DNA of 64,000 nucleotides from an uncultured Bacteroidia bacterium (GCA_902774045.1 CACYGW010000001.1:1-64000), one strand, 5' to 3'. Counted from the first letter of the stretch, positions 1 to 64,000 are shown. Notes: generated by a model from the sequence alone, not told the origin. Translations and numbers: made by a program.

Positions 1-471
<471 letters not shown>

Positions 472-552
472 TTGGAGCTTGTTGGTTTCGGGTGACGTTC
501 AAGGTCAAATTAGGGGTGCTTACCCCTTGTATTTAATCTTTCATTATTATAT

Positions 553-626
553 AGGCTCTTAGCTCAGTTGGTTAGAGCGCTACACTGATAATGTAGAGGT
601 CGGCAGTTCAACTCTGCCAGGGCCTA
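553..626 (+). tRNA. tRNA-Ile (GAT)
   Basis: A 74-nt cloverleaf. The acceptor 5' arm (553-559) pairs with 619-625, the discriminator is A626, and CCA is not encoded. The anticodon stem-loop CTACA-CTGATAA-TGTAG gives anticodon GAT. It lies in the 16S spacer 82 nt after the rRNA 3' end. Confidence 0.97.
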
Positions 627-634
627 CAACCAGA

Positions 635-707
635 GGGGGTATAGCTCAGCTGGTAGAGCACTTGCTTTGCAAGCAAGGGGTCGCCGGTTCGAATCCGACT
701 ACCTCCA
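635..707 (+). tRNA. tRNA-Ala (TGC)
   Basis: A 73-nt cloverleaf. Acceptor GGGGGTA (635-641) pairs with TACCTCC (700-706), and the discriminator is A707. Anticodon arm CTTGC-TTTGCAA-GCAAG gives TGC. CCA is not encoded. It sits 8 nt after tRNA-Ile, the standard Ile-Ala order of rRNA spacers. Confidence 0.97.
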
Positions 708-714
708 CAAACAG

Positions 715-747
715 ACAGCCGTCAGATGAAAATCTGACGGCTGTTTT
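715..747 (+). terminator. Intrinsic terminator after tRNA-Ala
   Basis: A perfect 13-bp stem (715-727 with 732-744), GAAA loop and a TTTT tail, starting 7 nt after tRNA-Ala. It would end the 16S-Ile-Ala transcript before any 23S gene. Confidence 0.88.
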
Positions 748-749
748 GT

Positions 750-876
750 TTTCCTTGCACTCAAGCTTGCTTGAAAGTGCAAGGGAAACAAAACGGCCTG
801 CAGGCGAAGCCTGCGGCTGTCGTTTAAGCGGCCCCGCGGGAGCGAGTTCGGATAGCCGCCGCAGGCGGGAATCCGA
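750..876. repeat. Palindromic non-coding spacer
   Basis: No convincing gene is seen from 745 to 980. The stretch holds several inverted repeats: 750-765 with 770-788 (TTTCCTTGCAC arm, with small bulges), GCAGGC-gaa-GCCTGC near 800, and TCGGAT (848-853) with ATCCGA (871-876). The last one has the form GGATAGC-hairpin-GGAATCC, which recurs downstream of tRNA-Gln at 49361-49391. Confidence 0.6.
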
Positions 877-980
877 TATTCCTTTTAAACTTGTACAATT
901 TAAAATAAAATTATACTTTCGAAGAAATATTCGAGCTCCCAACCGAAGAACTCAAGAAACCATCGGCCCAAAATAGAAAA

Positions 981-1799
981 ATGCGCCATCTGTCCATAAT
1001 ATCAATCCTTGCCGCCGCAGCCGGCATACTTGCCGCAAGCTGCCATGATGCGCAGCCCGTAGTCCCGCAAAATACCATAGTGGACAACTGCGGAGTAATA
1101 ACCAGAATGGATACCACTCAAAACAAGGTCTACCTGGTCTTTACCGCCCACTTCAGCCTTAGCGACAACGGAGCCTTTGAAAACTTCGACGGTATAGTCC
1201 CCGTCCTGGACGTGCTTAAGGCCCAGGGCGTCAAGGGCTCGTTCTTCCCCACCGGAGAATGCTTCAGGGTAGAAAAATATGCAGAACCCTTAAGGCGCAT
1301 CATTAATGAAGGCCACTATCTCTCTGCCCACTCTGACAAGCATCTCCTTCTATGCGCAGAAGGCGACCACAGCATAAACCTTGTCGCTCCCGACTCTCTG
1401 GCAACCGACATCGCCGGTATGGAGGCAGAACTTAACAGCCTCGGGCTTCAGAAAAAGGATTATTTCTGGATGATACCGCCCTACGAGACTTATAACCAGT
1501 CTTCTGCCGATGCTCTTCGCGCTCTTGGCTACAGGCTCATTACTTCCACCCCCGGAATAAGGACCGGAGCCGACTGGGCTGCCGAAGGCTCCCGGGGCTT
1601 TGTAAGCGGCGACGTTATGCTAGACAGTATCTGGTCCTTTGAAGAAGAATATACTCTTAACGGGGTGATACTGCTAATTCATGCAATGCACTATCCCCTA
1701 AGGCAGGATGCAGACCGCATCTACACCCGCCTGGAGGAAATAATCACCGGAATCAGGGCCAGAGGCTATACCTTTGGCTCCTTCAAGGAATTCGTTTAA
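981..1799 (+). CDS. Polysaccharide deacetylase-like lipoprotein
   Basis: A 272-residue protein with a lipoprotein signal (cysteine at residue 21, LAASC). The rest resembles a NodB/CE4 polysaccharide deacetylase fold: the YLVFTAH strand at 51-57, KGSFFPTG at 85-92, the metal-binding pair H117-SDK-H121, PPYE at 166-169 and LLIHAM at 231-236. In the related Bacteroidota proteins I recall, the position of H57 is an aspartate (FTAD), the presumed catalytic base. The His/His metal motif is retained. It probably acts on surface or periplasmic glycans. It ends immediately before the stop of the convergent gene at 1800. No clear promoter was seen upstream; the start is the first ATG after the spacer. 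Confidence 0.75.
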   Translation: MRHLSIISILAAAAGILAASCHDAQPVVPQNTIVDNCGVITRMDTTQNKVYLVFTAHFSLSDNGAFENFDGIVPVLDVLKAQGVKGSFFPTGECFRVEKYAEPLRRIINEGHYLSAHSDKHLLLCAEGDHSINLVAPDSLATDIAGMEAELNSLGLQKKDYFWMIPPYETYNQSSADALRALGYRLITSTPGIRTGADWAAEGSRGFVSGDVMLDSIWSFEEEYTLNGVILLIHAMHYPLRQDADRIYTRLEEIITGIRARGYTFGSFKEFV

Positions 1800-2714
1800 C
1801 TAGATTTCTACCTTTATAAATACAGGGAAGTGGTCGCTGGGAACGCGTGCGCGGTAGCGCTTGAAGGATAGTTCCTGCGGGAAGTCTCCGGTGCGGAAGT
1901 TCTCTGCGCCTGCAACCTCGCTGCGGTATGTCTCTGTAAGAACGGCATAGTTATACACCTTTGTGCCCCTTGTGGTAAAGATATGGTCTATGCGGCTCTC
2001 TGTAAAGTTGTCCGGATCAAACCCGTTGAATGAGCCATCCGGCTCGTGGCGGTCAAGCGCGGTAACGTAAGAATCGTCCAGAACAGCAGAGAAGATATCG
2101 TAAATCTCGTTGTTCTGGTCTACGTTATAGTCGCCGGTAATAAATACCTGCTCTCCATCCTTGCAAAGTTCCTGAACCTTGGCAACAATTAGTTTTGCGC
2201 TTTCCCTGCGGGCAACTACGCCAACGTGGTCCATATGCATATTGAAAAAACGAATCATCCTGCCCGATTCCTTCTCTTTAAGAAGGGTCCAGGTGCAGAT
2301 TCTAATGCAGGCGGCATCCCAGCCAAGCCCGGCAGAATCGGGAGTTTCCGACAACCAGAACCAACCCTTATCCTTAAGAGTAAAGCGGTCCTTCTTCCAG
2401 AATATGGGCTCATACTCTCCCTTTTCCTTGCCATCATCGCGGCCGACACCAACGCAATCATAGGCGGGAAGTACGGTCTTCATATCTTCCAACTGGTCGT
2501 GCAGAACCTCCTGTGCTCCAAAAATGTCCGGGGATTCATAACGCAGAATACTGCAAATATAAGGATAGCGTATATCCCAGCCGTTGCCTGCGGCATAGTC
2601 CCGGTTATTCTCGTATCTAATGTTGTAAGAGGCAATTGTCAGGTTTACACTGCCGCTTTTGGAACAGCCGACAGCCAGGGAAACCATCAGCATAAAGAAA
2701 ACTATCTTTTTCAT
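1800..2714 (-). CDS. Endonuclease/exonuclease/phosphatase-family lipoprotein
   Basis: A 304-residue lipoprotein (signal MKKIVFFMLMVSLAVGC, Cys17). EEP-fold motifs in order: SYNIRYEN (29-36), GAQE (66-69), FNMHMDH (157-163), GDYNVD (194-199), RIDHI (241-245) and the terminal SDHFPV (293-298). These are the metal-binding and catalytic elements of the DNase I/phosphatase superfamily. The substrate cannot be told: nucleic acid, inositol phosphate or phospholipid are all possible for this family. Its stop codon abuts the stop of the upstream convergent gene with zero spacing. A -7 box (TAAGTTTG) lies 34 nt upstream of its start on the minus strand. Confidence 0.85.
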   Translation of the reverse strand: MKKIVFFMLMVSLAVGCSKSGSVNLTIASYNIRYENNRDYAAGNGWDIRYPYICSILRYESPDIFGAQEVLHDQLEDMKTVLPAYDCVGVGRDDGKEKGEYEPIFWKKDRFTLKDKGWFWLSETPDSAGLGWDAACIRICTWTLLKEKESGRMIRFFNMHMDHVGVVARRESAKLIVAKVQELCKDGEQVFITGDYNVDQNNEIYDIFSAVLDDSYVTALDRHEPDGSFNGFDPDNFTESRIDHIFTTRGTKVYNYAVLTETYRSEVAGAENFRTGDFPQELSFKRYRARVPSDHFPVFIKVEI

Positions 2715-2747
2715 GGTGCGCTAGTTAGTGTTTAGTTTAGTTCTATA

Positions 2748-2755
2748 CAAACTTA
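2748..2755 (-). promoter_or_regulatory. -7 box of the EEP lipoprotein gene
   Basis: CAAACTTA on the plus strand is TAAGTTTG on the minus strand, matching the Bacteroidota -7 consensus TAnnTTTG. No clear -33 element was found. Confidence 0.5.
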
Positions 2756-2819
2756 CACAAAAAATATATAAGAAGAATTAAAAAAGCGTATTAAAATATA
2801 GGCATTAAAATAAAAGTTG

Positions 2820-2827
2820 TAAATTTG
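2820..2827 (+). promoter_or_regulatory. -7 box of the alarmone operon
   Basis: TAAATTTG matches TAnnTTTG. It overlaps the alternative TTG start at 2825, so translation must begin downstream, at ATG 2849. Confidence 0.65.
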
Positions 2828-2848
2828 TTAGTTACGCAAGGTTTTAAA

Positions 2849-3928
2849 ATGGGGAAGACAATAAATTTAGACACACATTGCCAGGCGATATTGGATGAAT
2901 ATCGTGCTAATTACGAACTCTTTATTCAAAAGGAGAAAGAGATTTCAACCTCTCTCAGAGGTGCCTTTGACCAGATGGGCCTTCTTGTAGCCGCGGTAGA
3001 ATCAAGGGTAAAGACAGAATCGTCGCTTGCCGGCAAACTGGAACTCAAGGGCAGCAAGTACAAGAGCCTGTCGGACCTGACCGACATCCTGGGCCTTAGG
3101 GTCATAACCTTCTATATCGATGATGTAGATAAGGTTGCATCGGCCCTGGAGAGGCTTTTCACCATCGACTGGGATAACAGCGTAGATAAGAGAAAGGCCC
3201 ACGAGATTGATAGTTTCGGGTATCTCTCCCTACATTATATTTGCTCTGTCGACGGTTTCCCTTACCGTTTTGAGATCCAGATACGAACCCTGCTGCAGCA
3301 CGCTTGGGCAAATATGAACCACGATATCGGGTACAAGAGCGGAGTAGAGGTACCGAAGGCTTATATGAGAAACCTGAGCCGCCTTGCCGGAATGCTGGAA
3401 TTGGTAGACGAGCAGTTTAGCCGTATCAGGGTGGAACTGACGGACTACAAGCGCAAGGTGCAGGCCCTTGTGGCCTCCGGCAATCTTGAAGAGGTTCCGC
3501 TTGACGGCGATACCTTCCGCAGCTATCTTGAATTAAAACCCTTCGACCGCCTAAACAGGAGGATTGCCTCCGTTAATCAGGCAGAGATTCAGGAGGTATC
3601 TCTTATGCCCTTCCTGCCTGTCTTTAAGATGCTGGAATGTAAGACTCTGGGAGACGTTGCCAAGATAATAAAGACTTATTCAGAGGGGGCCTACCAACTG
3701 GCCTGCTTCCAGATAGGCCTGACGGACCTTGATATTATATCCTCTTCAATAGGCCCTCAGGACCTGTGCATCGCCTGCATATTAAAGAACGGCGGCGGCA
3801 GCGCAGGAATAAGAATTATGTTTGACCTGCTAAACGGAAAGTCGGAAAGCAATGCGATGATGGCAGAGATGCTGCTGGAACAGGCTATGAACCTTCCGTT
3901 TATGAATCAGAAAGAAAATGGCAAATAA
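2849..3928 (+). CDS. RelA/SpoT-domain (p)ppGpp synthetase, small alarmone synthetase
   Basis: A 359-residue cytosolic protein with one RelA/SpoT synthetase domain at about 45-205 and no HD, TGS or ACT domain. Visible motifs are KGSKYKSLSDLTDILGLR (68-84), GYLSLH (124-129), EIQIRT (142-147) and HAW (151-153), which make up the GTP/ATP pyrophosphate-transfer site. Family members make ppGpp or related alarmones; some toxic relatives make ppApp or pyrophosphorylate tRNA. A C-terminal tail of about 150 residues has no assignment. ATG 2849 is chosen because the upstream TTG lies inside the promoter -7 box. The last 11 nt overlap the hydrolase gene. It is first gene of a five-gene operon. Confidence 0.85.
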   Translation: MGKTINLDTHCQAILDEYRANYELFIQKEKEISTSLRGAFDQMGLLVAAVESRVKTESSLAGKLELKGSKYKSLSDLTDILGLRVITFYIDDVDKVASALERLFTIDWDNSVDKRKAHEIDSFGYLSLHYICSVDGFPYRFEIQIRTLLQHAWANMNHDIGYKSGVEVPKAYMRNLSRLAGMLELVDEQFSRIRVELTDYKRKVQALVASGNLEEVPLDGDTFRSYLELKPFDRLNRRIASVNQAEIQEVSLMPFLPVFKMLECKTLGDVAKIIKTYSEGAYQLACFQIGLTDLDIISSSIGPQDLCIACILKNGGGSAGIRIMFDLLNGKSESNAMMAEMLLEQAMNLPFMNQKENGK

Positions 3929-4499
3929 ACCACTTGATACAAAATTGCTTGACCGCGCAATAATTTTTGCGGTAAACGCACACGCCGGGACAGAGCGTCG
4001 CGGGAAGGGCTTCCCTTACATAGTGCATCCTTTGGAGGCAGTAGAGATAGTTGCAACCATAACCCCGGACCAGGAACTTCTGGCAGCCGCCGCGCTTCAC
4101 GATACCGTAGAGGATACAGATGTTACGGTAGAGGATATAGAGCGTGAATTCGGCCCCAGAGTGGCTGCCATAGTGGCCAGCGAGTCTGACGAGATACCGG
4201 AGGGTATAAGCGAGTCGCAGAGCTGGCACGGGCGCAAACAGGCGGCCATAGACAGGCTAAAGGCAGCATCGGCCGATTCTAAAATTGTGGCCATGGGAGA
4301 TAAGCTCTCCAATATGAGGGCCATCGCAAGGGACTTCCGCCAGCAGGGCCCGGCTTTCTGGAATATCTTCCACGTAACGGACCCCAAGGAACACGAGTGG
4401 CACTACCGCGGCCTTGCCGATGCCCTTAAGGACCTTGAAGGCACGGCAGCTTATAAGGAATTTATTTATTTGATAGATAAGGTTTTTGGTAATAAATAG
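3918..4499 (+). CDS. HD-domain small alarmone hydrolase (MESH1-like)
   Basis: A 193-residue single-domain HD hydrolase of the SpoT/MESH1 type. Metal and catalytic motifs: H22 (AHAG), H37 (YIVHPLEAV), H61-D62 with E65-D66 (HDTVEDT) and D128 (GDKLSNMR). Such enzymes remove the 3'-pyrophosphate from ppGpp; in toxSAS systems a related hydrolase acts as the antitoxin. The gene starts 11 nt inside the synthetase gene, so the two are probably translationally coupled. Function as a bare alarmone hydrolase is inferred from family; the partner relationship is inferred from overlap. Confidence 0.87.
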   Translation: MANKPLDTKLLDRAIIFAVNAHAGTERRGKGFPYIVHPLEAVEIVATITPDQELLAAAALHDTVEDTDVTVEDIEREFGPRVAAIVASESDEIPEGISESQSWHGRKQAAIDRLKAASADSKIVAMGDKLSNMRAIARDFRQQGPAFWNIFHVTDPKEHEWHYRGLADALKDLEGTAAYKEFIYLIDKVFGNK

Positions 4500-4500
4500 T

Positions 4501-5331
4501 ATGGAAGCAAAAAAGATATCCCTTAACGATTATGTTCTTTTTGGAGGTGGTGCCAACGGCGAGAGTTATGATTTCAAGGCCGATCCTTCTATAATGCTCA
4601 AACTTTATTTCCCGGGCAAGATTCAGCAGCCTCTTGACGAGATGCTTTTGGCCCGTAAGGTCTATGAGGCAGGTATTCCCACACCGGAACCAGGAGAGTA
4701 TGTGGTTACGGAGGATGGCCGATACGGAATAAGATTCCGTAGGATTATGGGCAAGAAATCCTATTCCAGGGCGTCGGCAGACAATCCGGAACTTATGCCA
4801 CGTTACGCCGCAGAGTTTGCAGGTATGTGCAGGGACTTGCATTCCATACACGTAGATACAAAGGTATTCGAAAACGTAAAGAACCGTTACTATAGGCTTT
4901 TGGAAGAAAACCCCTTCTTTACCGTGCAGGAAAAGGACAGGATAGGAAGATTTATTGCCGACAGTCCCGATGCCGACACTGCCGTTCACGGCGACCTGCA
5001 GTTCAGCAATGCAATATTTGCCGGAGACAGGAAATACTTTATAGACCTTGGGGACTTCTCTTACGGTTATAATCTGTTTGACGTGGCTATGGTTTATATT
5101 TGCTGCTGTGTAAGCGACGAGGCATTCATACAGGAGACCTTCCATATGCCGAAATCCCAGTCTATAGAGTTCTGGAAATTGTTTGCCCCTTGCTATTTTG
5201 GAGAAGACAGACCTCTTGTTTCCATAGAAGAAGAGATAGGCCCTTACGCCGGACTAAAGACCATTATTATAGAGAGAGATACAAAGTGCCCTATGCCTGA
5301 ATTCAGGGCCCTGCTAAAACCCATTCTTTAA
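4501..5331 (+). CDS. APH-fold phosphotransferase (TIGR02172-like)
   Basis: A 276-residue small-molecule kinase fold. A glycine-rich loop GGGANGES (15-22) and a nucleotide-binding lysine in IMLKLYF (31-37) are followed by the Brenner motif HGDLQFSN (163-170) and the metal-binding IDLGD (181-185). It resembles the aminoglycoside/choline kinase family designated TIGR02172; no substrate can be assigned and antibiotic resistance is not implied. It starts 1 nt after the hydrolase stop and its own stop overlaps the next start by 1 nt (TAATG). ATG 4501 is preferred over the in-frame codon at 4486, which lies within the upstream gene. Confidence 0.8.
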   Translation: MEAKKISLNDYVLFGGGANGESYDFKADPSIMLKLYFPGKIQQPLDEMLLARKVYEAGIPTPEPGEYVVTEDGRYGIRFRRIMGKKSYSRASADNPELMPRYAAEFAGMCRDLHSIHVDTKVFENVKNRYYRLLEENPFFTVQEKDRIGRFIADSPDADTAVHGDLQFSNAIFAGDRKYFIDLGDFSYGYNLFDVAMVYICCCVSDEAFIQETFHMPKSQSIEFWKLFAPCYFGEDRPLVSIEEEIGPYAGLKTIIIERDTKCPMPEFRALLKPIL

Positions 5332-6287
5332 TGAAACGAATAATCCTGTCCCTTTTTACCCTGCTTGTCATTGGGGGCGCGGGCTTTGCTCAGAAAAGGT
5401 CTAAAATTGTGTTTTCCCCGCAATGGACCGCCCAGGCTCAGTTTGCAGGCTATTATGTGGCCGATTCTCTGGGTTTTTATGCAGAAGAGGGTTTGGATGT
5501 AACAATAAAACATCCTACAAAAACAGCGTCCAGCCTGTCCAGACTTGCAAAAGGTGAATGTGACATTATTACAATGCACCTGATGTCTGCGCTAAAAGCC
5601 AGAGAAGAGGGGTTGGAACTTGTAAATGTTTTGCAGACATCGCAGCAGAACGCTCTTATGGTTGTGTCTAATACCCCCCTGCACGGCAATCCGGAGAATC
5701 TGCGCGGAAAAACTCTGGGTACGTGGAAGGTTGGTTTTGACGAACTTCTCAGGATCATGGACAAGGCCCTTAATCTAAACATCCAGTGGATTCCTTTTGC
5801 CGGCGGGGTCAATCTGTTCATTTCCGGCGCCGTGGATGCACAATTGGTTATGAACTATAACGAGTTCTTCCAACTTAAGATGGCCGGGCTCAGAATAGAC
5901 GAGGACAACCTGTTTTATATGTCCGATATCTCTGGATATAATATCCCCGAGGACGGTCTGTACGTTACTACCCGTTATTATAAGGCCCACAAGGCAGAGG
6001 TAGACAAATTTGTGAGTGCCAGTAGAAAGGGATGGCAATGGTGTCTGGACCACCAGGACGAGGCCTTGGGAATAGTAATGGAACAGGTAAAGCGTAACAA
6101 TATAGGTACCAACAAGGTTGCCCAGAAGTGGATGCTAGGGACGGTTCTTCATATGCAGGAAATCAAGGAAACCGGAGAAAGGCCCTTTACCCTCAAGGAA
6201 GATGTTTATCTGCACACTGTTAAACTAATGACAGATTATGGGCTTCTTGGCAAAGAGGCGCCGGAGTATAAAACATTTGTGAAATAA
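5331..6287 (+). CDS. NMT1/THI5-like periplasmic binding protein
   Basis: A 318-residue exported protein with a type I signal peptide (cleavage near GFA-Q, residues 20-21) and the NMT1/THI5-like solute-binding fold: WTAQAQFAGYYVADSLGFY near 33-51 is the family signature, followed by LRGKTLGTW and the GA-x-D hinge region. Members bind pyrimidine-like, alkylsulfonate or similar ligands for ABC uptake, but no permease or ATPase gene is nearby. Sitting directly upstream of a Cache-domain phosphatase in the same operon, it may work as a ligand-sensing partner. That role is inference. Confidence 0.8.
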   Translation: MKRIILSLFTLLVIGGAGFAQKRSKIVFSPQWTAQAQFAGYYVADSLGFYAEEGLDVTIKHPTKTASSLSRLAKGECDIITMHLMSALKAREEGLELVNVLQTSQQNALMVVSNTPLHGNPENLRGKTLGTWKVGFDELLRIMDKALNLNIQWIPFAGGVNLFISGAVDAQLVMNYNEFFQLKMAGLRIDEDNLFYMSDISGYNIPEDGLYVTTRYYKAHKAEVDKFVSASRKGWQWCLDHQDEALGIVMEQVKRNNIGTNKVAQKWMLGTVLHMQEIKETGERPFTLKEDVYLHTVKLMTDYGLLGKEAPEYKTFVK

Positions 6288-6293
6288 TAGGAT

Positions 6294-8636
6294 ATGGCGT
6301 TGTTTAATTCCTTTGCTTCCCGCATTAGTTTCAGGATAATAGCCACGGCCACCGTTATACTGCTTTCCCTTGCCGCCGGGGCTCAGTTTTTTGTCCGTTC
6401 CAGCATAATTAAGATGGAAGAGGACAAGGCTCAGGGTGTTCTTTCCAATACCGAACTAAAGATAAATACTGTAATGGATGCGGTGGAAACTGTGCTCAGA
6501 AACAATTTAAGGACCATAGAGCAGAATTTGGATTCACCGCAGGAACTGTATTTAGTAGTAAAGAATGTGGTAGAAAGCAACAAAGACCTCATTGTTGGCT
6601 CTGCTCTGGCGTTTGAACCTTATTATTACAAGCGTGAGGGAATGCGATTCTCTCCATATTGCTACAATGATGGCAAGGATATTTTCGTTAAGCAGTTAGG
6701 AAGCGAAGAGTACGATTACCACTCAATGGATTGGTATCTGATTCCAAAACTGCTGGACAAGCCTTATTGGAGCGAGCCCTATTACGACGAGGGTGGCGGA
6801 GAGCAGCTTATGACAACGTATTCAATGCCTCTTAAGGATAAAAACGGTAAGTTCTTTGCCATATTCACTGCCGATGTGTCCCTGTCCTGGCTCTCGGAAG
6901 TAATGGACGAGGCCAAGTACTACGAAAAGTCGTACAATTTCATATTGGGCCGCGGAGGCACCTTCATTACCCATCCTCAGAGGCACCTTATTTACAACGA
7001 GACCTTCTTTACCTTGTCTGAGACTTTGGGAGACCCCGTTATCGCTAAGGTAGGTTATCATCTTCTGGACGGCAATAGCGATATGGAAGAAACCAACGAT
7101 ATTATTTATGGGCCCTCTTACATATTCTACAAGCCTATAGAGCGTACAGGATGGTCTATGGCCATTATCTGTTCGCAGGAAGAAATATTCTCCGAGGCCA
7201 ACGTGATAAGTCTGGTTGTCGCCATCCTCATTCTGATTAGTCTGATAGTGCTGGCTATTGTCAGTTTTACCGGAGTAAAGATAATGGTAAAACCAATGAA
7301 ACAGTTGGCTTCATCGGCCGATGAAATAGCCCACGGAAACCTTCAGGCTCCGCTTCCGGCTTTCAAGAGCCACGACGAGATGGGACGTCTTCTGGAGTCT
7401 TTCCGCTTTATGCAAAGTTCCCTGCACGAGCAGATGGACGAACTTGGCCGCGTTAACGCCCAAAAGGGACGTATAGAAGGAGAATTAAAGGTTGCAAGCG
7501 ATATCCAGATGTCTATGCTTCCAAAAACATTTCCTCCATTCCCGGACAGGAAAGATATAGATATATATGGTACCCTGCATCCCGCAAAGGAAATTGGCGG
7601 TGACCTCTTTGATTTCTTTATCCGTGAGGATTATCTTTTCTTCTGTATTGGCGACGTAAGCGGCAAAGGGGTTCCCGCAGCATTGGTTATGTCTGTCACA
7701 AGAACCCTGTTCCGTAATGTAGCTAACAAGGAAAAGTCCCCGGACAAGATTATAAGCCAGATGAATAACGCTCTTGCCGGCCAAAACGATTCCAATATGT
7801 TTGTTACCCTGTTTGTGGGCATTCTGGATTTGCAAAGCGGAAGAATGAAATACTGTAATGCAGGGCACGACGCTCCTATTCTGGTTGGCGAGTCTGTAGG
7901 TTTCCTGCCCGTATTATCCAACGTGGCTGCAGGCATTATTCCTGACTTCGATTTTGTGGCGCAGGAGGTTTTGATAGATCCGTTTACCACTATTTTCCTT
8001 TACACCGACGGTCTTACAGAGGCCGAGAACACCAATTACGAACTGTTTGGATTAGACAGGCTTAAAGAGACGGCGGACCACTCTCTTGATGAGGGGAACA
8101 GGCAGCCGGAAGATTTTGTCAGGACAATGACTTCTGCCGTTCACGATTTTGTGGGCGAGGCTTCACAGAGTGACGATATCACAATGCTGGCGATTCAGTA
8201 TAAAAGGCAGTCGAGCAACGTTAAATTCCAAAGAAGCCTTACCATAATCAATGATATGGCTATGGTGTCCAAACTCAACGACTTTGTTGCCGAAATATGC
8301 TCCAAGGCCGCAGTTGACGAAGACGTTATTCTTAAAATACAGCTTGCTATAGAGGAGGCCGTGGTTAACGTCATAGACTACGCATATCCTAAGGGCCAAA
8401 CTGGGAATATCAATATTGAAGTCCAGGTTTATGACGCGGAAATAGTATTCTTCATAAGAGACTACGGCGTAGCCTTCGATCCCACAACTAAGGAAGATGT
8501 AGATACTACTCTATCTGTTGAGGATCGCCCCATTGGCGGCCTTGGAATCTATCTTGTGCGTCAGATTATGGATTCTGTAAGATACGAGCGTAACGACGGA
8601 GCCAATATCCTTTCGCTCACTAAATATCTTCCTTAA
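6294..8636 (+). CDS. Cache-HAMP-SpoIIE phosphatase with C-terminal HATPase domain
   Basis: A 780-residue membrane signalling protein. TM1 is at about 11-33 and a periplasmic double-Cache-like sensor at about 35-300. TM2 (about 304-326) is followed by HAMP (about 327-380), coiled coil (about 380-400) and a PP2C/SpoIIE phosphatase (about 400-637) with GGD at 435-437, DVSGKG at 454-459, TDG at 571-573 and SDD at 626-628. An RsbW-like HATPase (about 645-780) has EEAVVN at 687-692, DYGVAF at 723-728 and GGLGIYLV at 748-755. This joins the RsbU-like phosphatase and anti-sigma-kinase-like modules of partner switching in one chain. No STAS anti-anti-sigma gene is in the window. The last 17 nt overlap the convergent GH127 remnant. 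Confidence 0.92.
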   Translation: MALFNSFASRISFRIIATATVILLSLAAGAQFFVRSSIIKMEEDKAQGVLSNTELKINTVMDAVETVLRNNLRTIEQNLDSPQELYLVVKNVVESNKDLIVGSALAFEPYYYKREGMRFSPYCYNDGKDIFVKQLGSEEYDYHSMDWYLIPKLLDKPYWSEPYYDEGGGEQLMTTYSMPLKDKNGKFFAIFTADVSLSWLSEVMDEAKYYEKSYNFILGRGGTFITHPQRHLIYNETFFTLSETLGDPVIAKVGYHLLDGNSDMEETNDIIYGPSYIFYKPIERTGWSMAIICSQEEIFSEANVISLVVAILILISLIVLAIVSFTGVKIMVKPMKQLASSADEIAHGNLQAPLPAFKSHDEMGRLLESFRFMQSSLHEQMDELGRVNAQKGRIEGELKVASDIQMSMLPKTFPPFPDRKDIDIYGTLHPAKEIGGDLFDFFIREDYLFFCIGDVSGKGVPAALVMSVTRTLFRNVANKEKSPDKIISQMNNALAGQNDSNMFVTLFVGILDLQSGRMKYCNAGHDAPILVGESVGFLPVLSNVAAGIIPDFDFVAQEVLIDPFTTIFLYTDGLTEAENTNYELFGLDRLKETADHSLDEGNRQPEDFVRTMTSAVHDFVGEASQSDDITMLAIQYKRQSSNVKFQRSLTIINDMAMVSKLNDFVAEICSKAAVDEDVILKIQLAIEEAVVNVIDYAYPKGQTGNINIEVQVYDAEIVFFIRDYGVAFDPTTKEDVDTTLSVEDRPIGGLGIYLVRQIMDSVRYERNDGANILSLTKYLP

Positions 8637-9513
8637 GCCATACTGTCATAGCTCCGCTTCCGCGGTCTGCCTCTACGTTATTGTCGGCTTTCACAAAGCG
8701 AACATTCATATCAAGGTGCACTTCTACTTTGTCTCCTGCGGTCCATTTGCGGTCAATTACAAAGTAACCATTCTCCAATTCACAGGAGACGATATCTCCG
8801 TTAACCTTCACAGAGTATGAGTTTTCGGCAGAATCGGCATAAAAATAAAGATTGCCGGGCACAGCCTCCCCGCGCGCCCATCCGGGGATTCGGAGTTTCA
8901 GCACCATCGGCCCACCCTCGGAGATATTGTCAATGGAAATGCAAATATTGCCATTCCAGGGATATTGGGTCTTTTGGCTGATGGTTACATTATTCCTTCC
9001 TACTTTGGTAGTCAGGGTATTCTCCATATACAGGTTTACCCACAGAGAGTCGCCTTTTGAAGCATAGACATATCCTGGCAGCGAGGGAATAAACCGGCAT
9101 AGATTCGAAGGGCAGCAGGCGCAGCCGAACCAGGGTTGTCTCCTGTGCTGGCCGGATGACGCAAGGGGATTGGGGTAGAAGAACGCTCCTCCGTCCAGGG
9201 AGACCCCGCTTATTAGCCCGTTGTAAAGGGTGCGCTCCAGTACGTCAAAGTACTTGCTTTCCCCGTGAAGCAGGAACATCCTGTAGTTAAAATAGACATT
9301 GGCTATGGCTGCGCAGGTCTCGCAGTAGGAGGTCTCGTTTGGGAGGAAGTAGTTCTCCCCAAAAGCCTCTCCTTCGCTTGTGGCGCCTATTCCGCCGGTG
9401 ATATAGAGTTTGCGGGTTACTATATTCTCCCAGATGCGGTCTATTGCGTCTATATATTCTTTATCTCCGGTAAGAGCCGCAAGAGTTGCCACAAGAGAGT
9501 TAAGTGTTTTCAT
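8620..9513 (-). pseudogene. GH127 beta-L-arabinofuranosidase remnant
   Basis: A 297-residue reading frame covering only the middle of a GH127 enzyme (normally about 650-800 residues). The zinc/catalytic set is present: E65 and C67 in ETCAAI, and C133-C134 in CACCPSN, matching Glu338, Cys340, Cys417 and Cys418 of the characterised HypBA1 enzyme. The first dozen residues (MKTLNSLVATLA) look like the start of a signal peptide fused directly to the mid-barrel sequence ALTGDKEY, which implies an in-frame deletion of the N-terminal half. The C-terminus is cut in the beta-domain, where the frame runs into the antisense end of the SpoIIE gene. Probably non-functional. Its start overlaps the galM stop by 1 nt. 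Confidence 0.8.
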
Positions 9514-10655
9514 TATTTTACAGAGAATGCAAAGTTACAGGTGCTGCGGTAAATCTGGCCGGGCCTAAGTACAACGCTGGGCCACTGAGGCTTGTTGGGT
9601 GAGTCCGGATAGTGCTGGGTTTCAAGGCAGATAGCGCTACGCTGCTTATATGTGATACCCTTCTTTCCGGTAACAGTTCCGTCAAGGAAATTGCCTGAAT
9701 AAATCTGAATGCCGGGCTCGTTGGTATAAACCTTAAGGTCTATGCCGCTTGCAGGACAGTAAAGTTCTGCGGCAAGGTTTTCTATGTTGCAGTTGTTGTC
9801 CAGAACCCAGTTGTGGTCGTAGCCGTTACCGTTTCTAATCTGCTCGTTGTCTGTATCGATGCCGTCAGAAATGGCGTGTGGCGTAGTGAAGTCGAAGGGA
9901 GTTCCGCTTACGGACTCGAAGTTGCCATAGGTCATATAGGTGTCGTCCACGGGAGTATAACGGGTTGCGTTAACATAGAGGATATCATCTGTTATGCTAT
10001 GGTTTGCAGGGTCTCCGGAAAGGTTAAAGTATGAGTGGTTGGTCATATTTATAACCGTAGGAGCATCCGTAGTTGCCTCATACTCAATATTGATTGTATT
10101 GTCTGCCGTAAGGGTATAGGTTACATAAGCCTTAACGTTTCCGGGAAAGTTGTTGTCGCCGTCGGGAGACTCTCGAAGTAGTTTGATATGGCTGCAATCG
10201 GCCTCTAAAACCTCGTAAACCTGATACTGCCAGCCTGTTGGACCGCCGTGCAGGCAATGCCCGAAGTTGTTCTGTGGAAGTTGGGTTTGAACGCCGTCAA
10301 TCTCAATTTTTCCGTCTTTTATGCGGTTTGCATAGCGGCCTATAGCGGCGCCGAAGTCTGTAGAGTTGTTCTGGGGATAATATGCCTCTACATTGTCAAA
10401 ACCAAGCACTACGTCCTGGAACTTTCCGTCTTTATCGGGAACCATTATCGAGACAATGCGTCCGCCGAAGTTGGTGATGCAAACCTCCATTCCAGACTCG
10501 TTCTTAAGTGTGTAGAGGGCTGTTGCAGAATCGTTGTAAGTACCCATAAATTTCTCCGGATCAAGGCCGGAGGTGGTGAGGTTCTTGGGGCTGCTGCTGC
10601 AGGACCAAACAAGGGCGCACAAGCAGGCGCCAAAATATAAACCAAGGTGTTTCAT
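9513..10655 (-). CDS. galM: Aldose 1-epimerase (GalM-type) lipoprotein
   Basis: A 380-residue mutarotase with a lipoprotein signal (MKHLGLYFGACLCALVWSC). It interconverts alpha and beta anomers of free aldoses, here probably arabinose or galactose released outside the inner membrane. Family motifs: NNFGHCLHGG, the catalytic histidine in TNHSYFNL and the catalytic glutamate in CLETQHYPDSPN. Full length with no lesion, unlike the flanking arabinan genes. It lies between the GH51 and GH127 remnants on the minus strand, 12 nt after the former, indicating one operon driven from the divergent promoter near 11622. Confidence 0.92.
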   Translation of the reverse strand: MKHLGLYFGACLCALVWSCSSSPKNLTTSGLDPEKFMGTYNDSATALYTLKNESGMEVCITNFGGRIVSIMVPDKDGKFQDVVLGFDNVEAYYPQNNSTDFGAAIGRYANRIKDGKIEIDGVQTQLPQNNFGHCLHGGPTGWQYQVYEVLEADCSHIKLLRESPDGDNNFPGNVKAYVTYTLTADNTINIEYEATTDAPTVINMTNHSYFNLSGDPANHSITDDILYVNATRYTPVDDTYMTYGNFESVSGTPFDFTTPHAISDGIDTDNEQIRNGNGYDHNWVLDNNCNIENLAAELYCPASGIDLKVYTNEPGIQIYSGNFLDGTVTGKKGITYKQRSAICLETQHYPDSPNKPQWPSVVLRPGQIYRSTCNFAFSVK

Positions 10656-10667
10656 ATAATTAAGTTA

Positions 10668-11584
10668 TTATTTTTCCAAAACAAATATAGAGAAGCAGTA
10701 GGCGGGCAGTTCTGCGTTAAAGTTCTGCCCCTCGCCTTTGAATAATATTTCTTCCGGTTCAAAAAGTGCGGGCTCTTCTATGGAGTTGTCCTTGTAAAGC
10801 TCGTCGGAAGAAAGCCTTATTTCCTTTACTGCTTTGTAGATTTCTTTTTTCTTGAGGCCTCTTAGACTAATCGTAATATTTCTGGGTGCATCGGAGGTGT
10901 TTACCACTTTTACATAAACCTTACCGCCGTCACGCACTGCGCTGGAGAAAAGGCCGTCCTGGCCCTCAGCGCCGGTAACGTTATTCCCGTCCATGGTAAC
11001 GCGCAGGGTATTTTCTCCTCTGTACTGTCCAAAAAGTTGCTGAACGTGCCAGCTAACGGTGCGGAAACTCTCCAGATTGTTGAACCAAATAAGGTCCGGT
11101 CTCCACTGCCAGCCCTCCACGTGGGCAAAGAGAGGGGCGTAGGTTGCCATATGCACTACATCTGCATTGCGCTCCAGACCTGTCATAAACGCGGCCTCCA
11201 GGAGGGATGCGTAGAAGTGATTGTATTTGCGGCCCTTGGCGTGGCAGGCATACTCGCCGGCAAATACCTTAGGGCCCTTGCGGTCATAGTTGTCGTATCT
11301 TCCGCCCTGGGAAAGGGACCATCGTTCCTTACCTCTACCTTTCCAAAAGCCTTCCATCCCTGAAGGGCGTCGCAGGGGAATTCGAAAGAACGGTTTTTTA
11401 CAAGTTCGGCATAAAGACCACCGTCGGCGGCAAAATTTATATCCTCGAAGAAGATGCCGTACATAGTGTTCTGTATTGGAGCCCCGGCTTTTTTAAGATC
11501 AATGTCCAGTTTGTAACTCTGTGAAAAAGCCGCACTGGTCGCCAAAGCTGTTACAATGGCTATAGCGGTGATTTTCTTTAACAT
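10668..11584 (-). pseudogene. GH51 alpha-L-arabinofuranosidase, internally deleted and frameshifted
   Basis: The 5' part (11584 to about 11310) encodes a signal peptide and the GH51 N-terminus ending KVEVRNDGPF. The following sequence continues in a different frame with RYDNYDRKGPKVFAGEYACH and the normal GH51 C-terminus to 10668. An intact enzyme has several hundred residues between these points, including the catalytic acid/base glutamate; the glutamate in GEYACH, probably the nucleophile, remains. Deletion plus frameshift means no active enzyme. It is the first gene of the minus-strand arabinan operon and has its own -7 box at 11622-11629. Confidence 0.82.
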
Positions 11585-11621
11585 AGTGTAAATTTTATTT
11601 AATCGTTTCAGTAATTATTTA

Positions 11622-11640
11622 CAAAAATAGAGTATTTTTG
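11622..11640. promoter_or_regulatory. Back-to-back divergent -7 boxes
   Basis: CAAAAATA-gag-TATTTTTG is a perfect palindrome. Read on the minus strand it is the -7 box (TATTTTTG) of the GH51 gene; on the plus strand it is the -7 box of the hybrid sensor gene at 11659. The two promoters are separated by 3 bp. Confidence 0.65.
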
Positions 11641-11658
11641 CAGTAAAGGGGTGGACAA

Positions 11659-11919
11659 ATGAACAAGAAGTGTGTAAAAATATTAGCTGTTTTTGTACTG
11701 GCTTTTTTGTTTAGCGTCTCTCTTGACGCTCAGAACGGGATGTCAGATAAGTATCAGGTAGAATACATTGATATGGATCGCGGCCTGCCGTGTAACTTTG
11801 TGGTGGATGTCCATACAGATTATTCCGGCTTTCTTTGGATAGGTACTTCCGGCGGCGGAATATGCCGCTGGGACGGGTACGAATTCCTAACCTTCGACTA
11901 TTCTTCCCAGGAACTATGA
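11659..11919 (+). pseudogene. Hybrid two-component sensor, N-terminal fragment
   Basis: Only 86 residues: signal peptide (to about LDA-Q) and the first regulator-propeller repeat, with YQVEYIDMDRGLPCNFV and DYSGFLWIGTSGGGICRWDGYEF. This is the start of the large hybrid histidine kinase/AraC regulators (typically over 1,300 residues) that control glycan loci in Bacteroidota. The frame stops at 11917 where the sequence switches to another gene's remains. The rest of the sensor is absent from the window. It was probably the arabinan sensor, given the neighbours. Confidence 0.78.
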
Positions 11920-12254
11920 GCAACAATCCCAACATCCACGGCAATTCGGCCAATACCAACAAGCCCAATACGCCTACCTGGAGAATCCATCCCGTTGTCG
12001 ACTTAAACTAAGCTAAACTCCCTCTCACAGTAGAAGTAGAATTCTCAAAGCTTAAGGTAAAGTCCGTATCGGGCGAAATCCTCAATGCTCCATCGATAGA
12101 TTCCTACAATGACTTTGGTAAAAATCCTGTCGTAGCACCGTCGTCTTTCAAGGGCGCCAAAATAACCCAGAAGACTAACAGCAACAAGGAAACCAAGAGC
12201 ATTGTTTCCCTTACACTTCCGACCGCCTCTGTGGTTGTTCTGGAGGTTAAATAA
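11916..12254 (+). pseudogene. GH51-type arabinofuranosidase C-terminal remnant
   Basis: From ATG 11916 one frame reads SNNPNIHGNSANTNKPNT and on to VVDLN, a TAA at 12009-12011, then continues in the same frame with a sequence typical of the beta-sandwich C-terminus of GH51 arabinofuranosidases: VSGEILNAPSIDSYNDF, PVVAPSSFKGAKI and the closing LPTASVVVLEVK, stop at 12252. The part before the in-frame stop was not recognised and may come from another gene. No catalytic region remains. It overlaps the sensor fragment by 4 nt, marking a deletion junction near 11916. Confidence 0.65.
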
Positions 12255-12364
12255 TTATAAATTAACAGATTAAGCGAGTTGGAAACTTTCTTACGTTGTG
12301 CCTGCTCCGGCAGGCACAACGGACAGAAAGCAATTAGGGATTTTTATTCGGGGATATCCCGGAA

Positions 12365-12372
12365 TAATTTTG
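12365..12372 (+). promoter_or_regulatory. -7 box before the GH43 fragment
   Basis: TAATTTTG matches TAnnTTTG, 38 nt before ATG 12411. The -33 element is weak. From 12255 to 12364 nothing else is recognised. Confidence 0.5.
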
Positions 12373-12410
12373 TAACTTTATGCCCTAAACGTTGGGCTTT
12401 GTATTTGGAA

Positions 12411-12998
12411 ATGACATTCAGAAAACTCGTCGCTCTTGTCTTTGCAGCCGTTCTGGTTGTGAACTGTTCCCGGCCCAATGATGCGGCACCTGCCGGACTT
12501 GTAGCTCACAATCCTCTTACATACACAGATATCCCTGACAATGACGCCATTCGCGTAGGGGAGGATTACTACATGGTATCTACCACTATGTATTTCTGCC
12601 CCGGAGCCCCCATAATGCACTCCCGAGACCTTGTTCACTGGAGGATTGTTGGCTATATATTCGATGTACTGGAGGACGACGATGTCTATCAGCTCCAGGG
12701 ACACAAGAATGCCTATGGTGCCGGACAGTGGGCAACGTCGCTCCGCTATAACGACGGAGTTTTCTATGCGCTCTTTGTGGCAAACGACCACAGGTGCAGT
12801 TATTTGTATCGCACCACGGATATTGTCAACGGCCCGTGGGAGCGTACGGTTTTTGACGATTGGTTCTTTCATGACCCCTCCCTCCTTTTTGACGACGGCC
12901 GTCTTTGGGTCGTTTGGGGCAACGGAGACATCCGCCTGACGGAGCTGGCCACCGACGGCTCCGCAGACTTTGATTATTATAAAACTAATATAATTTAA
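12411..12998 (+). pseudogene. GH43 family lipoprotein, C-terminally truncated
   Basis: A 195-residue product with lipoprotein signal (Cys18) and the first blades of a five-bladed GH43 propeller: NPLTYTDIPDNDAIRVG with the catalytic-base aspartate region, the SRDLVHWRIVG motif and HDPSLLFDDG with the pKa-modulating aspartate. The frame ends abruptly after TDGSADFDYYKTNII; the second half, including the general acid glutamate, is missing. Intact enzymes have at least about 300 residues and often over 500. Arabinanase or arabinofuranosidase is likely from context. ATG 12411 is used because it follows a promoter box and starts the signal peptide. Confidence 0.75.
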
Positions 12999-13003
12999 CT
13001 GAC

Positions 13004-14749
13004 ATGAAGAGCATTATGACTATTCTACAGGCAGGCGGGGATTTGAATCAAATCCAACTCGCATCCTGGGACTGGCTTGTAGTTGCAATCTTCTTTGCGG
13101 CTATGATTTGGATTTGCTGGTCTGTGGCAAGAAAGAAAAAAGAGACTTCGGGAGATTACTTCCTAAGCGGCCGCAGCGCAACCTGGATTGCTATCGGAGC
13201 TTCCATTTTTGCCTCCAACATTGGTTCCGAGCACCTCATCGGTCTTGCCGGTTCCGGTGCCACCAGCGGTATGGCCCAGGCTCACTGGGAGATGCACGGA
13301 TGGATGATACTTATCCTTGGATGGGTATTCGTTCCGTTCTATTCCCGCAGTATGGTATTCACTATGCCTGAGTTCCTTGAGAGAAGATACAACAGAACCA
13401 GCCGCGGCATCCTTACCTGGCTGTCTCTGGCAAGCTATGTTCTAACCAAGGTTTCCGTAACGGTTATGGCCGGCGGTCTTGCCCTGAACACCCTTCTGGG
13501 CATAAACTTCTGGGTAGCCTCCCTGGCACTTGTGATTATCACGGCCATCTACACCGTCATAGGCGGTATGGAGTCTGTGCTAAAGACTTCTGTCCTGCAG
13601 ACACCTATCCTGCTTATAGGTTCAATAGTAATCCTTTTCATCGGTCTTAAGGAACTGGGCGGATGGAACGTGATGATGGATGTCTGTACTTCCCAGCCCG
13701 TAAACGAATACGGCGACAACCTTACCACCCTTATGCGCAGCGGAAACGATGCCGCCTTCCCTTGGTACGGCGCACTGTTCTGCTCTATGATCATAGGCTT
13801 CTGGTACTGGTGTACAGACCAGTTCATCGTTCAGAGGGTTCTCTCCGGAAAGAACCAGAAAGAAGCCCGCAGGGGTACCATCTTCGGTGCTTACCTCAAA
13901 CTTCTCCCTGTGTTCCTCTTCCTCATCCCCGGAATGATTGCCTTTGCCCTTGCCAAGACTCCTGATTCTGCAATAGGACAGCAGCTGGCCCAGATGCTGG
14001 GACTTCAGGCCGACGGAACTCTTGCAAATCCGGACATCGCCTTCCCTTCACTGGTGAACACCCTTCTTCCTATAGGTTTCAAGGGAGTTGTGATTTGCGG
14101 AATCCTTGCAGCGCTTATGAGCTCCCTGGCATCCCTGTACAACTCATCGGCAATGCTCTACACAATGGATATCTACAAGCCCAATCACCCCGATACAAAG
14201 GAGGACAAGCTTGTACTCATCGGCCGTATCGCCACCGTGGTGGTAGTTGTCTTCGGTGTTCTCTGGATATTTGTGATTCAGGCACTTGGAAAGAGTCTGT
14301 ACGACTACATCCAGAACATTCAGAGCCTGCTGGCACCTGCTATCGCAACGGTATTCCTCCTTGGTATTACCTGGAAGAAGACCACTCCCAAAGCCGCAAT
14401 GTGGACACTTATCGCAGGTATCGCCATTGGCTTTACCCGTCTGCTCACAATGATTCTCAATCCCGAAGCTCATCTCAACCCCGAAGCTCAAAACGCATTC
14501 ACATATATCTTCAGCGGGCTTAACGGATACGTATTCGGAGTTTGGATGTTCCTCTTCTGCGCAGTTCTCTGCTTCGTACTGAGTCTGTTCACCAGAAAGC
14601 CCACACAGGAGCAGATTGAGGGCCTTTGCTTTGGCACTGCCACTCCTGAGCAGAAAGCAGAAACCCGTGCTTCCTGGAACAAGTGGGATGTATTCCACTC
14701 TCTGGTAGTCCTGGGCGTAATCGTTGCATTCTATATCTACTTCTGGTAA
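13004..14749 (+). CDS. Sodium:solute symporter (SSS/SGLT type)
   Basis: A 581-residue inner-membrane transporter with about 14 hydrophobic segments. SSS-family signatures include GDYFLSGRSATW (residues 48-59), ASNIGSEHLIGLAGSGA and YTVIGGMESVLKTSVLQ. The SGLT subgroup imports sugars with Na+. Its place next to araD and the arabinose genes suggests arabinose uptake, like the SSS transporter of the Bacteroides arabinose locus; the substrate is inferred. It begins 5 nt after the GH43 fragment stop and appears intact. Confidence 0.9.
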   Translation: MKSIMTILQAGGDLNQIQLASWDWLVVAIFFAAMIWICWSVARKKKETSGDYFLSGRSATWIAIGASIFASNIGSEHLIGLAGSGATSGMAQAHWEMHGWMILILGWVFVPFYSRSMVFTMPEFLERRYNRTSRGILTWLSLASYVLTKVSVTVMAGGLALNTLLGINFWVASLALVIITAIYTVIGGMESVLKTSVLQTPILLIGSIVILFIGLKELGGWNVMMDVCTSQPVNEYGDNLTTLMRSGNDAAFPWYGALFCSMIIGFWYWCTDQFIVQRVLSGKNQKEARRGTIFGAYLKLLPVFLFLIPGMIAFALAKTPDSAIGQQLAQMLGLQADGTLANPDIAFPSLVNTLLPIGFKGVVICGILAALMSSLASLYNSSAMLYTMDIYKPNHPDTKEDKLVLIGRIATVVVVVFGVLWIFVIQALGKSLYDYIQNIQSLLAPAIATVFLLGITWKKTTPKAAMWTLIAGIAIGFTRLLTMILNPEAHLNPEAQNAFTYIFSGLNGYVFGVWMFLFCAVLCFVLSLFTRKPTQEQIEGLCFGTATPEQKAETRASWNKWDVFHSLVVLGVIVAFYIYFW

Positions 14750-14771
14750 CAGAAATGTATAATTAAAATGT

Positions 14772-14813
14772 TGTCATTTCGACCGAGGGCCAAAGGCCCG
14801 AGTGGAGAAATCT
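14772..14813 (+). repeat. Dispersed GTCATTTCGA...GAGAAATCT element
   Basis: TGTCATTTCGA, then a hairpin GGGCC-AAA-GGCCC (14787-14799), then GTGGAGAAATCT. The same ends, in the opposite orientation, flank a different hairpin at 51683-51733, and a half copy is at 22492-22507. It behaves like a REP/MITE-type intergenic repeat. Confidence 0.75.
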
Positions 14814-14817
14814 TTAG

Positions 14818-15507
14818 ATGATTATGTTAGAAGAACTGAAAGAGAAAGTTTGTAAGGCAAACCTGGACCTTGTTAAACACGGCCTGGTGATATTCACCTG
14901 GGGAAATGTATCCGCCATAGACCGCGCCAGCGGCCTGGTGGTGATAAAGCCCAGCGGTGTCTCATACGACGGGATGAGCCCCGACGATATGGTGGTGGTG
15001 GATCTTGACGGCAAAGTGGTTGAAGGTCACTACAAGCCCTCGTCCGACACTCCTACGCACGTGGTTTTGTACAAGGCCTTCCCTCAGATAGGCGGAGTGG
15101 TTCACACCCACTCTACCTATGCCACGGCCTGGGCGCAGGCCGGCAGGGACATTCCCAACATTGGCACCACTCACGCCAATTATTTCCACGATGCAATCCC
15201 TTGCACCATGGATATGACAGCAGAAGAGGTGGCCGGAGCCTACGAGCTTGAAACAGGAAATGTCATTGTAAAGCGGTTCCAGGACCTGAACCCCGTGCAT
15301 ACTCCCGGCGTTCTGGTAAAGAATCACGGGCCGTTCTCCTGGGGCAAGGACGCAGATGAGGCTGTTCACAACGCAGTTGTTATGGAGCAGGTTGCCAAGA
15401 TGGCCTTCATAGCCTACAGCGTTAACCCCGGTCTTACAATGAATCCCCTTCTTATAGAGAAACACTTCTCCCGTAAGCACGGCCCCAAGGCCTACTACGG
15501 GCAATAA
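14818..15507 (+). CDS. araD: L-ribulose-5-phosphate 4-epimerase
   Basis: A 229-residue class II aldolase-fold enzyme that converts L-ribulose 5-phosphate to D-xylulose 5-phosphate. Visible active-site residues: zinc histidines H96 and H98 (HTHST) and H170 (NHGPF), D77 in SDTPTH, the phosphate-binding GN29-30 and KPSGVS (44-49), and the C-terminal YYGQ tyrosine. These align with His95, His97, His171, Asp76 and Tyr229 of E. coli AraD (231 residues). Full length and apparently intact, 16 nt before the transketolase genes, so the epimerase output feeds straight into the pentose phosphate pathway. Confidence 0.95.
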
Positions 15508-15523
15508 ATAAAAACAAGAAAAA

Positions 15524-16369
15524 ATGAGCATACAAACCCTACAAAAAACAGCCTCTCAGGTACGCCGAGACATAATCCGTATGGTAACGGCGGCGGGCTC
15601 CGGCCACCCCGGCGGATCAATGTCCACTACAGACATCCTCACCGCCCTGTATTTTAGCGTAATGGACCACGACCCCAAGACGTGGACCCGTGATGGCAAA
15701 GGCCAGGACCAGTTCATACTCTCTGCAGGCCATCTGGCTCCGGTATATTACTCTGTTCTTGCCCGTTCAGGCTACTTCCCCCTTGCAGAACTTGGCACCC
15801 TTCGCAGGATGGGCTCCCTTCTCCAGGGCCACCCCTCCGTACGCCGCGGTCTCAAGGGCATAACCCAGGCCTCCGGCTCTCTTGGCCAGGGCGTATCGGT
15901 AGCCGCCGGTCTTGCCCTTGCAAAGAAACTTGACGGGGACCCTCACAGAGTTTATGTTCTTTGTGGCGATGGTGAATTGGAGGAGGGTCAGATTTGGGAA
16001 GGCGCAGAGTTCGCTACCCACCACAAACTTGGCAACCTCATTGGTATGACCGACTGGAACGGACAGCAAATTGACGGAAGCGTAGAGTCTGTCTGCGGCG
16101 GAGGCGACCTTGAAAAGAAATGGCAGGCCTTCGGCTGGAACACCATTGTGGCCGATGGTCACGATTTCTCTGCCATCCTTGACGCCTTCGACAAGGCAAA
16201 GGCCCTTGGCGCTGAAACCTCCCGTCCCTCTATGATTCTCTTCAAGACCGATATGGGCCACGGAGTAGACTTTATGGCCGGCACACACAAGTGGCACGGC
16301 AAAGCACCCTCTGCAGAGCAGTGCCAGGCCGCTCTTGCTCAGCTGGAAGAAACACTTGGAGATTTTTAA
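15524..16369 (+). CDS. Transketolase, N-terminal (TPP-binding) subunit
   Basis: A 281-residue protein equal to the first domain of transketolase: GSGHPGGSMS near residue 24, the TPP/Mg site GDGELEEGQIWEG at about 149-161 and GHGVDFM near 246. With the adjacent subunit it transfers two-carbon units from xylulose 5-phosphate. Arabinose loci of Bacteroides include a transketolase gene; there it is a single chain, whereas here the enzyme is split in two genes. Confidence 0.93.
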   Translation: MSIQTLQKTASQVRRDIIRMVTAAGSGHPGGSMSTTDILTALYFSVMDHDPKTWTRDGKGQDQFILSAGHLAPVYYSVLARSGYFPLAELGTLRRMGSLLQGHPSVRRGLKGITQASGSLGQGVSVAAGLALAKKLDGDPHRVYVLCGDGELEEGQIWEGAEFATHHKLGNLIGMTDWNGQQIDGSVESVCGGGDLEKKWQAFGWNTIVADGHDFSAILDAFDKAKALGAETSRPSMILFKTDMGHGVDFMAGTHKWHGKAPSAEQCQAALAQLEETLGDF

Positions 16370-16381
16370 TAATTGAAAGCG

Positions 16382-17329
16382 ATGAAAAAATATACAGACA
16401 CAGGAAAGAAAGACACCCGCAGCGGGTTTGGCGCAGGCCTTCTCCAGGCCGGTAAAGCAGACTCCAGAGTAGTAGCTCTCACAGCCGACCTTAAAGGCTC
16501 CCTTAAGATGGACGCCTTTGCCGATGAATTCCCCAATCGCTTCATTCAGTGCGGTATTGCAGAATCCAATATGGTAGGCGCTGCCGCCGGCCTTGCAATA
16601 GCAGGCAAGATTCCTTTTATTGGTTCATTCGCCGAGTTTGTTACCGGCCGCGTTTACGACCAGCTCCGTCAGGAGGTGGCCTACGGCAAGACCAACGTAA
16701 AAATAGCCTCGTCCCACGCCGGAATTACTCTTGGCGAAGATGGCGCAACTCATCAGACAATGGAGGATATAGCCCTTATGCGCGCTCTTCCGGAGATGGT
16801 AGTGCTTGTTCCCTGCGACTACAACCAGACTGCCCAGGCGACAATTGCCGCAGCCAAATACAACGGCCCGGTTTACCTTAGGTTCGGCCGCCCTTCAGTT
16901 CCCAACTTTACAGACCCTGACCAGCCCTTCGAGATTGGCAAGGCCTACGTTCTTAACGAGGGTAAGGATGTTACAATCTTTGCCTGCGGCCATACGGTCT
17001 GGGAGTCTCTTCTTGCCGCAGAAGCCCTTGAGGCAGAAGGAATCAGCGCAGAAGTAATCAACGTTGCTTCCGTTAAACCACTGGACGAAGAGACCATAGT
17101 AGCATCTGCAAAGAAAACAGGAAAAGCCATTGTAGCAGAGGAGCACAATATGGCCGGTGGTCTTGGAGAGGCTATCTCCGGCGTTCTTGCCGCAGAGTGC
17201 CCCACCCGTCTTGGCTTTGTAAACGGCGCAGACCGTTTTGGCCAGTCCGGTACCCCTTCGGAGCTTATGAAGGCCTATGGGCTTGATGCAGTAGGCATTG
17301 CAGCCGCTGTTAAGAAACTTGTAAGATAA
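16382..17329 (+). CDS. Transketolase, C-terminal subunit
   Basis: A 315-residue protein with the transketolase pyrimidine-binding and C-terminal domains: DLKGSLKMDAF, the conserved QCGIAESNMVGAAAGLA with the TPP-activating glutamate, GEDGATHQTMEDIA, and a C-terminal domain with VAEEHNMAGGLGEA. ATG 16382 is preferred over the upstream TTG at 16373. It lies 12 nt after the N-terminal subunit gene, consistent with a 1:1 two-subunit enzyme. Confidence 0.93.
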   Translation: MKKYTDTGKKDTRSGFGAGLLQAGKADSRVVALTADLKGSLKMDAFADEFPNRFIQCGIAESNMVGAAAGLAIAGKIPFIGSFAEFVTGRVYDQLRQEVAYGKTNVKIASSHAGITLGEDGATHQTMEDIALMRALPEMVVLVPCDYNQTAQATIAAAKYNGPVYLRFGRPSVPNFTDPDQPFEIGKAYVLNEGKDVTIFACGHTVWESLLAAEALEAEGISAEVINVASVKPLDEETIVASAKKTGKAIVAEEHNMAGGLGEAISGVLAAECPTRLGFVNGADRFGQSGTPSELMKAYGLDAVGIAAAVKKLVR

Positions 17330-17340
17330 TAGAAACACCT

Positions 17341-18720
17341 ATGAATAAAACTTTCCAAAACTACGAGTTGTGGTAGGTTACAGGAGCCCAGCTTCTCTAT
17401 GGCGGCGACGCAGTTGTAAAGGTTGACGCCCACTCCAGGGAAATGGTAGACGGCCTTAATGCCTCCGGCAATATTCCTGTAAAAATCGTCTACAAGGGTA
17501 CTGCCAACAGCAGCAAGGAGGTAGAGGCAGTAATGCAGGCGGCAAACAATACCCCTGCCTGCGCAGGCGTTATAACCTGGATGCACACTTTCTCTCCCGC
17601 CAAGATGTGGATTAAGGGCCTCCAGGCCCTGGAGAAGCCTCTTCTTCACTTCCATACCCAGTACAACGAGGAAATCCCCTGGGACACCATCGACATGGAT
17701 TTTATGAATCTGAACCAGAGTGCCCACGGAGATATAGAGTTCGGTCATATATGCACCCGTATGCGTATTGCCAGAAAGGTTGTTACCGGCTACTGGAAGA
17801 ACCCGGATGTCCAGAAAAAAATTGCCGTCTGGGCCCGCGTGGCCGCCGGTGTGGCAGATGCCAAGAGCGTACGTTGCCTGATGTTCGGTATGAATATGAA
17901 CAACGTTGCCGTTACCGATGGTGACCGTGTAGAGTTTGAGCAGAGACTTGGATATCACGTAGATTATTATCCTGTTTCTTCCCTTATGGAATATCTTAAG
18001 AAGGTTACGGAAGAAGAGACAGATACTCTTGTGGAAGAATATAAGAAGTTATATACCATAAAGATAGATGAAACAGGTGAAAAAGTTTACTGGGAGAAGG
18101 TGCGCAATGCCGCAAAGGCAGAAATCGCCATCCGCCGCGTTCTTAAGGATAAAGGTGCTACCGCCTTCACTACTAACTTTGACGACCTTGGCGATGCCGA
18201 CTGTGGCGGCCTGGTGTCCTATAATTATTTCTCCGGTGAGCCTGTAACCGGGCTTTCCGAGGGCCGTCCTCTTTTTGTACGCAACGCTCTGGACAAGTTT
18301 ACCCTTGCCAATTTTATGCGTTCTCACCTCTATGCTTCGGTGGGCGTGCTAAAGATAGGCAACGACATCCTCTTCAAGGACGAGAAAGTGAAGGTAGAGA
18401 GGATAACCGGTCACGGAGGCCTTTTCAAGACTCCGGGCGTAGGCCAGAAAGTTCTTGCCGCCGCTCTTGGCTCTCCCATCTCTGTAATGGAGACGGCCGG
18501 GGAAGGCGGAGCGTGGGGCATTGCCCTGCTGGCTTCCTACCAGATTAACAACGCCTCTTCTTTCTCCCTCCCGGACTTCCTGGAAAAGGTTGTGTTCGCG
18601 GGTAACAAGGGCAGCGAGATTGCTCCCACTCCGGAGGATATCGCCGGCTTCGATACCTGGATACAGAACTACACGGCCTGCCTTCCTGTAGAAGCAGCCG
18701 CCGTACAGTACAAGAAGTAG
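17341..18720 (+). pseudogene. araA-araB chimera with an in-frame amber codon
   Basis: ATG 17341 opens an L-arabinose isomerase N-terminus (NKTFQNYELW) interrupted by TAG at 17374-17376, where E. coli AraA has phenylalanine (VWFVIGSQ aligned to LW-stop-VTGAQ). AraA similarity continues (HTFSPAKMWI, IDMDFMNLNQSAHG) to about 18192. There it switches in frame to the C-terminal part of an FGGY ribulokinase: ADCGGLVSYNYFSGEP, GLSEGRPLF, ITGHGGLFKTPGVG and METAGEGGAWGIALLASY. AraA residues equivalent to E. coli Glu306, Glu333, His350 and His450 are absent, as is the kinase N-domain. Neither enzyme can be active. It is the last gene of the arabinose operon, followed by a terminator. Confidence 0.88.
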
Positions 18721-18742
18721 AATTCACTTGAATAATTTTTGG

Positions 18743-18780
18743 GGCGGGTGGCAGTTCTTACGGCCACCTGCCTTTGTTTT
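18743..18780 (+). terminator. Terminator of the arabinose operon
   Basis: A 10-bp stem GGCGGGTGGC (18743-18752) with GCCACCTGCC (18763-18772), one G-T pair, and a TTTGTTTT tail. The tail also supplies the -33 TTTG of the next promoter. Confidence 0.82.
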
Positions 18781-18801
18781 ACCGATATTTTAATATCTTT
18801 G
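18773..18801 (+). promoter_or_regulatory. Promoter of the MFS gene
   Basis: TTTG at 18774-18777 region and -7 box TATCTTTG at 18794-18801, with about 17 nt between. It decides the start of the MFS gene as ATG 18829, not an upstream codon. Confidence 0.75.
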
Positions 18802-18828
18802 TTGCCGATTGTGACAAGGATCCCGCTT

Positions 18829-20013
18829 ATGGAAAACAGGCTTTGGAATGCAGGATATATTAAGGTGATGGTGGCTAACTTTACGCTTAGCTTTGCCTTC
18901 TACCTTCTTGCGCCCCTTCTTCCCCTTTATCTTGGCGAGACCTTCTCTGCCGGCAAGGACACCATCGGTCTTGTACTCTCCGGATACGCTATCACAGCCC
19001 TTCTGGTAAGGCCATTCAGCGGGTATCTTGCCGACAGTTTCCCTCGCAAAAAGATATTGGTCATAAGCCTCTTTCTTTACTTTATTTTCTTTGGCGGCTA
19101 TCTTGTTGCAGGCTCTCTTACCCTCTTTGCCATCATCCGCACCGTGCACGGAGGGCCCTTCGGAGCCGCCACCGTTGCCAATACCACTATGGCCATAGAC
19201 GTACTGCCGTCGTCCCGGCGTACGGAGGGCATAGGCCTCTACGGCATAAGCAACAACATAGCCACGGCCATAGCCCCATCCATAGGTTTATATGTCTATT
19301 CGGCCACCGGCAACTTTGAAATTTTATTCTGGATTGCAATGGTTGTTGCCCTCGTGGGCCTTGTGGCCGATTCTACCATAAAGGTGAAATCCCGCCAACT
19401 CCTTCACGACAAGAAAGCCCTGTCGTGGGACAGGTTCTTCCTCCTTAAGGGATGGGCCATTGGCGTATGTGCGGCAGTCTTTGGTCTCTGCTACGGAGTG
19501 TTAAGCAACTTTTTAGCCATCTACAGTAAGGAAGAAATGGGTATTACCGGCGGCACCGGCCTGTTTTTTATGTTATTTGCCCTTGGGCTGATGCTTTCCA
19601 GAATTCTTGGGGTAAAATCCCTGCGGGAGGGCCGCATTCTTGGCAATGCCACTCAGGGAGTGATATTTGCGTCGGCCGGATACATTCTTTTCGTTGCCTG
19701 TCCTAACGTTGTGGGCTACTACGGTGCGCCCCTTCTCATTGGATGGGGCAACGGCCATTTCTGGCCGGCGTTCCAGAATATGATTATAAACGTAGCCCGC
19801 AAGGACGAGCGTGGAACAGCCAATTCTACGCTGCTTACTTCGTGGGATTTGGGAATAGGTCTTGGCATACTTATGGGTGGAATGCTCACGGAGCATATAG
19901 GTTACAGGTTTGCATTCTGGACCGTGGCGGCCATTCATCTTGCCGGAGCTGCCTTCTGTTTCTTCAAAACCCGACCTCTTTATCTTAGTCAGGTTAAAGG
20001 CGATACTGTTTGA
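18829..20013 (+). CDS. MFS transporter
   Basis: A 394-residue inner-membrane protein with about 12 hydrophobic segments. MFS markers are visible: GYAITALLVRPFSGYLADSFPRKK between TM2 and TM3 (the conserved loop), and RTVHGGPFGAA in TM4. The pattern resembles drug/sugar efflux permeases, but no substrate can be assigned. It has its own promoter immediately after the arabinose-operon terminator, so it is regulated apart from that operon. The start at ATG 18829 lies 28 nt after the -7 box. Confidence 0.85.
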   Translation: MENRLWNAGYIKVMVANFTLSFAFYLLAPLLPLYLGETFSAGKDTIGLVLSGYAITALLVRPFSGYLADSFPRKKILVISLFLYFIFFGGYLVAGSLTLFAIIRTVHGGPFGAATVANTTMAIDVLPSSRRTEGIGLYGISNNIATAIAPSIGLYVYSATGNFEILFWIAMVVALVGLVADSTIKVKSRQLLHDKKALSWDRFFLLKGWAIGVCAAVFGLCYGVLSNFLAIYSKEEMGITGGTGLFFMLFALGLMLSRILGVKSLREGRILGNATQGVIFASAGYILFVACPNVVGYYGAPLLIGWGNGHFWPAFQNMIINVARKDERGTANSTLLTSWDLGIGLGILMGGMLTEHIGYRFAFWTVAAIHLAGAAFCFFKTRPLYLSQVKGDTV

Positions 20014-20049
20014 TTGTCCACCTTTTTGGTCTAAATTTACACTAAGTGC

Positions 20050-20071
20050 TTGAATATAGTAGATATCTTTG
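20050..20071 (+). promoter_or_regulatory. Promoter of the small-peptide/lipoprotein pair
   Basis: TTG at 20050-20052 and TATCTTTG at 20064-20071. Spacing between them is shorter than the usual 19 nt, so the -33 assignment is weak; the -7 box is a clean match. Confidence 0.55.
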
Positions 20072-20114
20072 CACCGGTGTAATAGACCTTGATTAGAAAA
20101 TAAACTCATACGAT

Positions 20115-20246
20115 ATGAAAAAAGAACTTTATCTTGCTCCTAAGGCAGAGGTTTTCGCTTCTGACATAGAGGAAGCATTCTGCGGAAGTCCTGTTTACAA
20201 CACGGGCTTTGAAGATTTGTCTGATTATGGTGAAGAAGATGCTTAA
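20115..20246 (+). CDS. Small hypothetical peptide, 43 residues
   Basis: ATG 20115 to TAA 20244-20246 encodes MKKELYLAPKAEVFASDIEE followed by a short acidic tail with one cysteine (AFCGSP) and ending GEEDA. It has no signal peptide. Short proteins with an MKKE...PKAEV beginning and acidic tail are frequent upstream of surface lipoproteins in Bacteroidales; no function is known to me. It lies 44 nt after a -7 box and 12 nt before the lipoprotein gene, so it is likely expressed with it. It would be missed by length cut-offs. Confidence 0.65.
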   Translation: MKKELYLAPKAEVFASDIEEAFCGSPVYNTGFEDLSDYGEEDA

Positions 20247-20258
20247 GGAGGACCGGCC

Positions 20259-22322
20259 ATGAGAAAATCTATTTTTTACTTAGCAATTGCTGCAATGGCA
20301 GCTATCTTCTCTTGCTCCAAGGAAGCATCAGAAGTAACAAGCATCGTTAAAAATGAACCCGTAAGCCTTTCCTTAGGGCTTAACGACGGCACTAAGGTAG
20401 CCCTTGAATATGGCTCTCTTGGTAACTCCAACGGACTAAAGACCTCCTGGGAAGTTGGTGACAACCTTACCGTTTCTTTCTGGGTTGATGCCACTCACGT
20501 ATCGGAGACCTTCGTTGCAACTGAGGTGGCTGCCGATGGTAAAACTGCTACTTTCTACAACGAGAACAGCCAGTTCAGGTATCAGACCACAGGTGGCTGG
20601 GAGGCCCGTTATGCAAACTTCACGGATCCTACTGTTCAGAAAGGTACTCTTGCAGATCTTCCCGTTTATCTTGAGGCAAAGGATATTGACAAGGACCAGG
20701 TTAGCGGTATCGTTCTTGAGAACCCTATTTCCTACCTGCACTTTGTGCTTACTTCAGAAACAGAGCAGACCTTCACTCACGGATACCTTCGCGTTACTTC
20801 CGGCAGCGCCGGCCTTCTTGGCGGAGATGCAAGTGATGTCATTAAGGTTGCCTTTGACACTCCTGTAACCGTTAACTCCGTTGCCAAGGATGTGTATGTA
20901 GCCGCAAATTTTGCCGGAAGTTCCACCAACGGTTCCACCTTCCAGTTTATCCTTATGAACGCAGACTACGACCTTTCCAAGACTAACGTATACGATGGCC
21001 TTCAGAGCGCTTCCATAAGCTGGACTGCAGCAAAGGACTACGTAGCCCAGAAGGTTTACAAAAAGGAGGGAGTTCTTTCCTACGTATCCGGCCAGGTTGG
21101 AAAATCCGACAACTCTGACGTTTGGGGCTCTGAGGTATACTCAGATGCGTATGCAGTACAGAAGGGCAGTGTAATGACTCTTGAGTTTGTAAATCATAGC
21201 TCCAAGGCCGGCAACTACAACAACTGGCTTCTCTTCGCCGCCAATTCTGCTCTGGGCAGCACCGGTTATGCAGAGCACTTTGTCCTTAGGGCAGACAATT
21301 ACGCCTGGGATGCAAAGTCTAACTCATTCGAATCTCCCGCAGATTTCCCTACCTTGTGGTCTAACTACAACTGGGGTGTTTTCCTGGACGCTATGGATGG
21401 CGCAAAAATTACTATGACGGTAGAATACACCACCACCGGCTCACTTATCATTAATGCCGTTCAGGTTTCTGCCGACGGAAACTACACATTCAACGAGAAA
21501 TTTAACAGGAATATATCTGTTGCCGATAACAGCCAGGCTGTCGTATTCCTAAAGTGCGACGGAAGCCACTATGAGATGACAGGCCTTTCCTACGAGGCCA
21601 GCACCAAGGTGGTGGAGAGCCTTAGCACTCTTTACAATAATGTGGCTTATTATCCTTACTATGTGTACGATGCCGCTCTTGACCTGGCAGTTGTAGGCGG
21701 TCCCAAGAAGAATATCTTCGCCACCTATACCGATGGTGACGTTGCACTTGTAGATGCATCTCTTCTTACCGATTGCTCCGGCGCCGTAGTTGCAGCAACC
21801 GCTGGAAACCAAACCGTAAGCGTTAAGTACAACGGCCAGAATACCAATCTTACTCTTCCTGTAATTATGGGAACAGGAGCCTTTGGCTCAACAGTCCTTA
21901 ATAATATAGCTTCTTATTCTCCGTTCTTTGGAGATGTCCCTGCAGGTGGCTCCGTAACCAAGACAATGTATGTTTACTCGTCTTGTGCAAACAACTGGGC
22001 CTCTCCTTGCACAGATGCAGCCTCTGCCGGTTTTGCAAAGTTCTATATTACAGGACGTATGGATAACTGGGCTTGGGGAGATTATTCAGACTCTGCCACC
22101 AAGACATCCAACTGGAACTGGGATAAGTTTATGGCTTACCAGAATCACTGTAAGATAGTGCTCACCCTTACAAACAATACATCTACCGGTACCATACGTT
22201 ATGATGTTACATATTGGGATGGCGAGACTCACTTCCAGGAGTACGCCGGATTCACAATCGACAACTCAGAACTCGCCTATCGTTGCTTCACGGAAAACTC
22301 TTATGTAGTAGCGATAGATTAA
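20259..22322 (+). CDS. Large surface lipoprotein of unknown function
   Basis: A 687-residue lipoprotein (signal MRKSIFYLAIAAMAAIFSC, Cys19). The N-terminal third, with SWEVGDNLTVSFW and LHFVLTSETEQTF, has the beta-rich look of fimbrillin-like or major-adhesin lipoproteins. Two related modules follow, each with a NNW start, an aromatic W-x-N-Y/W-N-W core and a long beta strand pair: about 310-440 (GNYNNWLLFAANSA, WSNYNWGVF) and about 565-687 (CANNWASPC, TSNWNWDKF). They may bind glycan, but this is inference. AGGAGG at 20246-20251 lies 7 nt before the ATG, an uncommon ribosome-binding match in this phylum. A terminator follows. Confidence 0.7.
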   Translation: MRKSIFYLAIAAMAAIFSCSKEASEVTSIVKNEPVSLSLGLNDGTKVALEYGSLGNSNGLKTSWEVGDNLTVSFWVDATHVSETFVATEVAADGKTATFYNENSQFRYQTTGGWEARYANFTDPTVQKGTLADLPVYLEAKDIDKDQVSGIVLENPISYLHFVLTSETEQTFTHGYLRVTSGSAGLLGGDASDVIKVAFDTPVTVNSVAKDVYVAANFAGSSTNGSTFQFILMNADYDLSKTNVYDGLQSASISWTAAKDYVAQKVYKKEGVLSYVSGQVGKSDNSDVWGSEVYSDAYAVQKGSVMTLEFVNHSSKAGNYNNWLLFAANSALGSTGYAEHFVLRADNYAWDAKSNSFESPADFPTLWSNYNWGVFLDAMDGAKITMTVEYTTTGSLIINAVQVSADGNYTFNEKFNRNISVADNSQAVVFLKCDGSHYEMTGLSYEASTKVVESLSTLYNNVAYYPYYVYDAALDLAVVGGPKKNIFATYTDGDVALVDASLLTDCSGAVVAATAGNQTVSVKYNGQNTNLTLPVIMGTGAFGSTVLNNIASYSPFFGDVPAGGSVTKTMYVYSSCANNWASPCTDAASAGFAKFYITGRMDNWAWGDYSDSATKTSNWNWDKFMAYQNHCKIVLTLTNNTSTGTIRYDVTYWDGETHFQEYAGFTIDNSELAYRCFTENSYVVAID

Positions 22323-22344
22323 GAATAGTATCCTCTCCATAAAT

Positions 22345-22372
22345 GAAACAGCCGCCCTGCCGCGGCTGTTTC
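22345..22372 (+). terminator. Terminator after the large lipoprotein
   Basis: A perfect 11-bp stem GAAACAGCCGC / GCGGCTGTTTC with a 6-nt loop (22356-22361), ending in a T-rich run. Confidence 0.82.
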
Positions 22373-22379
22373 TGTTTAA

Positions 22380-22490
22380 TGTAATAACAAGCTCCCTGTA
22401 GAGCGGGTTTCTTACGACGACTGTAAAACATTCATAAGCAAACTGAACTCATTAACAGGTAAGAGTTTCCGTCTGCCTACAGAGGCGTAA
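22380..22490 (+). pseudogene. Formylglycine-generating-enzyme (SUMF1) domain fragment
   Basis: A 36-codon frame with no start codon reads NKLPVERVSYDDCKTFISKL then NSLTGKSFRLPTEA and a TAA. This matches the hallmark PVE-VSWDDC...LN-LTGK-FRLPTEAEWE segment of FGE-sulfatase/SUMF1 domains. It stops exactly where a dispersed-repeat end (GGGATGAGATTTCTC, 22492-22506) begins. It is an orphan fragment of a lost gene. Confidence 0.75.
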
Positions 22491-22491
22491 T

Positions 22492-22588
22492 GGGATGAGA
22501 TTTCTCCTGTATGATGTACCCAATGCTTTGGCGACATTTACCCGGCTAGGGTCGCGCTAGCGATAGGAGCCAAAGCATTGTGGTACAT
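22492..22588. repeat. Repeat half-element and long inverted repeat
   Basis: GGGATGAGATTTCTC at 22492-22506 is the outer end of the dispersed element also found at 51683. Next to it is an inverted repeat: 22514-22532 (ATGTACC-CAATGCTTTGGC) with 22569-22588, 19 bp with one bulged base, around a 36-nt loop containing CGCTAGCG. It lies between two convergent genes and could act as a terminator or be a small mobile element. Confidence 0.7.
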
Positions 22589-22604
22589 TACTTTTTAAAA
22601 AAAA

Positions 22605-25094
22605 CTACTGCCGGGCGGGGAGGACTGTGATGCCGGGAGGAACGGAGTAGGTGAGGGAGCCGTGGTTGTATTCTACGGTGATGGTGCCGTAGGGCGTGCC
22701 CTGGACAACCTTTACGTAATCCAGTCCCTGCGGGATTTGAGGCTCTATCCTGACGCTTTTGTAGCCGGGCTCTATAAGTTGAATTCCGCCCAGTCCCTGG
22801 TAGAACCAGCTAAGAATACCATTGTAGCAATTGTGCAGGTGGCTGCGCCCGCCATTCCATTCTTCCCATACGCCTGTGGCGCCATTATCAAGCATATAAA
22901 GATAGCCAGGATAATCCCGCTTTTTAAGAAGATTAAAAAGCCACTCACCCTCTCCGGCAAGAGTTGCCAGCTCCGTTATAACAGGAACGCCTACTAGCCC
23001 GGTTGCAAGATGCCCGTTCCAGTCCTTCTCTGTTTTCTCTACAAGACGGTTCCATACGGTCTCCTTAAGATTCCACGGCACAATCCCCACAAGAAGAGGA
23101 TAAGCCATATCTATCTGGCTGCCGGAAGCATAGGAACAATCTGTAGGATTATAGTACTTATCGTGAACTTTCTTGATAAGGGCTGTGTACCTGTCCCTAT
23201 ACTCTGTTTCGTCCTGGTCCAGCCCCAATACACGGGCAATCTTTACAAGGCAAAGATAAGACTGGGCAAGCGCACAATTGGCAATAAGCCCAACTGAGCG
23301 AGGATCCCGCACGTCTGTCCCCTGCGGGGCGGCCCAGTCCCCAAGGAACCAGCCGCGATAAGGAAGGTCCGGCCAGCGCTCCAGAAGCCCCTCGCGCGAA
23401 TAAGCATCCACGTAACCAATCCACGCCTTCATTGCCGGATAGCACTTTTCCAGAAGGCGAGGGTCCCGGTAACTCATAAACGTCCTCCACGGAGCTTGCA
23501 CAAGGAAACTGCACCAATAGGCGCCCCCGCCGGCAGTGTAAGGATTGGGCGCGGTATGCGGCAGACCGCCGTCCGGCCTCTGGGCATCTACCCAGGCCTG
23601 AAGCCAGTTGTAAAACAGAGCGTCAGCATCTGCAAACCCCTGCAAAGAAAGAGTTGAAGCATTGCCATCCCCGCCATAACCCAGCCTCTCTATGCCGGCG
23701 CAATCTACCATATACCCGTCAAAGGCCAAGTTCTCCATAGTCCAGAAAACAAGAGCATAAATCCTGTTAAGATCCTCGTCAGAAGACGTAAAAAAAGACT
23801 CCTGGGCGTAATCCGTCCTCATCCTTAGAGCCTTAAGGTCCTTGGCCGCCGGTGCGGAGGGAAGCCCCTCAAGGCGCACATAACGGAACACCTGATGGTT
23901 GAACTTGCTGCAGTATCGGCCCCTTGTCCCGGAAGAAACGTACTGGTCCAGACCACCCGGCTCCAGGGAACCATCGGCCCGCATAAAATCGCTGAAAAAG
24001 GCCTTTACCGTATCCCCGGCCGGTATGGCCGGGAGGGAAAAATCTACCATTGCATTTACAACCTTGCCAAAATCGGCAAGCCAGGAATTATCCCCATAGG
24101 GGACGATGCTTACAGGTGTAAGCGTCTCCTGGACGCGACAGGGCTCGCACATCTGAGGGGAGGACTCGGGACAGGCCGATAGTGCAATTACCTCTGCGAG
24201 AATCCAGCCCTGGGCTGGCTCTGCGCCGGCAACCCTTGCGTCTATGATTTCCCCGCCAAAACGGTGCGGAGTCCACGTGCCTGAGTCCTTGTACCCGCTC
24301 CAGGCAGCCTCCCAGGAGGCATCGGTTATGGCCGGAAAATCCCCGGTAGAGGTATCGTAAACCTCTGCCCTTACAAGCGGGCCGTCATATTCCGCCCCAA
24401 AAGTAGTGCACTTGTACCAGCCGCTTCCGGCAAGAATTTTAACCTCGTTAAGGCCCTTTTTGAGAAGGCCGGAAATATCGTAACTGACTATCAGCGAGCG
24501 CTTGTCCAGCTGCGACACGGCAGGGGTAAGAACGGCGTCCGATACCGGCTTGCCGTTAACATAGGCCTCGTGATAACCAAGGGAATTAACGTTAAGAAGG
24601 ACAGGGCCAGTAGAACCGCCATATTCAAAAGTCTTTCTAAACACCGGAGCGCGGCCCTCCCCGGGCACGGCCCCAATGTACTCTCCCCGCATCTTCTCCG
24701 GAGCAACTATTCCAACCCCGAAGCGCTGGACGGGACTCCACGGAGAAACCTTACCGTCTTCTCTCCAAATCCTTACCCTCCAGTAATAAATGCCACGCGG
24801 GGCTAAAGGAGAGCCCATATAAGGAATCATAATCTGCTCGTCAGAATTAAATCTTCCACTCTGCCAGAGGTCTGCCTCTCCGCTGGTCAGAGCCTTAAGG
24901 GAACTGGCCACCTGAATCTCGAATCCCAGCTGCGCAAGGCCCTCTTTGCCGCGCAACTTCCAACTAAAGTGAGGCTCGCAGGAGTCTATTGCCAGAGGCT
25001 CCCGTAGGCCCTCGCACTTAAGGTCATATATCTCGGCGGACTTGGTGCAGGAGGCAAGGACCAGCACAGACAAAAGCAGAAATCTCCTGAACAT
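22605..25094 (-). CDS. GH78 alpha-L-rhamnosidase lipoprotein
   Basis: An 829-residue lipoprotein (signal MFRRFLLLSVLVLASC, Cys16) with the usual GH78 order: N-terminal Fn3-like strand (EPLAIDSCEPHFSWKL), Bac_rhamnosid_N beta-domain, an (alpha/alpha)6 barrel and a C-terminal beta-domain. The general-acid motif DCAGIERLGYGGDGN lies near 461-475 and the base motif GVWEEWNGG near 745. It hydrolyses terminal alpha-L-rhamnose, probably from plant pectin or glycosides. It starts 7 nt after the LuxR gene stop, so it is likely the last gene of the GH92-RIC-LuxR-GH78 operon. Confidence 0.92.
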   Translation of the reverse strand: MFRRFLLLSVLVLASCTKSAEIYDLKCEGLREPLAIDSCEPHFSWKLRGKEGLAQLGFEIQVASSLKALTSGEADLWQSGRFNSDEQIMIPYMGSPLAPRGIYYWRVRIWREDGKVSPWSPVQRFGVGIVAPEKMRGEYIGAVPGEGRAPVFRKTFEYGGSTGPVLLNVNSLGYHEAYVNGKPVSDAVLTPAVSQLDKRSLIVSYDISGLLKKGLNEVKILAGSGWYKCTTFGAEYDGPLVRAEVYDTSTGDFPAITDASWEAAWSGYKDSGTWTPHRFGGEIIDARVAGAEPAQGWILAEVIALSACPESSPQMCEPCRVQETLTPVSIVPYGDNSWLADFGKVVNAMVDFSLPAIPAGDTVKAFFSDFMRADGSLEPGGLDQYVSSGTRGRYCSKFNHQVFRYVRLEGLPSAPAAKDLKALRMRTDYAQESFFTSSDEDLNRIYALVFWTMENLAFDGYMVDCAGIERLGYGGDGNASTLSLQGFADADALFYNWLQAWVDAQRPDGGLPHTAPNPYTAGGGAYWCSFLVQAPWRTFMSYRDPRLLEKCYPAMKAWIGYVDAYSREGLLERWPDLPYRGWFLGDWAAPQGTDVRDPRSVGLIANCALAQSYLCLVKIARVLGLDQDETEYRDRYTALIKKVHDKYYNPTDCSYASGSQIDMAYPLLVGIVPWNLKETVWNRLVEKTEKDWNGHLATGLVGVPVITELATLAGEGEWLFNLLKKRDYPGYLYMLDNGATGVWEEWNGGRSHLHNCYNGILSWFYQGLGGIQLIEPGYKSVRIEPQIPQGLDYVKVVQGTPYGTITVEYNHGSLTYSVPPGITVLPARQ

Positions 25095-25101
25095 AGGTAC
25101 T

Positions 25102-25689
25102 CTAAACTTCTATAAGATTGTTAAGCAGGGCATAAACGGTAAGACCGGCAACAGTCTTTATGCCTGTCTTTCGGGTGATATTTTTTCTGTGGGTTATTAC
25201 GGTGTAGATGGAAAGATTGAGCTTGTCTGCAATCTCTTTGTTAAGCATACCCTTGGCAACGCATACAAGAACCTCCTTTTCCCTCTGGGACAGCTGCTCC
25301 TGAGGCTCGGACTCGTCAGGTTGCTCATGATGGGTGCTAAGAGCATCCCTCACCTTCTTTATAACGGCCGTAGGCTCGTCGTAAAGGCCAACAACATCGT
25401 CGAACTGCCTCCAAACCTCATCGGGCAAAAGAGAACTTTGAAAGCCAAGCACCGCCGCGTCGCACTGGGCGGCAATGCCACTTCTAATGGACAATGCACT
25501 GTCGGCATCATAGCCGCTGGGGTCAACTATCAAAACATCTGCCTTGATCCTTTGAAGAGGGGTCTCTCTTCCAAGCGGAAGGCTTCTCAGAATACCAGCC
25601 ACCTCAAACTCTCCAAGGTCAGAAAAAATGCGTTCTAAACCCCTTGCCGCAATGATTGAAGGAACCGCTATAAGAACTTTCTTACTCAT
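25102..25689 (-). CDS. LuxR-family response regulator
   Basis: A 195-residue protein with a receiver-like N-terminal domain and a C-terminal LuxR/NarL helix-turn-helix (LSQREKEVLVCVAKGMLNKE then KLNLSIYTVITHRKNI). The candidate phosphoacceptor lies in ADVLIVDPSG; other receiver residues are poorly conserved, so phosphorylation is uncertain. ATG 25689 (MSKKVLIAV) is chosen because it overlaps the upstream stop in the common ATGAGTAA arrangement. The 8-nt overlap with the hemerythrin-type gene suggests coupled expression. Confidence 0.85.
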   Translation of the reverse strand: MSKKVLIAVPSIIAARGLERIFSDLGEFEVAGILRSLPLGRETPLQRIKADVLIVDPSGYDADSALSIRSGIAAQCDAAVLGFQSSLLPDEVWRQFDDVVGLYDEPTAVIKKVRDALSTHHEQPDESEPQEQLSQREKEVLVCVAKGMLNKEIADKLNLSIYTVITHRKNITRKTGIKTVAGLTVYALLNNLIEV

Positions 25690-26374
25690 TATTCTCCAAT
25701 CTGTTAACAACGGGAACCAAAATATTGTCTTCTATGAAAGTATGCTTTTCCAAATCCAGTTGAAGCATAAACAGTCTCCAAAGTACATCGCTGATAAGAG
25801 CATTGTCGCACTGAGGAGGCATATATTTCATCACTATGTTTTTAAGGTCTCCAAGTTTCTCGTCCACGTTGGTGTGGTTCTCCTCAAAACGGGCAATGGA
25901 AAAATCCTTGCCGGCGGTTTTGGCAAGCACGGCCTTAACATAAGGGAAAACTATAGTCTCTTCGTACTGGAAATGTTTTTCCAACTCATCTTCGTAGGCG
26001 TGGTAAAAGCCCATTATAACCTTTTTCCGGGCGGCGTCGCAGGGCTCTGTCAGTTTGTCTATGGCTTCGCGAAGCCCGCCTTTAACCTCTCCCATGTAAT
26101 AAGAGTGGCTCCTTTTAAGGTATTTGACTATGTCGTCCAAGTCTACATTGGCCAGAAAATCCTCCGTAGGGGTATATCCGGCAATGGAATACACGTTGCA
26201 GATAAGAAGGAAGGTAGAGGTATTAACCCCGTCGCGGCGGCACACTTCCGCCACTGTATCTTCCCCGAACCTGAAGTTAATTCCCAGCCGGGAAATAACC
26301 CCCAGCAGCTGGAAATTACGCTCCAGCAACTGGGCCATTTTTATGGAACCGCTTAAAATTTCTTTATTGCTCAT
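25682..26374 (-). CDS. Hemerythrin-type di-iron protein (RIC/YtfE-like)
   Basis: A 230-residue cytosolic protein. The N-terminal part (FGEDTVAEVCRRDGVNTSTF) resembles the ScdA_N/DUF542 region of iron-sulfur-cluster repair proteins but lacks the usual double-cysteine motif, having a single C. The C-terminal hemerythrin-like four-helix domain carries iron-ligand candidates in HSYYMGE, HFQYEE, ENHTNVDEKL and EKHTFIEDN. Family members repair iron-sulfur clusters under nitrosative or oxidative stress. It overlaps GH92 by 11 nt and LuxR by 8 nt. Confidence 0.82.
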   Translation of the reverse strand: MSNKEILSGSIKMAQLLERNFQLLGVISRLGINFRFGEDTVAEVCRRDGVNTSTFLLICNVYSIAGYTPTEDFLANVDLDDIVKYLKRSHSYYMGEVKGGLREAIDKLTEPCDAARKKVIMGFYHAYEDELEKHFQYEETIVFPYVKAVLAKTAGKDFSIARFEENHTNVDEKLGDLKNIVMKYMPPQCDNALISDVLWRLFMLQLDLEKHTFIEDNILVPVVNRLENNE

Positions 26375-28646
26375 CGCTCATAGAATAAGGTCTGTCCTCG
26401 TCTTTTACCCCCCTGCTGAGGGAAGGCTGGTCAGACATTGTAAACACAAGATTCTTTCCTGAAACAAGGTCGCTGTGCCTAAGGTAATTATGCTCCCAAC
26501 TGCTGCCGTCTACCTTAAGGGAAGAAACGTAGAAGTTCTGCGGCCCGTTCCCCTTTGCAGTAATGGTAAATTTGCCGTCAGGGCGGGTAACAGTAACCTT
26601 GTCAAAGAGGGGAGTGCCAAGAGCATACTGGTCAGAGGCAGGGCAAACCGGGTAGAAACCAAGGGCGCTGAATACATACCAGGCCGATGTCTGGCCGTTA
26701 TCCTCGTCTCCGCAGTAACCATCGAAATTGGAAGTATAGAACTTCTCCATAACCTCCCTTACCCTGGCCTGAGTCTTCCAGGGAGTCCCGGCCCAGTCGT
26801 ACAGGTAAAGCATATGCTGGATGGGCTGATTGCCGTGGGCGTAGTTCCCCATATTCATAATCTGCATCTCCCGGATCTCGTGAATCACAAAACCATAGTA
26901 ACTGTCGTCAAAGACGGGAGGCATCTCGAACACCCCGTCAAGCATTGCCTCAAAGTCCTGCGCGCCGCCCATAAGGTTCACCAGGCCGGCTACGTCGTGG
27001 AATACAGACCAGGTGTAGTGAAGCGAGTTGCCTTCCGTGAAGTCTCCGCCCCAGGCAACGGGGCTGAAGGGCCTGCGGAACTCTCCCTTGGAGTTTTTGC
27101 CGTTCATTAGGCGGAATTCGGGGTCGAAGAGATTCTTGTAGTTGGATGCGCTCTTAAGGTAGGGCTCCGTCTCCTCGTCCGGGATGCCGAGAGCCTTGCC
27201 AAGGCGCCAGATGCACCAGTCGTCATAAGCATATTCAAGGGTGCGGGCGGCAGTCTCCCTAAGCCCGCAGTCGTTGGGAACGTAGCCCAAGGCATCGTAT
27301 TGCTGCCAGCCGGCCCTTCCTGTAGAAGTAATATCCGGATGGCTGCTGTGCGCCCCGCTAACAACGGCGTCCCAGAGGGCGCGGGCGTCATAACCCCGGA
27401 TACCCTTAACGTAAGCATCGGCCACAACGGAAGCCGAGTTGTTACCCACCATACAATTTCTGTGACCGGGCGAAGCCCACTCCGGCAAAAAGCCGCTTTC
27501 CTTCCAGGTGTTCACCAAACCCTCCTGCACCTTGGCGCTCTGGTCCGGATAAACAAGGTTCATAAGCGGGAAGAGGCAGCGGAAGGTATCCCAGAAGCCG
27601 GTGTCTCCAAAAAGATAACCATCGTGAATCTGGCCGTCGAACGGGCTGTAATGCACCCTCTTGCCATCGGCCGTAACCTCCGACAAATCCCTGGGGAAAA
27701 GAAGGCTGCGGTACAGGCAGGAATAAAAGGTCCTAAGGTGATCTACATTCTTATCCTCCACCGCAATGCGTCCCAGAGCCTGGTTCCAAATGTCGTGAGC
27801 CTCGCTGCAGACAGTATCAAAATCCTTGTCCTTAACCTCGCCAAGATTAACCATAGCCTGCTCAAGGCTTATGAAGGAAGAAGCCACCTTAAGGTTCACC
27901 TTCTGCCCGCGCGCTGTCCTGAAGCCCACAAGAGCCAGGGCGTGGCCGCCCGAGGCCTCTGACTCCTGGCGCACCACACCGTCTGTCACGGTAGAGACGG
28001 TCTGGAAGGGAGTATCGGACTCAATTACAAACCAATTCTTAAAATCCTTGGTAACCCCTCCGTGATTCAAGGTAGTGTAACCTACAATGGTGTTGCCGTC
28101 CGGAAGAACCTTTACATAGGAACCATTATGATAGGCATCCACCACAAGATAAGACATATCTTTCTGCGGGTAGGTAAGTCGGATTGCTGCCGCGTGCGAC
28201 GTGGGCGTTACCTCTGCAAACACATCGTGCTCTGCCAGATACACGCTGTAGTAATATGGCTTGGCGGTCTCTGCTTTATGGGAGAACCAGCTCTGACGCG
28301 CTTCCTCGTCCCAAACTGGCCCGGTAGTCACAGGCATAAGGCTGAACTCGCCGTAGTCGTTTATCCAGGGGCTGGGCTGATGCGTCTGTTTAAACCCGCG
28401 TATCTTTGTGGCATCGTATCTGTAGGTCCATCCGTCGCCGTTTTTCCCGGTCTGAGGCGTCCAGAAATTCATTCCCCACGGAACGGCCACGGCCGGATAG
28501 GTATTGCCGGTTGAAAGCTCGTAAGTAGAGGCGGTCCCGCACAGGGTATTAACATAGGAAACCGGATCCGACACCGGGCCCTCTGCCTTTTGGCAACATC
28601 CGGCGGCCACGGCGGCGATGATTGCAAGGATTAGGAATCTTCTCAT
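26364..28646 (-). CDS. GH92 exo-alpha-mannosidase lipoprotein
   Basis: A 760-residue lipoprotein (signal to Cys17, GCCQK). GH92 features: YVNTLCGTAS near the N-terminus, NTYPAVAVPWGMNFWTPQTG, GDTGFWDTFRCLFPLMN, TEGNSLHYTWSVFHDV near 535 with the catalytic-acid glutamate, and GDEDNGQTSAWYVFSALGF with the aspartate pair implicated as base. It removes alpha-mannose from N-glycans or yeast mannan in a Ca2+-dependent way. Full length. It heads a minus-strand operon whose next genes are regulatory or stress related. Confidence 0.93.
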   Translation of the reverse strand: MRRFLILAIIAAVAAGCCQKAEGPVSDPVSYVNTLCGTASTYELSTGNTYPAVAVPWGMNFWTPQTGKNGDGWTYRYDATKIRGFKQTHQPSPWINDYGEFSLMPVTTGPVWDEEARQSWFSHKAETAKPYYYSVYLAEHDVFAEVTPTSHAAAIRLTYPQKDMSYLVVDAYHNGSYVKVLPDGNTIVGYTTLNHGGVTKDFKNWFVIESDTPFQTVSTVTDGVVRQESEASGGHALALVGFRTARGQKVNLKVASSFISLEQAMVNLGEVKDKDFDTVCSEAHDIWNQALGRIAVEDKNVDHLRTFYSCLYRSLLFPRDLSEVTADGKRVHYSPFDGQIHDGYLFGDTGFWDTFRCLFPLMNLVYPDQSAKVQEGLVNTWKESGFLPEWASPGHRNCMVGNNSASVVADAYVKGIRGYDARALWDAVVSGAHSSHPDITSTGRAGWQQYDALGYVPNDCGLRETAARTLEYAYDDWCIWRLGKALGIPDEETEPYLKSASNYKNLFDPEFRLMNGKNSKGEFRRPFSPVAWGGDFTEGNSLHYTWSVFHDVAGLVNLMGGAQDFEAMLDGVFEMPPVFDDSYYGFVIHEIREMQIMNMGNYAHGNQPIQHMLYLYDWAGTPWKTQARVREVMEKFYTSNFDGYCGDEDNGQTSAWYVFSALGFYPVCPASDQYALGTPLFDKVTVTRPDGKFTITAKGNGPQNFYVSSLKVDGSSWEHNYLRHSDLVSGKNLVFTMSDQPSLSRGVKDEDRPYSMSDEQ

Positions 28647-28670
28647 AGTAATTTTTGTTTATGCCGATGG

Positions 28671-29240
28671 TTAAAGTTTATTCTTGCTGAACTCGCATCC
28701 GCAAAAGTTCTGATTATAAAAATTCTGCTCTTTAATGATTTCATTTCTTCTTTCCTGAAGCCCGCAGACCCTCCAGTTCTGCCCCCACCAGGCCACCCCG
28801 GGAAAGAGAGAACAGGCAAAGGCCCCGGCCCTGTCTACCTGCTCCAGGTCCTTCCATCTGGAAGAAGCAAGGCTTGTGGTAAGCACCCCGAAGCCGTTTT
28901 CCCTTGCATAGCGCGCCGCCCTCTCCAGACGGTAGGCAAAGCAGCGGAGGCACCTTGCTCCCCGCTCCGGCTCCTTCTCGAACCCCTTCACGGCCTGCAG
29001 CCAGGCAGCGTGGTCGTAGCTGTCTTCCACCACTTCCAGTCCGTATTTCAGGCAGTACCGGCGGCACTCCGCCAGCCTTAGTTCGTACTCCTCACGGGGC
29101 ACAATGTTAGAGTTGGAAAAGAAAACGACAGGCTTCTCTCCACCGGCGTCAAGAGCCTCTATGATTGCCCCGCTGCAGGGAGCGCAGCAAACGTGAAGAA
29201 GAAGTTTGCCCTCTGAGGGCTTTTTGAATTTGTCTGTCAT
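28671..29240 (-). CDS. queH: Epoxyqueuosine reductase QueH
   Basis: A 189-residue protein with the QueH (former DUF208) cysteine pattern: HVCCAPCSG near 16-24, CLRCFAYRLE and the C-terminal FCGCEF. QueH performs the last step of queuosine synthesis, reducing epoxyqueuosine in tRNA. It lies 24 nt upstream of GH92 on the same strand and may share its transcript, although the functions are unrelated. A -7 box is present at 29272-29279 on the minus strand. Confidence 0.93.
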   Translation of the reverse strand: MTDKFKKPSEGKLLLHVCCAPCSGAIIEALDAGGEKPVVFFSNSNIVPREEYELRLAECRRYCLKYGLEVVEDSYDHAAWLQAVKGFEKEPERGARCLRCFAYRLERAARYARENGFGVLTTSLASSRWKDLEQVDRAGAFACSLFPGVAWWGQNWRVCGLQERRNEIIKEQNFYNQNFCGCEFSKNKL

Positions 29241-29271
29241 TATTTTACACCAAATAGCGGCCGTTGTTATG

Positions 29272-29279
29272 CAAATATA
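29272..29279 (-). promoter_or_regulatory. -7 box of queH
   Basis: CAAATATA on the plus strand is TATATTTG on the minus strand, 32 nt before the queH start. Confidence 0.55.
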
Positions 29280-29286
29280 AATATTG

Positions 29287-29318
29287 TTTGCAATAATTGG
29301 AAGTATTTATTAAATTTG
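29287..29318 (+). promoter_or_regulatory. Promoter of the LytTR/FHA cluster
   Basis: TTTG at 29287-29290 and TAAATTTG at 29311-29318, with 20 nt between. The -7 box overlaps an upstream alternative start, so translation begins at ATG 29346. Confidence 0.75.
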
Positions 29319-29345
29319 CTTGCTGCTAGTGTAATACACCAGCCT

Positions 29346-29735
29346 ATGGAAAACTATTCATCTGAAAGCAGATACGTTTATTTCAACTCCAGAGATTCCC
29401 TTGTCAGAATAGACCTGACCAAGGTAGTATATTTCGAGGCCGATGGTAATTATACGTCGATAGTTTCCCTTATACCGGAATCCAAGGTTATAATACTCGC
29501 CAACCTGGGCAAAATAGAGAGGCTTCTGGCCCTGAGCGCCAAAGACCACAGCACCGTTTTCGTACGTATCGGCAAAAAATATATAATCAATTCAAAATAT
29601 ATTTTCTCCATCACGCCATTGCATCAGGAGATGGTGCTAAGCGATCAAAGCGGTTTCCATTACACTCTGGAGGCATCCAGGGAGGCCCTCAAGGCTCTTA
29701 AGGAAACCATGATGAACAAACTTAGAACAAAATAA
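29346..29735 (+). CDS. LytTR-domain DNA-binding protein
   Basis: A 129-residue protein consisting of one LytTR DNA-binding domain: YVYFNSRDSLVRIDLTKVVYFEADGNYT, then FVRIGKKYIINSKYIFSI. There is no receiver domain, so it is not a classic response regulator. It is the first gene of the FHA/PP2C/caspase cluster, 7 nt before the next gene, and is probably its transcription factor. The start is set by the promoter box that overlaps the longer frame. Confidence 0.85.
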   Translation: MENYSSESRYVYFNSRDSLVRIDLTKVVYFEADGNYTSIVSLIPESKVIILANLGKIERLLALSAKDHSTVFVRIGKKYIINSKYIFSITPLHQEMVLSDQSGFHYTLEASREALKALKETMMNKLRTK

Positions 29736-29742
29736 CAGAACT

Positions 29743-30450
29743 ATGATAGAACTAATTGTAGGAAGGGAAGAGGGGAAGGAGCAGCCCCGTCTGGCCGTAA
29801 CCAGCAGCGGAAAAACAAGTTACTTCGGAGAGCCGGGCTCGGTGCCCAAGGAGGTTAGCCGCAAGCACTGCCGTATCTTGCTGGAAGACGACCTGTCTTC
29901 GATGAGCATTACCGATATCACGGACAACAACTTTATGTACGTGAACGGCCAGGAGTGCAAGAGCAAGGGGCATCTTACCCTGGATTGCACGGTGGAACTA
30001 AGTCCGGTCCGTTATTCTCTGGACCTGGCCGCAATACTTAGGGTGTTCACCTCCGGTCAGGCCTTCCACATAGCGCATCTTTACCACATTTATCAGGGCT
30101 ATCATCAGGGAAAGATAGATTATCAGGTGAAGCAGAACCGGTTCAATGCCCTAAGCGCCATTCCCGGTGTGCTCAGTATGTCTTCCATAGGTCTGTCCTT
30201 TGCCATGAACGACCAGACCATAAGGATGGTAATGATAATTATCGCAGGACTCTTTGGTATTGTCTTCGCCATCATAAGAATTATGAACGCCGGCAAGGGC
30301 CCTAATTTCCTGCGTGCGATGGACGAGAGATTTCACGACGAGTACGTCTGTCCCAACCCGCTGTGCGGCAGGTTCCTGGGGTCCTGGCAGTACAAGGATT
30401 TAATCAAGGGAAAGGCTTGTCCGTTCTGCAAATCCAAGTACATAGAATAA
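29743..30450 (+). CDS. FHA-like domain, two TM segments and zinc ribbon
   Basis: A 235-residue protein. The N-terminal FHA-type domain (about 1-100) shows VSRKHCRI and the NNFMYVNGQE loop, which form the phospho-threonine site in canonical FHA. Two hydrophobic segments follow (about 141-158 and 164-185), then a C-terminal zinc ribbon with two pairs: CPNPLC and CPFC. This places a phosphopeptide reader at the inner face of the membrane. No family name is known to me. It is tightly linked to the LytTR gene; 104 nt separate it from the next gene. Confidence 0.75.
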   Translation: MIELIVGREEGKEQPRLAVTSSGKTSYFGEPGSVPKEVSRKHCRILLEDDLSSMSITDITDNNFMYVNGQECKSKGHLTLDCTVELSPVRYSLDLAAILRVFTSGQAFHIAHLYHIYQGYHQGKIDYQVKQNRFNALSAIPGVLSMSSIGLSFAMNDQTIRMVMIIIAGLFGIVFAIIRIMNAGKGPNFLRAMDERFHDEYVCPNPLCGRFLGSWQYKDLIKGKACPFCKSKYIE

Positions 30451-30554
30451 ACAATTGCCCCCGGAAAACGACATTTTGTCAATAAATCCCGGGGTTTTGT
30501 GGATTATATGCCAAATAGCTTTCACGGAAATAAAAATAAAACAAAATTTGCCAT

Positions 30555-31604
30555 ATGAAACGAATCACAACAACAATCATCTCGGCAGCCGCCGCTTTTT
30601 TAGCACTCGCCCCCGTGGCCGGCGCTCACGATTTTTCCAAGACACTTAAGGATGGAAACACCCTTTATTTTAATATTATCGATGCCGAATCCAAAACGGT
30701 AGAACTTACCTACGAAGGTAAGAGGTTCAACAAGCAGAACAATCACCCCAAAGGTGAAATCGTGGTCTCTGATTTTGTAACGCACGAAGGTGTAATTTAT
30801 AAAGTAGTTGCAATCTCTGACCGCGCTTTTTATGGTGCAGACAGTCTTGCAAAACTCACTCTTCCCAAGAACCTTGTAGAAATAGGAGACCTCGCATTTG
30901 CAAAATGCCCTCTTCTTACCACAGTGAATTTTGGTTCAAAGCAGATTGAGTTCGGCGACGATGTTTTCTACGGAACAGAGAACATAGAGGAGGTAACCTT
31001 CGAGAATGGATGGACCGCCCTTGACCTGAACCTCTTCAGCCAGCTTCTTGGCGTATCGGAAATCAACGTTCCCGCCTCTGTAAGGAAAATCACAAACCTT
31101 AAGACCATGGGCAGCCTGGAGGCTATCAATGTAAGCGAAGAGAATACAGCCTTCAGTTCCGTAGACGGTCTTCTCTACTCAAAGGACAAAAAGACCCTTT
31201 ACGCCTGCCCCGTAAGCTACAAGGATTCCGTATATGTAGCAGAAGGAACGGAGAATATTCTTACCGGAGCCTTCAGGAACTGCGAGAACGTTTCGCTGGT
31301 AAGCCTTCCTGTAAGCATCAGACAATTCAACCTTAACGAGTTTGAAAATCTTCCGTTCCTTAAATCGCTTATAATCAACTCTGTAATCCCTCCTGTAACT
31401 GCAATTCAGGACGGCGAGCAGAAGTTTGCCCTGCGCCTTGGCAAAGAGGCTAAGGTTTATGTTCCGGACAATGCCCTTTCCGTATATCACAATGTTGTGG
31501 TTACAAAGGCCGGTGTTTATTCCTATCCTGGCTCAACGGCAGAGATGGAGTATGAGGCCGATGGTTTCGTGGGCAAGAAAGGTATAAAAGCAATAAAAAA
31601 GTAA
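30555..31604 (+). CDS. Secreted BspA-like leucine-rich repeat protein
   Basis: A 349-residue exported protein with a signal peptide (cleavage near AGA-H, residue 24) and LRR_5/BspA-type repeats: ISDRAFYGADSLAKLTLP, IGDLAFAKCPLLTTVNF, TGAFRNCENVSLVSLP, EFENLPFLKSLII. Such proteins are surface or periplasmic binding modules in Bacteroidota. It does not carry an evident C-terminal sorting domain. Its location between FHA genes suggests that it is part of the cluster; 7 nt separate it from the acidic mini-protein. Confidence 0.85.
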   Translation: MKRITTTIISAAAAFLALAPVAGAHDFSKTLKDGNTLYFNIIDAESKTVELTYEGKRFNKQNNHPKGEIVVSDFVTHEGVIYKVVAISDRAFYGADSLAKLTLPKNLVEIGDLAFAKCPLLTTVNFGSKQIEFGDDVFYGTENIEEVTFENGWTALDLNLFSQLLGVSEINVPASVRKITNLKTMGSLEAINVSEENTAFSSVDGLLYSKDKKTLYACPVSYKDSVYVAEGTENILTGAFRNCENVSLVSLPVSIRQFNLNEFENLPFLKSLIINSVIPPVTAIQDGEQKFALRLGKEAKVYVPDNALSVYHNVVVTKAGVYSYPGSTAEMEYEADGFVGKKGIKAIKK

Positions 31605-31611
31605 ACCAGTC

Positions 31612-31836
31612 ATGAACAACGAATTCGAAGACAACAACATAATCGTCCCGGAGGAGGAGATAGAGGTTATCGGGTACGGAGAAGACGTTTCTCTTGCAGA
31701 TGACCCGGAGGTGGTAACCGGAGTTACCGGTTTCGACGGCGAAGATGTTTTCGTGATGGAACTCGGCGATGACGGGATGTCGGACGACATCGACGGCATA
31801 GAGACCATAGAGCCTTCTGACGATTCGGTATTTTAA
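31612..31836 (+). CDS. Highly acidic 74-residue protein
   Basis: A 74-residue protein without signal peptide or cysteine. About a third of residues are Asp or Glu and there is no lysine or arginine that I can see. The sequence is repetitive in style (VPEEEIEVIGYGED, DGEDVFVMELGDDG). No family is recognised. An acidic cytosolic mini-protein in a phospho-signalling cluster could be a partner or inhibitor of a basic protein, but this is speculation. Located 7 nt after the LRR gene and 21 nt before the caspase gene. Confidence 0.7.
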   Translation: MNNEFEDNNIIVPEEEIEVIGYGEDVSLADDPEVVTGVTGFDGEDVFVMELGDDGMSDDIDGIETIEPSDDSVF

Positions 31837-31857
31837 CACTCAGCACCTTTTACTACC

Positions 31858-32583
31858 ATGAAAAAATTATTACTCGCAATAGCATTTATATTTACGGCCT
31901 GCTTTACGCTAAGTGCGCAGAAGATCTACATCGTGGCCGCAGGCGTCAGTGACTATCCCGGCACCGTAAACGATCTGGGACTTCCCGCAAACGATGCCCG
32001 TTCCATTTACAGCCTTTACCGCAAGTACGCAAATGCAGAAGGCGTTATCCTTCTTAACAACAAGGCAACCCGCAATAACATCATAACAAAGGCAAACAAT
32101 GTGTTCCAGAAGGCAGGACAGAACGACATAGTTATCTTCTTCTTCTCCGGACACGGAAACAGAGGCCGCTTCTATGCTTATGACGATGAACTTTTGTACG
32201 ACGACCTTCGCAAAGTTTTCTCTGCCTGCAAAGCCAATAACAAGATTATTTATGCCGATGCCTGCTATTCCGGCGACATGGCCCAGGGCGGAAGCCACGG
32301 ACGCAACGAAGACTTCAAGAACATAATGCTCTTCTTCTCTTCCCGCGCCAACGAGACATCCTTCGAGAACAGCAGCAACATGAAGAACGGATTCTTTACA
32401 GCCTGCCTTCTCAAAGCCATAAAGGGTGCAGCCGACAAGAATCACGACAGGAAGATTACGGCCAAGGAGTTGTTCAACTCCGTGAGCCCCGGTGTGGCAA
32501 GTCTTTCACAAAATCAGCAGCATCCTGTTATGTGGGGAAATTTTGACGACAATATGCCGGTGTTTGTTTGGAGGAAAAAGTAG
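31858..32583 (+). CDS. Secreted caspase-like peptidase (C14)
   Basis: A 241-residue protein with type I signal peptide (cleavage near LSA-Q, residue 20) and a complete caspase/metacaspase p20-like core. The histidine is H99 in FFFSGHGN and the cysteine C136 in ADACYSGD; GVSDYPG at 29-35 and the NDARSI strand precede them. Near the C-terminus is an EF-hand-like calcium loop, DKNHDRKITAKE. Specificity after Arg/Lys (metacaspase-like) or Asp cannot be settled. Unlike most bacterial caspases in defence systems, it is exported and has no fused sensor. Confidence 0.9.
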   Translation: MKKLLLAIAFIFTACFTLSAQKIYIVAAGVSDYPGTVNDLGLPANDARSIYSLYRKYANAEGVILLNNKATRNNIITKANNVFQKAGQNDIVIFFFSGHGNRGRFYAYDDELLYDDLRKVFSACKANNKIIYADACYSGDMAQGGSHGRNEDFKNIMLFFSSRANETSFENSSNMKNGFFTACLLKAIKGAADKNHDRKITAKELFNSVSPGVASLSQNQQHPVMWGNFDDNMPVFVWRKK

Positions 32584-32589
32584 AGAGAA

Positions 32590-33123
32590 ATGCCCGTTGA
32601 TCAGAAAATAAAAGTGCAATGTCCGCATTGCAAGGTGATTTTGGCAGTGCCCAGGACGCTTGAGGGACAGGATATTGTGTGCCCTAAGTGCAAAAAGGGT
32701 AGCTCTTTTGCAGAGTGCAAGCGTCTGTACGACGACACGATGGCTTCCGTAAACCGTACGGTACTGTCGTCGGGAGTCATAGACCGGCCGGGATTTTTGA
32801 GAGATATGTACTCCGGACAGAGTTATATGCTTCAGGAAGGGGAGAACATAATTGGAAGAATGACATACAGGGAGCCACCCAAGGCCACGGTGCCCATCGT
32901 TACCGGAGATATGGGATTTTCAAGGGCACATTTGATAATAAGAGTGGTCAAGGCCCCGGACGGATACTACCACGCATTCGCCTACAATGCTTCCAATATG
33001 AACCCTACAATGATAAATGGCGTAAGGCTGGAAGCAGAGGACCAGATAGGACTCAAGGACGGAGACATTATTCAGGCATCATCGACATATTTACAATATA
33101 TTAAACTTGCGCCGCAGGTATGA
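32590..33123 (+). CDS. Zinc ribbon plus FHA domain protein
   Basis: A 177-residue cytosolic protein. An N-terminal zinc ribbon has C11-x2-C14 and C31-x2-C34; the C-terminal FHA domain (about 80-177) has IIGRMT, the phosphopeptide-binding SRAHLII and NPTMINGVRL. FHA domains recognise phospho-threonine. It starts 6 nt after the caspase gene and overlaps PP2C by 4 nt (ATGA), so reader and phosphatase are probably made together. Confidence 0.88.
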   Translation: MPVDQKIKVQCPHCKVILAVPRTLEGQDIVCPKCKKGSSFAECKRLYDDTMASVNRTVLSSGVIDRPGFLRDMYSGQSYMLQEGENIIGRMTYREPPKATVPIVTGDMGFSRAHLIIRVVKAPDGYYHAFAYNASNMNPTMINGVRLEAEDQIGLKDGDIIQASSTYLQYIKLAPQV

Positions 33124-33863
33124 ACGTAAAAACAACATACACATTCATCCACGAGATTGGACAAAGAGCCAACCAGGAAGACAGCGTTTATCCGGATTCC
33201 GGAGTAGCCTCTGTTCCTGAGCTGTATCTTGTCTGCGACGGAATGGGTGGGCACGAAGGAGGAGAAATCGCCTCTGCCGCAGTATGCCGTGGGATAAGCT
33301 CATACATTGCATCCAACCAGAGCCCTGTCTTTACAACAGATTCCTTCAGGGAGGCCCTCTCTGCCGGGTACGACCTTCTGGATTCCGTAGATAACGGCGC
33401 AGACCAGAAAATGGGCACAACCCTTACGTTTGCCCGCTTCCATCAGGGAGGCTGCCTTGTGGCTCACATAGGTGACAGTAAAATATACCACGTACGTCCT
33501 TCGCAGCGCAGAATCCTGTATGTTTCCAGGGATCATTCCCTTGTAAACGACCTCATTCTCCTTGGAGAACTAACCCCCGAAGAGGCAAAGAGCTATCCCG
33601 GCAAGAACGTAATAACCAGGGCCATGATGCCCAATACGGAAAGAAGGGACAAGGCAGAGATAAGGGAGATTTCGGATGTACTCCCCGGAGACTATTTCTT
33701 CCTTTGCTCGGACGGCATAATGGAGAATCACTCGGACCAGGACATTCTGGACCTTTGCTGCCTTGGCGTAAGCGACCTTGAAAAAATGGAGGCCCTCAGG
33801 GACCATACTTCCTCCAACAAGGATAATCATACCGCAATGCTAATTAAGGTTTTATCGATATAA
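33120..33863 (+). CDS. PP2C-type Ser/Thr protein phosphatase
   Basis: A 247-residue soluble PPM/PP2C phosphatase with the metal-coordinating motifs RANQED (16-21), DGMGGHEGG (40-48), HIGDSKIY, LCSDGIMEN and the terminal DNHTAML. All catalytic aspartates appear present. It would reverse Ser/Thr phosphorylation read by the two FHA proteins. No protein kinase gene is in the cluster or window. It overlaps the upstream gene by 4 nt. Confidence 0.92.
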   Translation: MNVKTTYTFIHEIGQRANQEDSVYPDSGVASVPELYLVCDGMGGHEGGEIASAAVCRGISSYIASNQSPVFTTDSFREALSAGYDLLDSVDNGADQKMGTTLTFARFHQGGCLVAHIGDSKIYHVRPSQRRILYVSRDHSLVNDLILLGELTPEEAKSYPGKNVITRAMMPNTERRDKAEIREISDVLPGDYFFLCSDGIMENHSDQDILDLCCLGVSDLEKMEALRDHTSSNKDNHTAMLIKVLSI

Positions 33864-33893
33864 AAATATTAACCAATCAAATATCTTTTTATT

Positions 33894-34922
33894 ATGTACA
33901 TCGATCCTAACAACATTCCTGCTTCAGAAGGTACTCTCTATGTATCGCAGGATCAGAATTACGAGCAGCCCATTCAGGAGACTGTTCAGGAAGAATATGC
34001 AGAAGTTCCCGCCGCTCCCTTTGAGGCTCAGCCCCAGAAGGGTTCAGGCACCTGGAAGGGTGTTCTCATTGGCGGTATCCCCGGTATAGCACTTGGCGTA
34101 GGCGGTGCTTTCCTTGGCACAAGCCTTCTTGCAAAAGAGCACGATGAAGATGATCGTGAGCCCGGAGATGCAGAAATCTACGACACAGCTCCCGTGGCAG
34201 AATCCGTTACCGACGATATGTCCTTTGCAGAGGCCTTCGAGGCTGCACGCGAGGAAGTTGGTGCAGGCGGCGTATTCGTATGGCACGGCCAGGCTTATTC
34301 TACCTACACCCAGGAAGAGTGGGAATCCCTTACCCCCGAGCAGCAGGGCGAATATGTAGAAAGCCTTGTTAACTCCGGAGTTATCAGTGGCGGCGCTTCA
34401 GAGGAAACTGAGGTTGAGCCCGATGTAGACAACACAGACGATCCCAACGGCCTTGAAGGCGAAGAAAGCGACCTTGACAATGAGGGCGGCACTCAGGGCG
34501 GCACAACTGACGGTGAGCCCGCAGATGAACCCGGATATGAGACTGACGGCCCCGTAGGCGGTCCTACAGACGCCGAGGGTACTCACGGAATCGATGTCCT
34601 TGGCAGTGAAGTTGAGGTTCAGGAAGTTGGCTATTATCAGAACGAAGACGGTTCAGAGGGCGTCGCAGCCATCGGAACAGTTGACGGCCACTCTGCAGCC
34701 TTCCTCGATGTTGATGCCGACGGTGTTGTAGACCAGGTTCTTGTTGATACCGATGATGACGGTCATATCGCCCCGGAAGAGAACTTTGACCTCTCTGACA
34801 GCGGCCTTACCGTAGGAGACCTTGCAAATCAGGTAGACAACGGTGCAACCGATCCTTCTGACGAACTTTACGCCGGGGGAAGCGACTACACCAACGACGC
34901 AGATACAACTTCTCTTTGTTAA
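33894..34922 (+). CDS. Acidic single-TM protein with calcium-loop-like repeats
   Basis: A 342-residue protein without a cleavable signal. One TM segment lies at about 56-80, with positive residues before (QKGSGTWK) and KEHDEDDREPGD after, so the large C-terminal part is predicted outside. A conserved-looking module (SFAEAFEAAREEVGAGGVF, then WHGQAYSTYTQEEW, about 109-143) precedes a very acidic, Gly-rich linker and DVDADGVVDQ / DTDDDGHIAPEE, both of EF-hand/dockerin loop form. I recall similar AF-AAR-EVG-GG-F-WHG modules in other Bacteroidota hypothetical proteins, but know no function. Last gene of the cluster, followed by a terminator. Confidence 0.75.
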   Translation: MYIDPNNIPASEGTLYVSQDQNYEQPIQETVQEEYAEVPAAPFEAQPQKGSGTWKGVLIGGIPGIALGVGGAFLGTSLLAKEHDEDDREPGDAEIYDTAPVAESVTDDMSFAEAFEAAREEVGAGGVFVWHGQAYSTYTQEEWESLTPEQQGEYVESLVNSGVISGGASEETEVEPDVDNTDDPNGLEGEESDLDNEGGTQGGTTDGEPADEPGYETDGPVGGPTDAEGTHGIDVLGSEVEVQEVGYYQNEDGSEGVAAIGTVDGHSAAFLDVDADGVVDQVLVDTDDDGHIAPEENFDLSDSGLTVGDLANQVDNGATDPSDELYAGGSDYTNDADTTSLC

Positions 34923-34947
34923 GGGGAAGTATTTCTCCCTTTGTCCT

Positions 34948-34978
34948 GACGGTCCGGGCTCCGGGCCGTCTTATTTTT
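34948..34978 (+). terminator. Terminator of the FHA/PP2C/caspase cluster
   Basis: Stem GACGGTCCGG / CCGGGCCGTC (34948-34957, 34961-34970), one T-G pair, 3-nt loop and TTATTTTT tail. Confidence 0.85.
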
Positions 34979-34991
34979 CATATATTATTCT

Positions 34992-34999
34992 TATATTTG
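34992..34999 (+). promoter_or_regulatory. -7 box of guaB
   Basis: TATATTTG matches TAnnTTTG, 22 nt before ATG 35022. No riboswitch-like structure is seen in the short leader. Confidence 0.65.
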
Positions 35000-35021
35000 C
35001 AGGATATAAAGAGTAACAGTT

Positions 35022-36497
35022 ATGTCATCTTTTCTTAAAACCGAAATCCCGGAAGGACTCACCTTTGACGATGTCCTTCTTGTTCCTGCACACTCAAGCG
35101 TCCTTCCAAGAGACGTTGACGTGTCTTCACACGTTACCAGAAACATTATTCTTCACGCGCCAATTATATCGGCGGCAATGGATACAGTTACCGAGGCAGA
35201 CCTTGCAATAGCGATGGCCCGTGCCGGAGGATTGGGAATAATTCATAAAAATATGCCCCTTGAAGCACAGTGCGAGCAGGTACGAAGGGTAAAAAGGGCA
35301 GAGAACGGAATGATATATGACCCTGTAACCATCGACCCTCAGTCAAAAGTAGGGGACGCCCTGGCGATGATGTCCAAACATCATATCGGAGGTATACCGG
35401 TTGTGGACAAAAACAAAAAACTCATAGGCATAGTGACCAACAGAGACCTTCGCTTCCATACAGACTACAGCACTCCGGTGTCGGAGGTTATGACAAGCGA
35501 AAACCTGGTCACCGCACCCAAGGGCATAAGCCTCTCCGATGCAACCCATATCCTAATGCGCAGCAAGGTAGAGAAGTTGCCGGTGGTCGATGTTGACGGA
35601 ACCCTTGCCGGGCTTATCACCTACAAAGACCTTATGAAAATCAAGGACAACCCCACGGCCTCCAAGGACAGCAAGGGCCGTCTCCTGGTAGGGGCGGCCG
35701 TAGGCGTAAAGGCCGACACTCAGGACCGTGTAGAAATGCTGGTACGCGCCGGAGCAGATGTGGTTGTGGTAGATACTGCCCACGGCCATTCGGAAGGCGT
35801 GCTCAAGGTTATTGCCGAGGTTTGCCGTAAATTTGGAAAGAACGATATCCAGATAATCGCAGGAAACGTGGCTACGGCAGAGGGCGCCAAGGCTCTTGCC
35901 GACGCCGGTGTAGACGGAGTAAAGGTGGGTATAGGCCCTGGCTCAATCTGCACTACCCGCGTAATTGCAGGTGTGGGTATGCCTCAGCTTACCGCCGTTA
36001 TGCTGGCAGCCAAGGCCCTCAAGGGCACAGGTATTCCCGTTATTGCCGATGGTGGCATACGCTATTCCGGAGATATCACCAAGGCGATGGCCGCCGGAGC
36101 AGGTGCAATTATGGCCGGCTCCCTCTTCGCCGGAACAGAGGAATCGCCAGGCGAAACTATCATCCTCAATGGGCGTAAGTTTAAATCCTACAGGGGAATG
36201 GGCTCGCTGGAGGCAATGGAACAGGGCTCCAAGGACCGTTACTTCCAGGATATGGAAGAAGACGTAAAGAAACTGGTCCCGGAAGGCATCGTTGCTCAGG
36301 TTCCTTACAAGGGCACGGTTTCGGAGGTTGTATATCAGTTACTTGGAGGACTCCGGAGCGGAATGGGCTATGTGGGCGCCAAGAACATAGAAGAACTTCG
36401 TGGTGCGAAATTTGTCCGTATCACCAGCGCCGGTTTCCTTGAAAGTCACCCGCACGATGTAACTATTACCAAGGAAGCACCCAATTATTCAAGATGA
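35022..36497 (+). CDS. guaB: IMP dehydrogenase
   Basis: A 491-residue enzyme that oxidises IMP to XMP with NAD+, the committed step of GMP synthesis. TIM-barrel motifs include [17 protein letters not shown] at the start, two CBS domains (about 95-205), [12 protein letters not shown] with the catalytic cysteine, [12 protein letters not shown], and the flap arginine-tyrosine region [10 protein letters not shown]. Full length. A downstream gene overlaps its stop by 4 nt, linking guanine nucleotide synthesis to an envelope-chaperone operon. Confidence 0.98.
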
Positions 36498-37333
36498 GAA
36501 AATTAGTATCCGTTATAGCAGTGGCCGGGTGCCTGTGCGCCTGCAATGCGGTGGGTTCCCTGCTTCACGACGATGAATTGCTGGCCACCGTGGGCGAGCA
36601 CCGCCTCTACGCAGCCGAGGTTGCCTCTTACATCCCGGCGGAGGTCTCTTCCCAGGACAGCCTTCGTCTGGCAAAGTCCTACATAGACACCTGGGTTAAG
36701 GACAAGATGTTCGAGGACCTTGCAGAGACAGAGCTCAGCAAGGAAGAGAAGGATGTGTCCAAGGAATTGGAGTCATACAAGCGCACGCTGCTGCGATACA
36801 GATACGAGCAAAAATACATTAATCAGAGGCTTGATACCGCCATTACTCCCGCTCAGGTAGAGGAGTACCACTCTTCCCACAAGGCAATGTTCACCCTTCA
36901 GGACGCAATAGTCAAGGCCAGATACGCCGTTGTTCCGGAAAAATCGTCTCACCTGTCGGCCCTCAAGGACCTTATGGCTTCTGCCGACGAAACGGACGAG
37001 ATTGTGGTAAGTGACTCTCTTGCTTATGCTTACACGTCCTGGTACTCTGATTTTAAAGGTAAGTGGATAGATGTTAAGATTTTGGCCTCTGATTTGCAGA
37101 TGGAACCACACGTTTTGCTTGCTTCAATAAAGAAAGGCTTCGTGCAGAGCGTAGACGAAAGCGGCAACCTTCATCTGGCTTATATATCGGAACTTGCAAG
37201 GGCCGGAAGCGTGGCGCCTGTAGATTATTGCGCAGAGCAAATCAGGGATATTATCCTTAGTAATAGGAAACAGGCTCTTCTTGCCGCGTTGGAGCAGGAA
37301 TTACTGGAAAAACAAAAGACAAAAAATGAATAA
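36494..37333 (+). CDS. SurA-like lipoprotein without evident PPIase core
   Basis: A 279-residue lipoprotein ([17 protein letters not shown], Cys17). It resembles the SurA/PpiC chaperone N-region: LATVGEHRLYAAEVASYIP, a helical DTWVKDKMFEDLAE segment and a lysine-rich helix. No parvulin signature is visible. It probably assists folding of outer-membrane proteins. It overlaps guaB by 4 nt and the following surA by 8 nt, so the three are coupled. Confidence 0.7.
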   Translation: MRKLVSVIAVAGCLCACNAVGSLLHDDELLATVGEHRLYAAEVASYIPAEVSSQDSLRLAKSYIDTWVKDKMFEDLAETELSKEEKDVSKELESYKRTLLRYRYEQKYINQRLDTAITPAQVEEYHSSHKAMFTLQDAIVKARYAVVPEKSSHLSALKDLMASADETDEIVVSDSLAYAYTSWYSDFKGKWIDVKILASDLQMEPHVLLASIKKGFVQSVDESGNLHLAYISELARAGSVAPVDYCAEQIRDIILSNRKQALLAALEQELLEKQKTKNE

Positions 37334-38705
37334 AGCTTTTAAATTCATTGCAGCATCGGGTTTGGCAATTGCACTTACCTGTGCTGAGACCGGGGCACAG
37401 TCATACCCCGCAGGGCTGTTGGATAAAACTATAGCAGTCGTGGGTAACGAAATGATTTCCATTTCTTATCTGGAGCAGGAAAGCCAGGCCGCCCGCCTTA
37501 CTTCCGGGCAGACCACCCGCTGCGACTTGCTGGAAAAGCTTCTGGAGACAAAACTCTTCCTTATGCAGGCCAGGGTAGACTCCCTTACAGTTAACGAGGA
37601 TATGGTTAACAGCAGCCTTAATATGAGGATAGACCAGATTCGTTCCCAGTTCGGAGGAGACGAGGGCGTTGAGGAGTATTTTGGAATGCCTCTCTACAAG
37701 CTGCGTCAGGAATGGCGCAAGACCCTGGAGGAGCAGAGCCTCTTCCAGCAGGCCCAGTCCCAGGTTGCATCACAGGTGCGCGAACTCACCCCCAGCGATG
37801 TGCGCGAATACCTTGCAACCGCAGATTCCGTAGATATCCCTGTTGTGCCTATCCGTTATCAGCTTAGTCAGATTTGTCTTTATCCAGACCGCGAGAAGGC
37901 TAAACTGGCAGTGAAAGACCGTCTGCTGGACCTTAGGCAGAGAATCATAAACGGAGAAAAATTCTCTGTTCTGGCCAGGGCCTATTCCGACGATGTAGGC
38001 AGCGCCCGCAAGGGTGGCGAGCTTGGAATGGCATCCAAGTCTGTTTACGTGCAGGCTTTTGCCGACATGGCAATGTCCCTTAAGCCCGGAGTTATCTCCC
38101 AGATTGTAGAGACAGAGTATGGTTTCCATATTATGGAAGTCCTTGAACGAAAGGGCGACATGGTTAACGTGCGACACATCCTGCTTAGGCCCCAGTACAC
38201 CAGCGAAGACAGGCAGAAGGCCTTCACTACTCTGGACAGCCTTAAGACAGAAATCAACAACGAGGCCGTTACCTTCACTCTTGCCGCAAAGTTCTATTCC
38301 CAGGATGTGGCAACCCGTACCAACGGAGGCCAGATGGCAGACCTTTACACCGGCAGCTCCTATTTTGAGATTGACCAGCTTAAGCCGGCGGACTATGCTG
38401 CCATAAAGAACCTTAAGGAAGGCGAAATCTCCGCCCCGTTCGAGTCTGTAGACAACGAGGGCCAGGGTAACACAATCTATAAAATCATCCGCGTAGACAA
38501 GATGATTCCCGCCCACACAGCCACCTTCGAGAACGATTTCGACGCCCTTGTGGACGGAGTTCAGGAGTTAAAGGCAATGAAGGCAATCAATGATTTTGTA
38601 GAGGCCAAAATCAAGGAAACCTATATTTACATAGACCCTATCTTCCGCGAGTGCGAGTTCTCCCGCGCCGCCTGGAACGAGGCCGCAGCCAGAAGCGAGG
38701 ACTAA
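37326..38705 (+). CDS. Periplasmic peptidyl-prolyl isomerase, SurA-like
   Basis: A 459-residue exported chaperone (signal cleavage near TGA-Q). The SurA_N-type domain starts KTIAVVGNEMISISYLEQE. A parvulin domain follows with FSVLARAYSDDVGSARKGGELGM and TEYGFHIMEV, then a second, weaker one with VRHILLRPQYTSEDRQKAF and FYSQDVATRTNGGQMAD. ATG 37326 is chosen since it directly starts the signal peptide and overlaps the preceding stop; the longer frame lies within the upstream gene. It acts in outer-membrane protein assembly. Confidence 0.9.
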   Translation: MNKAFKFIAASGLAIALTCAETGAQSYPAGLLDKTIAVVGNEMISISYLEQESQAARLTSGQTTRCDLLEKLLETKLFLMQARVDSLTVNEDMVNSSLNMRIDQIRSQFGGDEGVEEYFGMPLYKLRQEWRKTLEEQSLFQQAQSQVASQVRELTPSDVREYLATADSVDIPVVPIRYQLSQICLYPDREKAKLAVKDRLLDLRQRIINGEKFSVLARAYSDDVGSARKGGELGMASKSVYVQAFADMAMSLKPGVISQIVETEYGFHIMEVLERKGDMVNVRHILLRPQYTSEDRQKAFTTLDSLKTEINNEAVTFTLAAKFYSQDVATRTNGGQMADLYTGSSYFEIDQLKPADYAAIKNLKEGEISAPFESVDNEGQGNTIYKIIRVDKMIPAHTATFENDFDALVDGVQELKAMKAINDFVEAKIKETYIYIDPIFRECEFSRAAWNEAAARSED

Positions 38706-38711
38706 CGAACA

Positions 38712-41510
38712 ATGAGGAGGTTTCTTCCAATCCTGGCCGCGATGCTTTTGCTGTGCTTTCCCCTGAAGGCACAGCAGAAAGAGCAGAGCGACTCACTGGT
38801 AAGACTGCTCAGTGCCAAAAGAATGGAGCAGGTAGAGAAGGACGGACAGAGCTACCGCAAGGTAACAGGCCCTGCCCGCTTCCTGCATAACGATACCTAC
38901 CTCATCTGCGACACGGCGTTCTGGAATATGAACACCTCCATAATCGAATGTATAAATAACGTAAGCATCATCCAGGAAGAAACCCGCCTTACCAGCGACA
39001 AACTCATCTATCTTATAGACGACGACCTGGCCCAGTTCCGCGGGGCCGTGGTGCAGCTGGAAGACAAGGACGGCAACGTCTTAAGGACCAGACATCTGGA
39101 CTACAACACCAAGGACAGTGTGGCAGTCTTTGCCGGCGGCGGTGCAATGCGCGACAAAGACGGGCAGATAATAGAGAGTTTCCGCGGCAGATACGACTCC
39201 AAAGAAAAACTCTTCACGTTCACCACCGACGTAAATATGTTTACGGATTCCATATTCGTAAAAACCACGTCGCTGGACTACTATGCCAACACATCAACTG
39301 CATACTTCGGAGAGAAGACCGACGCCTGGAAAGAAGAGAATATGCTCTCTGCCAACTCCGGTTGGTACGACAGGGGCAAGGAACTGTTCTTCTTCAGGCG
39401 TAACGTGCACGGAATGAACAAAACCCAGGAAGCCTGGAGCGACTCTCTGTACTTCAACCGCCTCACCAGCGAGGTAGAGATGCTTGGCCACGCCCAGGTA
39501 TCCGACACCTCCCGGAACTCCCATTCAATGGCGGGCAGGATGTTGTATATAGACTCCGTAGCCACCCTTACAATGACGCGGAACCCGGTGGTTGTAGGAA
39601 TAACAAGGGAGGAGAAGGCCGATACTGTCTATGCCAGGGCCGATACTCTCATTTATTTCACCCGTCCTATGTGCGATATTACCGATGGGCAGCTGAAGGT
39701 ATCCAAGAAGAGAATGGAGGATATCGATGCCGACCCCGTGACCGAGTATCGTAGAAAGGCCGCAGAGGATGCCGCAAAGGCGGCCGAGGAAGCAAGGAAA
39801 AACGATCCTAACGCCCCGCCGGTACTTAACGGGCCCAAGGGTGCGCTTAATGGCGGTGCCCCCGGCAGGAGCCTTGGAGAGAGCCCCAAGGGAGAATCCA
39901 AAGGAGAAAACAAAGGAGAGCTAAAGGGTGATGACAAGGGAGATGTCGTAGAGGATCCCAAGGGAGAATCGGGCAGGCCGGAGATAGCAGATACCACGAA
40001 ACTATCGGCAATAGATACTACAAAAATATCGTCGATTGATACTACAAAGGTATCGGCAATTGATTCTACAAAGGTTTCGGTGGCCGACAGTACTATGGTT
40101 TCGCCGGCAGATTCGGCCAAGGTGGCCGGGCCGGCGCCGGATTCTACCAAAGTGGGCTTCCTCAGGGGAATACGTAACTTCAAACTCTTCAAGAGTGATT
40201 TGCAGATTATCTGCGACTCGCTGGAATACACAGATTTGGACTCCCTTATAAGGTTGTACAAGAACCCTGTGGTATGGAACGATGCCAAGCGGCAGTATGC
40301 GGCCGACAGCCTCTTTGCCCGCACCAGGGCCGGGAATCTGGATAAGGCCAGCCTTATGTCCAATGCCTTTGTGGTAGTGCGGGAAGACAGCCTGTGCTAC
40401 GACCAGATACGAAGCACGGAAATGATGGCGTACTTCGATTCCGTGGGGGTGATAAAGCGGTTCGACGCTCTTGGCGACGCCGATGCTATCTTCTACATTC
40501 AGGAGGACAGTACCTACGCCACCATCAACCTTAGCAAGTCAAAGATTCTTAGTGCCCTGTTCAAGGACGGCGAGATTGATCAGGTGTATTATTTCGACCA
40601 GGCCAAGAGCGATGCTTACCCGGTGGCGCAGATTAAGGATGACCAGAGGAAACTCAAAGGCTTTAACTGGCAACCATCTAACCGTCCTGCCGGAAAAGAG
40701 GACATTACTAAATTTACGCTTCGGGAGTCGGAGAGGAAGCAGTACGCTTCCCATCCTAAGGCAGCGTTTAAAAATACGGATATCTACTTCCCGGGCTATA
40801 TGCAGGATGTTTATGCCGGCATAGAGGCGGCTCGTCTGGAAAGAGAAAGGCGGGCCCGCGAGAGGGAGGCCCAGAAGGACTCCCTGGATATGGCGGCGGA
40901 TTCCCTCAGGTTCTCTGCCGATTCCCTTGGGATTGTAGTAGATTCCCTAGGGGTGGCAGTAGAAACGCCGTCCGGGACGCTTCCAAAGGCTGGGACCGAT
41001 TCGCTCAAGACAGGAAGCGGGCCAGTTTCCGAGCCTGTGAAACCCCCTAAGGCAGAGGCGGATACTCTAAAGACAGGCGTGGATTCCCTTAAGGCCGGGG
41101 CAGATTCCGTAAGTACTGTTCACGTGCTTACAGAGAAAGAGCGAAAGGCTCTGGAGAAAGAAGAGAAGCGAAAGGCTAAAGAAGCGGCCGCATTGGCAAA
41201 GATTGCGGCAAAGGAGGCCGAGTGGGCCCGCCTTGACAGCCTTGATGCCGTAAAGGCGGCAAAGAAGGCTGAGCGCAAGGCAGAAAAAGAGCGTAGAAAA
41301 AAGATTAAGATTCTTGAAAGAATGCGCCGTGAGCAGGCCCGCGAGAACGCAGTTCTGCAAAAGTACGTAAACTACTATCGCAAGAAGAAGGCTGCAGAAG
41401 ATGCCAAGAAGGCTCGCCAAATGGCAAAGGAGGCCGCAGGGACCATCGAGCAGCTTAATCGTAAAAATGTAAACGAAATTCCTTCGGAAGACGTTCCGGA
41501 TAATTCCTAG
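38712..41510 (+). CDS. OstA-like protein with low-complexity insertions
   Basis: A 932-residue exported protein (signal cleavage near LKA-Q). The OstA/LptA-like beta-strand region spans about 45-330 (VTGPARFLHNDTYLICDTAF, ARADTLIYF) and resumes at about 500-690. Between them are a KGEx run and six copies of an 8-residue DTTKxSxI repeat; the end is a Lys/Glu-rich coiled coil (about 805-910). OstA-like Bacteroidota proteins are thought to help LPS transport. It starts 6 nt after surA, and its TAG shares CTAG with the stop of the convergent gene. Confidence 0.85.
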   Translation: MRRFLPILAAMLLLCFPLKAQQKEQSDSLVRLLSAKRMEQVEKDGQSYRKVTGPARFLHNDTYLICDTAFWNMNTSIIECINNVSIIQEETRLTSDKLIYLIDDDLAQFRGAVVQLEDKDGNVLRTRHLDYNTKDSVAVFAGGGAMRDKDGQIIESFRGRYDSKEKLFTFTTDVNMFTDSIFVKTTSLDYYANTSTAYFGEKTDAWKEENMLSANSGWYDRGKELFFFRRNVHGMNKTQEAWSDSLYFNRLTSEVEMLGHAQVSDTSRNSHSMAGRMLYIDSVATLTMTRNPVVVGITREEKADTVYARADTLIYFTRPMCDITDGQLKVSKKRMEDIDADPVTEYRRKAAEDAAKAAEEARKNDPNAPPVLNGPKGALNGGAPGRSLGESPKGESKGENKGELKGDDKGDVVEDPKGESGRPEIADTTKLSAIDTTKISSIDTTKVSAIDSTKVSVADSTMVSPADSAKVAGPAPDSTKVGFLRGIRNFKLFKSDLQIICDSLEYTDLDSLIRLYKNPVVWNDAKRQYAADSLFARTRAGNLDKASLMSNAFVVVREDSLCYDQIRSTEMMAYFDSVGVIKRFDALGDADAIFYIQEDSTYATINLSKSKILSALFKDGEIDQVYYFDQAKSDAYPVAQIKDDQRKLKGFNWQPSNRPAGKEDITKFTLRESERKQYASHPKAAFKNTDIYFPGYMQDVYAGIEAARLERERRAREREAQKDSLDMAADSLRFSADSLGIVVDSLGVAVETPSGTLPKAGTDSLKTGSGPVSEPVKPPKAEADTLKTGVDSLKAGADSVSTVHVLTEKERKALEKEEKRKAKEAAALAKIAAKEAEWARLDSLDAVKAAKKAERKAEKERRKKIKILERMRREQARENAVLQKYVNYYRKKKAAEDAKKARQMAKEAAGTIEQLNRKNVNEIPSEDVPDNS
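39888..39947 (+). repeat. 12-nt in-frame tandem repeat (KGEx)
   Basis: Successive codons give KGES, KGEN, KGEL, KGDD, KGD; imperfect 12-nt units within the OstA-like gene. Confidence 0.8.
39990..40133 (+). repeat. 24-nt in-frame tandem repeat (DTTKxSxI, six units)
   Basis: Exactly 144 nt, six 24-nt units: DTTKLSAI, DTTKISSI, DTTKVSAI, DSTKVSVA, DSTMVSPA, DSAKVAGP. Units diverge towards the 3' end. Confidence 0.88.
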
Positions 41511-42463
41511 CCCAGAAGTTTTTTCCTGAGAGACTCCAGCATATCGCGGGTCATGGAATCCAGGTCGTATGAGGGAGCCCAGCCCCATTCTTCGCGGGCG
41601 CAACTGTCGTCCATCTTGTCCGGCCAGGAATCTGCAATTGCCTGGCGTACGGGGTCTGCCTCATACCTCATCTTGAATCCGGGAACATACTCGCAAATCT
41701 TGGAGTAGATAATCTCCGGGTCAAAGCTCATGGACGCTACGTTAAAGGAGTTGCGGTGAACGAGCTTGGCAGGATCGGCATTCATAATGTCAACGGCGGC
41801 CTTGAGCGCGTCGGGCATATACATCATATCCATAAAGGTGCCTTTGGCAATAGGGCAGGCAAATTCCTCTCCCTTAACCGCGGCGTAGTAAATCTCCACT
41901 GCGTAGTCCGTTGTGCCGCCGCCGGGAAGGGTAACGTTGGAAATGAGACCCGGGAAGCGCACGGAGCGGGTGTCGGTGCCGTATTTATGGAAATAGTAAT
42001 CGCTAAGAAGTTCGGTTGCAACCTTGGTTACTCCGTACATTGAGCGCGGCCTCTGGATTGTATCCTGGGGGGTGTTCACGCGGGGAGTCTCCGGGCCGAA
42101 CGAGCCTATGCTGCTGGGGGTAAATACTGCGCAGCCCTTCTCTCTTGCCACTTCCAGTATGTTAATAAGCCCGTTCATCTGGATATCCCAGGCCAGAAGG
42201 GGCTTGCTCTCCGCTACGGCCGACAGTAGGGCAGCCAGATTATAGATTGTATCTATCTTGTATTTGTCTACTATCTGGGCCAGAGACTGCGCGTTTCTTA
42301 CATCAGCCTCTGCGCTTGGCCCGCTTTCCAGAAGGATGCCCTTAGGCTCTGCGCCTTTGATGAAACCGGCTACGATATTACCATCGGGATAAAGACCTCT
42401 TAACTTCATTGTCAGTTCAGAACCAATCTGGCCTGTTGAACCTATAACGAGTACGTTTTTCAT
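41507..42463 (-). CDS. NAD-dependent epimerase/dehydratase, L-threonine dehydrogenase-like
   Basis: A 318-residue extended SDR. GSTGQIGSE (8-16) binds NAD, and the YxxxK pair is in SMYGVTKVATE. In the SDR-type L-threonine 3-dehydrogenases this fold oxidises threonine to 2-amino-3-ketobutyrate. The divergent neighbour at 42553 is the enzyme that cleaves that product, which supports the assignment. The stop codon uses the same CTAG as the stop of the convergent OstA-like gene. Confidence 0.88.
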   Translation of the reverse strand: MKNVLVIGSTGQIGSELTMKLRGLYPDGNIVAGFIKGAEPKGILLESGPSAEADVRNAQSLAQIVDKYKIDTIYNLAALLSAVAESKPLLAWDIQMNGLINILEVAREKGCAVFTPSSIGSFGPETPRVNTPQDTIQRPRSMYGVTKVATELLSDYYFHKYGTDTRSVRFPGLISNVTLPGGGTTDYAVEIYYAAVKGEEFACPIAKGTFMDMMYMPDALKAAVDIMNADPAKLVHRNSFNVASMSFDPEIIYSKICEYVPGFKMRYEADPVRQAIADSWPDKMDDSCAREEWGWAPSYDLDSMTRDMLESLRKKLLG

Positions 42464-42487
42464 TCTTTTTTTAGTGCATTAATTGGA

Positions 42488-42517
42488 TTGCAAATATAAT
42501 TAAATTGCATAAATTTG
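42488..42517. promoter_or_regulatory. Overlapping divergent promoters of the threonine-catabolism genes
   Basis: Plus strand: TTG 42488-42490, 19 nt, TAAATTTG 42510-42517 for kbl. Minus strand: CAAATATA at 42491-42498 reads TATATTTG for the dehydrogenase. The two overlap in 30 bp, suggesting joint control. Confidence 0.65.
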
Positions 42518-42552
42518 TGCTAAAGAATATTAACTAAAAACACAATAGCCAT

Positions 42553-43743
42553 ATGTACGGAAAATTCCAGAAATATCTTCAGGATGAGCTGTCGGCCATC
42601 AAGGAAGCCGGACTTTACAAAAATGAAAGGAACATTGCTTCTCCCCAGAGTGCAGAAATCAAGTTGGAAGACGGCTCAGTAGCCCTTAATTTCTGCGCAA
42701 ACAACTACCTGGGCCTGGCAGACAACCCCCGTCTTATAGAGGCTGCCGGCAAGGCAATGAAGAGCCGCGGTTACGGAATGTCATCGGTCCGCTTTATCTG
42801 CGGAACCCAGGATTTGCACAAACAGCTGGAAAAGGCCATTTCTGATTTTTTCAGGACAGAGGACACAATCCTTTACGCCTCCTGCTTCGATGCCAACGGC
42901 GGTGTGTTTGAGCCTCTTCTTACGGCCGATGACGCCATTATTTCCGACTCTCTTAACCACGCTTCCATTATTGACGGAGTAAGACTTTGCAAGGCAGTGC
43001 GCTACCGCTATGCCAATGCAGATATGGAAGACCTGGAGCGATGCCTAAAAGAGGCCCAGGCCCAGAGGTTCCGCATCATCTGCACGGACGGCGTGTTCTC
43101 TATGGACGGCAATGTGGCCCCCATGGACAAGATTTGCGCGCTGGCAGAGAAGTACGATGCCCTTGTAATGGTAGATGAGAGCCATTCTGCCGGCGTCGTG
43201 GGCAAGACGGGACGCGGAGTAGCAGAGCAGTTTGGCTGTTATGGCAAGATAGATATATTCACAGGTACGCTGGGAAAGGCCTTCGGAGGTGCCGTGGGCG
43301 GCTTTACCACAGGACGCAAAGAAATCATAGATATGCTGCGCCAGAGGTCCCGTCCTTATCTTTTCTCTAATTCCATCCCTCCTATGATTGCAGCCGCAGC
43401 CATAGAGACCTTCAAGATTCTGGAGGAGAGCACTGCGCTTCATGACCGTCAGCAGGAGAATGTGGCTTACTTCCGCGATAAAATGATTGCCGCCGGCTTT
43501 GATATTAAGCCCACCCAGAGCGCCATCTGCGCAGTTATGCTCTACGATGCTCCGCTTAGCCAGAAATTTGCCGCCAAGATGGCAGAAGAGGGCATCTTCG
43601 TTACCGGCTTCTACTATCCCGTTGTCCCCAAGGGACAGGCCCGTATCCGCGTACAGCTTAGCGCCGCCCATAAGAAAGAGCATCTTGACAAGGCAATAGC
43701 CGCATTCGTCAAGGTTGGCCGCGAGCTTGGAGTAATTAAGTAA
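42553..43743 (+). CDS. kbl: Glycine C-acetyltransferase (2-amino-3-ketobutyrate CoA ligase)
   Basis: A 396-residue alpha-oxoamine synthase that splits 2-amino-3-ketobutyrate with CoA to glycine and acetyl-CoA. It shows NFCANNYLGLADNPRLI, SVRFICGTQDLHKQLE, the DESHSAGVVGKTGRG aspartate/histidine motif and the PLP lysine in TGTLGKAFGG. Full length, divergent from the dehydrogenase gene, and its TAA overlaps the next ATG by 1 nt (TAATG). Confidence 0.96.
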   Translation: MYGKFQKYLQDELSAIKEAGLYKNERNIASPQSAEIKLEDGSVALNFCANNYLGLADNPRLIEAAGKAMKSRGYGMSSVRFICGTQDLHKQLEKAISDFFRTEDTILYASCFDANGGVFEPLLTADDAIISDSLNHASIIDGVRLCKAVRYRYANADMEDLERCLKEAQAQRFRIICTDGVFSMDGNVAPMDKICALAEKYDALVMVDESHSAGVVGKTGRGVAEQFGCYGKIDIFTGTLGKAFGGAVGGFTTGRKEIIDMLRQRSRPYLFSNSIPPMIAAAAIETFKILEESTALHDRQQENVAYFRDKMIAAGFDIKPTQSAICAVMLYDAPLSQKFAAKMAEEGIFVTGFYYPVVPKGQARIRVQLSAAHKKEHLDKAIAAFVKVGRELGVIK

Positions 43744-45194
43744 TGGCAGACTTTAAAGCGCTTGCAAAAGACACTGCAATCTACGGACTAAGCAGTATTG
43801 TAGGAAGGTTCCTGAACTACCTTCTGGTTCCGCTCTACACCTATAAGATTGCCGCGGAAAGCGGAGGATACGGGGTGGTTACCAATGTGTACGCCTACAC
43901 GGCCCTTCTCTTCGTGCTGCTTACCTACGGAATGGAGACTACCTTCTTCCGCTTTGCAAACAAGGAAGAGGAAGACTCCCGTAAAGTCTTTTCCACCGCG
44001 CTTTGGTCGGTTCTGGCTACATCGGCTGTATTCTTTGCCCTTGTGGTAGCTTTCTTAAGGCCGGTCTCCGGAGCTATGGGCTACGGAGACCATCCTTCTT
44101 ATATCTGGACAATGGCCCTGACGGTAGCAATAGATGCTTTCCAAGCCATATTGTTCTCTTACCTTAGATTTAAGAAGAAGGCCATAAAGTTCGCTTCCCT
44201 GAAGCTGCTTTTCATAATACTTAACATAAGCATAAACCTCCTTGTCTTCGTGGTTCTGCCAATAAAGATAGACGTGGGCAATGTATTCTATATAAACCTT
44301 GGATGTACAGCCTTCATAACCATATTCTTTATTCCGGAACTCCGCGGCCTCTCTGCCGGCTTTGACAAGGCCCTTATGCGAAGGATGCTGTCTTACAGCT
44401 GGCCCATCCTCATTCTCGGACTTGCCGGAATCCTTAACCAGACAGCGGACAAGATACTCTATCCCATAGTGTGCCCGGGCGAGGAAGGCAAGGTTCAGCT
44501 GGGAATCTATGGGGCCGTGGTCAAGATAGCGATGATTATGGCTATGATAACCCAGGCCTTCCGCTATGCCTACGAGCCCTTTGTCTTTGGTACTTCCAAG
44601 GAGAAGGACAGCAAGGAAACCTACGCCAAGGGTATGAAGTACTTTATAGTTTTCACCCTCCTGGCCTTCCTTGTGGTAATGGGTTACCTTGATGTTTTCC
44701 GTTATCTTGTGAACCGCGGTTACTGGGAAGGACTAAAGGTGGTGCCCATAGTTATGGCGGCAGAGATAATGATGGGTATCTATTTCAATCTCTCTTTCTG
44801 GTATAAACTTACGGACAGGACCATCTGGGGCGCCGTTTTCTCCGGAGCGGGATGCGCGGTGCTAATCGCGGTAAACCTAATCTTCATCCCCCGCTACGGC
44901 TATATGGCCTGCGCCTGGGGCGGATTTGCCGGGTACGCCGTGGCAATGTTGCTGTCTTATTTTGTAGGAAAGAAGTATTATCCGGTTGCCTACCCGCTTA
45001 AGGAAATAGCAATCTACGTACTTTTGGCCGGGGTTTTATACGGGCTGATGGTGTCATTAACCTCTCCTGTCCATTCCGCCTGGCTGCGCCTTGGCCTTAA
45101 CACAGTCCTTATTATTGTTTTTGCTCTTTATATACTCTGGAATGAAAAAGGTATTCTCCCTTCTTCTTTGCGCCGCCGCCTGCATCTGCGCTAA
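43743..45194 (+). CDS. Polysaccharide biosynthesis flippase (Wzx/MATE-like)
   Basis: A 483-residue integral membrane protein with about 12-14 hydrophobic segments. It begins KDTAIYGLSSIVGRFLNYLLVPLYT, the typical start of the polysaccharide_synt family, and has ETTFFRFANKEEED and LNQTADKILYPI. Such proteins flip lipid-linked glycans across the inner membrane. No glycosyltransferase is adjacent. The last 53 nt also encode the start of the GH20 gene. Confidence 0.88.
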   Translation: MADFKALAKDTAIYGLSSIVGRFLNYLLVPLYTYKIAAESGGYGVVTNVYAYTALLFVLLTYGMETTFFRFANKEEEDSRKVFSTALWSVLATSAVFFALVVAFLRPVSGAMGYGDHPSYIWTMALTVAIDAFQAILFSYLRFKKKAIKFASLKLLFIILNISINLLVFVVLPIKIDVGNVFYINLGCTAFITIFFIPELRGLSAGFDKALMRRMLSYSWPILILGLAGILNQTADKILYPIVCPGEEGKVQLGIYGAVVKIAMIMAMITQAFRYAYEPFVFGTSKEKDSKETYAKGMKYFIVFTLLAFLVVMGYLDVFRYLVNRGYWEGLKVVPIVMAAEIMMGIYFNLSFWYKLTDRTIWGAVFSGAGCAVLIAVNLIFIPRYGYMACAWGGFAGYAVAMLLSYFVGKKYYPVAYPLKEIAIYVLLAGVLYGLMVSLTSPVHSAWLRLGLNTVLIIVFALYILWNEKGILPSSLRRRLHLR

Positions 45195-47112
45195 GGCGCA
45201 GACAGGCCCCGATGTCCTTATTCCAAAGCCTGTAAGTTACACTCTTTCCAAGGGGAGCGCTCCCGTAGGGGTTCCCGTTAAAGAAACCATCGGCTCCCGC
45301 AAATTTGCATCGGCCATAAAAGATCTGCCGGAATTTGCAAAAAAAGAAGCCTATCGATTAACCATCGGCCCCAAAAATATAAAAATAGAGGCCGAAGGCC
45401 AGACCGGTGCCTTCCGTGCCCGTAAGACCCTTGAATATCTTAGAGCCTTTGCAGGGGAGGAGGGTAGCCTTCAGTGTTGCCAAATCCTTGATTATCCCAG
45501 ATTTGCGCACCGTGGGCTGATGTTCGACCTGTCCCGCCATTTCTATGGTAAAGACTTTATATTCAAAGAGATAGACCTTATGGCCCTGCTAAAGATGAAT
45601 GTGCTTCATCTTCATCTTACCGACGACGCGGGGTGGCGCCTTCAGATAGACGGCTATCCTCTTCTTGCCTCAAGGGCGGCCTGGAGACCTCAGCTTCTTT
45701 GGGCAGATTGGGACGAGGGTGGCCATAATTACTCCCAGGAGGGGGCGCCGGATGCCTTCGGAGGGTATCTTACCAAGGAGGATGCAAGGGAGATAGTTGC
45801 TTATGCAGCAGAGCGTCACATTACCGTTATTCCGGAAATAGAGCTTCCCGGCCATAGCCTGGAGGTGCTAAGGGCTTATCCGGAACTGGCCTGCACCAGG
45901 GACGGGGAACCTGTGTTTACCTCTGACCTTTGCCCGGGTAACGACCTTGTAATAAAAGTGTTTCAGGATATTCTGGACGAGGTTATGGATATCTTTCCCT
46001 CCGAGTTTATTCATATCGGGGGCGATGAGGCCGGGATGGGTGCCTGGAGGGAGTGCCCTCGCTGCCAGGAGAGGATGCGCCGGCACGGCCTTGCCGATAC
46101 CGATGCTCTTCAGAGCTGGCTTATAAGGCAGTTCGATTCCTATCTTGCTTCCAAGGGGCGCAGGCTTCTTGGCTGGGACGAGATTATGCAGGGCGGGCTT
46201 GCCCCGGGTGCTGCCGTTATGTCCTGGAGGGGTACGGAGCAGGGGATTGAGGCTGCCGCCTCCGGGCACGATGTCATTATGAGCCCTACTACCTATTGCT
46301 ATATAAATAGGAATCAGGACAGTCCGCTGGAGAACGGAGAGTTCGTGGGCGGATATCTGCCAATTTCCGGGGTTTATTCCTACGACCCTGCCCAAGGATT
46401 TTCCAACACGGAGCATCTTCTGGGCCTTCAGGGTAATTTGTGGGCAGAGCATATTCCTACGGTGGAGAATCTGGAATACAAGGCCTTCCCCCGTGCCTTT
46501 GCCCTTGCAGAGGTGGGCTGGACGCCTCAGGAGCTAAGGGAATTTGAGGAGTTCCGTCCCAGGGCCGTGAGTCTTGTAAAATACATATCTTCAATAGGTT
46601 ATTCGCCTTTTAACCTTGAGCGCGAGCTGGGGGAGCGTCCGGAAAGCGGTGTGGCTTTGCAGCATCTTGCCTTAGGAGCAAAGGTTACCTATAATATTCA
46701 GTGGAGTCCCAAGTATCCGGCCGAGGGGGCTGAGTCCCTTACAAATGGTGTTCAGGGCGGATGGACCTATGTGGGTGGCCGTTGGCAGGGGTTCGAGAGC
46801 GATATGGACGTAACCATCGACCTTGGCCAGACAAAGACTGTTAATTTTATCGGGGCTCATTTCCTTGCCAATATTGGCGATTGGGTGGGTCTGCCCCAGA
46901 GGCTGGAAATTTCCGTTAGCGCCGATGGCGCGAATTTTGTACTATTACCGCCGGTGCTTTGCCAGGTAAATGCGCCAGCAAGGGGTTCCTGCTATCTTCT
47001 TTTGGGCTCTTTCCTGGACAATGCTCAGGTTAGATTTGTAAGATTCAAGGCTTTGCGCACCGGAAAGTTGCACGAGGATTGGATTTTTACTGATGAAATT
47101 ATAATTAAATAA
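45142..47112 (+). CDS. GH20 beta-N-acetylhexosaminidase
   Basis: A 656-residue exported enzyme with signal peptide MKKVFSLLLCAAACICAKAQ. It contains a GH20 N-domain, (beta/alpha)8 barrel with HLHLTDDAGWRLQIDGYP and catalytic Asp-Glu in HIGGDEAG near 292-299, and a C-terminal discoidin-like domain (TIDLGQTKTVNFIGAHF). It releases terminal GlcNAc/GalNAc from host or microbial glycans. ATG 45142 is chosen because it exactly opens the signal peptide; this places 53 nt inside the flippase gene in another frame. Confidence 0.93.
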   Translation: MKKVFSLLLCAAACICAKAQTGPDVLIPKPVSYTLSKGSAPVGVPVKETIGSRKFASAIKDLPEFAKKEAYRLTIGPKNIKIEAEGQTGAFRARKTLEYLRAFAGEEGSLQCCQILDYPRFAHRGLMFDLSRHFYGKDFIFKEIDLMALLKMNVLHLHLTDDAGWRLQIDGYPLLASRAAWRPQLLWADWDEGGHNYSQEGAPDAFGGYLTKEDAREIVAYAAERHITVIPEIELPGHSLEVLRAYPELACTRDGEPVFTSDLCPGNDLVIKVFQDILDEVMDIFPSEFIHIGGDEAGMGAWRECPRCQERMRRHGLADTDALQSWLIRQFDSYLASKGRRLLGWDEIMQGGLAPGAAVMSWRGTEQGIEAAASGHDVIMSPTTYCYINRNQDSPLENGEFVGGYLPISGVYSYDPAQGFSNTEHLLGLQGNLWAEHIPTVENLEYKAFPRAFALAEVGWTPQELREFEEFRPRAVSLVKYISSIGYSPFNLERELGERPESGVALQHLALGAKVTYNIQWSPKYPAEGAESLTNGVQGGWTYVGGRWQGFESDMDVTIDLGQTKTVNFIGAHFLANIGDWVGLPQRLEISVSADGANFVLLPPVLCQVNAPARGSCYLLLGSFLDNAQVRFVRFKALRTGKLHEDWIFTDEIIIK

Positions 47113-47114
47113 TT

Positions 47115-47858
47115 ATGAAGAAAATTTTTGTTCTGATGGCGGCTGCGGCCCTGCTTTTTACTTCTTGTAGCAAGAATCCATCGCCGAGCTACTATACCTC
47201 TCAGGCTCTCTTTGGTTTTGAGTTTACCGATGCTGACGATCTTACTGAAGGCGACGGTTATTATTATGATACTTATTTTGTTTGCGCTAACGTTTTTGCT
47301 CTGGATAACAAGCATTCCGACGAAGGACTTTTGGGCGGCGCCGCCCTTGTAGGGCTTAGCGACGATGTCCTGGAAGAGGGTCACGAGAATGACAATCCTC
47401 TCTGTGTTTTTGGAGCAGGCGGTCACAAGGACTCCAAGTATTATGCTACCATAAAATACACTACTTTGGAAGATCATATGCCCACGCATCTTGGTGTTTT
47501 TATGGCACAGGAGGGCGAGCTTTTGCTCAACAGCGTTTACGTAAACAATACCAACGCTCTTGTTAACATTGCCTACTACGGAAAGCCGTCCGAGGGTATC
47601 CCTGCCTTCCAGGAGGGAGATTATCTTAAGCTAAGGATTAAGGCTTATTCCGATCTTTCCATTGAGTCTTACGTGGATGTAACCTTGGCAGAGTATACCG
47701 GAGGCAGCCTTGAGATAATTAAGGAATGGAAAGAGGTTAGCCTTAAGGAACTTGGCTATGTAAGGTATCTGGATGTAGAAATGACTTCTAATAGGACAGA
47801 CCTGCCGCTTTATTTCTGCATTGACGACCTTGACCTTGTTTCCAAGGTGTTGTTCTAG
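47115..47858 (+). CDS. DUF4465-type lipoprotein
   Basis: A 247-residue lipoprotein (MKKIFVLMAAAALLFTSC, Cys18). The body resembles DUF4465: a VYVNNTNALVNIAYYG segment, EGDYLKLRIKAYSDLS, WKEVSLKELGYVRYLDVEMT and a C-terminal PLYFCIDDL. The family is probably a surface beta-sandwich; function unknown. It follows GH20 by 2 nt and may assist it. Its stop and that of rimM overlap on the palindrome CTAG. Confidence 0.82.
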   Translation: MKKIFVLMAAAALLFTSCSKNPSPSYYTSQALFGFEFTDADDLTEGDGYYYDTYFVCANVFALDNKHSDEGLLGGAALVGLSDDVLEEGHENDNPLCVFGAGGHKDSKYYATIKYTTLEDHMPTHLGVFMAQEGELLLNSVYVNNTNALVNIAYYGKPSEGIPAFQEGDYLKLRIKAYSDLSIESYVDVTLAEYTGGSLEIIKEWKEVSLKELGYVRYLDVEMTSNRTDLPLYFCIDDLDLVSKVLF

Positions 47859-48349
47859 AGAAGACCTTCGGGAATCTGCATCTTTAAGATGCGCTTTTTA
47901 GAGTTTACGGACAGGAGGAGTTCCTCGCTTAGAGGTACTAGACCCTGTCCGTTTTCTGTTTTTATTTCTATGCAGGGGTTCCCGGGGATTTCTTCCACAG
48001 CTGAAATCGTGCCTGCCGTGCGGCCGTCCTGGTCAAGGACTGTCCAGCCTATCAGTTCCTGAAGGTCTTCGTCTTCCTCCAGATCCGGATAGTCCTGGGG
48101 GCGTACATTAATTTTTTTGCCGCAAAGCTCCTGGGCATCGTCCAGGGAACGTACGCCGGTAAGCCTTACAAGGGCCTTGCTGTTGCCGCGAGGGGTAAGG
48201 CTTTCAATAAAATAAGGAACCGGAAGTCCGTCGCAATCGACGAATACCGGTTCCTCTGTATGAATATCCTCGGCGCAGATGCCGTGAAGTCCTATAAGGA
48301 GTTCGCCCTCCGTACCATTGGATTTCAGTACTGCAGCAATGCAAATCAT
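47855..48349 (-). CDS. rimM: Ribosome maturation factor RimM
   Basis: A 164-residue protein with the RimM N-domain (VLKSNGTEGELLIGL, PRGNSKALVRLTGVRSLDDAQELCG) and PRC-barrel C-domain (ELIGWTVLDQDGRTAGTIS, PLSEELLLSV). It helps mature the 30S 3' domain by binding ribosomal protein S19. The start overlaps the rpsP stop by 1 nt, the usual rpsP-rimM pairing. Confidence 0.94.
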   Translation of the reverse strand: MICIAAVLKSNGTEGELLIGLHGICAEDIHTEEPVFVDCDGLPVPYFIESLTPRGNSKALVRLTGVRSLDDAQELCGKKINVRPQDYPDLEEDEDLQELIGWTVLDQDGRTAGTISAVEEIPGNPCIEIKTENGQGLVPLSEELLLSVNSKKRILKMQIPEGLL

Positions 48350-48924
48350 TATGCCTCTGCTGCGGGCTCTTCTGCTTCTGCAGGTGCCTCTACGGTTGCC
48401 TCGGTTGCTTCCTCTGCTGCTGCTTCGGCGGCTTCCTCAGATTCCTTCTTAGCGGCCTCTTCTGCTTCTGCCCTCTTCTTGGCAATAGCTTCTGCCCTTG
48501 CCTCGTTTACCTTAGCCTCTGCTGCAAGAGCTGCCTTCTTGGCGGCTGCGTCAGCTTTGTCAAGGCTCTGAATCTTGGCGTTTACCTTAGCGTCGTGAGC
48601 CTCTTTCCAATCTGCAAACTTCTTGTCTGCCTGCTCCTGGGTAAGCGCGCCCTTTGCTACACCACCTGCAAGATGCTTGCGAAGGAGAACACCCTCGTAA
48701 GAAAGGAGACGGCGAGCGGTAAGAGTGGGCTGTGCACCAACGTTGAGCCATGCAAGAGCACGGTCACTGTTGAGAACGATGGTAGCAGGGTTAGTGTTGG
48801 GATTGTAAGAGCCAATCTGCTCGATGAAACGACCGTCACGCGGTGAGCGTGAGTCTGCCACTACAATGTGGAAGAATGCGAAATTCTTCTTTCCGTGGCG
48901 CTGAAGACGAATTTTAACAGCCAT
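48349..48924 (-). CDS. rpsP: 30S ribosomal protein S16 with Ala/Glu-rich tail
   Basis: A 191-residue protein. The first about 80 residues are a standard S16 ([39 protein letters not shown]). The remainder is a long lysine/alanine then glutamate/alanine tail, ending [13 protein letters not shown]. Extended S16 tails occur in Bacteroidota. The low-complexity tail is probably disordered. Upstream lies a promoter on the minus strand. Confidence 0.96.
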
Positions 48925-48987
48925 TGTTAATCTGTTTTTGTTGTTAAATGTTTGTAATAATTACCTTTCCAACCCGTGGAAAGCCTG

Positions 48988-49018
48988 CAAATATACTACA
49001 ATTCCGCTTGATTACAAA
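48988..49018 (-). promoter_or_regulatory. Promoter of rpsP-rimM
   Basis: Plus-strand CAAATATA (48988-48995) reads TATATTTG on the minus strand; CAAA at 49015-49018 gives a TTTG 19 nt further upstream. Confidence 0.7.
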
Positions 49019-49055
49019 AAAATGAAAAAATTTTTGCAGAATAGAATAATGTGTT

Positions 49056-49063
49056 TATCTTTG
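49056..49063 (+). promoter_or_regulatory. -7 box of tRNA-Leu
   Basis: TATCTTTG, 15 nt before the tRNA 5' end. Confidence 0.65.
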
Positions 49064-49077
49064 CAGTCCCAAAGTAT

Positions 49078-49160
49078 GCGGACGTGGTGAAATGGTAGAC
49101 ACGCTACTTTGAGGGGGTAGTGGGCATTGGCCTGTATGAGTTCGAGTCTCATCGTCCGCA
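49078..49160 (+). tRNA. tRNA-Leu (GAG)
   Basis: An 83-nt class II tRNA. Acceptor GCGGACG (49078-49084) pairs with CGTCCGC (49153-49159), discriminator A49160. Anticodon arm CTACT-TTGAGGG-GGTAG gives GAG. A long variable arm follows. CCA is not encoded. Confidence 0.95.
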
Positions 49161-49161
49161 C

Positions 49162-49195
49162 AAAGCGACCGTAAACCGGCCGCTTTAATTTTTTT
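49162..49195 (+). terminator. Terminator after tRNA-Leu
   Basis: AAAGCGACCG (49162-49171) with CGGCCGCTTT (49177-49186), one mismatch, followed by TTTTTTT. Confidence 0.75.
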
Positions 49196-49205
49196 AAAAA
49201 AATAC

Positions 49206-49235
49206 TTGCAGATTCGTAAAAGTATTGTACCTTTG
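49206..49235 (+). promoter_or_regulatory. Promoter of tRNA-Gln
   Basis: TTG at 49206-49208, 19 nt, then TACCTTTG at 49228-49235; the tRNA starts 23 nt later. Confidence 0.7.
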
Positions 49236-49257
49236 CATTCCCTTTTGGGATCATCAT

Positions 49258-49328
49258 TGAGATATGGTGTAATGGTAGCACTACAGATTCTGGCTCTGTC
49301 AGTGAGGGTTCGAGTCCTTCTATCTCAA
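49258..49328 (+). tRNA. tRNA-Gln (CTG)
   Basis: A 71-nt cloverleaf. Acceptor TGAGATA (49258-49264) pairs with TATCTCA (49321-49327), discriminator A49328. Anticodon arm ACAGA-TTCTGGC-TCTGT gives CTG, reading CAG. Confidence 0.93.
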
Positions 49329-49360
49329 CAAATTTACAGCCAGGCGCTCAGCGCGCCCAA

Positions 49361-49391
49361 AGGATAGCGCGAGCGAAGCGAGCGGAATCCT
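49361..49391. repeat. GGATAGC...GGAATCC hairpin downstream of tRNA-Gln
   Basis: AGGAT (49361-49365) pairs with ATCCT (49387-49391) around GCG/CGC-rich inner pairs. The form GGATAGC-hairpin-GGAATCC also occurs at about 850-875, downstream of tRNA-Ala, with a different inner sequence. Confidence 0.55.
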
Positions 49392-49402
49392 CAAAAAATG
49401 AT

Positions 49403-49476
49403 GGCGAGGTAGCTCAGCTGGTTAGAGCGTCGGATTCATAATCCGGAGGTCGTGGGATCATGCCCCACTCTCGCTA
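49403..49476 (+). tRNA. tRNA-Met (CAT)
   Basis: A 74-nt cloverleaf. Acceptor 49403-49409 pairs with 49469-49475 including two G-T pairs, discriminator A49476. Anticodon arm TCGGA-TTCATAA-TCCGG gives CAT. The T arm is GTGGG-ATCATGC-CCCAC, which departs from the usual TTCRA start of the T loop. Elongator type is suggested by the G1-U72 rather than unpaired C1-A72 end, but tRNA-Ile2 (lysidine) cannot be excluded. Confidence 0.88.
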
Positions 49477-49563
49477 CAAAAACAGAGATTTTGTTTTTAA
49501 AATAAGTAAGCGGTCCATACAAAGCCCTTACGCTATAAAATTCTAACCTATATATACTCCCGG

Positions 49564-49594
49564 CGCATTACAATGCGACGGTTTATTTTTTTTA
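49564..49594 (+). terminator. Terminator after tRNA-Met
   Basis: CGCATT / AATGCG stem (49564-49577) followed by a T-rich run interrupted by one A. Weak stem. Confidence 0.5.
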
Positions 49595-49618
49595 TTGAGC
49601 CAATTGTTAGCCAATTAT

Positions 49619-49663
49619 ATAGAACAAATAAGCAGCTGAAAATCAGCCACTTATTTGTTCTAT
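49619..49663. terminator. Long palindrome, probable terminator of the AlbA_2 gene
   Basis: TAGAACAAATAAG-type arms (49619-49632) pair with 49650-49663; an inner GCTGA/TCAGC stem continues it. It lies 13 nt beyond the stop of the minus-strand gene. Upstream, a 12-nt direct repeat TGAGCCAATTGT sits at 49596-49607 and again at 49697-49708, inside the gene end. Confidence 0.65.
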
Positions 49664-49675
49664 CGTAACGAAAAC

Positions 49676-51025
49676 CTAATCCCAGGAGTTTGTTTGTGAG
49701 CCAATTGTGAGCCCTTTAATGGAATAGAATGTTCCTTTGCCCCGGGTACCGGTCACAACTAGGTAATCTGATAGTGATGCCAGAAGACGAGTAGCCGTTG
49801 GTTTACTGACGTTAAGTATTTTTTGAACATCGGAATTCGTGACTTTCTTCTCGGCCAGCACATAGTTGATGATGGCGATGCCGCGTTCATCCACTCCCGC
49901 CTCTTTGAGTTGAGCGGAAGGACTGTTGTAGAACGTGACCATTAAACCGCCGAAGGAAGTATCGAAAACCGGCGGAAGGAGTTTATCTGCGATGGCTCCA
50001 TTGACAATCTTCCCGATGCCGCGCCCCCAGGCCTCAACCTCGCCGCAACGGAAGAATGCATTTGCGATGGCAGGATTGAAGGCGCGAGACGGATGCTTCT
50101 TCAGCAGGTTGTCAACAGTCCAGGATTCCGGAAGCGAACCGGGGTTCCAGAAAACGATGCGGTCCGGGTAAACGCTTATCTGAATGGGGATTTGCTCCGC
50201 ATAATCCTTGTGTGAAACGCTATTCAGGATGCATTCCCTCAGAGGATCTTCCGGGAATGTGGGATTCTCAACGCGCTGCAAGCCCTCATACGAAATCATG
50301 TAGTTCATGTACTTCGTAGTGAGAAGGTCAAAAGCGCGGTCCACCTGCTGGACCAGACTGCCGTGAATCTCATCCTGGAAGAGAAGGTCTGAATCGGTCT
50401 TGAAGAATCCTATCTTGATGAAGGCACCAGGGAAAATTTTCTCCGGCTTCGGATGGAACATCAGAACACCGGCACGGGTAATCTGGCCGTCCACCATCAT
50501 ATCAAGAGAAGAGAGAAGCTCGGCCGGACTATCTGCCAGGACATCGGCATCCATCCTCTTTTTCTTGATACCGCTTTCCTTGAAGTCTTTGATAGACTCC
50601 GCACTGAGGTCCTCTGGTTTCACGGAAGGAACTGGGCCATTGCACCAGCGGATACCGATTCTGTCAAGGAGGAACTTGTTGAGTGCCGCGCCTTTGAGTT
50701 CCTGTTTGGTGCTACCGGAGCGATAGTAATATTGGCCTTTGTACGTAACCGGATACGGATAAGGCTCGACCACAATCTCGATGTAGCGCTTGTCGCCGTC
50801 GTGGAGCAAGTTTACATCGACCATAATGCCCAACATGTCACGAACCTTGTTAGGGATGTCTTCCATCAGCTTGTCGGCATCCGGGAGGTCCACAATATTG
50901 TGCGGAGCATCATCCTCCACGCCAATGTAGATCTTGCCGCCGTTGGCATTGGCAAAGCCGCATACCCATTTTAGATACTCGTCCCGCCAGCTGCTCTTGT
51001 ATTCTATGTTTTGGCTCTCGTCCAT
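49676..51025 (-). CDS. AlbA_2/Schlafen-type ATP-binding regulator
   Basis: A 449-residue protein. The N-terminal AlbA_2 (Schlafen-like) domain begins NIEYKSSWRDEYLKWVCGFA and contains NANGGKIYIGVEDD. A HATPase_c_4-like region follows (LRECILNSVSHKDYA, FWNPGSLPESW, EAWGRGIGKI), then a winged helix (TNSDVQKILNVSKPTATRLL). Members are usually called RecG-like regulators. ATG 51025 is chosen: the upstream in-frame ATG at 51043 lies only 3 nt after the -7 box, before any transcript start. It is isolated between a tRNA cluster and a structured non-coding region. Confidence 0.88.
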   Translation of the reverse strand: MDESQNIEYKSSWRDEYLKWVCGFANANGGKIYIGVEDDAPHNIVDLPDADKLMEDIPNKVRDMLGIMVDVNLLHDGDKRYIEIVVEPYPYPVTYKGQYYYRSGSTKQELKGAALNKFLLDRIGIRWCNGPVPSVKPEDLSAESIKDFKESGIKKKRMDADVLADSPAELLSSLDMMVDGQITRAGVLMFHPKPEKIFPGAFIKIGFFKTDSDLLFQDEIHGSLVQQVDRAFDLLTTKYMNYMISYEGLQRVENPTFPEDPLRECILNSVSHKDYAEQIPIQISVYPDRIVFWNPGSLPESWTVDNLLKKHPSRAFNPAIANAFFRCGEVEAWGRGIGKIVNGAIADKLLPPVFDTSFGGLMVTFYNSPSAQLKEAGVDERGIAIINYVLAEKKVTNSDVQKILNVSKPTATRLLASLSDYLVVTGTRGKGTFYSIKGLTIGSQTNSWD

Positions 51026-51045
51026 ACGTGATCGTTTAAGCATAG

Positions 51046-51053
51046 CAAAGATA
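51046..51053 (-). promoter_or_regulatory. -7 box of the AlbA_2 gene
   Basis: Plus CAAAGATA is TATCTTTG on the minus strand, 20 nt before ATG 51025. It excludes longer upstream starts. Confidence 0.65.
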
Positions 51054-51149
51054 ATGATTTCATTGAGATTCGTCAAAAGAGATTTGATTCCTCCTCCTGT
51101 TCCGTCTATTTCTCTTGTTACACTACACTGAAGAGTAGAATAGGTTGGT

Positions 51150-51680
51150 TTATGTGGCAACCCGAAATTCGCCCAGCAGATACAAGGGCATTCCGGGCCG
51201 TGAAATGAACATTCGCCCGCTAGGTGCGTCAAAATTGTCTTACCCAGCGGGCAGATATGCCTGAGAGCGTTCTGCAGAGATAATCAATCTGCCTGGTGAA
51301 TTTTGGGTGGGGGCTATCTTAGTACGTGGTTGCTATGGTATTCCGGGTGACGCCGGCGGAATGTACGGTCTCCGCCGGCTACGGCCTGCCGCTCGCCTGG
51401 GCTCGGGGTAAAGGCCCCACTCGCGGCGGCCGTCACCAGTAGACTCTATGGTTAAGTTTCTAACGTGGGTGTACGGAGGGGTGCATTTGGAAGTACCCCC
51501 TGCGTACGCTTGGATAGGTCATAAGCGTGTTGATGGATAAGTCCGGGCCTGTGCCCTTCGAGAGGAGTGCCGCCCATGGCAACTTGAATGGGGGGACCGC
51601 CGACCGTAAGGTCGGTGGTGGGATAGCCCCGTAGGGGCGTACCGGGTCGAAGGGCATTGGCCCGGGCTTCAGGTTTTTCT
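51150..51680 (+). ncRNA. Candidate large structured non-coding RNA
   Basis: No plausible gene occupies 51054-51831. Instead several perfect stems occur in nested order: GCCCGCT (51214-51220) with AGCGGGC (51246-51252); GCCGGCGGA (51352-51360) with TCCGCCGGC (51371-51379); ACGGCC-T-GCCGC (51381-51392) with GCGGCGGCCGT (51423-51433); and GGTGA (51346-51350) with TCACC (51433-51437) around them. A 21-bp stem is formed by 51539-51561 with 51647-51669 and encloses two further hairpins, ACCGCCGACC/GGTCGGTGGT and GCCCC/GGGGC. TTTTT at 51674-51678 suggests an intrinsic end on the plus strand. No RNase P, tmRNA, 6S, SRP or group II intron core motif was found. A DNA-level element is an alternative. 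Confidence 0.5.
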
Positions 51681-51682
51681 AA

Positions 51683-51733
51683 GGGATGAGATTTCTCGAC
51701 TTCGGCACTTCGTGCCTACGCTCGAAATGACAG
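51683..51733 (-). repeat. Dispersed GTCATTTCGA...GAGAAATCTC element, inverse orientation
   Basis: GGGATGAGATTTCTCGA, hairpin GGCAC-TTC-GTGCC, then CTCGAAATGACAG. Its reverse complement starts and ends like the copy at 14772-14813. A further GAAATGACAG lies at about 51759-51768. Confidence 0.75.
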
Positions 51734-51831
51734 ACGGAAGGGCTCTTCGTTTCCTTGGTTGAAATGACAGAAAATAATTTGTATCAGTTACGAAGTTAAG
51801 GTGATAGTGAACTAATTAAGGCACGAATTTG

Positions 51832-51839
51832 TATATTTG
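51832..51839 (+). promoter_or_regulatory. -7 box of the peptidase/ATP-grasp fusion gene
   Basis: TATATTTG matches TAnnTTTG, 29 nt before ATG 51869. No convincing -33 element. Confidence 0.6.
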
Positions 51840-51868
51840 TGCCTTGTAACTTGTAAAGGGGGTTGGGG

Positions 51869-53770
51869 ATGACTATTTTCCTGACGGGGAGCCCCACGAG
51901 GTTTGGGGAAGATCATTTTACAGAAGACAACGGGTTTCTTGCACAGGTCAAGGCCTCTTTGCCTGCAAGGCCGCGGGTGCTTATGATAAGCGCGGCCCCG
52001 GACGACGTGGCCTTCACGGACTCTGTGCTGGAGGGGATGACTACCTGCATCCGTAACTCCGGCATTGTCCCAGCCAAGACAGTTATGCTGGACAGGCGTA
52101 ACGCCGCCGGCGTAGAAGAGTTGGTGCGCGAGTCGGACTGGATTATCCTCTGCGGGGGCCACACTCCCACCCAGAACAAATTCATTAACGAGATTCGCCT
52201 AAGGGAAATCCTTAAGGGGTACGACGGGGTAGTGATGGGCTGCAGCGCCGGCTCTATGAACTGCGCAGACCTGGTCTATGCACACCCGGAGCTGGAAGGA
52301 GAAGCCATCGACCCAAAATATAATCGTTGGCTCAGAGGCCTTGGCCTTACGGATATAAACCTTGTTCCTCATTATCATCAGGTTAGGCCCGTGGTGCTGG
52401 ACGGTAAGCGGCTGTTCGAGGATGTGGTCTTCCCCGACAGCTGGAACCATCGGTTCTATACCTTTCCCGACGGAGGATATATAATTATAAAGGATGGCCG
52501 ATCCTCTCTTAGAGGGGAGGCCTGGGAGATAACCCGGGGCGGGATGAGGAAAGTATCGGAAGAAAACAAATCATATAGTTTTATGAACTTAATATTCATC
52601 TCTCCCCATTTTCCGGGGACTTACTGGCATTTTTGTGCCGGCGCAAAGGCCAACGGCGTAAACGTCCTTGGAATAGCGGATACTCCCTATGACAATCTGC
52701 CTCAGGAACTTAAGAACAGCCTTACGGATTATTATCAGGTAAGTAACCTTGAAGACTATTCGCAGATGTACAGGGCCGTGGCCTGGTTTGCCCACAAATA
52801 CGGGAAAATAGACTGGATAGAGTCTAATAACGAGTACTGGCTGGAGCAGGACGCCCGCCTTAGGACAGACTTTAACGTAACTACAGGGCTGAAGATAGAC
52901 AGAATCGCCTCAATAAAGAATAAGAGCGAAATGAAGAAATACTACGCTCTGGGAGGCATACCCACCGCCCGTCAGATCAAGGCCGCAGAAGGTCTTAAGG
53001 CCGTAAGAGCCTTTGTAAAAAAGACGGGCTACCCCATAATTGCCAAACCGGACAACGGAGTAGGAGCTGCCGGTACATATAAACTCCAGAGCGATAAGGA
53101 GTTGGTCGATTGGTTCCAGTCCCATCCCAATTATGCCCAGTTTGTGATAGAGGAATTCATTACCGGCCTTCTTGTCTCTTACGATGCCATCTACAACGAC
53201 AAGATGGAGCCTATTTTCGAGAATAACAGCGTATTCCCAACTCCGGTGATGGAGATAGTGCACGGAAATCTGGATACCTGCTACTGGACCAACAAGACTG
53301 TTCCCAAGGCCCTGGCCCAGATAGGCCGTCGCACTGTTAAGGCCTTTGGAATTACCAACCGTTTTGTGCATCTGGAATTCTTCCAGCTTGACCGTGACCG
53401 CGAAGGCCTTGGCAAGAAGGGAGACTACGTGGGGCTGGAAGTTAATATGCGTCCCCCGGGCGGATTTACGCCCGATATGATGAATTTTGCCCATTCTACC
53501 GATGTCTTCCAGATCTGGGCGGATATGGTGGCCTTCGGCCAGAGGCGTAAGGGGGAGGGCGAGCAGTTCTACTGTGCCTATGTGGGCCGGCGAGACGTTC
53601 ATACCTACAAGCACGGTCACGACCAGGTGGTGGCCCGTTACGGAGGTGCCATTTGTATGTGCGAGAGAATGAGCGAAGCCCTTGCCGACGACCTTGGAGA
53701 TCAGGTATATATAGTCCGGCTTAAAGAAAAAAAGGAAATTGATGAATTCTTCAGGTTTATGACGGAATAG
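51869..53770 (+). CDS. Peptidase E (S51) fused to ATP-grasp ligase
   Basis: A 633-residue two-domain protein. Residues 1-238 resemble dipeptidase E/cyanophycinase S51 peptidases: ILCGGHTPTQNKF and the nucleophile serine in GCSAGSMN. From M239 (ATG at 52583) starts a complete ATP-grasp protein, with GYPIIAKPDNGVGAAGTY, FVIEEFITG and the metal-binding GLEVNMRPPGG. In Bacteroides I know the second part as an independent gene. The ligase would join a carboxylate to an amine, the peptidase would hydrolyse an Asp- or isopeptide-type bond. The internal ATG could allow a separate ligase product. ATG 51869 is preferred over TTG 51863. Confidence 0.85.
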   Translation: MTIFLTGSPTRFGEDHFTEDNGFLAQVKASLPARPRVLMISAAPDDVAFTDSVLEGMTTCIRNSGIVPAKTVMLDRRNAAGVEELVRESDWIILCGGHTPTQNKFINEIRLREILKGYDGVVMGCSAGSMNCADLVYAHPELEGEAIDPKYNRWLRGLGLTDINLVPHYHQVRPVVLDGKRLFEDVVFPDSWNHRFYTFPDGGYIIIKDGRSSLRGEAWEITRGGMRKVSEENKSYSFMNLIFISPHFPGTYWHFCAGAKANGVNVLGIADTPYDNLPQELKNSLTDYYQVSNLEDYSQMYRAVAWFAHKYGKIDWIESNNEYWLEQDARLRTDFNVTTGLKIDRIASIKNKSEMKKYYALGGIPTARQIKAAEGLKAVRAFVKKTGYPIIAKPDNGVGAAGTYKLQSDKELVDWFQSHPNYAQFVIEEFITGLLVSYDAIYNDKMEPIFENNSVFPTPVMEIVHGNLDTCYWTNKTVPKALAQIGRRTVKAFGITNRFVHLEFFQLDRDREGLGKKGDYVGLEVNMRPPGGFTPDMMNFAHSTDVFQIWADMVAFGQRRKGEGEQFYCAYVGRRDVHTYKHGHDQVVARYGGAICMCERMSEALADDLGDQVYIVRLKEKKEIDEFFRFMTE

Positions 53771-53821
53771 GAAAGTATTGGTTTATAATTATTTTTATCG
53801 ATTTGTATTGCGGGAATGTTA

Positions 53822-53851
53822 TTGCGTTTCTGATATTTTTTATTACTTTTG
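53822..53851 (+). promoter_or_regulatory. Promoter of the starch locus
   Basis: TTG at 53822-53824, 19 nt, TACTTTTG at 53844-53851; the MFS ATG 53874 lies 22 nt downstream, which excludes the longer upstream frame. Confidence 0.72.
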
Positions 53852-53873
53852 TAAGCTAAAACGTTTAAAATCA

Positions 53874-55250
53874 ATGAAACGCAAACCGCAACTATCTTTT
53901 TGGCAGATATGGAATCTCAGTTTCGGGTTCCTGGGCGTGCAGATTGGCTATTCACTACAGAACAGCAACACTTCCGGTATGCTAAAATCCTTTGGCGCAG
54001 ACCTTTCCAGCCTTAGTCTTTTCTGGCTGGCCGCTCCGCTTGCAGGACTTATAGTTCAGCCCATCATTGGTATGTTCTCCGATGGCACCTGGACTAAACT
54101 GGGCCGCCGTCGTCCCTTCATACTTTTTGGTGCGCTTATTTCCACTCTGGCACTCTTCCTAATGCCAAACTGTCCCACGCTGCTGGCCTTTGCGCCGCTG
54201 CTCATGGGCGCCCTGGTTTTCCTGTTCATGGATTTGTCCTTCAACATTACTATGCAGCCCTTCCGCGCGCTGGTAACGGATATGCTGGACGACTCCCAGA
54301 AAACCAAGGGATTCGTAGTTCAGACCTTCCTTATTAACCTTGGTTCCATAATAGGAGCTCTTCTTCCTCTTATTATGACCCACGTATTCGGGGCTTCGGA
54401 CAAAGAAGTGCCCGGGCAGGCAATGCAACACGTGGCCTGGTCTTATTACGCCGGCGCTGCCATCCTGCTCATTTCCGTGCTGGTAACGGTGTTCAAGGTT
54501 AAGGAGTATCCTCCCAAGGAATTTGCGGAATATAGCGGGGACAATGTAGCAGAGGACGCACCCAAGGCTCCCAGAAAGAGTTTCTGGCAGCTTCTCAAGA
54601 CCACTCCCAAGACAATGTTGCAGCTTGGCGTAGTACAGTTCTTCTCCTGGGCCGCCCTCTTCCTTATGTGGAACTATCTTCAGCCTCTGGTTACAAGGGC
54701 CTTCATCAGCGCCGACGGCGTACTTAACGGAGAGGCTCAGACCTGGACTGGCGTTCTTAACGCAGTTTACCCCGTATCGGCCTGCATCATTTCCCTGCTT
54801 ATGACCAACCTTGCCGGCAAGTTCGGCAACAAGGTAGTATACGGCGCCTGCCTTATCTGCGGGTCGATAGGCTATCTTACTCTGGCCTTCTTTACGGGCA
54901 AGGTGGCTATGATTATACCGATGGTGTTTGTAGGTATTGCCTGGGCCGGCGTTCTGGCTATGCCTTATGCAATACTTTCCAGAGCTATCGACGCAAGGAG
55001 CAGCGGAGCCTATATGGGTATTTTCAATTTCACGGTGACGATACCTCAGATATGTATGGGTCTGCTGGGCGGTGTATTCGTAAGCCTGCTCCGCGGCTTT
55101 ATAGTTCCCGGCGGCAAGACCGTATATGAGACCCTGGACATTGTTCAGAAGGCTCAGGCAGACAGCACGGTTGCTATGTACATGATTATCATAGCCGCCG
55201 TATTTATGCTGCTGGCCAGCATTTCGGTTATTTTCGTGAAAGAAAAGTAA
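53874..55250 (+). CDS. MFS sugar transporter (SLC45/sucrose-maltose type)
   Basis: A 458-residue inner-membrane protein with about 12 TM segments. The start QLSFWQIWNLSFGFLGVQIGYSLQNSN, IIGMFSDGTWTKLGRRRPFI loop and NITMQPFRALVTDM are typical of the SLC45-like MFS transporters found beside starch and alpha-glucan loci in Bacteroidota, where they import maltose or maltodextrin. Located 41 nt before susC with no promoter in between, so it probably heads the starch operon. Confidence 0.9.
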   Translation: MKRKPQLSFWQIWNLSFGFLGVQIGYSLQNSNTSGMLKSFGADLSSLSLFWLAAPLAGLIVQPIIGMFSDGTWTKLGRRRPFILFGALISTLALFLMPNCPTLLAFAPLLMGALVFLFMDLSFNITMQPFRALVTDMLDDSQKTKGFVVQTFLINLGSIIGALLPLIMTHVFGASDKEVPGQAMQHVAWSYYAGAAILLISVLVTVFKVKEYPPKEFAEYSGDNVAEDAPKAPRKSFWQLLKTTPKTMLQLGVVQFFSWAALFLMWNYLQPLVTRAFISADGVLNGEAQTWTGVLNAVYPVSACIISLLMTNLAGKFGNKVVYGACLICGSIGYLTLAFFTGKVAMIIPMVFVGIAWAGVLAMPYAILSRAIDARSSGAYMGIFNFTVTIPQICMGLLGGVFVSLLRGFIVPGGKTVYETLDIVQKAQADSTVAMYMIIIAAVFMLLASISVIFVKEK

Positions 55251-55291
55251 TCATTCAATAACTAATTTAACTAATTAAAACTACACTCCAA

Positions 55292-58200
55292 ATGAAAAAA
55301 TTTCTGACCTTGGCAGCCATTCTCCTGCTTTCCGGCTGGGGAGCTGCCTCCGTATTCGCTCAGAGCGGATATCAGGTTAAAGGAGTAGTAGTCGACGCTA
55401 TCGGACCGGTTATCGGTGCTACCATCCTTGAGGAAGGTACTACCAACGGTATATCCACCGGCATAGACGGAGACTACGTACTCAAGGTCTCTTCTGCGGA
55501 TGCAACCGTAGTTTTCAGTTGCGTAGGTTATACCACGGTAAGCTTCAAGGCTTCCCAGGTTCCTGCAACTGTAGTCCTCCAGGAAGACTCCAACTTCCTG
55601 GACGAAGCGGTAGTAATTGGTTACGGTACTGTCAAGAAAAACGATATGACAGGTTCCGTTACCGCTATCAAGACAGAAGAGATAAATCGTGGCGCAATCG
55701 TATCCACACAGGACATGCTAAAGGGTAAGGTTGCAGGTTTGCAGATTATTCCCGGTGACGGTCGCCCCGGTGGCGGTTCAACCATCCGTATCCGTGGTGC
55801 TGCATCCCTTAACGCAACCAACGATCCTCTCATCGTTATCGACGGTGTTCCTATCGCCGTTAACGGAGGTGAGGGTATGACCAACCCTCTGGAAGCTATC
55901 AACTCAAATGATATCGAGAGCTTCACAGTGCTCAAGGATGCATCCTCTGCAGCTATCTACGGTTCCAGGGCATCCAACGGCGTTATCATCATCACCACAA
56001 AGAAGGGTGTCGCCGGCACAGAAGATCCTAAGATTTCTTACAATGGCAGCTTCAGCATAAGCCACAACGTAAACAAACTGGACCTTATGAGTCCTTCAGA
56101 GTACAAGGCATTTGTTGCCAAGACCTACCCTGTAGGTACTGATACGGGTGATGCTTTTGCCGCTCATCTTGGCAACGCCAACACAGACTGGTACAAGCAG
56201 ATTTTCCAGACTGCCTTTACTCAGGAGCACAATGCCAGCGTTTATGGTTCGAAGGGTAATTTCCCTTACCGCATTTCTATGGGTTATCTAGACCAGGACG
56301 GTACCCTCAAGACTTCCAGCTACAAGAAAGGAACTCTTGACGTTTCCCTGTCTCCCAAGTTCTTTGACGACCACCTTTCAGTTAACCTGAATGCAAAGGG
56401 CGTTATGTCAAGGGAAGAGAAGGCAGATGCAGGTGCAGTTGGTACCGCAGCTTTCTTCAATCCTACTCTTGACCCTTATTTCCGCAATGCAGACGGTTCC
56501 ATAGATTACACAACCACAAACGGTTTCTTCAACTATGGTAACGGCCGCGGAATTTACTTCACCCCTGACAACCTTGCAGCAGCCAACCCTCTGGATATGC
56601 TTTACAGCAACCGCGACAATGCCAACGCTCTTCGTTTCATTGGCAATGCCCAGTTCGACTATAAGCTCCACGGTTTCGAGGACCTTCGCTTCAACCTTAA
56701 CCTGGGTATGGATGTTTCCAGGACCAAGGGTATCGTTGGTGCAAATCCCGGCTCCTTCAACTCCTACAAGGATACCGAGAATCCTCGCATAGGCCAGTAC
56801 ACAGAGTGGCAGCACCTCAGAAACAACACCGTGCTTGAGTTCTATGCAAACTACAATCACGAGTTTGGCAAGCATCACCTGGATGCGATGGCAGGTTACT
56901 CCTGGCAGCATTTCTATGGCAAGGACCGCAACATATCCTTCTTCAATGAGACTAACGAAATGAAACTCAACGAAGGAGAGACCCCCATTGAGCGTTATCC
57001 TTACTGGAGGACAGAGAACTATCTGGTTTCCTTCTACGGACGTTTGAACTATTCTTACGATTCCCGCTACCTGCTCACCTTCACACTCCGTGATGATGGT
57101 TCATCCCGTTTCTCGCCCGACACCCGCTGGGGTCTCTTCCCCTCCGCAGCTGCAGCCTGGAACATAAAGCAGGAGCACTTCCTCAAAGACAGCCGCGTTC
57201 TTTCCGCCCTCAAGCTCCGTGCTTCCTGGGGTAAGACCGGTCAGCAGGAAATAGGTTCCAACTATCCTTACCTTGCTTCCTACTACCTGTCAACAGACGT
57301 ATATCACAGGTACAACATGGGTGGCGGTTACAGCTTCGTTCTGTCCCCCGGTGCTTATGATCCGGACATCAAGTGGGAAACCACCACTACTTACAATGCA
57401 GGTATCGACCTTGGCTTTGTTCAGGACAGGGTAACTGCAAGCGTAGATGTTTATCGTCGTGACACTGACGACCTTCTTAACTCTGTGCTTACCCCGATGG
57501 GTGCAAACTTTGGTAACACCCTCCTTACCAACATTGGTTCAATGCGCAACCAGGGTATCGAGTTCGCCGTTAACGTAGTTCCTATCGAGACCAAGGATAT
57601 GTCATTGTCTTTGGGTGTAAACGGAACCTTCCAGAACATAGAGTTTACAAAACTTAACAATACCGAAGACCCTGCTTATGCAATTGAGGTGAGCGGTATC
57701 AGCGGAGGTACAGGTAACACCATCGCCCGCCACATGGTAGGCTATGCTCCTTTTACCTTCTATCCTTACCAGCAGGCTTATGACCACAATGGAACTCCTA
57801 TCCAGAATGGTTTCATAGATCGCGACGGTGACGGTATCATTACCACCGCAGACCGTTATATGAGCGACAAGAGCCCTAATCCTGACTTTTTCTACGGAGT
57901 TAACCTCAAGTTCTCCTACAAGAATTGGGACTTCGGCTTCAACGGCCACGGCTCTGTTGGAAACTGGGTGTTCAACAACGTTCGCGGAGAAAACTCTTCT
58001 GCAAACTTTGTTGCAGCCAACGTATCAGTGAACAATTACCTCAACTATGTTAAAGAGACCGGCTTCCGTGGTACCAACTCCATAGAGCAGTACACAACCG
58101 ACCTCTTCCTTGAGGATGCTTCATTCTTCCGTATGGACGACATCAACTTGGGATATACCTTCCCCGAGCTCAAATGCTGGCCCGGCGCTTCCCTGCGTCT

Positions 58201-58339
58201 TGCATTCTCTGTACAGAATGTATTTGTCATCACCAAATACAGCGGTCTGGATCCTGAAATCCCCAGCGAGAACGGTGTTGACTCTTCAATCTGGCCTCGT
58301 CCGCGCACTTATTCACTCCGCGTAAATCTTAACTTCTAG
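55292..58339 (+). CDS. susC: SusC-like TonB-dependent receptor
   Basis: A 1,015-residue outer-membrane protein. Signal peptide (cleavage near VFA-Q), CarboxypepD_reg-like domain at about 28-105 (VKGVVVDAIGPVIGATILEE), then VVIGYGTVKKNDMTGSV, plug domain with IRIRGAASLNATNDPLIVIDGVPI, YGSRASNGVIIITTKKG, and a beta-barrel ending in the aromatic residue F (LRVNLNF). It imports glycans with TonB energy. It directly precedes susD by 11 nt. Confidence 0.97.
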   Translation: MKKFLTLAAILLLSGWGAASVFAQSGYQVKGVVVDAIGPVIGATILEEGTTNGISTGIDGDYVLKVSSADATVVFSCVGYTTVSFKASQVPATVVLQEDSNFLDEAVVIGYGTVKKNDMTGSVTAIKTEEINRGAIVSTQDMLKGKVAGLQIIPGDGRPGGGSTIRIRGAASLNATNDPLIVIDGVPIAVNGGEGMTNPLEAINSNDIESFTVLKDASSAAIYGSRASNGVIIITTKKGVAGTEDPKISYNGSFSISHNVNKLDLMSPSEYKAFVAKTYPVGTDTGDAFAAHLGNANTDWYKQIFQTAFTQEHNASVYGSKGNFPYRISMGYLDQDGTLKTSSYKKGTLDVSLSPKFFDDHLSVNLNAKGVMSREEKADAGAVGTAAFFNPTLDPYFRNADGSIDYTTTNGFFNYGNGRGIYFTPDNLAAANPLDMLYSNRDNANALRFIGNAQFDYKLHGFEDLRFNLNLGMDVSRTKGIVGANPGSFNSYKDTENPRIGQYTEWQHLRNNTVLEFYANYNHEFGKHHLDAMAGYSWQHFYGKDRNISFFNETNEMKLNEGETPIERYPYWRTENYLVSFYGRLNYSYDSRYLLTFTLRDDGSSRFSPDTRWGLFPSAAAAWNIKQEHFLKDSRVLSALKLRASWGKTGQQEIGSNYPYLASYYLSTDVYHRYNMGGGYSFVLSPGAYDPDIKWETTTTYNAGIDLGFVQDRVTASVDVYRRDTDDLLNSVLTPMGANFGNTLLTNIGSMRNQGIEFAVNVVPIETKDMSLSLGVNGTFQNIEFTKLNNTEDPAYAIEVSGISGGTGNTIARHMVGYAPFTFYPYQQAYDHNGTPIQNGFIDRDGDGIITTADRYMSDKSPNPDFFYGVNLKFSYKNWDFGFNGHGSVGNWVFNNVRGENSSANFVAANVSVNNYLNYVKETGFRGTNSIEQYTTDLFLEDASFFRMDDINLGYTFPELKCWPGASLRLAFSVQNVFVITKYSGLDPEIPSENGVDSSIWPRPRTYSLRVNLNF

Positions 58340-58350
58340 GAGGAATGACT

Positions 58351-59979
58351 ATGAAAAAAATATATAATATTCTTGCAGCTATCGCAGTTTCATCGCTTTT
58401 CGTTTCTTGCGTAAACGACCTTGATACACTGCCCTTGAACCCTACAGATACCACTTCGGAGACTGCCTATGGCAATACCGAGGATTCTTACCTGTCCGGT
58501 CTTGCCAAGATATACTTCCAGTTCGTTTCCAACGACCTCACAGACCTTCAGCTCAACGACGGCGGTGCATCGGAGCTTATCCGTGCATACTGGTCACTGA
58601 ACGAGGTTTCCACAGACGCTGCAAAGTGCGCGTGGAACGGTGATGCCTGGGTTGCCGCCATCAACACCAATACTTGGTCAGATGCCAACAACGATGCAGC
58701 TTACGCCGTTTATGTACGTACTATGCAGGGTGTTACCTTTGTAAACGAATTCCTTCGTCAGACTACAGAAAGCAGGCTCAGCGACCGTGGATGCTCCGAC
58801 GCATTAAAGGCCAGCGTAAAGGGAATGCGTGCAGAAGCCCGCTTCCTCCGTGCTTACTTCTACTGGATTGCAATGGACGTATTTGGCGCTGTTCCTTTCA
58901 CTACCGAGGATTCTCCCTTCGGTGCTGTTAATCCGGAGCAGGCAAGCCGTACAGAGGTATTCAACTACATCGTAGGCGAACTTACAGAGCTTGGTGCAGA
59001 CGGAAGCGACCTTCCCGCAGCACGCAGCAATTATCCCCGTGCCGACAAAGGCTCTGCTCTTGGACTTCTTGCCCGCGTTTATCTCAATGCAGAGGTTTAT
59101 ACCGGAACACCTATGTGGGCAGAGGCTAAGAATGTTTGCGACCGCATATTCTCTATGGGCTATGGCCTTGCAAGCAATTATGCCGATCTTTTCCGCGGCG
59201 ACAACGGTCAGAATCCCGAAGTGCTTAAGGAAATGCTCTGGGCTGTTGACTACAATGCAGAATATACCCAGACTTACGGTGGCACAAGCCTCCTTACTTT
59301 CGCAGCCATTGCTTCTGCCGACGTTACCGATAACAGCCACGCCAATGGCGTAAACGGTGGATGGGGCGGTATGCGCGTTCCTTACGAGTATGTAGAGAAG
59401 TACTTCCACGTAACAGATCAGGATTATGGAACAGGTGCTTATACAGTTACTGACAAGCGCGGACAGTTCTTCTACATAACAGGACGCTCAGAGACTATCG
59501 AGGATCTTTCCCAGTTCCTTCAGGGCTGGAGTTGTTTCAAATACAACAACATTCCTCACGATATGACTGCAGAGCAGTTTAATGAGACGGCTAAGACAAA
59601 GGGCTTCAGCGACATTGATTTCCCTATGATTCGTCTTGGAGAAATCATCCTTATCTATGCCGAGGCTTGCCTTAAACTTGGAACACCCGATGTTGCCAAG
59701 ACTTATGTAAATCAGTTGGCCGAAAGAGCCGGCGTAGTAGCTCCCAGTACAATCACTGAAGATTGGCTTGTTGAGGAGCGCGCACGCGAGCTTATGTGGG
59801 AAAGCCACCGCAGAACAGACCTCATCCGTTATGGTCTGTTTAACTCCTCTACTTTCCTATGGCCCTGGAAGGGTGGTGCAATGCTTGGTCAGGGTTTCGA
59901 CTCTCACCTTAACATCTTTGCCATTCCTTCTTCGGAGCTTAGCGCTAACCCTAATCTTAAGCCCAACCCTGGTTATTAA
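58351..59979 (+). CDS. susD: SusD-like outer-membrane lipoprotein
   Basis: A 542-residue lipoprotein (Cys near residue 20, FVSCVNDLDTLPLNP). RagB/SusD features: TPR-like helices, KGMRAEARFLRAYFYWIAMDVFGAVPF, ALGLLARVYLN and the C-terminal ERARELMWESHRRTDLIRYG with NPNLKPNPGY. It caps the SusC barrel and binds starch. ATG 58351 is preferred over 58345: AGGAGG at 58338-58343 then lies 7 nt away, unusual in a phylum that rarely uses Shine-Dalgarno. Confidence 0.95.
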   Translation: MKKIYNILAAIAVSSLFVSCVNDLDTLPLNPTDTTSETAYGNTEDSYLSGLAKIYFQFVSNDLTDLQLNDGGASELIRAYWSLNEVSTDAAKCAWNGDAWVAAINTNTWSDANNDAAYAVYVRTMQGVTFVNEFLRQTTESRLSDRGCSDALKASVKGMRAEARFLRAYFYWIAMDVFGAVPFTTEDSPFGAVNPEQASRTEVFNYIVGELTELGADGSDLPAARSNYPRADKGSALGLLARVYLNAEVYTGTPMWAEAKNVCDRIFSMGYGLASNYADLFRGDNGQNPEVLKEMLWAVDYNAEYTQTYGGTSLLTFAAIASADVTDNSHANGVNGGWGGMRVPYEYVEKYFHVTDQDYGTGAYTVTDKRGQFFYITGRSETIEDLSQFLQGWSCFKYNNIPHDMTAEQFNETAKTKGFSDIDFPMIRLGEIILIYAEACLKLGTPDVAKTYVNQLAERAGVVAPSTITEDWLVEERARELMWESHRRTDLIRYGLFNSSTFLWPWKGGAMLGQGFDSHLNIFAIPSSELSANPNLKPNPGY

Positions 59980-59998
59980 TCATTAATTTGTACGAACT

Positions 59999-62608
59999 AT
60001 GAAAATGAAAAAATACATTTTGATGATGGCTGCGGCGATCTTTGGATTCTCCGCTTGCCAGGATGAACTTGAAGAGTTGCAGTTGCTTGATCCTTCACAG
60101 ATAGTAGCCCCCGTGCTCCATCAGCTCCCCGAGGAAATAGTAATTACCCCGGACAATATGTCAGAGGTATTGACCTTCTCCTGGGACAAGGCTTATTTTG
60201 GTCAGCCTGTTCAGTACAACTACTCTATCTGCGCTTCCACCGACGGTGGTGCAACACTTGTAAAGTTGTATTCCAATATTTCTACAACTTCCTTCGAGGT
60301 TGTTTATGAGGCTTTCAACCAGGTAGTAACAACAGATGCTGCCAAGGGCGGCCTTGGCCTTACAGCCGATCAGCTCCAGGACGTAGCCTTCTATGTAGGT
60401 GCAACAGTAGGTACAAATTATACAACCTATTATTCGGCTCCTGTAACAGCTTCCGTAAGCCCTACTCAGGCAGAGCGTGTTTACGAGACAGTATGGCTCC
60501 CCGGTACAGCTAATAGCTGGGACCACAGCAAGGCTCTCAAGCTTTATTGCTACGCAGAGGACCACAACACCTTCATCGGTGCTGTTGACTTTGGCGCAGA
60601 CTACGCTTCCAATGAGTTCAAGGTTACCGGTGCCGCAGACTGGAGCTCCGCTACAGGAAACTGGGGCGTTGCCGATCCTACTACTCCCGCAGAGTCTGCA
60701 AGCATCCAGCTGTTGAACGACTCTAACGACAACATTACCCAGTATCGTGCTCACAGATACTATCACTTCACCTTCACAAAGAGCGACCTTGTCCTTAAGA
60801 TGGACAGCGGCTTTGACAAGGTTGGTATCATAGGTCTTAACGGTGACTGGGATAATGATATCGAGATGACCCTCAGCCGCAAGTCTAAGTTCTATGCCGA
60901 TATTGACGTAGCTGCTGCAACAGAGTTCAAGTTCCGTCTTAACGGTGGTTGGGACGTTAACTGGGGTGGCGATATGGCCGGCCTTACCAATGGCGGCGAC
61001 AATATCCCCGTAGCAGCCGGACAGTACCGTGTTTACTTTGATCTTAACGATTGGGGCAAACCTACTGCCAAACTTGATGCTTCAATGTACGGACAGGACG
61101 AGGATGCAGAAGAGCCTCAGCCTCCTGTAACTTATCAGGGATGGGGTATCATCGGCGACTTCAACGAGTGGGGCGACGATGTTCATATGGCAGAGGTTGA
61201 CGGTGTTTGGACCGGATACTTCACCAATATCGAGAACGGTGGCTTCAAACTCCGTAAGGATGCCGACTGGGCAGAGAACTACGGTGGAACATTTGTTGAG
61301 CTTGGTGTACCTTTCGCAGCAGGCAGTGACAATATTGCTGCTCCTGCAGGCTTCCTTAAGGTTGTCCTTGATCTTAGCGGCGAAACCCCGATGATTACCG
61401 TTTCCGAGGGCACCGTATGGTCACTCATCGGTGTAGGTGGCGACTGGAACAATGATATCGATATGGTACTTACCGAAGGTTTATGGGTTAGCCCCGCTAC
61501 CACAATCTCCGGCGAGTTCAAACTCCGTTACAACCACGGATGGGATGTAAACCGCGGCGGTACCTTCGCATCCGTAGGCGTTGCCTTTGAAGCTGTTCAG
61601 GGTGGCGACAATATCAATGTTCCCGAGGGTGATTATGTGGTTACTTACGACCCTGATAAAGAACTTATTACCATAGACGGCGCTCTCCCTGAGAATTGCT
61701 GGTCACTTATTGGTGTAAACGGCGATTGGAACAATGATATCTATATGACCCATTATGCTTCCGGCATCTGGGTAAGTCCTGCACTTGCTTTCAGCGGAGA
61801 ATTCAAGATTAGGTTCAACAACGGTTGGGACGTTAACCGTGGTGGTACCTTCTCTGACGCAGGCGTTGCTTTCAATGTTGTAGGTGGCGGTGCCAATATC
61901 TCTCTTCCCGAGGGGACCTGGCAGGTTGTTTACAACCCTATGCTTGAGACAATCACTGTTAACGAAGCAGCCAATAGCTGGTCCGTTATCGGAGAGTTCG
62001 AGGGCTTCAGCTGGAATAACGATCTCTTCCTGAGCCGTGTTTCCATTGGATACAATATAGGCGAAAGCGGTCAGCAGAACCGCCCCAGGAAAATGGCAGA
62101 TTTTGTCTATCGTAGCGAGACCTTCCGTATTGACGGAGGCTTCAAACTTCGTTACAATGCCAACTGGGATGTTAACCTTGGCGGTACTTTCGTGACCGAC
62201 GGAGAATACTTTAGTGTAGAGCAAGGCGGTGCCAACATCAGCGTAGATGCCCCCGGCAACTATTATAACCTTGTTTATGAATCTGTAGATAATGAACATT
62301 ATGTTAAGATTAACAAGGCCTGGTGTATCATAGGTAATGTTGAGGGAACCAGCTGGGATAAAGACTTCCCGATGACCGAGACCTCTGATGGCATTTGGAT
62401 GGGTTCAGTTGTGGTTAATGGTGGTTTCAAGATTCGCAAGAGCGGAAATTGGGATATTAACCGTGGCGGTACATACAGTGAGGGTTTGCCTTTTGATGTA
62501 GTGAATAACGGAGATAATATTTCCGTTCCGGAAAACGACAAGAAATATCTTGTAGTTTATAATGCTTATTCCGAGACTATGTTAGTTACTCTAATGTCAG
62601 CAGAGTAA
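59999..62608 (+). CDS. SusE/SusF-like starch-binding lipoprotein with repeated domains
   Basis: An 869-residue lipoprotein (Cys20, GFSAC). A SusE-type N-terminal Ig domain (about 45-155, ITPDNMSEVLTFSWD) and one degenerate module are followed by about six repeats of 90-115 residues, each beginning W/VxIIG-x-xWxxD and containing GGFKLR...WDVNxGGT and GGxNI. Repeat starts lie near 60819, 61142, 61421, 61700, 61979 and 62321; the middle three intervals are exactly 279 nt. SusE and SusF of Bacteroides have two and three starch-binding domains, so this chain is expanded and may replace both. Confidence 0.88.
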   Translation: MKMKKYILMMAAAIFGFSACQDELEELQLLDPSQIVAPVLHQLPEEIVITPDNMSEVLTFSWDKAYFGQPVQYNYSICASTDGGATLVKLYSNISTTSFEVVYEAFNQVVTTDAAKGGLGLTADQLQDVAFYVGATVGTNYTTYYSAPVTASVSPTQAERVYETVWLPGTANSWDHSKALKLYCYAEDHNTFIGAVDFGADYASNEFKVTGAADWSSATGNWGVADPTTPAESASIQLLNDSNDNITQYRAHRYYHFTFTKSDLVLKMDSGFDKVGIIGLNGDWDNDIEMTLSRKSKFYADIDVAAATEFKFRLNGGWDVNWGGDMAGLTNGGDNIPVAAGQYRVYFDLNDWGKPTAKLDASMYGQDEDAEEPQPPVTYQGWGIIGDFNEWGDDVHMAEVDGVWTGYFTNIENGGFKLRKDADWAENYGGTFVELGVPFAAGSDNIAAPAGFLKVVLDLSGETPMITVSEGTVWSLIGVGGDWNNDIDMVLTEGLWVSPATTISGEFKLRYNHGWDVNRGGTFASVGVAFEAVQGGDNINVPEGDYVVTYDPDKELITIDGALPENCWSLIGVNGDWNNDIYMTHYASGIWVSPALAFSGEFKIRFNNGWDVNRGGTFSDAGVAFNVVGGGANISLPEGTWQVVYNPMLETITVNEAANSWSVIGEFEGFSWNNDLFLSRVSIGYNIGESGQQNRPRKMADFVYRSETFRIDGGFKLRYNANWDVNLGGTFVTDGEYFSVEQGGANISVDAPGNYYNLVYESVDNEHYVKINKAWCIIGNVEGTSWDKDFPMTETSDGIWMGSVVVNGGFKIRKSGNWDINRGGTYSEGLPFDVVNNGDNISVPENDKKYLVVYNAYSETMLVTLMSAE

Positions 62609-62620
62609 TTGTTTTTTCGG

Positions 62621-62646
62621 GCCGGAGCCCCTGACCGGGCTCCGGC
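62621..62646. terminator. Hairpin between susE/F and the amylase gene
   Basis: Perfect 10-bp stem GCCGGAGCCC / GGGCTCCGGC with a 6-nt loop. T-run is on the left side, TTTTTT at 62612-62617, and only weak T after it. It may attenuate expression of the amylase relative to the binding proteins. Confidence 0.6.
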
Positions 62647-62668
62647 TTGCCAATATAATATTTTGATT

Positions 62669-64000
62669 ATGAGAAGACTATCTCTTTTTGTGGCGGCTAT
62701 TCTTTTGGTCGCCTGTGGCGGCGGAAAGGAAACACCGGAAAAGCCCTCGGTAGTTCCCGCCATGACCCTTTCTCCGCAAACCATTAATCTTACTGCTGCC
62801 GGCACACCTGTATCGGTAAACATCAGTTCCAATGTAGCCTGGACGGCAACCCCTTCCAGTAATTGGGTTTCCGTTTCTACTCTTACGGGAACAGGCAACG
62901 CAACCATTCAGGTAAGCGCAACGGCCAATACCGGCGCCCTAAGGAAAGCTACCGTAACGTTTACTGACAAAGATAATAAGCTTGCCCGCACCCTGAACGT
63001 AAACCAGAGCGCAGCCGGCTCTGCTACGGTAGTTCCTGCTCCTGACGCCTTTGACGGTACAAAGCGCAGCGACCTTACCTATCAGCTCCTGGTTTACAGT
63101 TTCTGCGACAGCGACGGCGATGGTTGGGGAGACCTCAAGGGAGTAGAATCCAAACTTGACTATCTGGACGAGATGGGCGTTACCGCCCTGTGGCTAAGCC
63201 CGGTTCATCCATCGGACTCTTACCACGGATACGATGTTACGGATTATTACGGAATACATCCCAAGCTTGGAAGCGAGGCTGACTTCCAGGATCTTATAAA
63301 CAGCGCTCACGCCAAGGGTATAAAGATTTATATGGATTATGTCCTGAATCACTCAGGAAAGGGTCACCCCTGGTTCAAGGAGGCACTGGCAGATCCCGAG
63401 AGTCCTTACAGGAATTACTACTTTATCAGTTCAAATCCTTCTGTCGAGTACTCTAGTTTCCCTATGCTTAAATACGGAAGCTGGACATACTCTTATAACG
63501 CTGGCGAGTGGAAACTTGCCTCCGGCGGCTCTCCCAAGATTACAATTACCGCTACCAACGAGGCTGTACAGACCGGTACTTCCAACTGGAACCTTTATTG
63601 GTGGAACGGCAGTGGGGATAATACTCCCAGATTCAAGGATAATGGCGACGGTACCCTTTCTATGGTTATAGAGATAAACGGCACCATCGGTCTTCTTGTA
63701 AGGAAATATATGAGCTGGGAAAATGGTTCCAAGTACGGTGCCAAGAATGGCGGCACCATCACCCTGGGTACTCCTTGTGAATTGGTTGCAGACGGCGCCG
63801 ATATGAGCTTTACCGGTAATGGGAAGTATAAGATTACGCTTTCCGACGTATCCAATGCAAATTCCGTTTACTTCATGGGAGCATTCGGCGAATGGATGCC
63901 GGACCTTAACTATGGAGACGTTACCCAGGCAGAAAGCAACGCTTGCTTTATAGACCTTGCAAATTCTGCCGACAAGTGGCTTAATATGGGCGTAGACGGC
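62669..64000 (+). CDS. susG: GH13 alpha-amylase lipoprotein, partial at window end
   Basis: 444 codons are visible with no stop; the gene continues beyond the edge. A lipoprotein signal (LLVACGGGK, Cys16) is followed by a BACON-type domain (about 30-120, LTAAGTPVSVNISSNVAWTA) and GH13 core: LTYQLLVYSFCDSDGDGWGDLKG, ALWLSPVHPSDSYHGYDVTDYYG, IYMDYVLNHSG (region I). Then a long beta-rich insertion follows (about 265-415, SGGSPKITITATNEAVQ), which resembles the domain insertion with a starch-binding module in SusG. The catalytic aspartate and glutamate lie past the edge. It is the surface amylase of the starch locus. Confidence 0.9.
   Translation, partial: MRRLSLFVAAILLVACGGGKETPEKPSVVPAMTLSPQTINLTAAGTPVSVNISSNVAWTATPSSNWVSVSTLTGTGNATIQVSATANTGALRKATVTFTDKDNKLARTLNVNQSAAGSATVVPAPDAFDGTKRSDLTYQLLVYSFCDSDGDGWGDLKGVESKLDYLDEMGVTALWLSPVHPSDSYHGYDVTDYYGIHPKLGSEADFQDLINSAHAKGIKIYMDYVLNHSGKGHPWFKEALADPESPYRNYYFISSNPSVEYSSFPMLKYGSWTYSYNAGEWKLASGGSPKITITATNEAVQTGTSNWNLYWWNGSGDNTPRFKDNGDGTLSMVIEINGTIGLLVRKYMSWENGSKYGAKNGGTITLGTPCELVADGADMSFTGNGKYKITLSDVSNANSVYFMGAFGEWMPDLNYGDVTQAESNACFIDLANSADKWLNMGVDG

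Follow-up and report, generated by a model that had tools for sequence, protein, structure and literature searches.

A Bacteroidales gene cluster with phospho-threonine readers and an eraser is probably one version of a conserved Ser/Thr phosphorylation module

Can a gene cluster that encodes readers and an eraser of phospho-threonine, together with exported proteins, be a kinase-less system? The question is raised by positions 29287-34978 of a 64,000-nt stretch of DNA from an uncultured Bacteroidia bacterium (GCA_902774045.1 CACYGW010000001.1:1-64000), hereafter the window. Ser/Thr phospho-signalling in Bacteroidales has been the subject of few studies, and a first-pass annotation of the window had described the cluster as a phospho-threonine module that lacks a kinase. 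We therefore describe the cluster, its relatives and the kinases of its genome.

All eight ORFs were confirmed, every one on the + strand, and Pfam and NCBIfam searches returned the families first assigned to them (LytTR, FHA twice, LRR, C14 and PP2C). The first gene (29346..29735) encodes a stand-alone LytTR DNA-binding protein of 129 aa without a receiver domain (PF04397, 42.4 bits). The second (29743..30450) encodes a putative membrane-bound reader, in which an FHA domain (PF00498, 24.2 bits) is combined with two TM helices, read from the sequence, and a C-terminal zinc ribbon. It is followed by the genes for a secreted BspA-type LRR protein (30555..31604; LRR_5, 83.8 bits, with a signal peptide seen in the sequence), an acidic protein of 74 aa (31612..31836) with positional counterparts in loci L092 and L094, and an exported caspase-like peptidase with His99 and Cys136 (31858..32583; PF00656, Peptidase_C14, 72.7 bits). 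A soluble reader consisting of a zinc ribbon, a linker and an FHA domain (32590..33123; PF00498, 27.1 bits) precedes the eraser, a PP2C phosphatase (33120..33863; PP2C_2, 44.9 bits). The last gene (33894..34922) encodes an acidic single-pass membrane protein with an N-terminal SEGTLYV sequence, a Gly-rich TM helix and D-rich repeats. As had been claimed, two proteins are very acidic (both with a pI of about 4.05; 4.05 for the 74-aa protein) and both FHA proteins carry a zinc ribbon, with four conserved cysteines each.

The eight genes had also been placed between one promoter and one terminator, and both signals are present on the + strand. A Bacteroidetes-type promoter, TTG-N20-TAAATTTG (29288..29318), lies 5' of the LytTR gene and matches the pattern TTG-N20-TAnnTTTG perfectly; like promoters were found in about a dozen loci, mostly 35-85 bp 5' of the orthologous LytTR genes. 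The intrinsic terminator (34948..34978) folds at -19 kcal/mol, its hairpin proper (34948-34970) having a 10-bp stem with 8 GC pairs, followed by TTATTTTT. However, a gap of 104 bp separates genes 2 and 3 and contains a further + strand hairpin (about 30457..30494; CCCCCGG...CCGGGG and then TTTTG, -14 kcal/mol) that resembles a terminator. A single transcript for all eight genes is thus not certain, and this hairpin may split the transcription unit in two. No second promoter of the TTG-N20-TAnnTTTG type was found in the same gap.

The conservation of the cluster was assayed at two levels. With the zinc ribbon-FHA protein as query, a search of 200 genomes of the genus gave strong matches at 40-43% identity in five genomes besides that of the window, and the surrounding DNA held the same genes in a similar order, with adjoining Ser/Thr kinases. 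A scan of named genomes with an alignment of the FHA-TM-zinc ribbon protein returned 49 loci, all in Bacteroidales or Bacteroidia records and many from rumen; the taxa include Prevotella, Butyricimonas, Parabacteroides, Muribaculaceae and Porphyromonadaceae. The commonest gene order is LytTR, FHA-TM, acidic TM, caspase, zinc ribbon-FHA, PP2C, often one secreted protein, and kinase; in the genus of the window, the acidic TM gene usually lies 3' of the PP2C gene.

Components were counted by profile searches of all ORFs, and the count was restricted to the 28 loci with at least 9 kb of downstream sequence. These loci come from related species and are not independent; they contained the acidic TM protein in 26/28 cases, the zinc ribbon-FHA protein in 25/28, PP2C and a kinase in 24/28 each, LytTR in 20/28, the caspase in 17/28 and a BspA protein in 2/28. 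The FHA, PP2C, caspase and acidic TM genes, on whose association the first-pass annotation had staked its reading in advance, therefore stay associated in other genomes, and the linked Ser/Thr kinase that it proposed to look for was found. LytTR was present in 32 of the 45 FHA-anchored loci, normally directly 5' of the FHA gene. The BspA gene had been taken for part of the system; it occurred in three of these 45 loci and in two further loci of the scan, and on these counts it is accessory and not core to the module. In loci L101 and L103, where no kinase, PP2C or caspase is linked, LytTR, the two FHA proteins and the acidic TM protein are retained; parts of the module may therefore work apart.

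By this comparison of loci, LytTR, the FHA/TM/zinc ribbon protein, the acidic TM protein, the exported caspase, the zinc ribbon-FHA protein, PP2C and a membrane kinase are shown to be inherited together. Cytosolic phospho-threonine readers and an eraser joined to exported proteins, a feature already picked out in the window, thus recur as a conserved module, and we consider it reasonably probable that the cluster is one version of a Ser/Thr phosphorylation module specific to Bacteroidales.

The kinase was then the missing element. None is encoded in the cluster or in the 64-kb window, to which extent the description as kinase-less stands; the nearest starts at contig position 113,684. The genome contains five Ser/Thr kinases, and one of them (113,684-115,528), on the same contig and about 79 kb from the cluster, belongs to the module subfamily. 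It is 46% identical over its full length (626 columns, E 2e-176) to the module kinase of genome G104, whose gene lies directly 3' of the acidic TM gene, and both proteins have a weak C-terminal Lcl_C-like domain. The four other kinases of the genome are 26-32% identical to the G104 kinase, in the kinase core only. In a 65-row tree, the unlinked kinase fell inside a clade of 58 rows (support 100/98), the rest of which consists of kinases from module loci and from a variant locus in genome G011, where PP2C is found with a different gene set; the four other kinases fell outside, and the nearest neighbours of the unlinked kinase were weakly supported.

Relatives have one to four linked Ser/Thr kinases per locus, all of one subfamily within the genus. 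At E<=1e-60 this subfamily was detected in 7 of the 200 genus genomes, namely that of the window, the further five that carry the module, and G011. All six genus genomes with a zinc ribbon-FHA gene (E<1e-30) fall among these seven (hypergeometric P 8e-11, or 2e-9 when the genome of the window is left out). In the six other genomes, each kinase match lies on the module contig or, for G011, on the contig of the variant PP2C locus. A Hanks-type kinase, as expected for a phospho-relay, is thus linked in 24 of the 28 loci, co-inherited in the genus and unlinked here. The simplest reading is that module and kinase have become separated by about 79 kb in the lineage of the window. With a kinase linked in most relatives, a member of its subfamily on the same contig and co-inheritance in the genus, we rejected the lack of a kinase as a property of the system. 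A single window can mislead: a rule of this kind is wrong when one gene lies elsewhere.

The cluster could also be a remnant that no longer depends on a kinase, the module kinase having been lost here and the readers and eraser being repurposed or decaying. Such a history would fit a cluster without a kinase, and L101 and L103 are versions of the module without a linked kinase and PP2C. However, a single kinase of the module subfamily is retained in the genome, with K/HxD/DFG motifs that read as intact and an ExT motif in its tail; apart from the G011 variant, no module-free genome of the genus has this subfamily, and the active-site residues encoded in the cluster are all intact. We give this reading little credence.

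Indeed, conservation of functional residues is high in the readers and the eraser. The phosphate-binding Ser, Arg and His are intact in both FHA families. In the membrane FHA protein, S39, R40 and H42 are conserved in 44/48, 46/48 and 48/48 orthologues, respectively, and the four zinc-ribbon cysteines in 47/48; GarA and OdhI are among its weak PDB relatives. The soluble protein conserves its zinc-ribbon cysteines and R90, S111, R112 and H114, and its nearest solved domains are those of M. tuberculosis TB39.8 (3po8/3oun) and of a GGDEF protein (6hc0/6hc1). In PP2C, D40/G41, D119, D198, D235 and other core residues are invariant in 44/44 orthologues, leaving the metal-binding aspartates D40, D198 and D235 intact in all. 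The phosphatase matches the Stp1-type model NF033484 at 142.6 bits, under the equivalog cut-off.

A candidate substrate motif, [DE]x?T[QIVL][LIVYF], was evaluated by comparing observed sites with the mean of residue-shuffled sequences. Counting followed the recognition of the pattern in these sequences, which are related, and the counts are not independent across related species, so that the ratios are descriptive: 42 sites against 1.2 expected in the N-terminal tails of the acidic TM proteins, 14 against 1.1 in the linkers before the soluble FHA domain, and 39 against 4.7 in the kinase juxtamembrane segments. These three enriched segments, the only ones, are all predicted to be cytosolic. No excess was observed in the ectodomains of the acidic TM protein and kinase, in caspases, in PP2C tails or in kinase domains, and flanking proteins were near background (179 vs 149). 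Examples are MNEETIIEKRP, NNEETIVMG, VDESTIISH and SEGTLYV in the acidic TM tails, DDSTQIS, DDHTQVT and GATQLA repeats in the FHA linkers, and EETTIVK, DETIVEI and VEGTVLP in the kinases. The genome of the window contributes VEGTVLP in the unlinked kinase and SEGTLYV in the acidic TM protein; its own zinc ribbon-FHA linker has no strict match and contains YDDTMASV and NRTVL. In DgcB, the FHA domain is known to bind a self-peptide of the tail around Thr14 (LEKpTSIV), and OdhI behaves alike; Glu occupies position -2 in both self-peptides, and positions +2/+3 are hydrophobic (PMC6733907). The acidic-Thr-hydrophobic motif of the module resembles these peptides, and its Thr is a candidate phosphosite common to the acidic TM protein, the FHA linker and the kinase.

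The exported components were analyzed in the same way. His99 and Cys136 of the caspase are invariant in 29/29 orthologues, nearly all of which have an N-terminal signal peptide as judged from the sequence, and a single-sequence search returned no relative of solved structure. The caspase is missing from 11 of the 28 loci and therefore may be an add-on. TM topologies were derived from charge and hydrophobicity. In the acidic TM protein, the N-terminal Thr14 and residues of the ectodomain are conserved in 25 orthologues. An AF2 model built from 25 sequences (mean pLDDT 61.6) was confident only at about 101-160, a unit of helix, beta-hairpin and helix, and at about 241-310, which is beta-rich. 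No known fold could be assigned to the ectodomain, the Foldseek search against the PDB being empty at E<=0.001; mostly disordered models search poorly, so this result does not prove a new fold. The 74-aa acidic protein was also considered as a cut-down paralogue of the acidic TM protein, which was not supported (hhalign probability 7.5%, no significant homology).

Among known systems, those built on a PknB-type kinase, a PstP-type PP2C and FHA proteins (TB39.8, GarA, and OdhI of C. glutamicum) share a membrane kinase, a PP2C and FHA readers with the module. A motif in a tail that precedes an FHA domain is also common to these systems and the module, and TB39.8 and GarA are sequence relatives of the module FHA proteins. 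In contrast to these systems, the module FHA proteins carry zinc ribbons, and PknB/PstP/FHA systems are not known to us to include a caspase, a LytTR protein or an acidic TM protein. By analogy, we infer that the module works like PknB/PstP/FHA signalling. The TerY-P triad consists of a vWA (TerY) protein, a PP2C and a kinase; the eight proteins of the window gave no vWA match, and this identity was rejected. DgcB of Bdellovibrio is similar in its FHA sequence (6hc0/6hc1) and in the Glu-x-Thr-x-hydrophobic motif of its tail, but its output is a GGDEF enzyme and its kinase was not identified (PMC6733907). KKP is an antiphage kinase-kinase-PP2C triplet in which the PP2C comes first, then a kinase bearing a cold-shock domain and one bearing an FHA domain (PMC11341870). 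It resembles the module in combining Ser/Thr kinases with PP2C and FHA, but has no TM protein, caspase or LytTR. Five module kinases searched against Pfam gave Lcl_C, Sel1, Big_2 and carboxypeptidase-regulatory-like domains and neither a CSD nor an FHA domain, so KKP was discarded as an identity. The EACC1-caspase system has two genes, that of EACC1 lying 5' of the caspase, and is mainly actinobacterial (PMC7159879). The likeness is that the gene beside the caspase gene encodes a protein with a single Gly-rich TM helix; the module caspase, however, is exported on its own signal peptide. Identity was rejected here too, since the acidic proteins had no EACC1 match in Pfam or NCBIfam and the caspase scored 62.7 bits against NF047832 ('caspase, EACC1-associated type'), below its 140-bit cut-off. 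No named system of this composition had been recognized at first, and none was found in our literature searches, whose coverage was thin for subscription papers and did not extend to preprints. As far as could be found, the module is undescribed; it looks new as a combination of parts of known kinds.

Our preferred interpretation, which we hold to be reasonably probable, is a relay of kinase, PP2C and FHA proteins that spans the membrane, with the acidic single-pass protein as its transducer and the periplasmic caspase acting either as its output or as a regulator. Its chemistry and biological role, as we infer them, would be as follows. The single-pass kinase, with its variable periplasmic domain, would sense an envelope signal and phosphorylate the acidic-x-Thr-hydrophobic motif in its own juxtamembrane tail and at the cytosolic N-terminus of the acidic TM protein; in relatives, the linker before the soluble FHA domain would be a further substrate. 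The two FHA proteins would dock on the phosphorylated tails to form a membrane complex, which PP2C would reset, and the soluble FHA domain may bind its own linker, like those of OdhI, GarA and DgcB. Through the acidic TM protein, the signal would cross the membrane and reach the ectodomain of that protein, which is acidic, may bind calcium and would meet the exported caspase. The caspase could then cleave this ectodomain or that of the kinase as feedback or, alternatively, be released or activated as an effector. The stand-alone LytTR protein would set expression. We are much less confident of the precise role of the caspase than of the relay as a whole: that the cytosolic phospho-signal is linked to the periplasmic caspase is a guess from gene co-localisation. 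More tentatively still, the acidic transmembrane protein might be a transducer of a new kind, by which a Ser/Thr-kinase circuit controls a caspase-like protease beyond the inner membrane; proteolysis or cell death at the envelope would then be under phospho-control in gut Bacteroidales. Envelope surveillance or a contact response, suggested at the outset, is still a hypothesis for the role. The module brings a writer, an eraser, two readers, a predicted substrate motif and an exported caspase together in one conserved set, which makes direct tests of individual peptides and genes possible.

A regulator of a secretion machine, comparable to the type VI threonine phosphorylation pathway or to the FHA/PP2C genes at ESX loci, is suggested by G011, in which an FtsK/SpoIIIE ATPase and two WXG100-like proteins accompany the closest PP2C relative (50% identical) and three kinases from the module subfamily. 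However, when the module loci were read by eye, none was seen to contain WXG100, FtsK or type VI genes, and we regard this role as improbable.

The same parts could also form a defence or abortive system, in which phage or contact damage would act through the kinase and a phospho-dependent assembly would release the caspase, leading to death or envelope remodelling. The distribution is sporadic, as would suit defence: besides the 7 of 200 genus genomes, the membrane FHA profile (E<=0.001) matched 43 of 393 genomes of the order, many of these being weak FHA-only matches, and the neighbours of the module differ between species. Moreover, kinase-phosphatase antiphage modules such as KKP are known (PMC11341870), and caspases are effectors in conflict systems (PMC7159879). 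Unlike the effector caspases in the conflict systems cited, however, that of the module has a signal peptide and is exported; it is also dispensed with in the 11 loci mentioned above, and no toxin or nuclease partner was identified. We find a defence role rather unlikely. The PADLOC hits were to a caspase model and, with the kinase, to mads_6 and PD-T4-6, the latter two perhaps through general kinase similarity only; these generic matches did not assign the cluster to a known defence family.

The cluster is flanked by queH upstream, divergently oriented, and guaB downstream, both names being read from the translations. Its GC content (48.6%) is too close to that of the flanks (about 51%) to serve as proof of recent transfer. 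In the module-free relative G003, queH and guaB are adjacent, with about 1.5 kb between them and no trace of the module. From this one comparison, it is therefore plausible that the module arrived between queH and guaB.

On the evidence of sequence, the sensor part of the module kinases is widely variable, since their ectodomain types differ. The kinase at L053 480-2549 (the same locus as L088) carries a C-terminal ectodomain which, judged by eye, has the appearance of an FKBP-type domain, and the ectodomains of other module kinases are Sel1, Big_2, carboxypeptidase-regulatory-like or Lcl_C-like.

A variant phospho-signalling/secretion-like locus was found in G011, a Bacteroidales MAG of the window's genus (L043 1363-14988, contig 4). 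It encodes an FtsK/SpoIIIE ATPase, two WXG100-like small proteins, a Sel1-FHA protein, a PP2C and three module-type kinases. This gene set looks like an ESX/type VII-like core, and its PP2C is 50% identical to that of the window.

The window's own genome holds a second phospho-signalling cluster, distinct from that of the window (L032 8153-14477, contig 4), composed of a zinc ribbon-FHA protein, a kinase-FHA protein, a kinase with a TM segment, a secreted MORN-type protein and a PP2C. By eye, the MORN-type protein is resembled by a secreted protein located between PP2C and kinase in four Prevotella module loci (L114, L117, L119 and L122). A third kinase of the window's genome adjoins an FHA protein on contig 26 (L033 992-4673); as read from its sequence, this FHA protein may include a trypsin-like part.

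Two further Prevotella loci, L101 and L103, are without a linked kinase, PP2C or caspase, and retain LytTR, both FHA proteins and the acidic TM protein. Within the window cluster, a terminator-like hairpin lies between the FHA-TM and BspA genes (30457-30494).
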